A DNA stretch of 43,721 bases from an uncultured Eubacteriales bacterium. Lineage in GTDB: Bacteria; Bacillota; Clostridia; Oscillospirales; Ruminococcaceae. Location: contig ONMZ01000012.1 of the NCBI GenBank assembly GCA_900319075.1, positions 1-43,721 on the forward strand, given 5' to 3'. The notes below the pieces were generated by a model, which saw nothing but the letters and a program-made list of their open reading frames with translations, made no database searches and was not told the DNA's origin. Of this stretch, positions 1 to 43,721 are shown piece after piece; positions within the stretch are counted from its first letter, which is position 1, and the number at the start of each line of letters is the position of its first letter. The translations under genes and the position numbers were made by a program.

Positions 1-34
1 TACAAGCTGATCTTATTATACAGGATTTTCAGTT

Positions 35-84
35 TAAGTGGCTCACTTTTTTATTATCATTTTCTGCCTAAATGGCTCAGTTTT
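35..84. repeat. pair of 16-bp imperfect direct repeats
   Basis: Positions 35-50 and 69-84 share the pattern TAA(G/A)TGGCTCA(C/G)TTTT, 14 of 16 bases identical, 34 bp apart. They lie at the left edge of the window inside the mobile element, upstream of the first gene. They could be binding sites for an element regulator or arm-type integrase sites. That role is inference only. Confidence 0.4.
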
Positions 85-105
85 ATTTTAGCATACATAA
101 TTTTC

Positions 106-134
106 TTGTGTTTTTTCTGAAAATATCATATATA
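106..134 (+). promoter_or_regulatory. promoter of the RemA-like gene (copy 1 of a repeated promoter block)
   Basis: TTGTGT (106-111), a 17-bp spacer and TATATA (129-134) stand upstream of the gene at 174. The surrounding block 101-136 recurs at 475-509 upstream of the excisionase-like gene with only a few changes, which suggests the two genes are controlled together. Confidence 0.5.
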
Positions 135-173
135 TAAAGTGTTCGTAAGTTTATTGTCACGAAAGGAGTAATT

Positions 174-452
174 ATGTATATACCAATTGGTTTTTCTAAT
201 TATGTTGATTCTAATCAAGTGCAAGCTGTACGCCCTTATGATTCTGCCAAACTCAAAAATGAGGCAAGAACTCGTATTAGTCATTATGATCCTCAGAAGA
301 AAGCTATGATCCATGATTGCTCACACAATCGTGTAAAGAACTCCATTATCATCTGCACAGACGGCGCATATTACCTCTCAAACAAAACTGTTGGATATAT
401 TATCAAGCAGTTAAATGGAGTTAAGTCAGAGGATGATAAGAAAAACAAATAG
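174..452 (+). CDS. RemA/DUF370-like small protein of the mobile element
   Basis: This 92-residue protein is resembling the RemA (DUF370) DNA-binding family recalled from Bacillus. It matches the family pattern in order: an IGFSNYVDSNQ segment near the N-terminus (family IGFGNIVSANR), then a V-P-DSAKLK segment and EARTR (family SAPIKR...EARDRG), then NSIIICTDGAYYLS (family AVIITDSDHVILS). RemA normally activates biofilm-matrix genes by binding DNA as an oligomer. Here the gene sits in an integrated element beside xis and int, so an element-encoded regulator is the likely role (inference). The start is supported by GAAAGGAG about 8 bases upstream. Base composition is AT-rich, unlike the chromosome to the right. 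The family call comes from eye alignment, so moderate confidence. Confidence 0.6.
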   Translation: MYIPIGFSNYVDSNQVQAVRPYDSAKLKNEARTRISHYDPQKKAMIHDCSHNRVKNSIIICTDGAYYLSNKTVGYIIKQLNGVKSEDDKKNK

Positions 453-479
453 GCTATATTCTTCATTTTGTATTTTTTC

Positions 480-507
480 TTGTGTTTTTTCAAAAATCTT
501 ATATATA
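480..507 (+). promoter_or_regulatory. promoter of the excisionase-like gene (copy 2 of the repeated block)
   Basis: TTGTGT (480-485), a 16-bp spacer and TATATA (502-507). The block 475-509 repeats the one at 101-136, including the T-rich stretch after the -35 element. It lies 60 bp upstream of the small gene at 567. Confidence 0.45.
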
Positions 508-566
508 TCAAATAAGAAAGGTCGTGATAATAGTGAAAACAAAAAACTTAGAAAGGAGGTGGCTCT

Positions 567-746
567 ATGGACGATAATAAAAAGGTTTATACTGTATCTG
601 AGATTCGAAAGATTTTAGGACTCAGCAAAGGATCAACTTACACTTTCGTAAAAAACAATCCACCATTTAAAGTGTACGCAATACTCGGATCGTACCGCAT
701 CAACAAAGAGTCGTTTGACAACTGGTTCAATGATACTTTCAATTGA
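567..746 (+). CDS. excisionase-like small HTH protein
   Basis: A 59-residue open frame with a very strong ribosome binding site (GAAAGGAGGT, 551-560) six bases before the ATG. The N-terminal half reads VYTVSEIRKILGLSKGSTY, a winged-helix DNA-binding start as in excisionases and MerR-like Xis proteins. It continues through a GSYRINKESFDNWF segment, the typical end of such domains, where an RI/KE-F-W motif follows the wing. Its place directly before an integrase fits Xis, the directionality factor for excision. Its stop codon overlaps the -35 box of the integrase promoter. Confidence 0.75.
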   Translation: MDDNKKVYTVSEIRKILGLSKGSTYTFVKNNPPFKVYAILGSYRINKESFDNWFNDTFN

Positions 747-771
747 CAATAACAAAATAATATGCTACAAT
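743..771 (+). promoter_or_regulatory. integrase promoter
   Basis: Near-consensus sigma-A promoter: TTGACA at 743-748, a 17-bp spacer, TACAAT at 766-771. The -35 box overlaps the stop codon of the excisionase-like gene, and the -10 box lies inside the left arm of the inverted repeat at 764-801. Confidence 0.7.
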
Positions 772-801
772 GCAAGTGTTTATAACGGCTTGCATTGTAG
801 C
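764..801. promoter_or_regulatory. 13-bp perfect inverted repeat over the integrase promoter
   Basis: GCTACAATGCAAG (764-776) is repeated inverted as CTTGCATTGTAGC (789-801) with a 12-base gap. The left arm contains the -10 box, and the expected transcription start lies in the gap. This fits a DNA operator for a dimeric repressor better than an RNA hairpin, because a transcript starting here would lack the left arm. Confidence 0.6.
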
Positions 802-824
802 GTATCGAATGGAGGTTATACGCT

Positions 825-2012
825 ATGGGCAAGAACAACCCATATAAAAGAGGCAAAACATGGACTATCGTTTACTACACCTACAGTTATGTAGGTGGCA
901 AGAAGAAACGGAAGCAACACCAAAAAGGAGGTTATAAAACCAGAGAGGAAGCCGCCGCTGATCTGAAAAAGATCAGAGCCCAGGTAGAATTGGGATTGAT
1001 AAAGGACTACAGTTCTCAACCTCTTGAAGTTTATCTAAGATCTTGGTTCGAGAAGCACAAAGTGGAGAATGACTTGGCATCTTGTACCAAAAACGGCTAT
1101 AAGGTTAACATCGAGCATCATATTATCCCATACATAGGTAATATCAAGCTCAAAGACCTGAGCACCGAGGATATCCGGCATTTACATCAAGTTCTCCTCG
1201 ATAAAGAGCTTAAAGCCAAAACGGTGGTATATGTACACAATGTTCTCAAAGCCGCATTAGGTGCTGCAGAAGAGGACGATTTAGTCAGGCTGAATGTATG
1301 CAAGAAGGTTAAGCCACCAAGAATTGAGGAATATATACCACATCTTTTATCAGAAGAGCAGCTTAACAAGCTTGTAGGAAACATAAAAGGTGATCCATTC
1401 GGACCTGAAATCGCAATGGCATCGATGCTTGGACTAAGACGAGGAGAAATCTTGGGTATCAAGACTAAAGATATCAACTTTGTCAAGCATACTCTCACTT
1501 TAAGCAGGCAGATTACCATTATCAAGGATAACACATCAACTGAAAAAACTGAAGAATATTACGGAGAAACAAAGCTAAAAAGTAGAAAAAGCAACCGTAC
1601 TATCGACATATCGCCTGAAATTGAAGAACTGGTCAAGAATCAGATTAAACAGAACCAGCTAAACAAGGAAAAGTACGGTGAAATGTACTCCGACAACGAG
1701 TATGTTTTCTGTGATATGTTTGGTAGTTTCAAAGATCCAGGGCAACTGGACAAAGCATTCAAGGCTGCACTGAAAAAGAGCAACCTGCCTAATAATGTTA
1801 GATTACACGACCTTAGACACAGTTTTGCTACAGTCTGTGCAGATAGACATATGGTTATTAAAGCATTATCTGAAATATTAGGTCACAGCTCAACTGCGGT
1901 AACAGATAAGTATTATTTACACACTATAAACGGGAAAAAGGAACTGCCGAACATTTTAAGGGAAGCATTTGGTTCCAAAGATAGTGACGATGAGTCCAAA
2001 GAGTCCAAATAG
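825..2012 (+). CDS. int: tyrosine site-specific integrase
   Basis: A 395-residue phage/ICE-type tyrosine recombinase. It has an N-terminal arm-binding region (residues 1-55, basic), a SAM-like core-binding domain (about 60-165) and a catalytic domain (about 175-380). Catalytic residues seen: Arg in GLRRGEI, the H-x-x-R of LHDLRHSFAT, His in LGHSS and the nucleophilic Tyr in DKYYLH. It integrates and excises the element by strand exchange at att sites. GGAGG at 811-815 supports the ATG. It is followed by the 3' end of a tRNA-Ser gene, the classic target for this family. Length and motifs are complete, so it is probably active. Confidence 0.93.
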   Translation: MGKNNPYKRGKTWTIVYYTYSYVGGKKKRKQHQKGGYKTREEAAADLKKIRAQVELGLIKDYSSQPLEVYLRSWFEKHKVENDLASCTKNGYKVNIEHHIIPYIGNIKLKDLSTEDIRHLHQVLLDKELKAKTVVYVHNVLKAALGAAEEDDLVRLNVCKKVKPPRIEEYIPHLLSEEQLNKLVGNIKGDPFGPEIAMASMLGLRRGEILGIKTKDINFVKHTLTLSRQITIIKDNTSTEKTEEYYGETKLKSRKSNRTIDISPEIEELVKNQIKQNQLNKEKYGEMYSDNEYVFCDMFGSFKDPGQLDKAFKAALKKSNLPNNVRLHDLRHSFATVCADRHMVIKALSEILGHSSTAVTDKYYLHTINGKKELPNILREAFGSKDSDDESKESK

Positions 2013-2063
2013 TAGCAAATAGTACATATAGAAATTGATTAACAATTTGATTAACATGGGCAT

Positions 2064-2104
2064 AAAAAAGAGCCGCTTGCGATTGCTCGCAAACGGCGTA
2101 TTTT
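2064..2104. terminator. bidirectional terminator between int and tRNA-Ser
   Basis: Arms 2072-2081 and 2088-2097 form a GC-rich stem with one mismatch. On the minus strand a run of six Ts follows (complement of 2065-2070), ending the tRNA-Ser transcript. On the plus strand TATTTT follows for int. Confidence 0.65.
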
Positions 2105-2196
2105 GGCGGAGAAGGAGGGATTCGAACCCTCGATGAGCTATCAACCCATACACGAGTTCCAGTCGTGCGCCATAAACCGGGCTAGGCGACTTCTCC
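2104..2196 (-). tRNA. tRNA-Ser(GGA)
   Basis: Read leftward, GGAGAAG (2196-2190) pairs with CTTCTCC (2114-2108). The discriminator is G and CCA is encoded (2106-2104). The anticodon loop CTGGAAC gives GGA, reading UCC/UCU. The long variable arm is typical of class II tRNA-Ser. The T arm carries GGTTCGAATCC. The 3' end faces the integrase, so it is the likely attachment site of the element to the left. Confidence 0.93.
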
Positions 2197-2232
2197 ACGA
2201 TCTACTACTGCTGCAACTATTACAGCTTTAAT

Positions 2233-2261
2233 AGTATACCACAAACAAAAGTGCTTGTCAA
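2233..2261 (-). promoter_or_regulatory. tRNA-Ser promoter
   Basis: On the minus strand TTGACA (2261-2256), a 17-bp spacer and TATACT (2238-2233). The -35 box lies inside the terminator hairpin of the upstream gene, so termination and reinitiation are packed into about 50 bp. Confidence 0.7.
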
Positions 2262-2279
2262 TAGGCGGCAAGCACTTTT
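2247..2279 (-). terminator. terminator after the DUF6472 gene
   Basis: Perfect 11-bp arms AAAAGTGCTTG (2247-2257) and CAAGCACTTTT (2269-2279). It lies eight bases beyond the stop codon of the leftward gene ending at 2287. Confidence 0.75.
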
Positions 2280-2286
2280 TTGTTTT

Positions 2287-2490
2287 TTAATTCTGCTTTC
2301 TCACCACTGCATACTCATCATCAAGCTTAAAATAAGGACAGGCATAATTTGGTTCGTTTAAAAACCGGTAATATTCATCCTCATCAAGATCTATCATGCA
2401 CACATACTCCTCATATTCCTGGTCGTATGCATAATTTACACAGCTCTCACAGCTCCCCACGGGCTGTTTTTTCTTTCTTTTATTATACAT
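2287..2490 (-). CDS. small Cys-rich protein, DUF6472-like
   Basis: A 67-residue acidic protein with a basic N-terminal tail and Cys in CESC-NY, VC and ACPYF positions, ending in DEYAVVRKQN. The pattern matches a small clostridial family I recall as DUF6472; its function is unknown. The four spaced Cys suggest a metal site (inference). It overlaps the 3' end of the MarR gene by eight bases, so both are probably translated from one message. The transcript ends at the hairpin just downstream. Confidence 0.7.
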   Translation of the reverse strand: MYNKRKKKQPVGSCESCVNYAYDQEYEEYVCMIDLDEDEYYRFLNEPNYACPYFKLDDEYAVVRKQN

Positions 2491-2968
2491 CTATATCCTC
2501 TACCGCAAGCAGCTCACGCTCGGCCTTCATAAGGATCTCTCCTGCCCTGCTGAGGCTGTCGTACAGCTCTGCTGCATCTTTATCGCTGAAATGTGCAAGA
2601 CTATTGGGAAATCTCTCTCTGACCATCTTCTGGCTTTCCATTACTGCCTCCTCAGCCTTTGGGGTAAGCTGTATCTCGGCAAGCCTTCTGTTTTCCTCAT
2701 TTCTTTCCCTTGTAACATATCCCATCTTTACAAGCTGTCCAACTGCCCTTGTTGCCTGCTCATTAGAGGTACTTATAAGCGTCGCAAGCTGTGAAAGAGA
2801 GGTCTTTTTATAAAGCCACAGCGTCATTATTATCATCTGCTGAGTCTTGGTGAATCTGAACTCCTTTGCGTCAAAAAGCTTGCAGATCACCCTTCTGTAA
2901 ATAGGATACATTTCGCATAGTTTCACAAAACATTCCGCCTGGATATCATCGCCTTTTTTTGCGCTCAT
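2483..2968 (-). CDS. MarR-family transcriptional regulator
   Basis: A 161-residue winged-helix regulator. The centre reads MTLWLYKKTSLSQLATLI, then STSNEQATRAVGQLVKMGYV as the recognition helix, and a wing with RERNEENRRLAEIQLT. Those are the MarR family hallmarks (DxRxxxxxLT in typical members). The start is the ATG at 2968, with GGAGG seven to eleven bases upstream; an in-frame GTG at 2977 overlaps that site and is less likely. It has its own promoter and probably regulates itself and perhaps the neighbouring transporter gene. The ligand is unknown. Confidence 0.85.
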   Translation of the reverse strand: MSAKKGDDIQAECFVKLCEMYPIYRRVICKLFDAKEFRFTKTQQMIIMTLWLYKKTSLSQLATLISTSNEQATRAVGQLVKMGYVTRERNEENRRLAEIQLTPKAEEAVMESQKMVRERFPNSLAHFSDKDAAELYDSLSRAGEILMKAERELLAVEDIDV

Positions 2969-3002
2969 GATCTCCACCTCCGATAATAAATACTATACTA
3001 AT

Positions 3003-3031
3003 ATTGTATCTCATTTTACTTAATTTGTCAA
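3003..3031 (-). promoter_or_regulatory. promoter of the MarR gene
   Basis: TTGACA (3031-3026), 17 bp, TACAAT (3008-3003) on the minus strand. Just downstream, 2990-3009 is a loosely symmetrical AT-rich stretch (ATAC...GTAT), a plausible autoregulatory MarR site. Confidence 0.7.
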
Positions 3032-3073
3032 CCATTTACAGAAAATATCACCAAATGTCAACCTTACAAAAGA

Positions 3074-4726
3074 TCATTCTTTTTTCTCTTCTCCCTCCTG
3101 CAAAGAGACAGCCACAGGTCTTTTAAGCTTTTTTATAACTAAAAGCACTGCGATCATCGCCGCCATAGAGCAGCCCAGGACAACAAACACATTTTCCACA
3201 AAGCCTGCAAGGATATATCCTGCCACGCAAACTCCTGCAACGGTCATAGCGTAAGGGAGCTGTGTGGAAACGTGGTTCACATGGTCACACTGGGCGCCTG
3301 TTGATGCCATGATAGTGGTATCGGAAATAGGCGAACAGTGATCGCCGCAAACGGCACCTGCAAGGCAGGCTGAGATACAGATTATGACCGATGCTGGGAT
3401 ACTTCCCGATGAGCTCACCGAAGCAAGATCGTCCTTGAACACCTCTGTTACGATAGGGATAAGTATGCCGAAGGTCCCCCATGAGGTACCTGTTGCAAAG
3501 GAAAGAGCCAGCGCCACAACAAAAAGTATTGCAGGCAGCAGTATCTTTACCGCAGAGGCGCTCTGGACAAGGTCGGAAACGAACGCTCCCGCCTCAAGCT
3601 GAGCGGTTATGGTTTTAAGCGTCCAAGCAAATGTAAGAATGAGGATCGCCGGCACCATCTGCTTAAAGCCTGCGGGAACAGCATCCATACACTGTGCGAA
3701 GGTAAGCACACGTCTGATAAGGAAATACACGATTATCACTATCAGCGCCCCTATGGAGCCAAGGGCAAGTCCATAGCAGGCATCGCAGTTTGCAAAGGAG
3801 TCAATAAAGCTTTCTCCGCTGAACAATCCTCCTGTATACAGCATTCCCAGCACACACATAACTATAAGTACGATCACCGGGAAAATAAGGTCGACGACCT
3901 TTCCCTTGGTATGCTCAGGCTTTGCGTCCTGGGGATAAACGGTGCTCCTTGTGGTGAAAAGATCTCCTTTTTTGGCGTTATCCTCATGGGTCTTCATGGG
4001 GCCGTAGTCAAAGTCCGACAGGGCTATAAAGATCACCATTGCCAAAGTGAGCAGGGCATAAAGGTTATAGGGTATGGTCCTTATAAAAAGCTGTATACCG
4101 TTTACACCGTCCACGGTACCGCTGACTGCGGCTGCCCAGGAGGAGATAGGTGCGATTATGCACACAGGTGCAGCGGTTGCATCGATAATATACGCCAGCT
4201 TGGCTCTTGATATATTATGCTTGTCCGTTATTGGCCGCATAACAGAGCCTACGGTGAGGCAGTTGAAATAGTCGTCCACAAATATCAGAACGCCCAGCAT
4301 AAAGGTAGATAAGCTTGCTCCTGCACGGGTCTTTATGTGCTTTGCAGCCCAGTCGCCGTACGCACGGCTTCCGCCTGCTTTATTCATAAGCACCACGATT
4401 ATTCCAAGCACCACCAGAAAGACCAGGATACCAACATTGCTTTCATCGGCAATGTTTGCCACAAGCCCGTCTTTCACAACGGTATTGAACATTCCCGAAA
4501 AGCCGGAACCTGCGGATATTGCACAGATGACCCCTCCGGCAAGTATTCCTGCAAAAAGGGAGGAATACACCTCTTTGGTGATAAGCGCCAATCCGATAGC
4601 CACTATCGGCGGAAGAAGGGACCACATTGACCCCACGGCTTTTGTAACAGGTGCCTGAACAAAGCAGCATATCACATAGACAAGTATAAACAACAAAAAT
4701 CCTATTTTACTAAAATATTTTTTCAT
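3074..4726 (-). CDS. NhaC-family Na+/H+ antiporter
   Basis: A 550-residue polytopic membrane protein of the NhaC family, with about 12 hydrophobic segments. Family features seen include LLPPIVAIGLALITKEV near the N-terminus, a FVDDYFNCLTVG segment with paired Asp, ATAAPVCIIAPISSW, and GTSWGTFGILIPI in the C-terminal half. Such proteins exchange Na+ or organic ions for protons. Members also include amino-acid and malate/lactate exchangers, so the substrate is uncertain. The ATG at 4726 is preferred because AAAGGAAAT lies upstream; a longer frame to 4783 lacks a site and overlaps the -10 box. The MarR gene follows on the same strand but has its own promoter. Confidence 0.85.
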   Translation of the reverse strand: MKKYFSKIGFLLFILVYVICCFVQAPVTKAVGSMWSLLPPIVAIGLALITKEVYSSLFAGILAGGVICAISAGSGFSGMFNTVVKDGLVANIADESNVGILVFLVVLGIIVVLMNKAGGSRAYGDWAAKHIKTRAGASLSTFMLGVLIFVDDYFNCLTVGSVMRPITDKHNISRAKLAYIIDATAAPVCIIAPISSWAAAVSGTVDGVNGIQLFIRTIPYNLYALLTLAMVIFIALSDFDYGPMKTHEDNAKKGDLFTTRSTVYPQDAKPEHTKGKVVDLIFPVIVLIVMCVLGMLYTGGLFSGESFIDSFANCDACYGLALGSIGALIVIIVYFLIRRVLTFAQCMDAVPAGFKQMVPAILILTFAWTLKTITAQLEAGAFVSDLVQSASAVKILLPAILFVVALALSFATGTSWGTFGILIPIVTEVFKDDLASVSSSGSIPASVIICISACLAGAVCGDHCSPISDTTIMASTGAQCDHVNHVSTQLPYAMTVAGVCVAGYILAGFVENVFVVLGCSMAAMIAVLLVIKKLKRPVAVSLQEGEEKKE

Positions 4727-4771
4727 ATGACTATTTCCTTTAAAAAGCGTATTACCTGGATCGTACTTTAA

Positions 4772-4800
4772 ATTATACCACATCGGGCATCCAAATTCAA
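4772..4800 (-). promoter_or_regulatory. promoter of the NhaC gene
   Basis: TTGAAT (4800-4795), 17 bp, then an extended -10 TGGTATAAT with TATAAT at 4777-4772 on the minus strand. Confidence 0.65.
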
Positions 4801-4872
4801 CAAGGCACGCCGATGCTGCGGTTTTTTCTGCGATTTACACAAACTTTCGCCGCCGCTGTTATTAAAACAGCC

Positions 4873-4914
4873 AAAAGGCTCCGCCGCTTTTTTGGCAGAG
4901 CCTTGGAGTATTTG
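4873..4914 (-). terminator. terminator after the CPA2 antiporter gene
   Basis: Eleven-base arms 4875-4885 and 4904-4914 pair with one G-T, followed leftward by TTGGCTGTTTTAA. It lies eight bases past the stop codon at 4923. Confidence 0.65.
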
Positions 4915-4922
4915 TCAGGTCA

Positions 4923-6155
4923 TTATGTTTGCACCGATGACTGCTCGTGGACGGGCTGCTGCCCCTCGTCGTCGGTACGCTTGTTTCCGTGGGACTTTCT
5001 GTAAAGAAGCTTGAGCACGATAGGCGTTGAGATAGAGGAAACTATTATAAGAAGTATCACACAGGCAAAATACTTAGCATCAAGCATACCCTCGGACAGT
5101 CCCTTTTGAGCCACGATAAGGGCGACCTCGCCTCTGGTCATCATTCCCACGCCCACTTTAAGGCTCTCGTTCCAGTTGTATCCCATGATCTTTGCCGTAA
5201 GTCCGCAGCCGATCACTTTTGTCACAAGACCCACTGCCACAAAGCAAAGGGAGAAGATCAGCAGAGAGCTTGTAAAGCCTTTGAATTCCGTTTTCAGACC
5301 GATACTTGCAAAAAACACCGGGCCGAAGATCATATACGAGTTTATATCTATCTTACGGGCGATATAATCCGAATCGTTCAGATTGCAAAGGATAAGACCT
5401 GCCACATATGCGCCGGTGATATCTGCGATGCCGAAAAACTCCTCTGCTGCAAAGGCAAAGAACATACAAAGGGCAAGCCCCAGTATGGGCACCCTTCTTT
5501 GGTGGGGGTGATGCTTGTCGATGTATTTGAAGATATAGTACATGAGCAATCCCACGCAGATGCTGCTTACAAAGAACAGCAATGTATGTATCACCACTGT
5601 GGAGGGCTTTGACTCGGGATTTTTAAAGCCGATGACAAAGGTAAGCACGATGATGCCGATAACGTCGTCGATGATCGCTGCGCTGGTGATAAGGGTACCC
5701 ACGTGTTCTTTTAAATGTCCCAGCTCTTTAAGGGTCTGAACGGTTATTCCCACAGATGTGGCTGTAAGTATCGTACCGATGAACAGCGCTCTGTAAAAGC
5801 CGTCGCTGCCCACTGCCTCAAAGCCGTAAAAACAGCTGTACAGAAGCGTTCCTCCCCCAAGGGGCACAAACACTCCGATAAGAGCTATCATAAAAGCTTT
5901 GGGTCCTGTTTTTACCAGCTCTTTAAGGTTTGTCTCCAGCCCGGCGGAGAACATTATCATTATTACCCCTATTTCCGCAAGCAGGGACATATAATCAGAC
6001 TGTTTCACAAACCCAAGGATACTCGGTCCCATTACAAGTCCTGCGATTATCTCCCCCACTACCTGGGGTGCTTTCAGCTTTGCTGCCACAAGTCCGAACA
6101 GCTTTGCGCTGACTATTATCAATGCCAGATCTCTGAAAAAAACTATCCTATCCAA
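4923..6155 (-). CDS. CPA2-family cation:proton antiporter
   Basis: A 410-residue Na+/H+ exchanger-domain protein (KefB/NapA type) with about 12 membrane segments. The N-terminal half contains APQVVGEIIAGLVMGPS, a family hallmark, and ITSAAIIDDVIGIIVL with the paired Asp of the ion site. There is no C-terminal nucleotide-binding (TrkA-N) domain; the tail is short and polar. It would exchange Na+ or K+ for protons across the membrane. The start is a TTG at 6155 with AGAAGG nine bases upstream; no better start is nearby. It follows the ABM gene after 21 bp and shares its message. Confidence 0.88.
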   Translation of the reverse strand: MDRIVFFRDLALIIVSAKLFGLVAAKLKAPQVVGEIIAGLVMGPSILGFVKQSDYMSLLAEIGVIMIMFSAGLETNLKELVKTGPKAFMIALIGVFVPLGGGTLLYSCFYGFEAVGSDGFYRALFIGTILTATSVGITVQTLKELGHLKEHVGTLITSAAIIDDVIGIIVLTFVIGFKNPESKPSTVVIHTLLFFVSSICVGLLMYYIFKYIDKHHPHQRRVPILGLALCMFFAFAAEEFFGIADITGAYVAGLILCNLNDSDYIARKIDINSYMIFGPVFFASIGLKTEFKGFTSSLLIFSLCFVAVGLVTKVIGCGLTAKIMGYNWNESLKVGVGMMTRGEVALIVAQKGLSEGMLDAKYFACVILLIIVSSISTPIVLKLLYRKSHGNKRTDDEGQQPVHEQSSVQT

Positions 6156-6176
6156 CTAAACTTACCTTCTTCATGT

Positions 6177-6503
6177 TTATTCTCTTATAAACTCCCTGTC
6201 CTGTTTTTCCTCAGGCGCAGGTACATATTTTTCCACCCTCATATGCAGATCGTATTTTTCACGCAGCTGCGCTATGGTCTTCATCATAGGCGAGGCATGG
6301 TGGGCATCTATGGACGCCTGATCCTCCCAGCTGTCTATAAGCAGAACTGTCCGGGGATCCTGCATGGGAAGAAAATACTCATATCTGCGGTTGCCTTTTT
6401 CTTTTCTTATAAGTTCCGCTGTTCCGCTTTGTTCCATTTCACGGGCAAATTCAACTGCGCTGTTATCTTTTCCCGTATAATAAATATTCACTGTGATGCT
6501 CAT
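6177..6503 (-). CDS. antibiotic biosynthesis monooxygenase (ABM) domain protein
   Basis: A 108-residue single-domain protein of the ABM dimeric ferredoxin-like fold. Typical features seen are an ITVNIYYTGKD strand start, GNRRYEYFLPMQDP, VLLIDSWEDQASIDAHHAS and a final RVEKY strand. Such proteins act as small quinol monooxygenases or related enzymes; the substrate cannot be told from sequence. GGAG lies upstream of the ATG. It is first in a two-gene unit with the CPA2 antiporter and is separated from hpt by a terminator hairpin. Confidence 0.8.
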   Translation of the reverse strand: MSITVNIYYTGKDNSAVEFAREMEQSGTAELIRKEKGNRRYEYFLPMQDPRTVLLIDSWEDQASIDAHHASPMMKTIAQLREKYDLHMRVEKYVPAPEEKQDREFIRE

Positions 6504-6525
6504 ATCTTTTTCTCCTTCATACGTG

Positions 6526-6558
6526 AAAAATCACGGCTCAATGCCTTGCAAAGAGCCG
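6526..6558 (-). terminator. terminator after hpt
   Basis: Arms CGGCTC (6534-6539) and GAGCCG (6553-6558) with a 13-base loop. On the minus strand TGATTTTT follows. On the plus strand eight Ts follow the stem. Confidence 0.6.
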
Positions 6559-6572
6559 CCTTTTTTTTATTC

Positions 6573-7124
6573 TCATATCTCGCTGTATTCACCTATGTAG
6601 GGAAGATTTCTGTAATACTCCGCACAGTCCAGACCGTATCCGATAACGAATTTATCCGGTATGGTAAAAAGGGAAAGATCCGCCTTCATTTCCACCACAC
6701 GCCTGTCCGGCTTATCAAGGAGCGTTACAACGTTCAAAGACAAAGGCTTTCTGTCTTTAAGCATCTCCACCAGCCTTTTCAGGGTCCTTCCCGTGTCAAT
6801 TATATCCTCCACGACCACCAGATGGTAGCCCTTCACGTCCCTGTCAAGGTCCATTACCACGCTTACATCTCCCGTGGAAGAGGTCCCCTCAAAGTAACTT
6901 TTGACGCACATAAAACCTATCTCGCAGGGAACTGTCACCTCACGGCAAAGGTCTGCCATAAAGACAAACGCCCCTTTGAGCACACTCACAAGAAGAATGG
7001 GGTTTCCGTCGTACAGGGAGTTTATATATTCCCCTGCTCTTTTCAGAGCGTCTTTTATCTCATCTTCTGTTATAATGATGCTTTTTATTCTTCTCTCGTA
7101 TTCTCTTACGCTGTCAAGTCTCAT
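6573..7124 (-). CDS. hpt: hypoxanthine phosphoribosyltransferase
   Basis: A 183-residue enzyme of purine salvage that joins hypoxanthine or guanine to PRPP. The PRPP motif is VVVEDIIDTGRTL (about residues 100-112). Also seen are an LLVSVLKGAFVFMADL segment and a C-terminal DKFVIGYGLDCAEYYRNLPYIG, all standard for bacterial Hpt of about 180 residues. GAGGTG precedes the ATG by four bases. It starts 11 bp after the GH5 cellulase stop and appears to share its message, an odd pairing. Confidence 0.95.
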   Translation of the reverse strand: MRLDSVREYERRIKSIIITEDEIKDALKRAGEYINSLYDGNPILLVSVLKGAFVFMADLCREVTVPCEIGFMCVKSYFEGTSSTGDVSVVMDLDRDVKGYHLVVVEDIIDTGRTLKRLVEMLKDRKPLSLNVVTLLDKPDRRVVEMKADLSLFTIPDKFVIGYGLDCAEYYRNLPYIGEYSEI

Positions 7125-7135
7125 TTTTCACCTCA

Positions 7136-8518
7136 TCAGACATACGCTGCGTTTGCTGCGGCGTTTTCACGGAAAAGAGTTCTTATAAGCCTTCCGCTTT
7201 GGGTGAGCTGGCTCTCGCCTGCACTTATGTTTGCAAGATTTGTTCCCGCCTTGAACGCCGATGCGGTCTCGTTTTTATTTGCCGCCGACCAGTTGAACCA
7301 GCCGACCTTCAGGTTTTTGAGCAGGTTATACCACGCTCTTGTCTGGCTCTCGTTAAAGCCGCCGTTTCCGCTGGCATCGCAGGTACCGAACTCGGTAACA
7401 AGCACCGGCAGACCGCTGTTATAGCAATTCTGCAAACGCTGTCTCAGCCAGTCGGTGTGGGTATTTGCATAAAAGTGCAGGGTATACAGACAGTTTGCAT
7501 CGCTGAGTCTGTTTCCAAGCACCTTATCTATATCCTGGCTCCAGGTGCCTGTGCCGCAGATTATAAGCTTATTCTTGTCGATGCTCCTGATAGCGTTCAC
7601 TACCTCCTGACAGTAGCCCTTTATCTGTCCCGCCCAGGTCACACCGCCGTTTGGCTCGTTGCAGATCTCGTAGATAACGTTGTTGTAATTCTTGTACTTT
7701 TGCGCCATTTCCTTGAAAAAGGCGATAGCCTGTGACTTATGGGTCTGGGGATTTCCGTCATGGAGGATATGCCAGTCGATTATAACGTACATTCCAAGGC
7801 TGGTAGCGTTGGCAACACCGGTTTCCACCTTAGCCTTTGCCTGGGAAGCATAGCCTGTGGTATAGCCGCCCCACTCCTCGGTATACATGGCGATCCTCAC
7901 TGCGTTGCATCTCCAGTCATCACGGAGCACCCGCAGAGAGTTTGTGGAAAGGATGCCGGAAAAAGGAATTGTATTTGATTCGTCAGACCACATTATTCCG
8001 TGGGTGGACATACCCTGGAGCATGAAAACTTGACCGTGGCTGTCCACGATATGGTTGCCGCTGACTCTGAGCGCACCGTGTCTTTGTACAGGTGTTCCCG
8101 AGGCAAAAGTAGGTGCAACAGCCGGTTTTGGGGTAACGGCAGGTTTTGCACCGCCGCCGCCATTGTTGCCCCCGTTATTCCCTCCGCCGCCGTTATTTTG
8201 CTGGGCAGCGGCTTTGGTCGTGGTCGCTGCCGCCTTGGTCGTGGTGGAAGTCTGCGCCTTGGTGGTGGAAGCCGCCGTGGTGCTGCTTTTTTCCCCTGCA
8301 AGAGGATCGCCCTCTCCCTCCCAGGGGATAACGTCACCCTCTGTTGGCATTTTTACCCCTTGGGTGGTCTCTGGGGCTTCGGAGCTTTCTTCATAGGATT
8401 GTGATGCGGTGGTGATCCGGGCTTCCGAGCTGTCGGTCTCGTTTCCCTCAGAGCAGCCGGTAAGCAGCATCATAAGGGACATTGCCGCTGCTAAAGTTCT
8501 CAAAGTTATTTTTTTCAT
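7136..8518 (-). CDS. GH5-family endoglucanase, surface lipoprotein
   Basis: A 460-residue secreted cellulase. The N-terminus is a lipoprotein signal ending in LLTGC, so the enzyme should be tethered to the cell surface. A low-complexity linker follows: Thr/Lys/Ala-rich at about 75-105, then Asn/Gly-rich at about 108-126. The GH5 catalytic domain fills the rest. The acid/base Glu is in IYEICNEPNGG and the nucleophile Glu in PVLVTEFGTCDASG; the RIAMYTEEW and VIIDWHILHDG strands are typical of GH5 endo-1,4-glucanases. No dockerin or carbohydrate-binding module is visible. The start is the ATG at 8518, where the lipoprotein signal begins; a G-rich site stands about eight bases upstream. Confidence 0.93.
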   Translation of the reverse strand: MKKITLRTLAAAMSLMMLLTGCSEGNETDSSEARITTASQSYEESSEAPETTQGVKMPTEGDVIPWEGEGDPLAGEKSSTTAASTTKAQTSTTTKAAATTTKAAAQQNNGGGGNNGGNNGGGGAKPAVTPKPAVAPTFASGTPVQRHGALRVSGNHIVDSHGQVFMLQGMSTHGIMWSDESNTIPFSGILSTNSLRVLRDDWRCNAVRIAMYTEEWGGYTTGYASQAKAKVETGVANATSLGMYVIIDWHILHDGNPQTHKSQAIAFFKEMAQKYKNYNNVIYEICNEPNGGVTWAGQIKGYCQEVVNAIRSIDKNKLIICGTGTWSQDIDKVLGNRLSDANCLYTLHFYANTHTDWLRQRLQNCYNSGLPVLVTEFGTCDASGNGGFNESQTRAWYNLLKNLKVGWFNWSAANKNETASAFKAGTNLANISAGESQLTQSGRLIRTLFRENAAANAAYV

Positions 8519-8580
8519 AATATACCCCCCGCCCGACATTAATTATTGTAAGTTTACCACCATTTTATTTACGTTTTATT

Positions 8581-8593
8581 ACGATATTATCGT
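8581..8593. promoter_or_regulatory. 13-bp palindrome between cellulase and EamA genes
   Basis: ACGATATTATCGT is perfectly symmetrical about its central T and flanked by TT and TAA. It sits about 63 bp before the cellulase start and 120 bp before the divergent EamA gene. An operator for a dimeric regulator is possible; which gene it serves is unknown. Confidence 0.35.
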
Positions 8594-8652
8594 TAATTAT
8601 TGAAATTGTCCCCTTTGCCCATTAAAAGGAAAAAAAGTTTCACACCCCCTTG

Positions 8653-8681
8653 TTGATAAAGCTGTGAAAATATGTTATCAT
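8653..8681 (+). promoter_or_regulatory. promoter of the EamA transporter gene
   Basis: TTGATA (8653-8658), 17 bp, TATCAT (8676-8681), about 33 bp before the start codon. Confidence 0.6.
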
Positions 8682-8713
8682 TTTATCTGAGTGTGAATTG
8701 AAAAGGTGATAAA

Positions 8714-9646
8714 ATGAAGCAAAAAACTCAGCTTAAAGGGGCAGTTATGCTGCTGCTCACAGCTTTGATATGGGGCATGGCTTTCACCGCTCAGAGCAAG
8801 GGCATGGAAAGCATGGGGGCTTTTACCTTTAACGCCATACGTATGCTAATGGGCGGGGCGGTGCTTTTGCCTTGTATACTTATCCGTGACAGGGCAGTCA
8901 GCAAAAAGCTCACCCCACAGCAAAAGCTCCAAAAGAAAAAAGAGGACGCAAAGTCCGTTAAATACGGTGTATTGCTGGGGGTGATATTCTGCGTGGCAAG
9001 CAATATCCAGCAGCATGCTTTTGCATACACCTCAGCAGGAAAGATAGCGTTTATAACCGCTCTTTACATTTTCTTTGTGCCTCTTTTGGGGCTGTTTGTA
9101 AAAAAGCGCACTCCGCTTCTGACATGGCTGTGCGTTCTTATGGGGTTTGCAGGGCTTTATTTTCTCTGCGTGGATCCAAAGGACATGGGAGAATTCAACA
9201 AAGGCGATCTGCTTGCCATAGGCTGTGCGGCGGTATTTGCCCTGCATATACTCACTATTGAAAGGTTCACCGCCAAAGGGGACGGACTGCGGCTTTCGGC
9301 GATGCAGTTCCTTGTGGGGGGAGCCCTTTCGGGTATTGCCATGTTCATATTTGAAACGCCGAAGCTCAGCGGAATTTTAGATGCAGCAATACCGCTTTTA
9401 TATGCGGGAATAATGAGCTGCGGCGTGGCATACACCTTACAGATAATCGGGCAGAAGTACACCGAAGCGACGGTCGCATCGCTTATCCTTTGCATGGAAT
9501 CGGTGTTCGGGGTTCTTACGGCGGCGGTGATACTTGGAGAGCGGCTAAGCGTGCGTGAGATCATCGGCTGCGTGATAATGTTCGGGGCGATAATCCTTTC
9601 CCAGTTTTCGCAGCGGCTTTCAAAAGCAAACAAAAAGACGGCTTAA
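8714..9646 (+). CDS. EamA/DMT-family transporter
   Basis: A 310-residue drug/metabolite transporter with ten hydrophobic segments in two EamA repeats. The first begins LLLTALIWGMAFTAQSKGM and the second around DLLAIGCAAVFALHI. A charged loop (about 65-85) separates segments two and three. Members export amino acids, metabolites or drugs; the substrate is unknown. AAAAGGTGAT precedes the ATG. The stop codon lies inside the terminator hairpin. Confidence 0.88.
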   Translation: MKQKTQLKGAVMLLLTALIWGMAFTAQSKGMESMGAFTFNAIRMLMGGAVLLPCILIRDRAVSKKLTPQQKLQKKKEDAKSVKYGVLLGVIFCVASNIQQHAFAYTSAGKIAFITALYIFFVPLLGLFVKKRTPLLTWLCVLMGFAGLYFLCVDPKDMGEFNKGDLLAIGCAAVFALHILTIERFTAKGDGLRLSAMQFLVGGALSGIAMFIFETPKLSGILDAAIPLLYAGIMSCGVAYTLQIIGQKYTEATVASLILCMESVFGVLTAAVILGERLSVREIIGCVIMFGAIILSQFSQRLSKANKKTA

Positions 9647-9660
9647 AGCCGTCTTTTCTT
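9636..9660. terminator. bidirectional terminator between EamA and nadA genes
   Basis: Nine-base arms AGACGGCTT (9636-9644) and AAGCCGTCT (9646-9654) around one base, flanked by A and T runs. It serves the rightward EamA gene and the leftward nadA. Confidence 0.75.
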
Positions 9661-9671
9661 ATTTTCGTTGT

Positions 9672-10601
9672 TCAGCCGCCGAGACGGATCATTTCGTCGA
9701 TGCAGACCTTTGCTTTAACTATCTGCTCGTCTGTCATCTCTATCTCAAATGCTTTGCCGTCGCTATTTCCGATACTCTCGCAGGTCTTGTAAACGTCCAT
9801 AAGGGTGGTTATTTTCATATTGGAGCAGATAAGGTCTTTGGACAGCACATAGAACTCCTTGTCGGGATAGCGGTACTGCAAATGCTCGGCGATGGATATT
9901 TCGGTGCCGATGATAAATTCCTTTGCGTCCGACTTAGCGGCGAAATCCATTATTCCGCTTGTTGAGCCTGCGTAGTCTGCTTGCTCGGTGACCTCGGGTC
10001 TGCACTCGGGGTGAACCAGCACCAAAGCATTGGGGTGAAGCCTTTTAGCCTCGTCAAGCTCTGCCTTTGTGACCCTTGCATGGGTGGGACAGCCCCCCTG
10101 CAAAAGCTTTATATCCTTATCGGGACAAGCCTTTTGCACGAAAGAACCGAGGTTGCAGTCGGGAATGAAAAGTATCTTTTTTGCGTCCATATTCTTGACT
10201 ATCTTCACAGCAGAGGACGAGGTCACGCAAACGTCGCAGACCTCTTTGAGGGCAGCGGTGGTGTTTATATAGCACACCACTTTCCTGTCAGGCTCTTTTG
10301 CCTTTATGGCTTTTATCATCTCAGCGTCCATCTGCTCCGCCATGGGGCAGCCTGCAAGGGGGTTGGCAAGGTAGACGTGCTTGTCCGGGGAGAGCATTTT
10401 TGCAGTCTCCGCCATAAAATGAACGCCGCACATAACTATATTTTTGCTTTCCACCTTTGCTGCCTCCACAGACAGCTTATAGGAATCGCCTGTTATATCT
10501 GCGATCTCGACTATCTCCTTAGCCTGGTAGCTATGGGCAAGGATACATATATCCTTTTGTTTTTTGAGCTGGATTATTTTCTGCTGAATATCATTTATCA
10601 T
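9672..10601 (-). CDS. nadA: quinolinate synthase
   Basis: A 309-residue NadA that condenses iminoaspartate with dihydroxyacetone phosphate to quinolinate in NAD synthesis, using a [4Fe-4S] cluster. The three expected cluster Cys are visible: LAGCPMAE (about residue 85), LVHPEC (about 200) and LICSNMK (about 258). The start motif ILAHSYQ and GDSYKLS are typical. No nadB or nadC is adjacent. It is last in a leftward unit after panT and coaX, 17 bp behind coaX. Confidence 0.95.
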   Translation of the reverse strand: MINDIQQKIIQLKKQKDICILAHSYQAKEIVEIADITGDSYKLSVEAAKVESKNIVMCGVHFMAETAKMLSPDKHVYLANPLAGCPMAEQMDAEMIKAIKAKEPDRKVVCYINTTAALKEVCDVCVTSSSAVKIVKNMDAKKILFIPDCNLGSFVQKACPDKDIKLLQGGCPTHARVTKAELDEAKRLHPNALVLVHPECRPEVTEQADYAGSTSGIMDFAAKSDAKEFIIGTEISIAEHLQYRYPDKEFYVLSKDLICSNMKITTLMDVYKTCESIGNSDGKAFEIEMTDEQIVKAKVCIDEMIRLGG

Positions 10602-10618
10602 AGCTTTATCCTCACCGG

Positions 10619-11383
10619 TCAGATATTTTTGTTGTAAATTATCATCAAGCCTTTGAGCAGCAGGTCCTCGTCAAGGGTTATATTTGTCCTGCAAAGGGGA
10701 ACTATAATGGGTGCCAGTCCCCCGGTGGCGACCACGGTACAGTCCTTTCCAAGCTCCTGCATTATCCTTTGACATATGCCGTCGATAGCCCCTGCATTTC
10801 CATAGAGCAGTCCGCCCTTTATACACTCCACCGTATTTGTTCCTATCACCTTTTTAGGCTGTTCAAGGGCTATCCTTGGCAGCTGGGAGGTGCGGTTTAT
10901 AAGGGAATCGTGGGAAACCATTATTCCCGGCATTATCATTCCCCCGATATAATCCTTGTTGGTGTCTATTACCGAAAGGGTGGTGGCTGTACCCATATCC
11001 ACAATTATAAGGGGTGTTTTATACTCGTTTATTCCTGCCACGGCGTCCACCACAAGATCGCTTCCCAGCTGGGCAGGGTTGTCTATCTTTATGGAAAGCC
11101 CGGTCTTCATTCCCGGACCCACCACCTTGCACTTGACCTTGGTGTACTTTTCCACAGCCGCTTTGACCGTATTGGTTATCGTGGGCACAACAGAGGAGAT
11201 TATCGCTCCGTCTATCTGCGAGCCGTCAAGCCCGTTCATTTCGACAGCTGTTCTCAGGGTCACCGCATATTCAAGGTCGGTAGCGGTAAGGCTGGTGGAA
11301 ACTCTTTCTCTGAAAAGTATCTTATCCTTGTCGCAGCAGCCAAGAACTATATTTGTGTTTCCTATATCAACTGCAAGTATCAT
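10619..11383 (-). CDS. coaX: type III pantothenate kinase
   Basis: A 254-residue CoaX, the first enzyme of CoA synthesis, phosphorylating pantothenate. The acetate-kinase-like fold starts with MILAVDIGNTNIVLG (phosphate 1 motif), and the middle has LIIVDMGTATTLSVID and IGGMIMPG. SVVPTI is also a family mark. Type III kinases are insensitive to CoA feedback. It sits between an ECF transport component and nadA, and opposite coaBC, which supports both its own call and a pantothenate role for the transporter. Confidence 0.95.
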   Translation of the reverse strand: MILAVDIGNTNIVLGCCDKDKILFRERVSTSLTATDLEYAVTLRTAVEMNGLDGSQIDGAIISSVVPTITNTVKAAVEKYTKVKCKVVGPGMKTGLSIKIDNPAQLGSDLVVDAVAGINEYKTPLIIVDMGTATTLSVIDTNKDYIGGMIMPGIMVSHDSLINRTSQLPRIALEQPKKVIGTNTVECIKGGLLYGNAGAIDGICQRIMQELGKDCTVVATGGLAPIIVPLCRTNITLDEDLLLKGLMIIYNKNI

Positions 11384-11407
11384 TTTCTTATCCCCCGTCC
11401 TTTTGTG

Positions 11408-12037
11408 TCAGGCTTTTGCTTTGCCTTTTATAAAGCCTGCCTTTGTAAGAACCGCAGCCGCAGCTGCAGTTACAACGGTGGCAACGAGCATTTCGACCAG
11501 CGCATTTACTCCCACAAAGGTGATAATGAACCAGATAACGTTCTTTCCCTTCATTAGCTTTTCCATATAATCCGTTCTTCCGAAAAGCAAAACCAGAGTC
11601 GTCATAAACAGCAAAGTGTTGGAAAAGGCAGTCATAAAGCCTGCGACTGCACCGCCTACGCCGTTATTTGAAAGCTTTTTGGTGATCTTGAACGCATAGC
11701 CTGCAATAAGCCCCACAAGGACTCTGGGTATAAATCTCTGGACGAATGCGAAGAAGGGGTTGATGGAAAACAGCGCTGCGCCCATACCGCTTGGCACTCC
11801 CACTCCGATGCACTGCAAAAAGCTGAAAAGTCCGAACACTCCCCCTATGACAGCGCCGCCCACAGGTCCGCAGGTCACTGCTGCGATAGCCACAGGGATA
11901 ACATTAAGTGTTATTACCAGCGGTCCCACAGGTATCGAGCCTATGGGGGTGAACGAAAAGATCATGACCAATGCGGTCATAAGGCCGAGAATGGTCAGCT
12001 GGCGAACATTGAACATTTTTTTTACATTTGTTTTCAT
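11408..12037 (-). CDS. ECF transporter substrate-binding (S) component, probably for pantothenate
   Basis: A 209-residue membrane protein with about six hydrophobic segments, the size and make-up of ECF vitamin transporter S components. It opens with the typical LTILGLMTALVMIFSF segment and has PVAIAAVTCGPVGGAVIGG with small residues in the membrane. Such proteins bind a vitamin and need the shared EcfA/A'/T module, not seen here. Position before coaX and opposite coaBC suggests pantothenate (PanT); folate or another vitamin is not excluded. The start is the ATG at 12037 with GGAGG eight bases upstream. A 167-base leader precedes it. Confidence 0.8.
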   Translation of the reverse strand: MKTNVKKMFNVRQLTILGLMTALVMIFSFTPIGSIPVGPLVITLNVIPVAIAAVTCGPVGGAVIGGVFGLFSFLQCIGVGVPSGMGAALFSINPFFAFVQRFIPRVLVGLIAGYAFKITKKLSNNGVGGAVAGFMTAFSNTLLFMTTLVLLFGRTDYMEKLMKGKNVIWFIITFVGVNALVEMLVATVVTAAAAAVLTKAGFIKGKAKA

Positions 12038-12204
12038 AACGAAAACCTCCTTTGTTATTATTCCTGCACCGCAGGATACAATACAGCGCAATTACGGCTG
12101 CTTTCCGCCGTGCCCCGCAAAGTCAGACTTGAAGCATCAATATCTGCTTTGGCACGTTTCTGCGGGGTTTTCGCCGCCTTTACGCAGAGTTCTCCAAAAA
12201 CTCC
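12038..12204 (-). promoter_or_regulatory. structured 5' leader of the ECF gene, candidate regulatory RNA
   Basis: The expected transcript begins near 12204. Pairing segments read on the minus strand: GTTCTC with GAGAAC (first 22 bases), CTGCG with CGCAG, and CGTGCC with GGCACG, which encloses an AAGCA/TGCTT hairpin. A CGGC/GCCG hairpin follows. The CGCAG and CGTGCC elements neighbour alternative pairings with TGCGGGG, so two folds are possible. I recognise no known riboswitch consensus. Confidence 0.4.
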
Positions 12205-12210
12205 GAGAAC

Positions 12211-12219
12211 ATTATAGCA
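12211..12219 (-). promoter_or_regulatory. extended -10 promoter of the ECF-coaX-nadA unit
   Basis: On the minus strand TGCTATAAT with TATAAT at 12216-12211. The -35 region is poor, as is usual for extended -10 promoters. Confidence 0.6.
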
Positions 12220-12259
12220 CACTTTTTTGAAAAAAGCTATATCTTTTTAGGAAAAACTA

Positions 12260-12268
12260 TGTTATAAT
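12260..12268 (+). promoter_or_regulatory. extended -10 promoter of coaBC
   Basis: TGTTATAAT with TATAAT at 12263-12268, 45 bp before the coaBC start. It is divergent from the ECF promoter, with the two -10 boxes 46 bp apart. Confidence 0.6.
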
Positions 12269-12313
12269 ATAAAGCGAGATGAAAAAATCCCGATGATTTG
12301 GAGGAATTTCACA

Positions 12314-13501
12314 ATGCTTAAAGGAAAGACCGTTGTTCTTGCCGTAACAGGCTCTATCGCCGCTTACAAAATGGCTAACACCGCAAATATGCTCAAAAAG
12401 CTGGGGGCTGATGTTCACGTACTTATGACCCAAAACGCAACACAGTTCATAAACCCCATTACCTTTGAAACGCTGACCCAGCACAAGTGCCTTATCGACA
12501 CCTTTGACCGCAATTTCCAGTACAGCGTTGAGCACGTTGCCCTTGCAAAGGCTGCGGACATCGTACTTATCGCACCTGCATCGGCTAACGTTATCGGAAA
12601 GATAGCCTGCGGCATTGCAGACGATATGCTGACCACCACCGTTATGGCGTGCCCATGCAAAAAGCTGGTCGCCCCTGCCATGAATCACAATATGCTGCAC
12701 AACCCTATCGTTGAGGACAACATCAAAAAGCTTGCGTCATACGGCTACGGCATTATAAATGCTGATACGGGCACGCTTGCAAACGGCGACATAGGCGACG
12801 GTCGGCTGCCCGAGGAAAGGGTGCTGGTGGAGCATATCCTTAAAGAGATAGCTTTTGAAAAGGACCTTGCCGGCAAAAAAATACTTGTCACCGCAGGCGC
12901 AACGAGAGAGCCTATCGACCCGGTGAGATTTATAACAAATCACTCCAGCGGAAAAATGGGCATAGCCATAGCAAGAGCAGCCATGCAAAGGGGGGCACAG
13001 GTGACCCTTGTGTGTGCACACTGCGATGTGGAGCCGCCCATGTTTGTTGATGTGGTAAAGGTACAGACCGCACAGGAGATGTTTGAGGCCGTAACAGGCA
13101 AAGCAGCGGAGCAGGACATTATAATAAAAGCTGCTGCCGTTGCAGATTATACCCCTGCGGTAACGGCTGAAAGCAAGATCAAAAAATCAGACGACGATAT
13201 GAAGATAGACCTTATGCGTACAAAGGATATCCTTAAAGCCCTTGGCGAGAGCAAGCGTCAGGGTCAGCTGATCTGCGGCTTTTCCATGGAAACGGACAAT
13301 GTTTTGGAAAACTCACGCAAAAAGCTTGCAGGCAAAAACTGCGATATGATCTGTGCAAATTCTTTAAGAACACAAGGGGCAGGCTTTGGGGTGGACACAA
13401 ACGTTATAACCATGATAACATCCACAGACACACAGGAGCTGCCGATGATGAGCAAGGACGAGGCGGCGCACAGGATACTTGACAGGCTCAGCGCACTTTG
13501 A
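12314..13501 (+). CDS. coaBC: bifunctional phosphopantothenoylcysteine decarboxylase / phosphopantothenate-cysteine ligase
   Basis: A 395-residue CoaBC carrying out two steps of CoA synthesis. The N-terminal CoaC flavoprotein domain (1-180) starts VVLAVTGSIAAYKMA and has the APAMNHNM segment. The C-terminal CoaB ligase domain (about 190-395) has ITAGATREPIDPVR-type sequence (here VTAGATREPIDPVR) and NHSSGKMG. GGAGG precedes the ATG at 12314; a longer frame to 12293 has no such site. It begins a rightward unit that continues with cca after 45 bp. Confidence 0.95.
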   Translation: MLKGKTVVLAVTGSIAAYKMANTANMLKKLGADVHVLMTQNATQFINPITFETLTQHKCLIDTFDRNFQYSVEHVALAKAADIVLIAPASANVIGKIACGIADDMLTTTVMACPCKKLVAPAMNHNMLHNPIVEDNIKKLASYGYGIINADTGTLANGDIGDGRLPEERVLVEHILKEIAFEKDLAGKKILVTAGATREPIDPVRFITNHSSGKMGIAIARAAMQRGAQVTLVCAHCDVEPPMFVDVVKVQTAQEMFEAVTGKAAEQDIIIKAAAVADYTPAVTAESKIKKSDDDMKIDLMRTKDILKALGESKRQGQLICGFSMETDNVLENSRKKLAGKNCDMICANSLRTQGAGFGVDTNVITMITSTDTQELPMMSKDEAAHRILDRLSAL

Positions 13502-13546
13502 TCCGGACCGTCCGCAGCATACCCTGACCAAAGGAGGAAACAAAAC

Positions 13547-14878
13547 GTGGAGATAAATATACCTTTATATGCACAGACTGCACTTGATATGCTCCACGCC
13601 CGGGGCTATAAAGCCTATATCGTAGGGGGCTGTGTTCGGGACGCTCTTCTTGGCAAGGAGCCTAACGATTATGACATCTGCACCGACTGCACCCCGGAGG
13701 GGATGAAGGAGGTATTTGCCTCTTACAACACCATCGAAACCGGCATAAAGCACGGCACCCTCACCGTTATTATAGACCACGATCCCATTGAGATAACCAC
13801 CTTCCGAAGCGACGGCACCTACTCTGACCACCGCAAGCCCGATACGGTCAGGTTTGAAAAGGATCTTTCACAGGATCTGAGGCGGCGTGATTTTACCATA
13901 AACGCCCTTTGCTACAACCGCCGGGAGGGGCTGGTGGATATGTTCGGGGGCACTGAGGATCTAAAGCGCCGTATCGTCAGATGCGTCGGCGACCCACGAG
14001 AGCGCTTTGACGAGGACGCTTTGCGTATCCTGCGGGCAATGCGTTTTTCCTCGGTGCTTGATTTTGAGATAGAAAAAAACACCTCTTTTGCTATCCACAG
14101 ACAGAAAGAGCTTTTGAAAAACATATCCGCAGAGCGTATCGCTGCAGAGCTTAAAAAGCTCCTTTGCGGAAGAGACCCTGCAAGGATACTGATCCAATAC
14201 CGTGACGTTATGGCGGTACTTATCCCCCAGCTGGAGCCTTGTTTTGACCTTGCACAAAACAACCCTCACCATTGCTGGGACGTTTACACCCACATCTGTA
14301 AAAGCGTGAACAACATCTCCCCCGACTGGGTCCTTCGGCTTACCATGCTTTTGCACGATATCGGCAAGCCCCTTGTGCACACCACCGACCGGGATGGCGT
14401 GGATCATTTCAAGACCCATCAGCTGAAAAGCGCAAAGCTCTCACGGGAGATCACAGGCGCTCTTAAACTTGACAACAGATCACGCAGCCGTATCTATGAT
14501 CTGGTGCTTGAACACGACACCCGTATACCCCCTGTGAAAAGATCCGTTCGCAGGCTCATGTCAAAGTACGACGACAGCTTTTTCGACGACTACCTCAGTG
14601 TCCGCCGTGCAGATACCCTTGCACAGTCGGAATATATGCGTGAGCAAAAGCTTGCGGAGCTTGACGCCATTGGGGATATTGCACAGCAGATCCGCAAAGA
14701 ACAGCTTTGTATCCACATAAGCGACCTTGCTGTTAACGGCAACGACCTTATCGCCCTCGGCTATGAGGGGAGCGACATAGGAAAGGCTCTTAAATTGCTG
14801 CTGGACGGGGTGATAGAGGAGCAGACAAAAAACGAAAAAAATGCGCTTATTGCATATATTAAGGAGAACTTCAAATGA
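13547..14878 (+). CDS. cca: CCA tRNA nucleotidyltransferase with HD domain
   Basis: A 443-residue class II nucleotidyltransferase that adds or repairs CCA ends of tRNAs. The catalytic head carries GGCVRDALLG and DYDICTD with the metal-binding Asp pair, RRRDFTINAL follows, and EDALRILRAMRF matches motif D. An HD domain (about 250-370) is visible in LLHDIGKP...HFKTHQ. The gene starts at GTG 13547 with AAAGGAGG upstream. Its end overlaps the VanZ-like start by ATGA, so translation is likely coupled. Since the tRNA here already encodes CCA, the role may be repair for some tRNAs. Confidence 0.92.
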   Translation: MEINIPLYAQTALDMLHARGYKAYIVGGCVRDALLGKEPNDYDICTDCTPEGMKEVFASYNTIETGIKHGTLTVIIDHDPIEITTFRSDGTYSDHRKPDTVRFEKDLSQDLRRRDFTINALCYNRREGLVDMFGGTEDLKRRIVRCVGDPRERFDEDALRILRAMRFSSVLDFEIEKNTSFAIHRQKELLKNISAERIAAELKKLLCGRDPARILIQYRDVMAVLIPQLEPCFDLAQNNPHHCWDVYTHICKSVNNISPDWVLRLTMLLHDIGKPLVHTTDRDGVDHFKTHQLKSAKLSREITGALKLDNRSRSRIYDLVLEHDTRIPPVKRSVRRLMSKYDDSFFDDYLSVRRADTLAQSEYMREQKLAELDAIGDIAQQIRKEQLCIHISDLAVNGNDLIALGYEGSDIGKALKLLLDGVIEEQTKNEKNALIAYIKENFK

Positions 14879-15402
14879 ACAGACCTGCCAGGATCATACT
14901 TGGCTTTGTCCCGCTTGTGATCTTATTTGCTGTGGTTTTCTGGTTTTCCTCAAACGATTCCACCCGATCGTCGGAGCAAAGCGGAAGAGTAGTTGAATTT
15001 ATAAAAGACCGCTTTTTCTCATCTGCCCGTGAGATGGAAAACCCGGAGGACTACCGGATATTTATGGATATACTCACCAAAGCGGTGCGTAAGGGCGCCC
15101 ACTTTTCTATCTACGCCCTTATGGGGGCTGCGGCTGTGGGCGGATTATGGTTTTTAAAAAGAAAAGGCCTGCGGTATCTTTCCGCATTGGGGATATGCTG
15201 TGTTTATGCGATCACCGACGAGATACACCAGTCCTTTGTCCCGGGGCGCTCATGCGAGGTGCGGGACGTTATAATAGATACCTGCGGAAGCGCTCTTGGA
15301 GGGGCGGTGTGCATTTTCATAGTGTGGGTACTGCTTTTAAGAAAAACCGCAGCAGCTTACAGCCACAGCAAAAATACCAGCATAACGGAGGAACTGTCAT
15401 GA
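14875..15402 (+). CDS. VanZ-like membrane protein
   Basis: A 175-residue protein with about four hydrophobic segments. VanZ features are visible: WFSSNDS after the first segment, KAVRKGAHFSIYALMG and the YAITDEIHQSFVPGRSCEVRDV motif with invariant Asp-Glu-His and Phe-Pro-Gly-Arg. VanZ confers low-level teicoplanin resistance in one context, but most members have unknown roles in the envelope. It overlaps cca at its start and mtnN at its end, each by ATGA. Confidence 0.88.
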   Translation: MNRPARIILGFVPLVILFAVVFWFSSNDSTRSSEQSGRVVEFIKDRFFSSAREMENPEDYRIFMDILTKAVRKGAHFSIYALMGAAAVGGLWFLKRKGLRYLSALGICCVYAITDEIHQSFVPGRSCEVRDVIIDTCGSALGGAVCIFIVWVLLLRKTAAAYSHSKNTSITEELS

Positions 15403-16109
15403 ATAATAAACCTGAGATCATCGGTATCATCACCGCCATGTCATGTGAGGCGGAAACGATCCGGCCTTTGCTTACAGATATTAAAAAAGAAAAGATAGGC
15501 TACGGAGAATTTATCAGCGGAAAACTGGGAAACACCCGGGTGGTGCTTTCCGTATGCGGGGTGGGAAAGGTCTTTGCCGGAGTCTGCACAAGCATTATGA
15601 TAATCAACTTCGGCTGCACCCACATATTTAATATAGGTGTTGCAGGGGCACTTACTCAGGATCTGGACATAGGAGATACCGTATGCGCCAGCGCAACCGT
15701 TGAGTACGACATGGACACCTCTGCGGCGGGAGATCTTGTGGGACTTATCTCCGGGATAAACGTGGTGGAGATGCCCTGTCACGAGCAGACCCTTGGGCAG
15801 ATCGAAAGTTTTTTCCTCACCAAAGGCATAAGCCTTAAAAAGGGCATTATCGCATCGGGAGACAGATTTCTTAAAGGGGCTGACGAAAGGCTGCCTTTGG
15901 CAGAGCAGTTTGGCGCCTGTGCAGGAGAAATGGAAGGGGCAGCTGTGGGACAGATATGCTATGCAAACTCGGTGCCATACAACGTTTTACGGATAATAAC
16001 CGACAAGGCCGACCCGGATGTGGGACAGCAGTATACAGACAACCTTGAAAAATGTGCATCAATGCTTGCCCTGACCTTTGCAGAGTATATTTGCAGCAGA
16101 GATGATTAA
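15399..16109 (+). CDS. mtnN: 5'-methylthioadenosine/S-adenosylhomocysteine nucleosidase family protein
   Basis: A 236-residue phosphorylase-superfamily enzyme. It starts IIGIITAMSCEAETIRPLL, has a GVGKVFAGVCTSIMI segment, FNIGVAGAL, IIASGDRFLKG and the GACAGEMEGAAVGQICY motif with the Glu-Met-Glu substrate signature. The catalytic Asp is likely the one in RIITDKAD. It would cleave methylthioadenosine and S-adenosylhomocysteine. Start at ATG 15399, overlapping the VanZ-like stop, with ACGGAGG upstream; the reading frame is open much further upstream but that part is out of frame with vanZ and is rejected. Confidence 0.9.
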   Translation: MNNKPEIIGIITAMSCEAETIRPLLTDIKKEKIGYGEFISGKLGNTRVVLSVCGVGKVFAGVCTSIMIINFGCTHIFNIGVAGALTQDLDIGDTVCASATVEYDMDTSAAGDLVGLISGINVVEMPCHEQTLGQIESFFLTKGISLKKGIIASGDRFLKGADERLPLAEQFGACAGEMEGAAVGQICYANSVPYNVLRIITDKADPDVGQQYTDNLEKCASMLALTFAEYICSRDD

Positions 16110-16132
16110 AAAACAGATACTAATATATATAT

Positions 16133-16169
16133 TCCCCCGGGACAAAAAAATCTCCCGGGGGATTTTTTT
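16133..16169 (+). terminator. strong terminator after mtnN
   Basis: Ten-base arms TCCCCCGGGA (16133-16142) and TCCCGGGGGA (16153-16162) followed by seven Ts. It insulates the cofactor/tRNA unit from the micropeptide unit. Confidence 0.85.
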
Positions 16170-16188
16170 GACAGTTTTCAAACCGCTT

Positions 16189-16232
16189 GTAGTTTATGCA
16201 ACACCCTTTTTCGGGGGTGTTGTTTATACTAC
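16189..16232. promoter_or_regulatory. 44-bp imperfect inverted repeat upstream of the micropeptide promoter
   Basis: Eighteen-base arms 16189-16206 and 16215-16232 pair at 16 positions (one as G-T), with an eight-base loop. There is no T run, so a terminator is unlikely. Its centre lies about 78 bp before the expected transcription start at 16289, a position that suits an activator or a silencer site. Confidence 0.55.
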
Positions 16233-16253
16233 ATCGGCGGCAAAATCTATCTA

Positions 16254-16282
16254 TTGAAAAAGCCGTATGAACGTGATATTAT
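16254..16282 (+). promoter_or_regulatory. promoter of the micropeptide unit
   Basis: TTGAAA (16254-16259), 17 bp, TATTAT (16277-16282). The message would run about 280 bases to the terminator at 16537-16569. Confidence 0.65.
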
Positions 16283-16343
16283 ACATACAGACCAAGGAAA
16301 ACACAAACACAACAAACACTTCAAACAAAGGAGGAACGCAGTA

Positions 16344-16406
16344 ATGTGGTACAATGTATTTTTCTTGTACACTGAGTTTGGTATCATCGCAAAGAAAAAG
16401 TTTTGA
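16344..16406 (+). CDS. micropeptide 1 (20 residues)
   Basis: MWYNVFFLYTEFGIIAKKKF, with AAAGGAGGAAC placed eight bases before the ATG. It has an aromatic, hydrophobic body and a basic KKK tail, as in small membrane-active peptides, type I toxins or secreted signal peptides. I do not recognise it. It is first in a unit that holds no other gene than micropeptide 2. It could also be a translated leader of a regulatory RNA. Confidence 0.5.
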   Translation: MWYNVFFLYTEFGIIAKKKF

Positions 16407-16449
16407 TCAAAGACTTAACACATAAATAAAGAAAAGGAGGCAAATAACA

Positions 16450-16500
16450 ATGGATCTGACACTTTTTTCCGTACAGGATGTTGTTGCAATCTTTGTATGA
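16450..16500 (+). CDS. micropeptide 2 (16 residues)
   Basis: MDLTLFSVQDVVAIFV, with AAAAGGAGG placed nine bases before the ATG. It is hydrophobic with an early Asp. An ATG at 16497 overlaps its stop codon (ATGA) and opens a further 11-codon frame, MILINKKIVRI. Joined in that frame, the two would form a short membrane-plus-basic-tail protein, so micropeptide 2 could be a frameshifted form of a holin-like toxin. This is inference; as read, it is a distinct 16-residue frame with an excellent start site. Confidence 0.45.
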   Translation: MDLTLFSVQDVVAIFV

Positions 16501-16536
16501 TTCTGATAAACAAAAAAATTGTGCGAATATAAATAA

Positions 16537-16575
16537 AACGGCCCTTACCGGGTAAAGGTAAGGGTCGTTGTTAGT
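16537..16575. terminator. bidirectional terminator between the micropeptide unit and the ATPase-like gene
   Basis: Thirteen-base arms 16537-16549 and 16557-16569 with one G-T pair and a seven-base loop. Plus-strand GTTAGTTTTATTT and minus-strand TTTATTT follow. Confidence 0.75.
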
Positions 16576-16576
16576 T

Positions 16577-17173
16577 TTATTTGAAACTTTTTTCTATTAC
16601 TATCTCTATCTTTCCCATGGCAACACCCACGGTAACGTTATCCGCAAGATTTGCAAGGATCGACTTTTCAAGCTCGTCCCAGTCTTCGCTGTATGATCTT
16701 TTGACATCATCGGACTCAAATGCGTCACGGTAATTTTTCAGCGACCAGATAGTTTCCTCGTCATAGTCCGCCAACCCCCTTGACCACACACCATATGGGT
16801 CCTCGCTAACGGAGTTGTTGTTTCCAACGATGCTTTCAAGCCACACCACGAGCCTTCCCACAATGCCTTTTGATGCGGCATTCTTTCCGTCACCGGATAT
16901 GGAAAGTATCCTGTCTACGTCATATTCACCGGTTTTGTCTATCATAACTCCCAGGTGCAGCTCAAACCTTTTGCCTACGTTTTCTATCCAGAACTTCCCC
17001 TTGCCGTATCTGAGCAGGTGGGGCAGCATACATATAAGCTCCTCCGCCAGCAGACGCATCCTCAGCACAGAACGTTTATCCAGATTATGATACTCCGCCA
17101 CTCTCTGGGCCTCTTCGGGGATATTTGCAAAATCCTTTTCGTTCCTTTTTAGATAATAGGTATTTGATACCAT
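16577..17173 (-). CDS. uncharacterised protein, possibly GHKL ATPase-like
   Basis: A 198-residue soluble protein. The part LRMRLLAEELICMLPHLL is like the N box helix (E-x-x-x-x) of HATPase anti-sigma-factor kinases, followed by KGKFWIENVGKRFELHLGV, a sheet typical of that fold, but the family's G1 and G2 glycine motifs are weak or absent. A degenerate ATP-binding or partner-binding protein is possible. I do not assign a function. GTGAGG precedes the ATG. It has its own consensus promoter, ends at the shared terminator and faces the micropeptide unit tail to tail. Confidence 0.6.
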   Translation of the reverse strand: MVSNTYYLKRNEKDFANIPEEAQRVAEYHNLDKRSVLRMRLLAEELICMLPHLLRYGKGKFWIENVGKRFELHLGVMIDKTGEYDVDRILSISGDGKNAASKGIVGRLVVWLESIVGNNNSVSEDPYGVWSRGLADYDEETIWSLKNYRDAFESDDVKRSYSEDWDELEKSILANLADNVTVGVAMGKIEIVIEKSFK

Positions 17174-17211
17174 ATCCGTACCTCACTTCAGTTAATTATC
17201 ATTCCTTTTAG

Positions 17212-17241
17212 ATTATACCACGCAATAAGGCATTTTGTCAA
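17212..17241 (-). promoter_or_regulatory. promoter of the ATPase-like gene
   Basis: TTGACA (17241-17236), 18 bp, TATAAT (17217-17212) on the minus strand. Both hexamers are perfect. Confidence 0.7.
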
Positions 17242-17258
17242 TCTTTTACCCTTAGCGT

Positions 17259-17283
17259 AAAAAAGCCGCCTGTAAGAGGCGGC
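17259..17283 (-). terminator. terminator after the EAL gene
   Basis: Arms GCCGCCT (17265-17271) and AGGCGGC (17277-17283) with a five-base loop. On the minus strand six Ts follow (17264-17259). Confidence 0.8.
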
Positions 17284-17290
17284 ATTTTTA

Positions 17291-18907
17291 TTATTCTCCT
17301 TTTTCTTCATCGTCCACCACCAGAGTTGCAGAGCCGTAAGCTTTCAGAGGCTTGCCTGCTTCATCACGCTCCAGGGTGTATCTTACGTGGAAGGGAACTC
17401 GTCCCACGGTGAGAGGTATGATATGTTCAAAGCTGTCTATCTTACCGCTCAGCAGCTTGTCCATTACCTCACGGTACATATCCGCATAATCCGGCGGGAA
17501 AACTCCCGTTTCTATAAGCGGCTCCGGATAGTTATGCACCAGCGGCGGAACATTAAGATCACGCATACATCTGAAACACGGTCTCATCTCCCTGGTGGAA
17601 ACGTCCACCTCCCAGGCGTAAACGTTGGCGTGCTCGCTGGCAAAACGGAACCTGCGCTCGCTGTCATACAGCTCGTTATAGCGCTTTTTCTCTGCGGTGA
17701 CATTCTGTACCATGGCATAGAACAGATAATGCTCCTCGGTCCTTCCGATCATACGGATAAAGCTGCGAACACATATCCTGTCCTCGCCGCAGGTCTTTGA
17801 GCAGATATTGCGCCAAGTCTCGCAGCTTTCCTCATCCTTTGATCTGATGGCACGCAAAAGCGTCTGCTCATAGATCTCACGGTTTTTCTCGTCAAGGGAC
17901 GCCCACGGGTCGGCATCAAGTATCTCCTGCTCCATCATATTCATGCCGATCTCTTTTATATATTTCTTGTTCACCTTGAGTATCTCTGCGTCACCGTTGT
18001 GATATGTAAAAATAACTGCGCCGCCCACAAAGTTATTGAAGATAATAGTCTCCATAGACCGGGGATCCCAGAAGCGTCCTGCTTCCATGCTGTTTATAAG
18101 ATCCATAGCAGGTGTCAGCGGTTCATGCTCCAGCTGTCCCATTTTTTCTCTGAACTCATCCTCCGCAACAGGCTTTGAATACAAATATCCCTGGACATAC
18201 TTGCAGCCTATGCTCTTCATATAGTCCGCCTGCTCCATGGTCTCAACGCCCTCTGCGATAACAGGTGTACCCAGCCACTTTGCCATACGCACTATGGCGC
18301 TGATTATTGTGCCCCCTCTGCCGCCGATCTCGCCGCTGAGAAAACGCATATCCAGCTTAATAACGTCCACCGCCAGGTCCTTGAGCACATTAAGGGAGGA
18401 ATATCCGCTTCCGAAGTCGTCCATTTCCACAACGTATCCGTACTCATGCAGCTGGCGCAGCACGTCGGACACAAGCTCCATACCGCCGATGGCAGAGCTT
18501 TCCGTTATCTCCACATGAAGGTACTTCACAGGTATATCATAACTTTTACGCAGATTTTCTATCTGCTCCACATAATCCTTGCGGTATATATCATATCTTG
18601 ACATATTCACCGACACAGGCACAGGTGTCTCTCCGTTGTCAAGGCACTTACGAAGAAATCTGCACACCGCCTCAAACACCGCCAGGTCGGCTTTATAGAT
18701 AAGGTCGTTTTTTTCCAGCACAGGGATAAAGTCCGAGGGATACTGCATACCGTAAACGGGGTGAGTCCACCTCATAAGTGCCTCCGCACCTATCATTCTT
18801 CCTGTGGAATGGTTTATCTTGGGCTGATATGTAACAAAAATGTGCCCGAATTTAACTGCGTCGTCAAAGCACGCCAACAATTCCTGTTCTGTCATTACTC
18901 TGTTCAT
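17291..18907 (-). CDS. EAL-domain cyclic-di-GMP phosphodiesterase with C-terminal PAS region
   Basis: A 538-residue cytosolic protein with no membrane segment. The EAL domain (about 1-250) comes first and has every catalytic and metal residue recalled for active enzymes: GAEALMRW, the Asn of VSVNMSR, HVEITES, DDFGSGYSSLN, the Lys of VIKLDMRF, AEGVET and QGYLYSKP. PAS-like sensing modules follow (about 270-400 and 400-535). No GGDEF domain is present. It should linearise cyclic-di-GMP, with the C-terminal PAS region sensing a signal. GGGGG upstream supports the ATG at 18907. It stands alone between a promoter and a terminator. Confidence 0.9.
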   Translation of the reverse strand: MNRVMTEQELLACFDDAVKFGHIFVTYQPKINHSTGRMIGAEALMRWTHPVYGMQYPSDFIPVLEKNDLIYKADLAVFEAVCRFLRKCLDNGETPVPVSVNMSRYDIYRKDYVEQIENLRKSYDIPVKYLHVEITESSAIGGMELVSDVLRQLHEYGYVVEMDDFGSGYSSLNVLKDLAVDVIKLDMRFLSGEIGGRGGTIISAIVRMAKWLGTPVIAEGVETMEQADYMKSIGCKYVQGYLYSKPVAEDEFREKMGQLEHEPLTPAMDLINSMEAGRFWDPRSMETIIFNNFVGGAVIFTYHNGDAEILKVNKKYIKEIGMNMMEQEILDADPWASLDEKNREIYEQTLLRAIRSKDEESCETWRNICSKTCGEDRICVRSFIRMIGRTEEHYLFYAMVQNVTAEKKRYNELYDSERRFRFASEHANVYAWEVDVSTREMRPCFRCMRDLNVPPLVHNYPEPLIETGVFPPDYADMYREVMDKLLSGKIDSFEHIIPLTVGRVPFHVRYTLERDEAGKPLKAYGSATLVVDDEEKGE

Positions 18908-18948
18908 ATTATCCCCCTTATCTTCCGACTGGTCATCTTCGTTTTTTC

Positions 18949-18977
18949 ATTATACCACAAACCTTCACAAAAATCAA
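18949..18977 (-). promoter_or_regulatory. promoter of the EAL gene
   Basis: TTGATT (18977-18972), 17 bp, then TATAAT (18954-18949), with an extended TGG before the -10. Confidence 0.65.
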
Positions 18978-19021
18978 CAGTTTTTTGCCGAAAACAGCCG
19001 CCGGGATACAGCATATCCACC

Positions 19022-19053
19022 AAAAAAAGAGAACGAAACCTCTATCGTTCTCT
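19022..19053 (-). terminator. terminator of the shikimate operon
   Basis: Arms AGAGAACG (19028-19035) and CGTTCTCT (19046-19053), ten-base loop, then seven Ts on the minus strand (19028-19022). It follows the last gene by five bases. Confidence 0.85.
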
Positions 19054-19058
19054 TTGGT

Positions 19059-19895
19059 TTATATTCTGTTTTTCAGCACACATTCCACAATATTTTTGTA
19101 AAGGGACATATCGTTTTCCAGCCGCTTGGCGATAAACTGTGCCTGCTCCTTATCGGGAGCACCCACATCAAGCTCCATCAGCACCTTTTGGCAGCAGCTG
19201 CACTTACAGCTTACTATCATTCCCCGGGGTGGATATTTTATCTCGCAGCTGTTTTGTGTCTGTGCCTTTTCAGCCTTTTCTCTTGCGGCAGCTGTAAGCC
19301 TTTTTTCCAGATCTGTTTGCCCCGCAAAGTCCTCATCGGGGGGCATTTTTCCTAAAATATAGTCCATTACCAAACAATAGAGCCTTGAAGGGTCGCTGTT
19401 CATAAGGGATCTTTCGTGGTCTGATATCTCCCTTTCCCTGTTCCACAGCACCATACGCATAAGCGTTCTTCCGCTGTCACAGCACTCACACTGTGCTCCC
19501 AGGTCCTCCCCTTGGGATACAAGTTCAACACGTATATCTCTTTTGTTCTTTTTATCCTGCATATACTCCTCACCGGAGATCAATGCTCTGTCCCTCAGAC
19601 TTCTTGGCACCATGCTTTCCAGCTCACTCACAAGCTGTCTGCCCGTATCGGTCAGCTTTACATGGCCCTGTGCGTCCGTTTGGGTCATACCGTCTTTACA
19701 CATCTGCTCAAACGCCTCAACATAGGTAAAATACCCGATAACATTCTCGTTTACCGTAAGTATCTCACGCAGCTGAGCCGCCGTACAGTTTATCTGAGAG
19801 CTTGAAAGAAAGCTTCCGATAAGTATTTTCGCCTGACTCACATCAAAGATCGTTTTCATCTGCTGTGAAAAAAATCTCTCGGGGTTCTTTTCCAA
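19059..19895 (-). CDS. DUF4364-like winged-helix protein with Cys motifs
   Basis: A 278-residue protein. Its first 150 residues (FDVSQAKILIGSFLSSSQ, then YVEAFEQMCKDGMTQ, then LTDTGRQLVSELESMVPRSLRD) resemble a clostridial winged-helix family I recall as DUF4364. The C-terminal part has CECCDSG and CKCSCCQ, two Cys clusters that could bind metal and are not in the core family. The start is uncertain: TTG at 19895 has AAGGGGGG seven bases before it; a TTG at 19916 overlaps the aroC stop, and a GTG at 19901 is too close to the site. It is last in the shikimate operon. Confidence 0.65.
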   Translation of the reverse strand: MEKNPERFFSQQMKTIFDVSQAKILIGSFLSSSQINCTAAQLREILTVNENVIGYFTYVEAFEQMCKDGMTQTDAQGHVKLTDTGRQLVSELESMVPRSLRDRALISGEEYMQDKKNKRDIRVELVSQGEDLGAQCECCDSGRTLMRMVLWNREREISDHERSLMNSDPSRLYCLVMDYILGKMPPDEDFAGQTDLEKRLTAAAREKAEKAQTQNSCEIKYPPRGMIVSCKCSCCQKVLMELDVGAPDKEQAQFIAKRLENDMSLYKNIVECVLKNRI

Positions 19896-19912
19896 GAACA
19901 CGCCCCCCTTAA

Positions 19913-21004
19913 TCAAAAGTTAGGATAATCAAGCATATGGTTGAGAATAGCGATATTCAGCGCAGCCTCCACCGCAGGCACTGCCCTTGGCACGATGCAT
20001 GGGTCATGTCTTCCCTTTATCTCCAGTGTTTCATTTTTCATTGCAGAATAATCCACTGTTTCCTGGGGCTTTGAGATAGACGGTGTAGGCTTTACAGCCA
20101 CACGCAGGGTTATGGGCATTCCGCTTGAGATGCCGCCAAGGATCCCTCCGTGGTTATTGGTCTTTGTTACAACGTGTCCGTTGTCGTTCACATAAAACTC
20201 GTCGTTATTTTCAGAGCCTGTAAGCTCTGCGCTTGCAAAGCCTGCTCCGAATTCAAGTCCCTTTACTGCGGGGATACCGAAGATAAGCTGTGCGATGGAA
20301 TTTTCCAGACCGTCGAACATAGGTGAGCCGATCCCTGCGGGAACGTTTATTGCGATAGCCTCAATAACACCGCCAACGCTGTCTCCGGCTTCTCTGGCTT
20401 TTTTTATCTCCTTTTTCATCTCGTTTCCCTGAACGTCTATAATAACAGGGAAATCCTTGTCCCAAAGTTCTCTTATATCGTCCTTTGAGGTGTTTATAGC
20501 ATCAAAGCTCTTATCCTGTATGCCGTGTATCTGTGCGATATGTGCGCCTATATATATCCCTCTTCTGCGAAGTATCTGCTGTGCAACTGCTCCTGCAAAG
20601 CAAAGGGGCGCTGTGAGCCTGCCGGAAAAATGTCCGCCCCCACGAAAGTCGTTAAAGCCCCTGTAACGCAAAGCGCCGGTATAATCCGCATGACCGGGTC
20701 TTGCAAGCTTTGAAAGTCTGGAATAGTCCTGAGAATGCTGGTCGGTGTTTGCGATCATGGCGCAAATAGGCGTGCCGGTGGTCTTTCCGTTATAAAAGCC
20801 CGACACTATCCGGGGAATATCCTTTTCACTGCGTGGGGTAGTAAGACCGTCCTTTTTGGGAGCTCTTCTTGCCATAAACTTATATATCTCGTCAATATCA
20901 AGGCTCTCCCCTGCAGGGATATTATCCATGCACACACCTATGGCCTGTCCATGGCTTTCTCCGAATATTGAAAAGGTTATCTTATTGTTCCATGTCGACG
21001 ACAT
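19913..21004 (-). CDS. aroC: chorismate synthase
   Basis: A 363-residue AroC, the last shared enzyme of aromatic synthesis, converting EPSP to chorismate with reduced flavin. Family signatures are visible: FGESHGQAIGVCMDNIPAG at the start, RPGHADYTG, and FRGGGHFSGRLTAPLCFAGA. The C-terminal RHDPCIVPRAVPAVEAA is also typical. GGAGG precedes the ATG. It follows aroA by 29 bp. Confidence 0.97.
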   Translation of the reverse strand: MSSTWNNKITFSIFGESHGQAIGVCMDNIPAGESLDIDEIYKFMARRAPKKDGLTTPRSEKDIPRIVSGFYNGKTTGTPICAMIANTDQHSQDYSRLSKLARPGHADYTGALRYRGFNDFRGGGHFSGRLTAPLCFAGAVAQQILRRRGIYIGAHIAQIHGIQDKSFDAINTSKDDIRELWDKDFPVIIDVQGNEMKKEIKKAREAGDSVGGVIEAIAINVPAGIGSPMFDGLENSIAQLIFGIPAVKGLEFGAGFASAELTGSENNDEFYVNDNGHVVTKTNNHGGILGGISSGMPITLRVAVKPTPSISKPQETVDYSAMKNETLEIKGRHDPCIVPRAVPAVEAALNIAILNHMLDYPNF

Positions 21005-21033
21005 ATTCTTTCCTCCACCTTCCGCTAAGCGGC

Positions 21034-22260
21034 TTATTTCTCAACAGTAATATCCCCGCCCAGGCTTTTATACACCCGGAAAAAGTCGGGATAGGATTTT
21101 TCAACGCACTGTGCCCCCAAAAGCGTTACGGGCGCTGTACTTCTCGTTGCTGCCACTGCCGCTGCCATAGCTATCCTATGGTCATTAAAGCAGTCCACGG
21201 TGCCTCCGTTAAGGCTTTGCACTCCCTGTATCTCCAGAAAGTCCTCTCCCGGAGTGACTTTACCCCCAAGGGCATTCAGACAGCTGCTTATGGCGCTGAG
21301 CCTGTCGCTTTCCTTGATCCGCAGCCTTGCCACGTTGCTTATACGGCTTTTGCCATCACAAAAGCTTGCAAGCACTGCAAGTATCGGCACAAGATCGGGG
21401 ATATCCGAACAATCAAGCTCAAAAGCTTTCAGCCCGCCATTTCTATTATACACTATTTCTCTGCATATTTCAACAATTTTTTTATCCCCCTGGGAAGATT
21501 TTTCGTCAAGCCCCAGAATATCCACATCAGAGCCCAGAGAATTTGCCACGCAAAAGAACGCCGCCTGGGAATAATCCCCCTCAACGGAGGCATCAAAGCC
21601 ATTCATCTCTCCGCCCTTTACAGCATATCCCCCTGCCGTTTCTTCCACCCTTACGCCGCATTTTTTAAGGCAGCTTGCGGTTATATCCACATACGGGCGT
21701 GATTGGAGGGGAGAGGTAAGTGTTATCCTGCTTTCGCCCTTTAAAAGTGCCAGTGCAAATATCAGCCCGGTAACGAACTGAGATGAGATATCTCCCGGGA
21801 TACGGTATTCTCCGCTTTTAAGCTTTCCTTTCACGGTAAATGGCATTGTCCCTTGATAGTCAAACTCCGCTCCGTGCTTTGGAAGCTCCTCAAGATAGGG
21901 TGTTATGGGTCTTTGGGGCAGCTTTCCCTGCCCTAAGAACGTAGTTTCCACCCCAAGGGCACACGCAACGGGGATAAGGAACCTAAGGGTCGAGCCTGAT
22001 TCGCAGCAGTCTATCTCCGCTTTTGCAGGCACCTTTTCAATGCCCCTTATGAGCGCAGTATCGCCCTTTATATCTATCTTTGCCCCAAGGGCTCTCATGG
22101 CGTTTACGGTGGCGGTTATATCCTTTGAAAGGCTTAGGTTTTCCACTTTGCCGGTGCCTTTTGCCAGCGCCGCAGCTATCACAAGTCTGTGTGCCACGCT
22201 CTTTGACGGTGGAACGCTTACCTCACCCTTGAGTTTTTTAGGACGTATAGTAACTACCAT
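21034..22260 (-). CDS. aroA: 3-phosphoshikimate 1-carboxyvinyltransferase (EPSP synthase)
   Basis: A 408-residue AroA, adding phosphoenolpyruvate to shikimate-3-phosphate. It begins VPPSKSVAHRLVIAAALA, has ESGSTLRFLIPVA, the LPQRPI segment, a GDISSQFVTGLI strand and the C-terminal FNDHRIAMAAAVAA. All substrate-binding residues seen are standard. The ATG at 22260 lies inside the end of the DUF3592-like gene (23-bp overlap), so translation is likely coupled. Confidence 0.96.
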   Translation of the reverse strand: MVVTIRPKKLKGEVSVPPSKSVAHRLVIAAALAKGTGKVENLSLSKDITATVNAMRALGAKIDIKGDTALIRGIEKVPAKAEIDCCESGSTLRFLIPVACALGVETTFLGQGKLPQRPITPYLEELPKHGAEFDYQGTMPFTVKGKLKSGEYRIPGDISSQFVTGLIFALALLKGESRITLTSPLQSRPYVDITASCLKKCGVRVEETAGGYAVKGGEMNGFDASVEGDYSQAAFFCVANSLGSDVDILGLDEKSSQGDKKIVEICREIVYNRNGGLKAFELDCSDIPDLVPILAVLASFCDGKSRISNVARLRIKESDRLSAISSCLNALGGKVTPGEDFLEIQGVQSLNGGTVDCFNDHRIAMAAAVAATRSTAPVTLLGAQCVEKSYPDFFRVYKSLGGDITVEK

Positions 22261-22774
22261 TGTGTTCGTTTCTCCATTGTTCCTGTTTTTTCTTTTCGTT
22301 GTGCACTGACCTTATGACGCATATGCACACTATACCCATCACCACAGACAGCACGATAAGGACTATCCGGGCAGCCGTGAAGTATTCCAGATCTCCATCG
22401 AGATAATAATTATCGTGGTCGTAGGGGTCATAGTGTATCAGAATCCTGTCCCCTTTATCGAAATCCGAGCCTCTGCTTTTAATAACATCGAGGCCGAAAT
22501 CGCTGCCCTTTTCAACCTCTATCGTCAGCAAAGTCTTGATATAGTGGTTGCCGCCCGTTACCACCTCTTTGTCCGTCACCAAGGCATATGCCTTCCCGGT
22601 ACACTCGGATTTCTGCGCCTTTGCGACATCGACCAACGATACAATTATCAGAAATGCCTCAAAAACCAGCACCAACCACATACAGATACGCTTGGCTCTC
22701 AGCCTTTTGCCCATTTCGTCCTTTTCTTTTTTGATACGTTCTTTAAGGCGCTTGTTATACTTTGATTTTGACAA
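22238..22774 (-). CDS. small membrane protein, DUF3592-like
   Basis: A 178-residue protein with a basic N-terminal tail, one membrane segment at about 29-48, an extracytoplasmic beta-rich part of about 85 residues, a second segment at about 133-152 and a charged tail. It resembles the DUF3592 pattern (two TM segments with a sheet between, YDPYDHDNYYLDG). Function unknown. The reading frame opens at TTG 22774 with a weak site; the ATG at 22714 has AAAAGGA six bases before it and may be the true start. It sits between GNAT and aroA in the shikimate operon. Confidence 0.6.
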   Translation of the reverse strand: MSKSKYNKRLKERIKKEKDEMGKRLRAKRICMWLVLVFEAFLIIVSLVDVAKAQKSECTGKAYALVTDKEVVTGGNHYIKTLLTIEVEKGSDFGLDVIKSRGSDFDKGDRILIHYDPYDHDNYYLDGDLEYFTAARIVLIVLSVVMGIVCICVIRSVHNEKKKQEQWRNEHNGSYYTS

Positions 22775-22840
22775 TTTTATAACATCTCTTCGCTTTTTTG
22801 TTTTTAGTCCCTTTTATTTAAGCTTTGACAGCACAAGCAC

Positions 22841-23320
22841 TCACAGCTCTTTTATATATCTCACGTCACAGGCAAAATGGTCTGTTTTCACTATCTTCTC
22901 AAAGGTACGCTCAAATCCGTACTTTTCATAAAATCTCTGAGCCGCCTTCATATTTTCCAGCGTTTCCAGATAGCATCTGCGGTAATGCTTTGCGGCAAAG
23001 TCCAGAGCTGTCCGCATAAGCAGCCCTGCTGCGCCTGTGCCCCTTGCCTTTGGAAGGCAATACATTTTCTGAAGCTCACACACTCCATCTGCACCCTTCA
23101 GCTTTCCTATGCCTGCTCCGCCGACTATCTCTCCCGATTCCTCCTGCGCCACCCAGTATCTGCTGTCACGGCGGGCATAAACTTTGGAAAAGCACCCCAG
23201 ATCGGGGTCTGTCCATGCTGTGCCTGCATGGTCCGCTCCGAACTCCACAAGGCAGCTTCGTATGATATTTTCCACCGCCCTGTCGTCCTCGGGCGTTATC
23301 TCTCTGACTATGTATCCCAT
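22841..23320 (-). CDS. GNAT-family N-acetyltransferase
   Basis: A 159-residue acetyltransferase. The acetyl-CoA site is read in LQKMYCLPKARGTGAAGLLMRTAL (Q/R-x-x-G-x-G/A), followed by the CYLETLENMKAAQRFYEKYGFE end of the fold. The substrate is unknown. It lies between aroB and the DUF3592-like gene, so it is expressed with the shikimate genes. The site before the ATG is weak, so coupling is likely. Confidence 0.85.
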   Translation of the reverse strand: MGYIVREITPEDDRAVENIIRSCLVEFGADHAGTAWTDPDLGCFSKVYARRDSRYWVAQEESGEIVGGAGIGKLKGADGVCELQKMYCLPKARGTGAAGLLMRTALDFAAKHYRRCYLETLENMKAAQRFYEKYGFERTFEKIVKTDHFACDVRYIKEL

Positions 23321-23348
23321 TTTATCATCTGCTTTTCCTGCTTTTGCT

Positions 23349-24458
23349 TTACATCTTATCTATTATTTCCCCTATCTGCTCACGGCTTATTTGTTTGCCG
23401 TACTGGTTTTCTCCAAAGCACATCATTTCGCCGATCTGCTTTTGGAAAACGAACCTGAGCTTGCCTTCCCGGACTTTTTTATCGGTATAAAGCTTATCCA
23501 CCAGCTTTTGTTTATCAATATATCCGGGGATACTTGTGGGAAGCTGTGCTCTTTGGCAAAGGTCTTGCACCCTTGCCACATTTTCAGGTGAGATATATCC
23601 CAGTTTCTCTCCCAATTTTGCCTGTGCACAAAGGCCTATTGCCACAGCCTGTCCGTGGAGCAGCTTATAGTCCGAAACGGTCTCTATGGCTCTGCCCACC
23701 GTGTGCCCCAAATTGAGCACCTCTCTCAGTCCGCTTTCCTTTTCGTCCTGCATTACCACCTTATATTTCACCCGGCAGTTATGCTCGCAGATATACTCGC
23801 ACACCTGACGGTCACAGTCAAAGACCTTTTCGATGTTCTTTTCAAGATACTCAAAAAGCTCTATATCCCCAAGGCAGCCGTGCTTTATGGTTTCCGCAAG
23901 GCCGCTGGATATTTGCTCACGAGGCAGGGTCTTCCAGGTGGAAATGTCGATGTAGACCTTTTTGGGCTGGTTGAACATTCCTATGAGATTTGTGGCAAGA
24001 GGGGTATCCACCGCTGTTTTTCCCCCCACCGAAGCGTCCGCAGCGGCAAGCAGGGTCGTTGCATAATTCACAAAGGGCACTCCTCTGCCAAAAGTGCCTG
24101 CGGTAAAGCCTGCAAGGTCTGTCACCACGCCTCCACCAAGGGCTATCACGGCGCAGTCACGGCGAAACCCCTTTTCCAGCATGGAATCTTCAAGAAACTC
24201 CTTCATCTGTCTTGTTTTGGACTTTTCACCGTTTGGGATAACAAACATTTCCGCATTAAAGCCTGCCTCCCGAAGACTTTCAAGCACCTTTGCGGCATAC
24301 AGCTTTTCCACCCTGTCGTCGGTTATAACAGCAAGCCTTTTTCTGCTGCCGGCAAGCCCTTGGCTCAGATCCCGGGCAAGGGTGCCATAAAGCTCGTAAC
24401 CTATCTCGATGTCATATGAGTCGTCAACGACTCTTTTCAGTGTAACATTAAAGTTCAT
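23349..24458 (-). CDS. aroB: 3-dehydroquinate synthase
   Basis: A 369-residue AroB converting DAHP to 3-dehydroquinate, NAD- and metal-dependent. Motifs seen are LAVITDDRV, VIPNGEKSKT, VIALGGGVVTDLAGFTAGT, TTLLAAADASVGGKTAVD, the metal His in LAETIKHGC, LNLGHTVGRAIE and the LLHGQAVAIG segment. GGAGG precedes the ATG. It is the second gene of the operon after aroF. Confidence 0.97.
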   Translation of the reverse strand: MNFNVTLKRVVDDSYDIEIGYELYGTLARDLSQGLAGSRKRLAVITDDRVEKLYAAKVLESLREAGFNAEMFVIPNGEKSKTRQMKEFLEDSMLEKGFRRDCAVIALGGGVVTDLAGFTAGTFGRGVPFVNYATTLLAAADASVGGKTAVDTPLATNLIGMFNQPKKVYIDISTWKTLPREQISSGLAETIKHGCLGDIELFEYLEKNIEKVFDCDRQVCEYICEHNCRVKYKVVMQDEKESGLREVLNLGHTVGRAIETVSDYKLLHGQAVAIGLCAQAKLGEKLGYISPENVARVQDLCQRAQLPTSIPGYIDKQKLVDKLYTDKKVREGKLRFVFQKQIGEMMCFGENQYGKQISREQIGEIIDKM

Positions 24459-24536
24459 AGCAGCCTCCCGTCAGCCAAATTTCCGTTTTCTATTATAACA
24501 ATTTTCCTCAGCCTTGTCAACAAACGCCCGTAATTA

Positions 24537-25559
24537 CTAAGCCTCGTCAACATCCTTTCCCATGAAGCCGGCAAGGGCTTTTATCTTTTCCATTACGCCG
24601 CAAAACGCCTTGGGCGTAAGCTGCTGAGCGCCGTCGCTGAGGGCGCTTTTAGGGTCACAATGGACCTCGATCTCCAGTCCGTCGCAGCCTGCGGCAACTG
24701 CTGCCAGGGACATTGGCTCAACCAGCTTTACAAGGCCTGTTGCATGGCTGGGGTCCACCACCACCGGCAGGTGAGATCTTTGTTTAAGCAGTGCCACCGC
24801 CGAGATATCAAGGGTATTTCTTGTCATTGTCTCAAAGGTGCGAATACCTCTTTCGCAGAGGATGACCTTGGAATTTCCCTCGCTCATTATATACTCTGCA
24901 CTCATAAGCAGCTCCTCCAGGGTGCTTGAAAGTCCCCTTTTCAGCAGCACCGGCTTGTCGCAGCGTCCAAGCTCTTTGAGCAGCTCAAAGTTCTGCATAT
25001 TCCTTGCCCCCACCTGTATCACATCCACATCTGTGAACATATCCATATGTGCAAGGGACATTATCTCGGTAACTACCGGCAGGCCTGTTTCCTTTTTAGC
25101 TTTGAGCAAAAGCTTTATGCCCTCTTCTCGCAGTCCCTGGAACGAATAAGGCGAGGTCCTTGGCTTGAACGCACCTCCACGGAGCATTGTTGCACCTGCC
25201 TGTTTGCAGGCTATCGCCGTTTCCATAAGCTGTTTTTCGCTTTCCACAGAGCAGGGTCCTGCGATTATCTGTGTTTTGTTTCCCCCTATCTTTCTGGAGC
25301 AAACATCTATCACCGTATCGTCGGGGTGGAACTTTCTGTTTGCGTTTTTGTAAGGCTCCTGCACACGCTGAACGCTCTCCACACAGTCGTTTGCCATTAT
25401 CGCCTCTGTGTCCATATGCAGCGTATCCCCGATAAGCCCTATTATTGTGGAATGGACACCCTCTACAAGGTTTGTCTTTACCTTGCAGCTGTCCTCCAGC
25501 CATCTGATAAGCTCCCCTACCTGCTGAGGAGCTGCTGTGTTTTTCAGTATGATTACCAT
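24537..25559 (-). CDS. aroF: 3-deoxy-7-phosphoheptulonate synthase (DAHP synthase) with N-terminal regulatory domain
   Basis: A 340-residue DAHP synthase of the Thermotoga/Bacillus type, the entry enzyme of the shikimate pathway (PEP plus erythrose-4-phosphate). Residues 1-70 are a ferredoxin-like regulatory domain that in relatives binds Tyr or Phe. The barrel reads IAGPCSVES, LRGGAFKPRTSPYSFQGL, PVVTEIMS, IQVGARNMQNF, LLKRG and PVVVDPSHATG. The start is the ATG at 25559 with GAAAGGATGG upstream; the frame is open further but that part crosses the attenuator hairpin. It is the first gene of the operon, and a leader with an aromatic-rich peptide precedes it. Confidence 0.96.
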   Translation of the reverse strand: MVIILKNTAAPQQVGELIRWLEDSCKVKTNLVEGVHSTIIGLIGDTLHMDTEAIMANDCVESVQRVQEPYKNANRKFHPDDTVIDVCSRKIGGNKTQIIAGPCSVESEKQLMETAIACKQAGATMLRGGAFKPRTSPYSFQGLREEGIKLLLKAKKETGLPVVTEIMSLAHMDMFTDVDVIQVGARNMQNFELLKELGRCDKPVLLKRGLSSTLEELLMSAEYIMSEGNSKVILCERGIRTFETMTRNTLDISAVALLKQRSHLPVVVDPSHATGLVKLVEPMSLAAVAAGCDGLEIEVHCDPKSALSDGAQQLTPKAFCGVMEKIKALAGFMGKDVDEA

Positions 25560-25573
25560 TTTGACCATCCTTT

Positions 25574-25617
25574 CAAAAATAAAATGACCGCAGCCTTGTG
25601 GGTGCAAAGCTGCGGTC
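25574..25617 (-). terminator. attenuator hairpin before aroF
   Basis: Perfect nine-base arms GACCGCAGC/GCTGCGGTC (25586-25594 and 25609-25617) with a 14-base loop, followed on the minus strand by ATTTTATTTTTG. It stands 15 bases before the aroF start and 27 bases after the leader peptide stop, where a transcription attenuator is expected. Confidence 0.7.
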
Positions 25618-25644
25618 TGAACTACATATCAAAGCTATGAAAGC

Positions 25645-25761
25645 CTAACTGCAATATCTTCCCAAAACACTCTTTTGCACACCACCGAAAAGCCCTGACC
25701 AGAAAAAGCCAAAGCTGAAAAAGAAGTATGTAAAGACTGCTGAGATAATTACAGTGAACAT
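25645..25761 (-). CDS. aromatic-rich leader peptide of the shikimate operon
   Basis: A 38-codon frame with AAAGGA nine bases before the ATG at 25761 (an in-frame ATG at 25779 adds six codons but has no site). Residues 10-21 read FTYFFFSFGFFW: seven Phe, one Tyr and one Trp in twelve. That resembles the enterobacterial pheA leader. Ribosome stalling here when Phe-, Tyr- or Trp-tRNA is short could free codons 26-30 (GGTGGTGTGCAAAAG) to pair with the terminator loop region 25598-25609 and block termination (inference). A small one-pass membrane protein is the alternative reading. Confidence 0.65.
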   Translation of the reverse strand: MFTVIISAVFTYFFFSFGFFWSGLFGGVQKSVLGRYCS

Positions 25762-25794
25762 CTTTTTTGTTCCTTTCATAAATATGATAGATAA

Positions 25795-25823
25795 AGGATA
25801 GCACTTCGCTTGATTTTTGTCAA
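25795..25823 (-). promoter_or_regulatory. promoter of the shikimate operon
   Basis: TTGACA (25823-25818), 17 bp, TATCCT (25800-25795) on the minus strand, just after the hflX stop codon. Confidence 0.75.
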
Positions 25824-25832
25824 GTTAATTTT

Positions 25833-27101
25833 TTATGAACTGCTGCTTATTTTATACCCCTGCACCAGATGATATACCTTTGCATCCACCAAAGCATCGG
25901 CGAGCACTCCCTTTTCGGTATACTCCTCGCTGAAAACTTTTCCGTCCCTGCGGATAGTATTTAAAAGCCCTGCCTTATCAAAGGGCAGCAGCAGCTTACA
26001 GCGCACGCTGGATCGGGGAAGGGCATTTTGCACCGCCGCAAGCAGCTCATCAATGCCCGTGCCGTTTTTTGCAGACATTTTCACGGTGTTTTCACTATGG
26101 GAAATGTCAAGGCTGTCTATATATGGCACCTTGTCGCACTTGTTCAGCGCCGTGACCACCGGTATCCCTGCACAGCCAAGCTCTCCCAGCAGCTGGTTTG
26201 TGACAGTGATCTGCTCCTGACAATCCTGTGCGGAGGCATCACAGACATGGATTATAACGTCTGCGTTTGCAGCCTCCTCAAGGGTGGATCTGAACGCCTC
26301 CACAAGGTGATGGGGCAGGCGTCTGATAAGACCGACCGTATCCACCAGCACCACCTCTCTTCCGTCGGGGAGGGTGATGGCTCTTGAGGTAGTTTCAAGG
26401 GTGGCAAAAAGCTTGTTTTCCGCCAAAACTCCTGCCTTTGTAAGGGTATTTAGCAGGGTGGATTTGCCCACGTTGGTATACCCCACGATGGCAGCCACAC
26501 GGACATTGTCCTTTTTTCGCCTTTTTCTCAGCATATCCCTGTGCTGCGCTGTTTTTTCCAGCTCACGGGAAAGCTTTTCGATGCGGCTTCGGATATGTCT
26601 TTTGTCCGTTTCCAGCTTACTTTCTCCCGGGCCCCTTGTACCTATCCCTCCGCCCAGACGGGAAAGATCGGTGCCCATTCCCGCAAGTCTTGGCAGACGG
26701 TACTTATTCTGGGCGATCTCCACCTGCAGCCGTCCCTCACGGGTCTTAGCACGCTGTGCGAAAATATCCAGTATAAGCATGGTCCTGTCGATAGCAAAGA
26801 CCCCGCACACATTTTCGATATTTCTGATCTGGGTGGCGGTAAGCTCACAGTCAAAGACGATCCTGTCCACAGCCAGCTGACTGCAAAGCTCGGCTATCTC
26901 CTCAAGCCTGCCTGCACCGATACAGCTGGCGCTGTCGTAGGAATGGCGCTTTTGCACCACCCTTGCCACCACCTGTCCTCCTGCGGTATCCACCAGCTCC
27001 TCCAGCTCGTCAAGGGACTGATCTACGTCATAGTCCCCCAGATCCACCGCTGCCACAAGGACATTTTGTACATTTATCTCATTTTCACTTATCTGCTCCA
27101 T
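25833..27101 (-). CDS. hflX: ribosome-associated GTPase HflX
   Basis: A 422-residue HflX. The N-terminal HflX domain (about 1-195) has the GAGRLEEIAE and LDIFAQRAKTREGRLQVE segments, with a GGGIGTRGPGESKLE loop. The GTPase domain (about 200-370) shows GYTNVGKSTLLN (G1), DTVGLI (G3) and NKCD (G4). It binds the large ribosomal subunit and splits stalled ribosomes in studied species. It is preceded by a consensus promoter with a palindrome over the start of transcription. Confidence 0.95.
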   Translation of the reverse strand: MEQISENEINVQNVLVAAVDLGDYDVDQSLDELEELVDTAGGQVVARVVQKRHSYDSASCIGAGRLEEIAELCSQLAVDRIVFDCELTATQIRNIENVCGVFAIDRTMLILDIFAQRAKTREGRLQVEIAQNKYRLPRLAGMGTDLSRLGGGIGTRGPGESKLETDKRHIRSRIEKLSRELEKTAQHRDMLRKRRKKDNVRVAAIVGYTNVGKSTLLNTLTKAGVLAENKLFATLETTSRAITLPDGREVVLVDTVGLIRRLPHHLVEAFRSTLEEAANADVIIHVCDASAQDCQEQITVTNQLLGELGCAGIPVVTALNKCDKVPYIDSLDISHSENTVKMSAKNGTGIDELLAAVQNALPRSSVRCKLLLPFDKAGLLNTIRRDGKVFSEEYTEKGVLADALVDAKVYHLVQGYKISSSS

Positions 27102-27122
27102 TTACCTTACCTCTCATATAAA

Positions 27123-27168
27123 AAAACAGCTGTTTTAAAATTTTATCATATCCCGGTCTGCTTGTCAA
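27123..27168 (-). promoter_or_regulatory. hflX promoter with overlapping palindrome
   Basis: TTGACA (27168-27163), 17 bp, TAAAAT (27145-27140) on the minus strand. A perfect 14-bp palindrome AAAACAGCTGTTTT (27123-27136) lies over the expected transcription start, where a repressor would bind or an early hairpin would form. Confidence 0.6.
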
Positions 27169-27226
27169 CAAATTTTGCCCCATGGTGAATAATTCCGCCA
27201 CAAGTGTCCAAAATAAGGTCAAAGGA

Positions 27227-27247
27227 CTTATGCACCGATAGCATAAG
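27227..27247. promoter_or_regulatory. 7-bp inverted repeat upstream of the SpoIIQ-like gene
   Basis: CTTATGC (27227-27233) and GCATAAG (27241-27247) with a seven-base gap, about 63 bp before the start codon at 27310. No clear sigma-A or sporulation promoter was recognised near it. It may be an operator. Confidence 0.35.
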
Positions 27248-27309
27248 CTGACATCTGGCGGTTATTTGCCGCACAGAAAACGTCTTATCGGGGAAAGGTT
27301 TTTTATACC

Positions 27310-28044
27310 ATGAGATTCATTCGCTTGAAAAATTCAAAGATCGGCAGGTATATAGGCAAAAAGGGTATATACATCACCGTAGGAGCCTGTATCCTTGCAC
27401 TGGCAGGTGCAGGTATGGCGGCATACAATAAGACTATGGACACCATAAACGACACCCTGTCTCTGGCAGAGCCGTCAAGCAGCATATCCCCACTTTCGGC
27501 GGACAACAAGCTTGACAGCATCATCAAAGATCCGGACAGTTCCCTCTCCACGGCACAGCAGGCAGAAAAAAACAAGGACGATCAGCCCAAGGACAGCTCT
27601 TCAAAGCCTGAGCTTGACATAAAGACCCAGCCAAGCATCATGCCCGTTGACGGTGAGATAATACAGCCCTTTTCCAACGGCGAGCTGGTAAAAAGCAAGA
27701 CCCTTGGGGTGTGGAAAACCCACGACGGTGTGGACATCAAAGCTGATGCAGGCACCGCTGTAAAGGCAATGAACAAGGGCGTTGTGAAAAAGGTCTACAA
27801 CGATGCACTCTGGGGCAGCTGTGTTACCATCGACCACGGCAACGGCATTACAGGGCACTACCGGGGCATGGGGGCGACTGTCAGCGTTTCCGAAGGGGAC
27901 AATGTAAACTCCGGGGACGTTATCGGCTCCGTGGGAGAAACCGCACAGATAGAGTCTGCCCTGCCTGCTCATCTGCATTTTGCACTTGAGCGCAACGGCA
28001 GCTGGATAGACCCGGTGGACTTTATCGACCCTTCTACAAAATAG
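27310..28044 (+). CDS. M23/LytM-domain membrane protein, SpoIIQ-like
   Basis: A 244-residue protein with a basic N-terminus, one membrane segment at about 20-38, a Ser/Asp/Lys-rich stalk (50-105) and a LytM domain (about 115-240). The zinc motifs H-x-x-x-D (THDGVDI) and H-x-H (HLHFAL) are intact, with GSVGETAQIESALPAHLHF between. KSKTLGVWKTHDGVDI matches the region recalled from clostridial SpoIIQ, the forespore anchor. An ordinary envelope endopeptidase is the alternative. GGGGAAAGG lies upstream at a slightly long distance. Confidence 0.8.
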   Translation: MRFIRLKNSKIGRYIGKKGIYITVGACILALAGAGMAAYNKTMDTINDTLSLAEPSSSISPLSADNKLDSIIKDPDSSLSTAQQAEKNKDDQPKDSSSKPELDIKTQPSIMPVDGEIIQPFSNGELVKSKTLGVWKTHDGVDIKADAGTAVKAMNKGVVKKVYNDALWGSCVTIDHGNGITGHYRGMGATVSVSEGDNVNSGDVIGSVGETAQIESALPAHLHFALERNGSWIDPVDFIDPSTK

Positions 28045-28072
28045 ATCCCTCTCATAATAATATCCCCAATAA

Positions 28073-28109
28073 AAAACTCCGCAAAGGTCATCTTCCTCTG
28101 CGGAGTTTT
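28073..28109. terminator. bidirectional terminator between M23 and L,D-transpeptidase genes
   Basis: Eleven-base perfect arms 28073-28083 and 28099-28109 (AAAACTCCGCA and its complement) with a 15-base loop. It ends both converging genes. Confidence 0.8.
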
Positions 28110-28117
28110 GCTGTTTA

Positions 28118-30028
28118 TCAGTTTGGTTTTGTTGCTGCACCGGCAGCTGCCTTATCTATCTTGTAGATAAATACAGGTGTGTTCATCGGCACATTGTCAA
28201 AGACATACTTAGCCTTGTCAAGAGGCATATTTATACATCCGTGAGATGCAGTTCCCGCATACTTGTACTTTGTTCCGCCGAATACGCCGTACTGCCACGA
28301 AGCGTCGTGCAGACCTGCGCCGTAAAGGCTCATATTTGTCCAGTATGTTGTAGGAGATGCCCATGTTGCACCGCCTGCGTTTCCACGAAGGACCTTGTTG
28401 CGCTCTTTATAGAACACCTTGAACACGCCCTCACGGGTATATCTGTTATAATCTCCGTCAAGACCGGAAACGATGTCGCTTTCCATAGCAACCTTGCCGT
28501 CCTTGTAATACCAAAGATGCTGTGCTGCCAGGTCGATCTCGATATAGGTATTGCCCCAGTCCTTTTCTGCGGTCCTTACCGACTCATCACAGGTGAAGGT
28601 GAAGTTCTGGTCGTTGGGCCATGTGTAGTAGACCGGCTTGACCTTGGCGTTCTTAGCCTCTCTTATGAGGTTTGCGATGAGCTCCATAGTCTTTTCCTGA
28701 TCCATCCACCAGCCGTAGCTGCCCGAATCGTTCTCACCCAGCTTTCCGCCCTTAATGGTAATAACGCCTTTTTTGGTGGTCTTGAACTCTCTGTCCTTGC
28801 CATAGGTGTCATATTTCTTTGAAAGCCCCTCAACATAGGTCTCAACCTGTTTCATGTCAACGGCGATACCGTTGTCAGCTTTATCATCAAAGTTTACCCA
28901 GTTCATGACCATATCGCCTGTGAGCTGTTCCTGAGCGTAGGTAAAGTCAATGGTGATGGTGAAGTTGAACATCTTATTGAGCTTATCGCACTTCTCTTTA
29001 AGAGAGTCTGCGGTTATCTTGGCTGTTTCGTAGCAGTCCACCTCAGCCACATCCACGATAAAGGTTCCCTTATCAAGGCTTTTTTCAACAAAGTCATAAA
29101 GGTTCTTTATCTTGTCCAGGTTTATCTTATCGCCGGGCTTCTCCTTAACGATAACATATCCCGAACCGTCTGTGCTCTTTTGGATAGTAGCGTCGATAGG
29201 ATCCTTGCCGGAGCCTGTTGCCGTCATTTGTTTTTTAAGCTGTGTTTCAAGCAGCGCCTTATCATAATCAAACTTTTCCTCAAGCTCAAACTGTGTATTT
29301 TTGAACTTTGACGCCACCCAGTTATAATGGTTCTGTGAATTATAGAACTTTTCTATCTCGTACTGGGTCTTGTCCTCATATCCGATCTCCTTCAGAGGAA
29401 TGGATATCTGCTCTCCCCCGAGTCTGACTATTGTGATGCTGTCTTTGAGCTGTGACTTTTCCTTTACCATCTTGTAAGCTTCTTCTTTTGACTTTGAGCT
29501 TACATCTATATTGTTTATGAAGGTGTTGTCAAGAAATACGCCCTTGTATTTGTTTACCCCGACAATATACGCCACAGCAAGTCCGAGGACCATAACGCCC
29601 AGCAGTGACAGACATATTATCAGCGGAGCCTTTGACTTCTTTTTCCTTCTGACCGGTCTGCGCTTTGCGCCCTGAGGCCTTCTGTGTGGATCAGCGCTTC
29701 TCCGCTGTCCCTGATCTCTGCGCTGGGGTGCTCTTGCACCATCCGGTCTTTTTCTTCTAACCTGCGACATATCTCTTTCCTCTGTACCTGTTGCACGTAT
29801 TGCCCCACGGTCATAGCTGCGAGTGTTGTTCACAGCCTCATTGACCTTTCTCAGAGCCTCGTTCTGACTTTTTTCGCTCTTATCCTGGGTCGCTTCATCG
29901 TCAAAGGATACGCTTGCCATGTTTCTGGCAATAAGCTTTGCTTTATCTTCCTTTGTTACAGGGCTTTTTACACCCTCGCCGGCTTCGTTTCCCTGATCAA
30001 GCGCAGTTTTTTTCTCGTTTTCTTCCAT
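28118..30028 (-). CDS. L,D-transpeptidase with peptidoglycan-binding-like domain
   Basis: A 636-residue single-pass membrane protein. The cytoplasmic N-terminus (1-140) is charged and Arg/Lys-rich near the membrane. The membrane segment is at about 142-163. The extracytoplasmic part has two putative peptidoglycan-binding type 4 repeats (about 170-400), then a YkuD domain (about 480-630) with the catalytic His-Gly-Cys in ASHGCINMPL. It would make 3-3 cross-links in peptidoglycan. GAGGT precedes the ATG. It stands alone between a promoter and a terminator. Confidence 0.92.
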   Translation of the reverse strand: MEENEKKTALDQGNEAGEGVKSPVTKEDKAKLIARNMASVSFDDEATQDKSEKSQNEALRKVNEAVNNTRSYDRGAIRATGTEERDMSQVRRKRPDGARAPQRRDQGQRRSADPHRRPQGAKRRPVRRKKKSKAPLIICLSLLGVMVLGLAVAYIVGVNKYKGVFLDNTFINNIDVSSKSKEEAYKMVKEKSQLKDSITIVRLGGEQISIPLKEIGYEDKTQYEIEKFYNSQNHYNWVASKFKNTQFELEEKFDYDKALLETQLKKQMTATGSGKDPIDATIQKSTDGSGYVIVKEKPGDKINLDKIKNLYDFVEKSLDKGTFIVDVAEVDCYETAKITADSLKEKCDKLNKMFNFTITIDFTYAQEQLTGDMVMNWVNFDDKADNGIAVDMKQVETYVEGLSKKYDTYGKDREFKTTKKGVITIKGGKLGENDSGSYGWWMDQEKTMELIANLIREAKNAKVKPVYYTWPNDQNFTFTCDESVRTAEKDWGNTYIEIDLAAQHLWYYKDGKVAMESDIVSGLDGDYNRYTREGVFKVFYKERNKVLRGNAGGATWASPTTYWTNMSLYGAGLHDASWQYGVFGGTKYKYAGTASHGCINMPLDKAKYVFDNVPMNTPVFIYKIDKAAAGAATKPN

Positions 30029-30082
30029 GTTCTGACCTCACAGTCTTTATCAAATACACATATTTTTTCGTTAAGTAGATGT

Positions 30083-30111
30083 ATTATACACCTTTTTTGC
30101 ACAAAATGCAA
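30083..30111 (-). promoter_or_regulatory. promoter of the L,D-transpeptidase gene
   Basis: TTGCAT (30111-30106), 17 bp, TATAAT (30088-30083) on the minus strand. Confidence 0.65.
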
Positions 30112-30199
30112 GTAAATCCGCTGTTTCGGCACTATTTTTTCAACAGTACACAAAAAAGTACAGATAAATTATCCTCCCCTTGTATATATTTCCCACAGC

Positions 30200-30228
30200 T
30201 TGACGTTATGTGGTAATTGTGCTATAAT
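30200..30228 (+). promoter_or_regulatory. promoter of the small membrane protein gene
   Basis: TTGACG (30200-30205), 17 bp, then TGC and TATAAT (30223-30228), a near-consensus and extended promoter. Confidence 0.75.
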
Positions 30229-30273
30229 CAATCTTGCTTAGTTTCAGATCAGATACAGAAAGGATTGCAGATC

Positions 30274-30546
30274 ATGCCCGAAAAACAGATAGCGTCAACA
30301 ATGAACACCGCTGCACTTATAGCACTTATCGGTGCAGGCGTGTTTTATATATTTTCCATACTGTCGGCAGTCAGAAGGCTTGGCTCAAAAAAGAGAAAGA
30401 CCTCAAAGGCAGGCATTATGTTTCTTGTTCTTGCCACACTTTTTGCCGTCAGCGCAATGATGCTCCACATGGGCTTTTCCTGGTGGATAATCGCCATTAT
30501 CGTTATTGCCGACTGTGTGCTGGCTATGCTTCTCACAGATGGCTGA
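30274..30546 (+). CDS. small two-pass membrane protein, unknown function
   Basis: A 90-residue protein with hydrophobic segments at about 12-30 and 43-85 (the latter probably two passes), separated by a basic loop VRRLGSKKRKTSK. No family recognised. The ATG at 30274 is chosen because AGAAAGGAT precedes it; the frame is open to 30217 but that would overlap the -10 box. It is alone between a strong promoter and a terminator. Confidence 0.7.
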   Translation: MPEKQIASTMNTAALIALIGAGVFYIFSILSAVRRLGSKKRKTSKAGIMFLVLATLFAVSAMMLHMGFSWWIIAIIVIADCVLAMLLTDG

Positions 30547-30576
30547 GCAGCAACCCGATCATTCCAATCAACAAAA

Positions 30577-30619
30577 AAGCCGAGGTATACCGCAACGGTA
30601 ACCTTCGGCTTGTTTTTTT
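30577..30619. terminator. bidirectional terminator
   Basis: A long hairpin 30577-30611 with arms of 16 bases and two mismatches, then seven Ts (30613-30619). It ends the rightward gene, and on the other strand the zinc-ribbon gene finishes inside it. Confidence 0.7.
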
Positions 30620-31328
30620 ATGGTCGTGGCATTCCGCAGTTACAGCAGAATTTTCCCTGGTTCTCCTCCTGTCCGCACTCCGGGCACTTCCAGTCACCGC
30701 CGTTATAAACAAACTCCGTGGAGATGGTTTTTTCTGGCTCATCAGTCACCTGTGTGGGCTCCTGTGTGGGCTTTTGGTCGGGGAACCAAAGCTTTTTAAG
30801 CTCGATAACACGGGGGTCGGTAGGGGGGCTTTGCTTTTCGCTTATCAAGCCATCGTCGGTGACAAAGCTGAAAAGTATATCGGTTATCTCCTTGACCACA
30901 GCGCCTGCGCCGTAAAACTCCGCCGTATCGCAGTTGAAACTAAAGGTATTTCCCCTTTCGTCGTCTGTAAAAAGGCAGATACCCGAAGATCTTGAATAGT
31001 CAAAGATCCTGGGGCGGTGGTCTTTATCCGGGTCTATTCTCATTTCTTCCCAGGCGTAAAGGTTCTCTCTTTCGGCGATCTGTGCGATCTTTTCAAGAGC
31101 CTGTGTATTTGCACGGTAAAGCTTTTCCACCGTACCGTCCATATCGCTTTTATGCAGGTGCAAAAGCACCATTTCCCCGTCAAGCTCTTTAAGGGTATAG
31201 CTGTCGCTTACGCCGCTGAACATCATCATTCCGTTGGATCTTGAATTCATTTTGGCTGCCACAAGCTTTCCGTGGGCTACCTGCATAGTCTTTACATCTG
31301 CGAGCGTGGGATATCTGTTATCCTGCAT
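30618..31328 (-). CDS. uncharacterised protein with C-terminal zinc ribbon
   Basis: A 236-residue soluble protein. The last 25 residues hold CPECGQE and CCNCGMPRP, a zinc-ribbon pair. The N-terminal 160 residues are a mixed alpha/beta domain I do not recognise (YTLKELDGEMVLLHLHKSDMDG, IFDYSRSSGICLF). A Pro/Thr/Glu linker joins them. The site GGGGAGGT lies within a small hairpin (ATACCT...AGGTAT, 31333-31350), which could mask it. It follows purC by 54 bp with no terminator, so it may be co-transcribed. Confidence 0.7.
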   Translation of the reverse strand: MQDNRYPTLADVKTMQVAHGKLVAAKMNSRSNGMMMFSGVSDSYTLKELDGEMVLLHLHKSDMDGTVEKLYRANTQALEKIAQIAERENLYAWEEMRIDPDKDHRPRIFDYSRSSGICLFTDDERGNTFSFNCDTAEFYGAGAVVKEITDILFSFVTDDGLISEKQSPPTDPRVIELKKLWFPDQKPTQEPTQVTDEPEKTISTEFVYNGGDWKCPECGQEENQGKFCCNCGMPRP

Positions 31329-31382
31329 TTTTATACCTCCCCATAGGTATCTCCCCTTCGGGCAGTCTTTTTCTTGATCTTC

Positions 31383-32237
31383 TCAGCCTGTTATTTTCTC
31401 TCTGCACTCGTCATAAAGTGCGGCAGTCTTTGCAACTATCTCATCGGGGAGCTTTGGTGCAGGCTCGACACCCTTGAGGTCGTTGGCAATCAGCCAGTCA
31501 CGTACAAACTGCTTGTCATAGGACTTTGGCGACTCGCCTACCTTATACTCTGCTGCGTTCCAGAAACGGCTTGAATCAGGTGTGAACATCTCGTCTGCCA
31601 GAACTATCTCTCCGTTCTCGTCAAGTCCGAACTCAAACTTGGTATCTGCGATTATGATACCCTTTGTAAGGGCATAATCATAGCACTTATTGTAAAGGGC
31701 GATGGAAATATCAAATATTTTCTGTGCAAGCTCATTTCCTACGCCCTGAGCCATCTCCTCACGGGTAATGTTGATATCATGTCCCTCGCTGCTTTTTGTA
31801 GACGGGGTAACGATAGGTGTTTCCAGCTTTTCCGCAAGCTGATGCTCTCCTGTGAACTGTGCTCCGCAGAAGCTCTCCCCTGCCTTGTATGCATTCCACA
31901 TACTTCCGAAAAGATAGCCTCTGACAATGACCTCATAAGGCAGCATCTTCAGCTTCTTTACCTTGATGGTCCTGTCCTTGTAATAGCTGTCTGCAAACTC
32001 AGCGGGCATATCCTCCTGCTTTGTGGAAACGATGTGGTTTTTAACAATGTCCTTTGTGTAGTCAAACCAGAAATTTGCTATCTGTGTAAGATTAACACCC
32101 TTGTTCGGTATCTCGCTGTCAAGAATAACATCAAATGCGGAAATACGGTCTGTGGTAACGATTATAAGCTCGTCCTTTCCCGTATCGTATACCTCACGGA
32201 CCTTTCCCGAAATGATCTTTTTCAGTTCGCCTTCCAT
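31383..32237 (-). CDS. purC: phosphoribosylaminoimidazole-succinocarboxamide synthase
   Basis: A 284-residue SAICAR synthase of purine synthesis, joining aspartate to CAIR with ATP. Seen: KIISGKVREVYD at the start, ITTDRISAFDVILDSEIPNKG-type sequence, EVIVRGYLFGSMWNAYK, SSEGHDINI and the LADTKFEFG-type segment (here IIADTKFEFGLDE). GGAGG precedes the ATG. It has a clear promoter and no other pur gene beside it. Confidence 0.96.
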   Translation of the reverse strand: MEGELKKIISGKVREVYDTGKDELIIVTTDRISAFDVILDSEIPNKGVNLTQIANFWFDYTKDIVKNHIVSTKQEDMPAEFADSYYKDRTIKVKKLKMLPYEVIVRGYLFGSMWNAYKAGESFCGAQFTGEHQLAEKLETPIVTPSTKSSEGHDINITREEMAQGVGNELAQKIFDISIALYNKCYDYALTKGIIIADTKFEFGLDENGEIVLADEMFTPDSSRFWNAAEYKVGESPKSYDKQFVRDWLIANDLKGVEPAPKLPDEIVAKTAALYDECREKITG

Positions 32238-32278
32238 ACTTATTTACCTCCACTTATTTTATTTTTATCTGCCTTAAA

Positions 32279-32307
32279 ATTATAGCATCACCGCACAAAA
32301 AATGCAA
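32279..32307 (-). promoter_or_regulatory. purC promoter
   Basis: TTGCAT (32307-32302), 17 bp, TATAAT (32284-32279) on the minus strand with TGC before the -10 box. Confidence 0.65.
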
Positions 32308-32375
32308 TGTGCGTTTTAACAATATTATCTGTCTTTTGTGTGAACATAATATGCTCTTGTGCCAAACAGACCCTC

Positions 32376-32404
32376 TTGACAATTTACAAATTTTGTGTTA
32401 CACT
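32376..32404 (+). promoter_or_regulatory. promoter of the Rrf2 gene
   Basis: TTGACA (32376-32381), 17 bp, TACACT (32399-32404). The inverted repeat at 32402-32432 overlaps the -10 box and the transcription start. Confidence 0.75.
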
Positions 32405-32432
32405 AAAACCAACTTATAAGGTCGGTTTTAGT
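32402..32432. promoter_or_regulatory. 31-bp inverted repeat, probable Rrf2 operator
   Basis: Twelve-base arms ACTAAAACCAAC (32402-32413) and GTCGGTTTTAGT (32421-32432) match at 11 positions, with the loop TTATAAG. It lies on the promoter of the regulator itself, so autoregulation is likely. Confidence 0.65.
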
Positions 32433-32465
32433 AATATTGTTATTTACAGCAAAAGGAGTTTATTT

Positions 32466-32891
32466 ATGATATCCACAAAAGGACGTTATTCCCTGCGCAT
32501 ACTGCTTGACCTTGCCGAGCACCGCAACGGGAATTTTATCCCCATGAAGGACGTTGCAAAGCGTCAGGGCATCTCCCTGAAGTACATTGAAAGGCTGCTG
32601 CCTGCCCTTAAAGAGGGAGGGCTTATCGAAAGCCTCCACGGCAAAGGCGGCGGATACAAGCTTACCCGTGAGCCTGAGCAGTACACCCTTTGGGAGATAC
32701 TTATGCTTTCCGAGGGGGACCTTGCGCCGGTGGAGTGTCTGCGTGAGCACAGCGAGCAGTGTACCCGTTCGGGCTACTGCAAAACACTTCCCATCTGGCA
32801 GGAGTACTACAAGATGACAAAGGACTATTTTTCCGGCATCACCCTGGCGGATATTTCAGGCAACAAAGTGGAGTACGACTATATAATCTGA
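32466..32891 (+). CDS. Rrf2-family transcriptional regulator with three Cys
   Basis: A 141-residue winged-helix regulator starting MISTKGRYSLRILLDLAEH, the standard Rrf2 start. The recognition region is KRQGISLKYIERLLPALKEGGL, and KGGGYKLTREP is the wing. Cys residues follow the pattern C-x7-C-x5-C (ECLREHSEQC then CTRSGYC). Known [Fe-S] members have three Cys here; IscR has C-x5-C-x5-C and NsrR has C-x7-C-x5-C as I recall. Iron-sulphur sensing is therefore likely. AAAAGGAG precedes the ATG at 32466. No target gene is adjacent on the strand. Confidence 0.88.
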   Translation: MISTKGRYSLRILLDLAEHRNGNFIPMKDVAKRQGISLKYIERLLPALKEGGLIESLHGKGGGYKLTREPEQYTLWEILMLSEGDLAPVECLREHSEQCTRSGYCKTLPIWQEYYKMTKDYFSGITLADISGNKVEYDYII

Positions 32892-32908
32892 CCTTCGGAC
32901 AAAAATTC

Positions 32909-32933
32909 AGCGGAGCACATCGCTCCGCTTTTT
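32909..32933. terminator. bidirectional terminator between Rrf2 and ZIP genes
   Basis: Perfect eight-base arms AGCGGAGC (32909-32916) and GCTCCGCT (32922-32929) with five-base loop, followed by a T run. Confidence 0.75.
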
Positions 32934-32959
32934 GTTTTTATTATAGCCTGTAAGCGCTT

Positions 32960-33745
32960 TCAGCCCAGCCCCACATCCAGCATCATCATTACGGCAAAGC
33001 CTATGGCGAACATTATCGTGCCGATATTTGAGTGAGAGCCTTCCTTCATCTCGGGGATAAGTTCCTCCACCACCACATAGAACATTGCCCCTGCAGCAAA
33101 GCTGAGCAGATAGGGCATTATAGGCAGGAAAAAGCCTGCAAAGAAAATGGTGAGAAGTGCCCCCACCGGCTCCACCACGCCTGACATCACACCAAGAGCA
33201 AAGGTCTTTTTCTTTGACATTCCCTGTGCGCAAAGGGGCATGGAAACGATAGCTCCCTCGGGGAAATTCTGTATCGCAATTCCTATTGCCAGAGCAAGTG
33301 CGCTTGCCATAGTTATGTTATGGTCACCGTACAGCCAGCCTGCGTAAACGATACCCATGGCCATGCCTTCGGGGATATTGTGCAGAGTTACTGCCAGCAC
33401 CAGCTTTGTGCTGCTGTCAAGTCCGCTGCGTGGGCCCTCCTCACTGCTGTCCATGTGCATATGGGGGATAACCAGGTCAAGCACCAGCAGAAACAGCATT
33501 CCTACAATAAATCCCAGCACCGCAGGGATAAAGGAAAGCTTGCCCATGCCGTTTGACCTTGCCATTTCAAGGGAGGGCAGCAAAAGGCTGAAAAAGGATG
33601 CCGAAGCCATGATGCCCGACGCCATGCCCGAAAGGCTCCTGCGCAGCTTGTCGTTTATCTCCCCTCTGAGGAAAAATACACAAGCTGCACCCAGGCTCGT
33701 ACCCACAAGGGGTATCAGTATACCGTACAAAACTTTTATCCACAT
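32960..33745 (-). CDS. ZIP-family metal transporter
   Basis: A 261-residue eight-segment membrane protein of the ZIP family (ZupT/GufA type). Transmembrane segment 4 has HNIPEGMAMG and segment 5 has the FPEGAI motif, the metal-transport site. A His/acid-rich loop, HMHMDSSEEGP, joins segments 3 and 4. It imports zinc, manganese or iron. The ATG at 33745 has GAGGTG seven bases upstream. A perfect 20-bp palindrome over the transcription start suggests a metal-sensing repressor. Confidence 0.92.
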   Translation of the reverse strand: MWIKVLYGILIPLVGTSLGAACVFFLRGEINDKLRRSLSGMASGIMASASFFSLLLPSLEMARSNGMGKLSFIPAVLGFIVGMLFLLVLDLVIPHMHMDSSEEGPRSGLDSSTKLVLAVTLHNIPEGMAMGIVYAGWLYGDHNITMASALALAIGIAIQNFPEGAIVSMPLCAQGMSKKKTFALGVMSGVVEPVGALLTIFFAGFFLPIMPYLLSFAAGAMFYVVVEELIPEMKEGSHSNIGTIMFAIGFAVMMMLDVGLG

Positions 33746-33764
33746 GATCTCACACCTCATTCAC

Positions 33765-33784
33765 TTGTTAGCAGCTGCTAACAA
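33765..33784. promoter_or_regulatory. perfect 20-bp palindrome, likely metalloregulator operator
   Basis: TTGTTAGCAGCTGCTAACAA is fully symmetrical and sits over the expected transcription start of the ZIP gene. The half-site GTTAGC resembles DtxR/MntR-class operators as I recall them. The regulator is not in this window. Confidence 0.7.
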
Positions 33785-33790
33785 AAGGGT

Positions 33791-33819
33791 ATTATATCAT
33801 ATATATTCCAAAAAATCAA
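33791..33819 (-). promoter_or_regulatory. promoter of the ZIP gene
   Basis: TTGATT (33819-33814), 17 bp, TATAAT (33796-33791) on the minus strand. Confidence 0.7.
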
Positions 33820-33892
33820 GCCCTTGACTGCCCCGTTCTCAAAAAGCTGTTATCGGCATTATTTTCACGAAAAAATCGTTCCTTATCCACAG

Positions 33893-33901
33893 ATCAAGGC
33901 A
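33893..33901 (+). other. consensus DnaA box
   Basis: TTATCCACA. It is an isolated copy in the gap between the ZIP and parB genes; another is at 35760-35768. No AT-rich unwinding element or cluster of boxes is seen, so this is not taken as the replication origin. Confidence 0.45.
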
Positions 33902-33908
33902 AAAAAGG

Positions 33909-33959
33909 GCAATATAATAAAACCGGCGACTGCCATAAAAAGCGATCACCGGTTTTTTT
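33909..33959. terminator. terminator after parB
   Basis: Arms AAAACCGG (33919-33926) and CCGGTTTT (33949-33956) with a loop that includes a second weaker stem. A T run follows on both strands. It ends the parA-parB unit. Confidence 0.6.
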
Positions 33960-33994
33960 ATTATCATACCGTTATGTACATTACCCCGGACAGG

Positions 33995-34918
33995 TCAGAA
34001 CTTCACCAGCACCTGTGCCAGAGCGGATAACACCTCTGCCGACTCCACAGACTTGGGGATAGTTATATTGACCACCTTTTCTCCTTTGCCTGTAAGCTTG
34101 GCTTTTGCCTTTATGCTGGAGCTGCCGTTGACGGTTACCTCAAACTCTCTCAAAAACGGATCCTCGTGCTTCAGCGAAACAGTTTTTTTCCTTGCCTGTG
34201 TTCCCTTTTCACCGCTTTGCACAAGCTTTTTGACCTCGTTTTCCAGCTCTCTCACCGAAAGCCCATCGCTGAGGGCAAGGTCTGCTGCCTGCACCTGGAG
34301 CTGCTCATCGCTCAGTCCTGCAAGCACCTTTGCGTGACCCACAGACAGCTCTCCCCTGTCAAGATATTTCTGCACCGGCTCCGCCAGCTCCAGCAGCCTT
34401 ACCGCATTGGCAATAGCCGAGCGGGACTTCCCCACCGCCTTTGCCAGCTCCTGCTGGGTCATGAAATACTTATCCATAAGCTGCTTATAAGCCTTTGCCT
34501 CCTCGATGGGGGTCAGATCCTGCCTTTGTATATTTTCAATAAGCGCCAGCTGCATTACCTGTTTTTCGCTGAGATCCCTCACATAAACGGGTACCTCTTT
34601 GAGCCCTGCAAGGCGTGCCGCCCTCCAGCGTCTTTCCCCTGCCACGATACGGTATCCCCCGTTTTCAAGGGGGGTAACGAGTATAGGCTGGAGCAATCCG
34701 TTTTCCTTTATGCTGTCTGCAAGCTCCTGTATTTTCTCCCGGTCAAAATCCTTTCTCGGCTGACCCTTGTTAGGCTCCACCAGAGAAATGCTGATGGTTG
34801 TTATCCCTTTTTTATCCTCCTGCTCCTGCTGTTTTTGTTCCTGCTGTTCAGCTAAAGGGGAAAAATTGTCGCTGAAAAGTGCATCAAGTCCCCTGTTCAT
34901 TCGTGCTTTTTTGCTCAT
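33995..34918 (-). CDS. parB: chromosome partitioning protein ParB (Spo0J)
   Basis: A 307-residue ParB that binds parS and spreads on DNA as a CTP switch. It begins MSKKARMNRGLDALFSD. The CTP-binding region has QPRKDFD and GERRWRAARLAG, with ENIQRQDLTPIEEA. The HTH is TQQELAKAVGKSRSAIANAVRLL. At the four positions that separate ParB from Noc, numbered as in Caulobacter ParB (from memory: Arg173, Thr179, Ala184, Gly201), it has Arg, Ala, Glu and Gly, so it fits ParB. GGAGA precedes the ATG. It follows parA with a parS site between. Confidence 0.95.
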   Translation of the reverse strand: MSKKARMNRGLDALFSDNFSPLAEQQEQKQQEQEDKKGITTISISLVEPNKGQPRKDFDREKIQELADSIKENGLLQPILVTPLENGGYRIVAGERRWRAARLAGLKEVPVYVRDLSEKQVMQLALIENIQRQDLTPIEEAKAYKQLMDKYFMTQQELAKAVGKSRSAIANAVRLLELAEPVQKYLDRGELSVGHAKVLAGLSDEQLQVQAADLALSDGLSVRELENEVKKLVQSGEKGTQARKKTVSLKHEDPFLREFEVTVNGSSSIKAKAKLTGKGEKVVNITIPKSVESAEVLSALAQVLVKF

Positions 34919-34939
34919 TATATCTCTCCTTTTGCAAAA

Positions 34940-34955
34940 TGTTCCACGTGGAACA
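34940..34955. other. parS site 1
   Basis: Perfect 16-bp palindrome TGTTCCACGTGGAACA in the gap between the parA stop and parB start. It differs from the common consensus TGTTTCACGTGAAACA by one symmetrical base pair. Confidence 0.9.
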
Positions 34956-34957
34956 AT

Positions 34958-35758
34958 TTATTCTTTATCCTTTGGGGCGTTTTCTCTGGCTTTCTTTTTT
35001 TCACGCTTCACCATTTCTTTGGCAAGCTCCTCGTAAGCCTTTGCGCCCTTTGATTTCTTTTCGTAGTATATAACCGGCTCTCCGAAGCTGGGGGCTTCCG
35101 AGATGGCAACGTTTCTTGGTATCACCGTTGAGAAGGTCTCCTTGGGAAAATGCTTTTTCACCTCTTTGATGATCTGCTCGGTAAGCTTATACCGTGCAAC
35201 GCACATGGTGAAAAGGATACCCTCGACCTCAAGCTTGCTGTTCCAGGTCTCACGGACCCTGCTCACCGTCTGGTGGAGCTCCACCAATCCCTCAAGGGAA
35301 AGGAACTCGCATTGTATGGGTATTATCACTGAATCCGCCGCAACAAGGGCGTTTATGGTGAGCATATCCAATGTGGGGGGGCAGTCTATAAAGATGTGGT
35401 CATAAAAATCGGCTGCGTCCTTGATACACTCCCTGAGGCGCATGGCTCTGTTTTCCATGGTAAGGAGCTGAACAGATGCGCTGGCAAGATCCTGTGTTGT
35501 GGGGACCACCGAAACCCCCCTGAAAGCAGAGGCTGCAACCGCCTCCTGAAGCTCGCAATCCCCCAGGAGCACATCATAGATAGTGTTGCGGATACTCTTT
35601 TTTGATATTCCAAGGCTGGTCGTGGTGTTTCCCTGGGGGTCAAAATCAACGATGAGCACCTTTTCGCCCCTTGCGCCGAAAACCGCCGCCAGATTTACCA
35701 CGGTGGTGGATTTCCCCACACCGCCTTTTTGGTTTGAAACTGCAATTATCTTTCCCAT
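34958..35758 (-). CDS. parA: chromosome partitioning ATPase ParA (Soj)
   Basis: A 266-residue ParA/MinD-type ATPase. The deviant Walker A is NQKGGVGKSTTV, Walker B FIDCPP and a further switch is LIVDFDPQGNTTT. It binds DNA as an ATP dimer and is released by ParB. The ATG at 35758 has the GGAGG site 24 bases away in linear distance, with a hairpin (35766-35782) between that would bring it to seven; a GTG at 35767 is a possible alternative start. A longer frame reaches 35851 but lacks support. Confidence 0.94.
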   Translation of the reverse strand: MGKIIAVSNQKGGVGKSTTVVNLAAVFGARGEKVLIVDFDPQGNTTTSLGISKKSIRNTIYDVLLGDCELQEAVAASAFRGVSVVPTTQDLASASVQLLTMENRAMRLRECIKDAADFYDHIFIDCPPTLDMLTINALVAADSVIIPIQCEFLSLEGLVELHQTVSRVRETWNSKLEVEGILFTMCVARYKLTEQIIKEVKKHFPKETFSTVIPRNVAISEAPSFGEPVIYYEKKSKGAKAYEELAKEMVKREKKKARENAPKDKE

Positions 35759-35759
35759 T

Positions 35760-35787
35760 TTATCCACACGCCTGATGCGTGTCCTCC
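35760..35787 (-). promoter_or_regulatory. hairpin between ribosome binding site and parA start, with DnaA box
   Basis: Read leftward: GGAGG (35787-35783), then a perfect six-bp stem ACACGC/GCGTGT with five-base loop (35782-35766), then seven bases to the ATG. A DnaA box TTATCCACA (35760-35768, plus strand) overlaps the hairpin and start region. Both features may modulate parA expression (inference). Confidence 0.55.
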
Positions 35788-35839
35788 TTTCCACCTGCCG
35801 CCGGCAGCTGATCTTATTTTTGCTGCATGGTGCTTTTTT

Positions 35840-35845
35840 ATTATA
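35840..35845 (-). promoter_or_regulatory. probable parA -10 box
   Basis: TATAAT on the minus strand, 82 bp before the parA start. The -35 region is weak. The parS site at 35903-35918 is about 60 bp upstream. Confidence 0.45.
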
Positions 35846-35902
35846 CACCATTTTTTTCTTTTTGCATAGCCCTTTTTTTAATTTTTTGTTGTTCGTTCAA
35901 AA

Positions 35903-35918
35903 TGTTCCACGTGGAACA
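35903..35918. other. parS site 2
   Basis: TGTTCCACGTGGAACA, identical to sites 1 and 3, in the divergent gap between parA and noc. Confidence 0.9.
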
Positions 35919-36054
35919 TTTTTCGTCAGGACTCGGAAAACCCCTTGTTGAACAGGGGAGAAAACAAGGGGATCCGGGGGAGGGGAAAGGAAATTTGCCG
36001 TAATTTTTGTTTATTTTTCTGTGATAAGGGTATAGAGCCACGGCGGGGGCTATG

Positions 36055-36063
36055 TTAAAATAG
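36055..36063 (+). promoter_or_regulatory. possible extended -10 promoter of noc
   Basis: Within the stretch just before noc, TGTTAAAAT is an extended -10-like element (about 36053-36061). No good -35 box was seen. Weak call. The 326-bp region 35759-36084 as a whole holds the parA leader, a parA promoter, parS site 2 and this element. Confidence 0.35.
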
Positions 36064-36084
36064 AGGCAAAAGGAGGTCGAAAGC

Positions 36085-37011
36085 ATGAGCATTTTACAAA
36101 AAGCATTGGACAGGGTACTTGTGGGGGAGGAGACCGACCTGACGGCGGAGGGGAGTTTCTCACGGCAGCACAAAAGAGAGCTTTACCGGGTCAAAGAGGT
36201 GGGGAAGATATTTGACATCTCGGTGGGGGATATCCGAACAAATCCCAACCAGCCCAGAAAGTATTTTTCTCCGGGGGAGCTTACAGGGCTTGCAAAAAGC
36301 ATCTCTCAGGACGGGATAATCCAGCCCCTTACCGTGCGGCGGACCGAGGGAAGCTTTGAGCTTATCTCCGGTGAACGAAGGCTGCGTGCGGCAAAAATGG
36401 CAGGCATGAGCACCGTACCGTGTATACTTATAAACGCCGACAGAGGACGCAGCGCAGTTATGTCCCTTATCGAGAATATCCAGCGAAGCCAGCTGGGATT
36501 TTTTGAAGAGGCTCAGGCAATGGAAAGGCTTATACGTCTTTACGGGCTGACCCAGGAGGAGCTGGCGGTGCGGCTGGGACTTGCACAGTCTACCGTGGCA
36601 AACAAGCTAAGGCTCCTCAGGCTCACCAAAGAAGAACAGGACATCATCACCGACACCGGGCTTTCCGAGCGGCACGCCCGTGCCCTTTTAAGAATAGACC
36701 AGCCCGAGGGGCGCAAAGAGATACTTCTCAAGGCGGTAAAAGGGAAGTGGACGGTGAGCCAGCTGGAGAGCTATATCAACGCCCGGGAGGAGAAAGCACT
36801 CAGAGAAAGATCCATAAGGAAAAGCGCAGGACTGCTGAAGGACGTAAAGATGTTTTTTAATACCGTGGACAAGGCAGTCGAGGTCATGCGCCTTGCAGGG
36901 GTCAGGGCGGACACACGAAAGGTGGAGCACCAAGGGTACATCGAGTACATCATTACCATTCCGGCAGGGGAGCAGCAGGAACAGCAGGATGCTCAGATCT
37001 CACAGATCTGA
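36085..37011 (+). CDS. noc: nucleoid occlusion protein Noc (ParB paralogue)
   Basis: A 308-residue ParB-family protein. The CTP-binding region has NQPRKYFSP and GERRLRAAKMAG, with ENIQRSQLGFFEEA. The HTH is TQEELAVRLGLAQSTVANKLRLL. At the discriminating positions (Caulobacter ParB numbering) it has Gln173, Lys179, Arg184 and Arg201, against Gln/Lys/Lys/Arg recalled for Noc, so it should bind the Noc site, not parS. Noc blocks division over the nucleoid. The N-terminal 40 residues may hold the membrane helix. AAAGGAGG precedes the ATG. It is divergent from parA-parB. Confidence 0.88.
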   Translation: MSILQKALDRVLVGEETDLTAEGSFSRQHKRELYRVKEVGKIFDISVGDIRTNPNQPRKYFSPGELTGLAKSISQDGIIQPLTVRRTEGSFELISGERRLRAAKMAGMSTVPCILINADRGRSAVMSLIENIQRSQLGFFEEAQAMERLIRLYGLTQEELAVRLGLAQSTVANKLRLLRLTKEEQDIITDTGLSERHARALLRIDQPEGRKEILLKAVKGKWTVSQLESYINAREEKALRERSIRKSAGLLKDVKMFFNTVDKAVEVMRLAGVRADTRKVEHQGYIEYIITIPAGEQQEQQDAQISQI

Positions 37012-37013
37012 AA

Positions 37014-37029
37014 TGTTCCACGTGGAACA
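37014..37029. other. parS site 3
   Basis: TGTTCCACGTGGAACA beginning two bases after the noc stop codon. Confidence 0.9.
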
Positions 37030-37224
37030 ATGGGGAATCGGGGCGAATTTTCCCGAAAGATACCGCCGGATCGGAGCAAAATTTGCTATATTCTGGTAAA
37101 ATTAAGACAAAAAAAGCGGGGCAGAGGGAATGTTTAGTAAAAACATAGAACAGATATGCAAAACAGATAAAAAAATTTAAGAAAGAGGTACTGCTTTTGT
37201 GCATTAAAATTAAACTTCATATGT

Positions 37225-37232
37225 GCTATACT
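37225..37232 (+). promoter_or_regulatory. extended -10 promoter of the CAP-domain gene
   Basis: TGCTATACT with TATACT at 37227-37232, 42 bp before the start codon. The -35 region is TTAAAA. The 244-bp stretch 37030-37273 holds nothing else that I recognise. Confidence 0.5.
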
Positions 37233-37273
37233 TAAGCTAAGGTATTGTACGCATTTTCAAGGAGGTGAGTAAA

Positions 37274-38788
37274 GTGAGCGGAGCAGGAAAGCTTAAAAGG
37301 ACCTTTCTGTGTCTGGCAGTTCTGACTTCGTGCCTTGCACTTTTCTCATGGCAGTCGGACAACAGGACGGATATATCCTCTCAGGACACAACTTTATCTA
37401 TCGCCGAGCAGGACAAGTCTTACACAGACAGCTCCTCCACAGACAGCGACAGCAGCAGGGAAGCTCAGACCACTACCACAACAGCCACCGCTGCCTCCGG
37501 GGCAGTTAATACATCTGCCTCAGCAGGGGAAGAGACAGTTTTGTACATACATATGTACGACTACACCCTTTTCAAGGATAAGGACAACATCTTCCGGCTG
37601 AAAAACAAGGACAGCGTACTTGTGGAAAGCGCCGAGGTGGAGGCAGACAACAAGGACATTATAAAGATCACCTGCAAAGACAACAAGGTCACCTTTAAAA
37701 AGGGAGACACGGAGATAACCGAGTTTGTTTTCAACAAACTGAAGGTGGAGAAAAAGGGCGACGAGATCTATTACGGCGGAAAGAAAATGGCTTACACCGA
37801 CAGAGCTTATTCCAGCTATGATCTCGGCGGCGGACTTGTGCTCAAACACGAGAGTTCGGGCAAGTTCAAGCTTTATAAAGACGGCAAAGAGGTGGTTCAG
37901 AGCACCTTCAAAGCAGACGACGGAACAGAGCTTACCATTAAGACGGCAAGGAACGGTCAGGGAGTTACTGTGACCGACACGTCGGGCAAGACTCTTACCT
38001 ATTTCCAGCACGGGGGACAGGTCGTGAACGTATCCGAGGACAGCGTTACCATCGGCGGCAAGAAGCTGATGCCGGCAAATTCATCGGACGTATCCACCGC
38101 AGCTTCCACCACCACTACCACCCCACGCCAGACCATAGCAAACTGGGACGGCACAGACACAACGGCGCTGACTCTTGAAACATGGAACACCCAAAAAGCC
38201 ACCACAAAGGCGACGACTAAGGCGACTACAAAGAAAACAGCCGCAAGCAGTTCCTCCGGCGGAAATGTTGTGATCGCAAACCCGATCTATCCGCAAAACG
38301 ACGGAAGAAACGTTAAGATAAAGAGCATTCAGGATTACTCCGCACAGTTTGTTTCCCTCTTAAAGAGCAGAGGAATCAGAACAGACGTTGCTGCCGATAC
38401 CCACGGAAAACTCCTTGATGCGGCAAAGATGAGGGCGGAGGAGTATACCTACTATCCAAAGGACGCACACACCAGACCTGCCGCAAGGGCTGTTGGCGGA
38501 AGCAGACACTACTCCACCGTTTTCTCCAACGTTGGCATTAAAGCATATCTTCTCAAGCGTGATTACGAAAGCGTTGAGAACCTGTGCAGGGGCTGGGACG
38601 GCGATGACGGAAAGCCGGAGTTTGCACTTGGAAGGTGGCTTGCATCAGAAAAGCACAAGGACAATATCCTTAACGCCAACATCAAAAAGATCTCGGTCGT
38701 ATGCGCTACCCTCGAGGAGATACAAAGCGGCGAAAAAGTGACCTCACATTACTGGGTAATGCTTGGCTTCACAAACGACATTGCATAA
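37274..38788 (+). CDS. secreted CAP-domain (SCP/PR1) protein
   Basis: A 504-residue exported protein. A signal segment or anchor covers about residues 6-25 (basic KLKR, then hydrophobic). A Ser/Thr/Asp linker follows, then a beta-rich region (about 85-280) that I do not recognise, then Thr-rich linkers (TTTTTP and a KATT repeat, about 280-335) and a C-terminal CAP domain (about 370-504). The CAP domain shows LLDAAKMRAEEY, DAHTRP, the SEKHKDNILN segment and HYWVMLGF. The start is the GTG at 37274 with GGAGG eight bases upstream; the GTG at 37265 overlaps the site and is rejected. Confidence 0.85.
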   Translation: MSGAGKLKRTFLCLAVLTSCLALFSWQSDNRTDISSQDTTLSIAEQDKSYTDSSSTDSDSSREAQTTTTTATAASGAVNTSASAGEETVLYIHMYDYTLFKDKDNIFRLKNKDSVLVESAEVEADNKDIIKITCKDNKVTFKKGDTEITEFVFNKLKVEKKGDEIYYGGKKMAYTDRAYSSYDLGGGLVLKHESSGKFKLYKDGKEVVQSTFKADDGTELTIKTARNGQGVTVTDTSGKTLTYFQHGGQVVNVSEDSVTIGGKKLMPANSSDVSTAASTTTTTPRQTIANWDGTDTTALTLETWNTQKATTKATTKATTKKTAASSSSGGNVVIANPIYPQNDGRNVKIKSIQDYSAQFVSLLKSRGIRTDVAADTHGKLLDAAKMRAEEYTYYPKDAHTRPAARAVGGSRHYSTVFSNVGIKAYLLKRDYESVENLCRGWDGDDGKPEFALGRWLASEKHKDNILNANIKKISVVCATLEEIQSGEKVTSHYWVMLGFTNDIA

Positions 38789-38790
38789 AA

Positions 38791-38818
38791 AAAGACCCGA
38801 CATTAAATCGGGTCTTTT
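38791..38818. terminator. bidirectional terminator after the CAP-domain gene
   Basis: Perfect ten-base arms AAAGACCCGA (38791-38800) and TCGGGTCTTT (38808-38817) with seven-base loop. Confidence 0.85.
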
Positions 38819-38830
38819 CTGTTGTGTAAA

Positions 38831-39370
38831 TCAGATCCCATGGATCCTCAGATAGGCTTTTATGATCGCCAGCTGGGTCTTTGAGTCGGGTAGCTTATTG
38901 TCCATCGCCATTTGAAATGCCTCTTTAAGGGGCATTTTTTTTACATCAAGAAACTCTCCCTCGTCAAGATGCTGCTGGGAAAATTTCAATCCCCTTGCCA
39001 GATACATATGTATCTTTTCCGTGTTATAGGCAACCGTAGGGTAGAGCACTCCCAGATATTCAAAGCTCTCCGCCTCCGCTCCTGCCTCTTCTTTCAGCTC
39101 ACGCCGTCCGCAGGTCTCCGGATCCTCTCCGTATTCAAGCTTGCCTGCGGGCAGCTCGGTAAGGACCTCTTTATAAGGATAGCGGAACTGCTGGACAAGG
39201 TAAACATTCTCCTGCTCGTCCAGCGCCACAACGCACACTCCCCCCGGGTGGCGCACCACCTCACGAAAGGTCTTGTACCCGTTGTCAAGCTCCACATCGT
39301 CACAGTAGAGCTGGACAACTTTTCCGTCATATACTTTTTTGGAGCTAACCGTTTTTTCTATTGAGTACAT
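38831..39370 (-). CDS. Nudix hydrolase, ADP-ribose pyrophosphatase type
   Basis: A 179-residue Nudix enzyme. The box G-x5-E-x7-R-E-U-x-E-E-x-G-U is complete: GKLEYGE, then seven residues, RELKEEAGA. ELPAGKLEYGEDP is typical of ADP-sugar pyrophosphatases (NudF-like). It would cleave ADP-ribose. The ATG follows the YfhO-type stop codon directly (TAAATG) with GGAGGAAG inside that gene, so translation is coupled. Confidence 0.92.
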   Translation of the reverse strand: MYSIEKTVSSKKVYDGKVVQLYCDDVELDNGYKTFREVVRHPGGVCVVALDEQENVYLVQQFRYPYKEVLTELPAGKLEYGEDPETCGRRELKEEAGAEAESFEYLGVLYPTVAYNTEKIHMYLARGLKFSQQHLDEGEFLDVKKMPLKEAFQMAMDNKLPDSKTQLAIIKAYLRIHGI

Positions 39371-42013
39371 TTATTCTTCCTCCGTTTTGTCAAGACTGTC
39401 AAGCTCTTTCATCTGGTCCTCATATTCCTCATCAGGCACATCTTCAAGAAGCTCGTCCTTGTCCGCCGCTTCAGGGTGATCGGTATCACTTGTTTCCTGT
39501 GCGCCTTCGTCATCAAAAGTATCTTCACCGGTGTCATCGTCCTCGCCGGCTCCGTCCTCATCAGCCTTTTCAGCCTTCTTCTTTTTTCCTGCAAAAAAGC
39601 CTGCTATGTCCTCACGTCTGAAGAACACCACGTAGGTCAGCCAGATAACTGCGCCTGTGCCGGTGATAACAAGTCCCTCGGTAAAGTATCTCATGCGGTA
39701 GGTGAAGTTTATTTCGTTTTCTCCCTTATCGCAGGCAACTGCACAAAGACCGAAGTCGACCTTTATGACCTCGGCATCCTTGCCGTTGACGGTAGCTTTC
39801 CAGCCCTTGTCGTAAGGCACGGAGAAAAACACCAGTTTTTTGTCGTTAAGGGTTATCTTTGCGTCAAAGCCATTTGTGGACTCCTTAAAATAAGAACAGC
39901 TCTGAGCACGTCTTTGCTCACAGTTTTCCGTATAAGCCGCAACGGTATAATCCGACGGTGTGAACACGGTATATTTTACATAGTCGGAATACTTCATCAC
40001 CGTATCTGCATCAAGCACCAGCGCCTTTGTGAGGGCAATTGATTTGTTTGAGTCGGTCATGCCCTTTATATCCTCTTTGCTGCAATAATAATCAAAGGCA
40101 AAGCCCATTGGGATATAGTTTTTATTCTCATAGATCCTGAATCCGTTTTGTCTGCCGGCAAAGCTGAATCCTATAAGGTTGCCGGTGTATTCCTGTGTGG
40201 CGCCCTTGGGAAGCTGGGACTGGTCAAAGTAATACTTTACCGACAAAAGGCTTCGCAGACCGTAAAGCTGTGTTTCGATCCTTGATGCAACGTCACGGGT
40301 CTGTCCCAGTTCGGTGTAAAATTCCATGATAGAGGTGTTGACCACGCTGTGGAAACAGCGCATAGAGGAAAGTCCCCAGAACATACACCAGTTATCCACG
40401 TCGGGAGAGGTATCTATCCTGTAAAAGCTGTTTGTGGGGTTGGTATATGAGCTTTGTTTTTCAAAAAGATCCATATCCATTTTTTCCGAGCCGTTGATGC
40501 CACGGGCGATATAGTCCTTTGGCGACTCGGTCTGCATAGAGCCGTAGGTCACACAGGTAAACATACAAACTCCCGCTGCAACGGCGGTAAGTATGCAGGC
40601 GGCACGCTTGAAGTTAAGGCGTATCCTTGCCAGCAGCTCCTCGCCGGTGGAGCTTCCCATAAGGTAGATAAGCACCGCAAGCAGTATAAGCATAATAATG
40701 GTCACAGCTGCCTGTATAAAATAAAACTCAGGGTATTTTGGCAGTCTGGCAAATACCAGCTTGCCGTTTTCGTCCTTGGGCAGAAGTCCGATGCCCAGGA
40801 TCACAACGTCCACCGCAAGCACAGGTATAAAGCCTTTTTTCAGATCGTCCTTTTTCTCTGCGATGACCTTTGCGGTAATAAGGCACATAAGCAGGATAGG
40901 CATATAATACCACCTTGCGTAGTAGGAGGCATTGAACATTACGAAGGAGCTGTTAAGTATAGGCACGCACGCCATTATCATGAATACATACACCGAGCGT
41001 GTGAGCCAATGCTTTTTCCTTGTGCGCATAAAGCCGATAACTCCCGCCATGGAGAACAAAGGCAGATATCCTGCCAAAGATGCCCACCTTGCACGGTCGG
41101 AGGCAAAGATATTTATTCTTGCAGGCATATCGTTGAGCATAAAGAACGCCTGGAAGATACGGGGGATACGGGTGGACTCGTTGTAGACCACCATATCCAG
41201 TCCCCAGAGCCTTTCGGTAAGCCTTGGGTTTTCCACAATATCCATACACGCCGGCAGGAACATAAAGGCTGCAAGGGCTATTCCGATAACAGCTTCAAAG
41301 ATAAGCCAGAAGAACTTTTTGAAGGTGATGCGAAACTCCTTATCGCCGCAGCGCAAAAAGAAATACACCACAAGGAAAACACACTCGCCGATAAAGAAAA
41401 AGTAGCTGTTTATGGCGTTTATTGCCATAGCAAGGGCAAAGCCGCCTTTTTTGTTGTCCACCACCAAGCGCTCAAAGCCTATAAGTATAAGGGGGAACAG
41501 AGCGGTGGCATCGTGGAAGTGGTTGAAAAAGACGTTGTAGATCTGAAATCCGGAGCAGCCGTAAAGAAGTCCGCCGATAAAGCAAGCCGACGGATCCTTG
41601 ACAAAGCGTCTTATATACGCATAGGCAAATACCGAAGCCACAGCGGTTTTAAGGGCAAGCAGCCAGGGTATCATATACGGTACAAAAGAGGACGGGAAAA
41701 GGGTAGTAAGCCAGAAAAACGGCGAACCCAGAAGATAGAAAGAGTATGACCCCACAAAGCTTGAGCCCAGATCGGTGCCCCAGTCCCAGCCCAGGTTGCC
41801 TGCCTGAACGGAATCATGGGCGTGCTGATAAAACATTATCTGCTGGGAGTTGAAGTCGCCGTAATAGGTAAAGATACCTCCGTTGAGTATCATTCTGGGC
41901 AAAAACGACAGCATCATTATCCCAAAGGATACGATAAACAGCAGCAGATATTTTTCCTTTTGTTTTTTTGCCGGGCTTTTAAGGAACCCCGGTCTGTCCA
42001 TAACAGCTTCCAT
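39371..42013 (-). CDS. YfhO-family multi-pass membrane protein
   Basis: An 880-residue protein of the YfhO type, with about 12-13 hydrophobic segments in the first 530 residues, a beta-rich extracytoplasmic part (about 540-780) and one more segment near 790. The segment LGSSFVGSYSFYLLGSPFFWL and CSGFQIYNVFFNHFHDATALFPLILIG-like sequence are typical. The C-terminal 80 residues are very acidic (Asp/Glu-rich). YfhO is needed for glycosylation of lipoteichoic acid in Bacillus and Listeria as I recall. The start is the ATG at 42013 with GAGGG upstream; the longer frame to 42139 has none. Confidence 0.85.
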   Translation of the reverse strand: MEAVMDRPGFLKSPAKKQKEKYLLLFIVSFGIMMLSFLPRMILNGGIFTYYGDFNSQQIMFYQHAHDSVQAGNLGWDWGTDLGSSFVGSYSFYLLGSPFFWLTTLFPSSFVPYMIPWLLALKTAVASVFAYAYIRRFVKDPSACFIGGLLYGCSGFQIYNVFFNHFHDATALFPLILIGFERLVVDNKKGGFALAMAINAINSYFFFIGECVFLVVYFFLRCGDKEFRITFKKFFWLIFEAVIGIALAAFMFLPACMDIVENPRLTERLWGLDMVVYNESTRIPRIFQAFFMLNDMPARINIFASDRARWASLAGYLPLFSMAGVIGFMRTRKKHWLTRSVYVFMIMACVPILNSSFVMFNASYYARWYYMPILLMCLITAKVIAEKKDDLKKGFIPVLAVDVVILGIGLLPKDENGKLVFARLPKYPEFYFIQAAVTIIMLILLAVLIYLMGSSTGEELLARIRLNFKRAACILTAVAAGVCMFTCVTYGSMQTESPKDYIARGINGSEKMDMDLFEKQSSYTNPTNSFYRIDTSPDVDNWCMFWGLSSMRCFHSVVNTSIMEFYTELGQTRDVASRIETQLYGLRSLLSVKYYFDQSQLPKGATQEYTGNLIGFSFAGRQNGFRIYENKNYIPMGFAFDYYCSKEDIKGMTDSNKSIALTKALVLDADTVMKYSDYVKYTVFTPSDYTVAAYTENCEQRRAQSCSYFKESTNGFDAKITLNDKKLVFFSVPYDKGWKATVNGKDAEVIKVDFGLCAVACDKGENEINFTYRMRYFTEGLVITGTGAVIWLTYVVFFRREDIAGFFAGKKKKAEKADEDGAGEDDDTGEDTFDDEGAQETSDTDHPEAADKDELLEDVPDEEYEDQMKELDSLDKTEEE

Positions 42014-42110
42014 TGCGATTTCCCTCTTTTTGAGTTTTTTACGATGCAGCCCCACCACCACCGCCTTACAAGGGCAGCGTTTTAAAACAAGGACCGCAAA
42101 ATCAAGATAT

Positions 42111-42139
42111 ATTATAACACAACTCCGAGGAATTTTCAA
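42111..42139 (-). promoter_or_regulatory. promoter of the YfhO-type gene
   Basis: TTGAAA (42139-42134), 17 bp, TATAAT (42116-42111), with extended TGT. It diverges from the mnmE promoter. Confidence 0.7.
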
Positions 42140-42177
42140 CAGTATTTGAACTTTTGCAAAACAAAAAAAGGCGATGC

Positions 42178-42206
42178 TTTACAAAAGACATTTATTATGG
42201 TATAAT
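42178..42206 (+). promoter_or_regulatory. mnmE promoter
   Basis: TTTACA (42178-42183), 17 bp, TATAAT (42201-42206), with extended TGG, 46 bp before the start codon. Confidence 0.7.
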
Positions 42207-42252
42207 ACATTGGTCAATAATATGTGTTAAAGTCAAAAAGGGGGAAGTTTTC

Positions 42253-43617
42253 GTGTCCACTATATGTGCGGTGTCAACACCTCTTGCACAGGGGGGCATC
42301 TCTGTTATACGCATAAGCGGAAAGGACGCTTTAAAGGTAGCCAAGGCTGTTTTCAGACCCTTGAGCTGCGGCGATGTGTCCTCTATGGCAGGGTACAGCT
42401 GCGCCTACGGTCAGATCGTTGACGGTCACAAAGCTGTGGACGACGGTGTGCTTACCGTTTTTCGTGCCCCCAGGTCTTATACAGGCGAGGATGTTTGCGA
42501 GATCTCCTGCCACGGCGGTATATACGTTACAAAAAGAGTGCTGCGGCTGTGCCTTGAAAACGGGGCGGAGCCTGCGGACAGGGGAGAGTTTACAAAGCGT
42601 GCCTTCTTAAACGGAAAGATGTCTCTGACCCAGGCTGAGGCGGTAATGGACACCATTTCCGCACAGGGGGAATACGCCCTTAACTCGGCGAACCTTGCAC
42701 GCAGCGGAAAGCTTTTTGAACAGATAAAGGCTCTTACGGACAAGCTTGTGGACATTCTCGGAGAGCTTGCGGCGTGGGTGGACTACCCGGAGGAGGATCT
42801 TCCTGCGGTGGAACAGACCGCTTTGGAAAAAAGCCTTGACGGGGGTGTCAGATCCCTTGACAGGATACTTGAAAATTACGACCGTGGACTTATATTCAAA
42901 AACGGCATCGACACCTGTATCGCCGGCAAGCCGAATGTGGGCAAATCGGCTATGATGAATATGCTTCTTGGCTTTGAAAGATCCATAGTCACCGATGTTG
43001 CAGGGACCACAAGAGATGTTGTGCAGGAAAGTGTCCGGCTGGGAAGGGTTATACTGAAGCTGTCCGACACCGCAGGGATACACGAAACCGCAGACAAGGT
43101 GGAAAAGCTCGGTGTGGAGCTTGCGAAAAAGCGGCTTGACAGCGCAATGCTTATACTGGCAGTGTTTGACTCGTCCCGTGAGCTTGACGCACAGGATCGG
43201 CAGCTGCTGGAATATATTTCGGGGCTTGATAAAAAACGGCTTTTGATCCTCAACAAGACCGATCTTGAATCGGCTGCGGACAAAGCACAGCTGGAGAAAT
43301 ACGGCAAGGTCATAGAGATATCCGCAAAGAACGGTCAGGGTATCGAAGATCTGCAAAGTGCGGTGGAGGAGCTTTTCGGCACCGCAGATTACGACCCGGG
43401 CAGCGATATTTTTGCAAACGAAAGACAGATGCACTGCGTCAGGACCGCACACCGCTACCTTACCGGCGCACTGGAAAGCCTCCGCTCGGGACAGACTCTG
43501 GACGCTGTTACGGTGATGATAGACTTTGCTGCAAACGCCCTTTTGGAGCTTACGGGAGAAAAGGCTACCGAAGCGGTGGTCAATAACGTATTCAGCAAGT
43601 TCTGTGTTGGAAAATAA
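42253..43617 (+). CDS. mnmE: tRNA uridine-5-carboxymethylaminomethyl(34) synthesis GTPase MnmE
   Basis: A 454-residue MnmE, which modifies U34 of tRNAs together with MnmG. The N-terminal THF-binding domain reads STPLAQGGISVIRISG and ISCHGG. The GTPase domain (about 210-380) has GKPNVGKSAMMNML, DVAGTTRDVV, DTAGI and NKTD. It ends in FCVGK with the essential Cys. The start is the GTG at 42253 with GGGGGAAG upstream; the longer frame to 42154 contains the promoter. mnmG is expected to the right of the window. Confidence 0.96.
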   Translation: MSTICAVSTPLAQGGISVIRISGKDALKVAKAVFRPLSCGDVSSMAGYSCAYGQIVDGHKAVDDGVLTVFRAPRSYTGEDVCEISCHGGIYVTKRVLRLCLENGAEPADRGEFTKRAFLNGKMSLTQAEAVMDTISAQGEYALNSANLARSGKLFEQIKALTDKLVDILGELAAWVDYPEEDLPAVEQTALEKSLDGGVRSLDRILENYDRGLIFKNGIDTCIAGKPNVGKSAMMNMLLGFERSIVTDVAGTTRDVVQESVRLGRVILKLSDTAGIHETADKVEKLGVELAKKRLDSAMLILAVFDSSRELDAQDRQLLEYISGLDKKRLLILNKTDLESAADKAQLEKYGKVIEISAKNGQGIEDLQSAVEELFGTADYDPGSDIFANERQMHCVRTAHRYLTGALESLRSGQTLDAVTVMIDFAANALLELTGEKATEAVVNNVFSKFCVGK

Positions 43618-43659
43618 TCCGATAAATCGGAATTTACCGCAGCACCCTTGCGGAGTAAT

Positions 43660-43694
43660 CGGGGAAAACCCTTTTGAAAAAGGGTTATTCCCCG
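43660..43694. repeat. long imperfect hairpin downstream of mnmE
   Basis: CGGGGAA (43660-43666) pairs with TTCCCCG (43688-43694), and the inner AACCCTTTT and AAAGGGTT also pair. It is followed by ACCCCTTTCC and ends in CTTTTAATG. It could be a terminator or a dispersed repeat. A small CCGAT/ATCGG hairpin precedes it at about 43619-43630. The window ends here. Confidence 0.5.
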
Positions 43695-43721
43695 AACCCC
43701 TTTCCTAAAACTTTTAATGAT

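Follow-up and report, generated by a model that had tools for sequence, protein, structure and literature searches.

The aroF gene in the window, the whole stretch of 43,721 nucleotides analyzed here from an uncultured Ruminococcaceae bacterium, is very probably controlled by a classical ribosome-mediated transcription attenuator that uses Phe and Tyr codons, with Trp optional. A sequence-only reading of this DNA had proposed a classical leader-peptide attenuator, and that core claim is supported by conserved codons, the hairpin, and matching between the two strands of the putative antiterminator (regions 2 and 3 below). The parts of the device, their conservation, this matching, and the position of the aromatic codons were obtained directly from the sequences.

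A leader peptide and a terminator-like hairpin precede aroF

All attenuator parts were found within 25586-25823 on the minus strand, as follows.

25795 to 25823, minus strand: leader promoter TTGACA-17-TATCCT with an extended -10 (TG), matching the consensus at 10 of 12 positions
25771 to 25776, minus strand: leader ribosome-binding site (SD), AAAGGA
25645 to 25761, minus strand: leader peptide ORF, 38 codons plus TAG, peptide MFTVIISAVFTYFFFSFGFFWSGLFGGVQKSVLGRYCS
25722 to 25736, minus strand: region 1 (TCTTTACATACTTCT), inside the VFTYFF codons, predicted partner of region 2
25672 to 25686, minus strand: region 2 (GGTGGTGTGCAAAAG), leader codons 26-30, predicted 5′ strand of the antiterminator
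25598 to 25617, minus strand: region 3 (GACCGCAGCTTTGCACCCAC), 5′ arm and loop of the terminator and predicted 3′ strand of the antiterminator
25586 to 25598, minus strand: region 4, 3′ arm of the terminator, followed by a T-rich tail

The promoter, the 38-codon frame with its ribosome-binding site, and the nine aromatic residues within residues 10-21 had all been pointed out beforehand, and each was confirmed on the minus strand. The -35 box (TTGACA) occupies 25823-25818 and the -10 box (TATCCT) 25800-25795, with a spacer of 17 nt. Residues 10-21 of the peptide read FTYFFFSFGFFW, and the run lies at 25734-25699. An hflX-like GTPase gene (25833-27101, minus strand) is located upstream and ends nine bases before the leader -35 box. 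The hairpin and T run described just before aroF are also present, at 25617-25586, where 13 pairs are followed by ATTTTATTTT. Folding of 25570-25790 gave a z of -6.2 relative to 200 shuffles. Codons 26-30 had been proposed to pair with the terminator loop; the antiterminator stands, whereas the quoted pairing of GTGCAAAAG with CTTTGCAC as one unbroken helix does not, and the predicted core is instead GUGGuGUGCAAA with UUUGCACCCAC, containing one bulged U.

The absence of a visible T-box from the leader was borne out by an Rfam scan at the gathering score, in which the leader matched no family and the only match in the window was a tRNA elsewhere. Four weak leader matches appeared at a low threshold, the best with an E of 0.11; these lie far under the cut-offs and were dismissed as noise.

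The leader is conserved in the genus and exceeds chance expectation

We searched 61 genomes and obtained an aroF match in 51, including 29 genomes of the genus. AroF is 82-86% identical to the nearest titled loci (uncultured Clostridiales, Clostridia, and Ruminococcus assemblies), 73% identical to that of R. bicirculans, and 68% identical to that of R. albus, which makes Ruminococcus, broadly defined, the most likely genus. The type-1 aroF occurs in 28 of the 29 genus genomes, and the leader is present at all 28 of these loci. The 29th genome, G008, has only the aroF paralog (60% identity), which is without a leader. At L026 and L031, which belong to two further genera of this family, neither an aromatic leader nor a T-box was found.

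Each locus was scored on the SD-bearing short ORF that ranked best within 500 bases upstream of aroF, the score being its highest number of aromatic residues in any 12. A score of at least six was reached at 28 of the 30 closest loci (all 28 from the genus, neither of the two from other genera) and at 59 of 79 titled loci, a set that overlaps the unnamed set and from which one of 80 was dropped because only 171 bases precede its aroF. The same score was found at 15 of 24 other family and order loci, with second copies counted and including L135, a possible false positive that directly follows two tRNA genes. Among the controls, this score was reached by 1 of 14 aroF paralogs, by 16 of 1330 dinucleotide shuffles, and by none of the 133 reverse strands. 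With a strict terminator added, the counts were 16/30, 41/79, and 13/24 for the three sets of loci, and zero for the 14 paralogs, the 1330 shuffles, and the 133 reverse strands. Terminators in the 28 genus leaders passed the strict finder in 16 cases and a perfect-stem scan in 18; of the 10 leaders that the latter missed, nine (all but L017) are predicted to fold into a mismatched hairpin. The leader promoter matched the consensus at 10 or more of 12 positions in 22 of the 28 genus loci, compared with 3.4% of shuffles. An SD-like stretch lies 5′ of the chosen leader start in 28 genus loci, the starts having been picked partly for the SD.

Region 1 (GTCTTTACATACTT) is almost unchanged over the 28 genus leaders. 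The peptide has FTYF in 28 of 28 and VFTYF in 26, and the codons beneath are nearly as uniform: the first Phe is TTT and Thr is ACA in all 28, Tyr is TAC in 26, Val is GTC in 25, and the last Phe is TTC in 23. In aroF itself, a single codon was used by 26 or more of the 28 genomes at 0 of 10 invariant Thr sites, 0 of 11 for Val, 0 of 3 for Tyr, and 1 of 6 for Phe. To judge from these counts, region 1 is constrained as RNA, because its codons are near-frozen while invariant sites in aroF vary theirs. The sequence-only reading had set against its own proposal a pattern of synonymous variation with no hairpin, and this was not seen in region 1. The alignment of relatives that it had called for showed that both the 3′ hairpin and the aromatic codons persist, with each region 2 matched to its own region 3.

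Invariance of the FTYF segment, including the non-aromatic Thr, is also what might be seen if the leader encoded an arrest peptide, in which nascent VFTYF and the residues that follow stall the ribosome on a ligand rather than at a shortage of tRNA. We regard this as very improbable, since the invariance extends to the nucleotide level, where pairing of region 1 offers a reason for it, and since the peptides of other families differ and have mainly their aromatic content in common.

Regions 2 and 3 are matched to each other

In the 28 genus leaders, the 2:3 duplex formed from each leader's own regions averaged -19.19 kcal/mol, compared with -15.34 (sd 0.64) after swapping and -11.15 with region 2 shuffled, and 0 of 20000 permutations were as good. 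Regions 2 and 3 co-vary between clades, with GUGUGCAAAA opposite UUUGCAC in one case versus GGUAUGAAAGC opposite GCUUUCGUAUU in another. We repeated the comparison on 71 distinct leaders whose region 1 is not of the genus type, picked by a score of at least six aromatics plus a strict terminator and including some close kin. Their own 2:3 duplexes averaged -16.53, compared with -10.84 (sd 0.32) when swapped, again with 0 of 20000 permutations as good, and -10.38 when shuffled; measured against shuffles of the same leader, 48 of the 71 ranked within the top 5% and 23 did not. Pooled tests such as these overstate significance, because relatives are not independent.

The 1:2 duplex averaged -8.50, stronger than with shuffled region 2 (-5.82, sd 0.39). 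Region 1 varies so little that exchanging region 2 between genomes did not weaken this duplex (7193 of 20000 permutations did as well), and shuffles are the one comparison in its favor. With no ribosome on the full transcript, all 28 leaders were predicted to form 1:2 together with 3:4. When a mask ended just before region 2 and the transcript ended at region 3, masked folding gave 2:3 in 28 of 28, and masking of region 2 gave 3:4 in 28 of 28. For a transcript ending at region 3 with no ribosome, 2:3 beat 1:2 in 8 of 28 leaders. For the full transcript at equilibrium with a stalled ribosome, 3:4 beat 2:3 in 24 of 28; antitermination would therefore have to depend on kinetics, as a matter of timing. 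Where a stall would permit 2:3, 261 of 679 codons are aromatic, compared with 32 of 412 elsewhere, a contrast drawn from relatives that are not independent. By prediction only, the aromatic codons therefore sit where a stalled ribosome would cover region 1 and spare region 2.

From this arrangement we infer ribosome stalling, a response to amino acids, and actual termination. Transcription would start at the leader promoter, and a ribosome would translate the 38-codon leader. If charged tRNA-Phe (or tRNA-Tyr) were short, the ribosome would stall in the aromatic run, covering region 1 and leaving region 2 free. Region 2 could then pair with region 3 before region 4 is made, no terminator would form, and aroF would be transcribed. 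If charged tRNAs were sufficient, or if the leader were untranslated, regions 1 and 2 would pair (or the ribosome would pass over region 2), leaving region 3 to pair with region 4, and transcription would stop.

The attenuator probably acts on aroF first of all

The gene directly behind the leader encodes a DAHP synthase, and its start is most likely the ATG at 25559. It is followed on the same strand by other genes of the shikimate pathway.

24537 to 25559, minus strand: aroF, DAHP synthase with an N-terminal ferredoxin-like domain (PF00793, PF18152), the putative controlled gene
24492 to 24520, minus strand: promoter match TTGACA-17-TATAAT, 12 of 12, between aroF and aroB
23349 to 24458, minus strand: aroB, 3-dehydroquinate synthase
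22841 to 23320, minus strand: GNAT acetyltransferase in the cluster
22238 to 22774, minus strand: small cluster protein without a Pfam match
21034 to 22260, minus strand: aroA, EPSP synthase
19913 to 21004, minus strand: aroC, chorismate synthase

A DUF4364 protein gene follows aroC on the same strand. Starvation for aromatic tRNAs had been proposed to open the whole aroF-aroC operon, a claim that we do not retain, as a promoter match of 12/12 sits between aroF and aroB. In the source genome aroF is probably the gene chiefly governed by the attenuator; a promoter match does not by itself prove that transcription starts there. Transcription of the downstream genes probably also starts at a promoter of their own, which would make the first committed step of the shikimate pathway the main target of the attenuator, and aroB through aroC may be transcribed independently of it.

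The arrangement differs among relatives. In 51 of the 99 loci with enough sequence, aroB is directly behind aroF, and it was not found there in the other 48. A promoter match of at least 10/12 lies between the two genes in 26 of the 51 loci with direct aroB. These 26 comprise all 21 loci with the genus-type leader, representing about 14 genomes if equal gaps mark one genome in two collections, and five others. The aroF-aroB gap is at most 67 bases in 23 of the remaining 25 loci, and in families with such tight gaps the attenuator may govern more than aroF.

Aromatic leaders and T-boxes at aroF across the class

We examined a class sample, an even draw of 148 genomes of which 107 had an aroF match. 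One locus was examined in each of 100 genomes, the best match except in G159, and seven were left out: G140, G154, and G189, whose matches begin only at about residue 90, together with G092, G093, G198, and G068. The aroF start was extrapolated for a few of the other loci (such as L192, L274, and L275). An aromatic leader with a score of at least six was present at 49 of the 100 aroF loci, in 26 of 48 families. An Rfam T-box was found at nine loci in seven families (47 of the 51 leaderless loci were scanned) and at none of the 44 leader-bearing loci scanned out of 49. Neither device was found at 42 of the 100 loci, with nine of the 100 unscanned for T-boxes; L212 and L264 have T-box-like motifs by a crude pattern without an Rfam match. 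No sampled locus has both a leader and a T-box. The design had been presented as exceptional for a Firmicute, and this does not hold among its kin, where aromatic leaders outnumber Rfam T-boxes by 49 to 9. In other families of the order and class, T-boxes precede aroF without a leader of six or more aromatics at L129, L130, L198, L218, L221, L224, L255, L257, L260, and L261, where L129 stands before one aroF copy of G038, from the order sample.

Phe and Tyr occur in all 28 genus leaders and in 49 of 49 class leaders, and Trp occurs in 18 of 28 and 14 of 49, respectively. Of the three control codons named in the sequence-only reading, Phe and Tyr are therefore upheld and Trp is not essential.

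Leader peptides differ strongly between families, as illustrated by MKNFMFAYEYFYFYFYFTLKNKVKAIRAAII in L117 and MASRSMTAKEFFFYFPGYYYFSTGYFCCKKSDTMRLKRPALG in L203. This bears on the possibility that the ORF product is a small hydrophobic membrane protein acting in its own right, the hairpin being an ordinary terminator or processing site. The peptide is indeed hydrophobic and similar in sequence across the genus, and it has no Pfam match, which is a weak indicator at 38 residues. Such a protein would leave unexplained why synonymous positions in region 1 are nearly frozen, why the aromatics, the place before aroF, and the 2:3 matching persist outside the genus while the peptide diverges, and why aroF paralogs are without the leader, and we find this explanation extremely improbable.

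The motif TGTGYTGC occurs in region 2 of 9 of the 71 non-genus-type leaders, compared with a mean of 0.09 after shuffling, and its common presence is only suggestive of a single ancestry of the leaders. The leaders carrying it come from several families; the peptide there reads CC, CA, or CV, and they are L115, L118, L119, L188, L195, L201, L202, L206, and L209. In the phylum outside the class, a leader was found at 8 of 28 loci from a phylum sample, which were taken from among the best-scoring matches and not drawn evenly. The eight are L280, L281, L283, L284, L286, L291, L301, and L303.

The source genome has 13 T-box matches at E ≤0.001, including one before trpE (L277, contig C21), and one of its two pheS-family loci (L279) has a T-box. 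At its pheA, trpE, and pheS-family loci, no SD-bearing short ORF reached six aromatics per 12 residues, the maximum being five. The tRNA sensors of the trp and aro genes thus seem to differ in this genome. Contig C22 carries a second aroF with 60% identity (L002, L276), preceded by a prephenate dehydratase gene (PF00800) and by an ORF that is ispF-like by eye. This copy has a plain promoter by eye, and no leader was found there.

The T-box matches in this genome, together with the T-boxes before aroF in some other class genomes, are what could be cited for a T-box or riboswitch that binds tRNA or a metabolite directly, with the ORF incidental. The Rfam scans described above, at this leader and at the 44 class leader loci, gave no such match, and the uORF signal is far beyond that of shuffles, so that we give this account next to no weight. 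We consider it somewhat more likely than not that the Phe and Tyr attenuator of aroF is old and widespread in the class (probably Clostridia), was inherited or regained in many families whose peptides differ, and serves in place of a T-box at this gene.

Comparison with known systems

Firmicutes are usually portrayed as relying on T-boxes and TRAP where aromatic amino acids are concerned, and attenuators of this design are known from E. coli, where leader peptides containing control codons bring pheA, pheST, and trp under ribosome-mediated attenuation. To control the enzyme at the entry to the shikimate pathway, many class members may rely on ribosome stalling at mixed Phe and Tyr codons. Because aroF is served by two tRNA-sensing devices that were never together in the sampled loci, an exchange between T-box and leader can be tested, and aroF leaders could be used directly as codon sensors in organisms for which regulatory tools are scarce. 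In the accessible portions of the literature searched, we found no account of an aroF leader in Ruminococcus, in its order, or class-wide, and the available parts of PMC11109978, PMC4448216, PMC4833913, and PMC1262725 describe none from Ruminococcus or its order. The class-wide extent of aroF leaders thus looks undescribed, whereas the attenuation mechanism itself is already known, with precedents in C. glutamicum and candidate uORFs in Acholeplasma and in a survey that includes C. novyi.

The E. coli pheA, pheST, and trp attenuators, which are named in the available text of PMC11802643, control other operons, whereas the leader described here precedes the first shikimate enzyme and mixes Phe with Tyr codons. 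Closer in its target is aroR-aroF of C. glutamicum, a leader-peptide attenuator of a DAHP synthase gene (Neshat et al. 2014; PMC11802643, PMC4046766). From the description in the accessible parts of these reports, it resembles our system in placing a Phe-Tyr-Phe leader peptide before the DAHP synthase gene, with transcription reportedly increased under Phe limitation; it differs in belonging to an Actinobacterium, in having only one Phe-Tyr-Phe, and in reportedly not responding to Tyr. The Acholeplasma uORFC-13-1 motif combines a uORF of at least one Phe codon with an intrinsic terminator before aroF, and attenuation was predicted for it (PMC8632094). It comprises 24 representatives from one genus and environmental sequences, and the portions of that paper available to us do not report it from Ruminococcus or its order. 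We liken it to the Ruminococcaceae leader by description. A survey of five genomes, one of them Clostridium novyi, listed two candidate Phe/Tyr uORFs linked to shikimate genes, as in our case (PMC6429828); the genome and gene are unspecified in the survey text as available. Finally, His-leader attenuators have been predicted in the B. cereus group, Eubacteriales, and Erysipelotrichales (PMC9413887). In the accessible text of that study, these Firmicute leaders are, like ours, predicted classical attenuators, and they differ from it in serving histidine operons.
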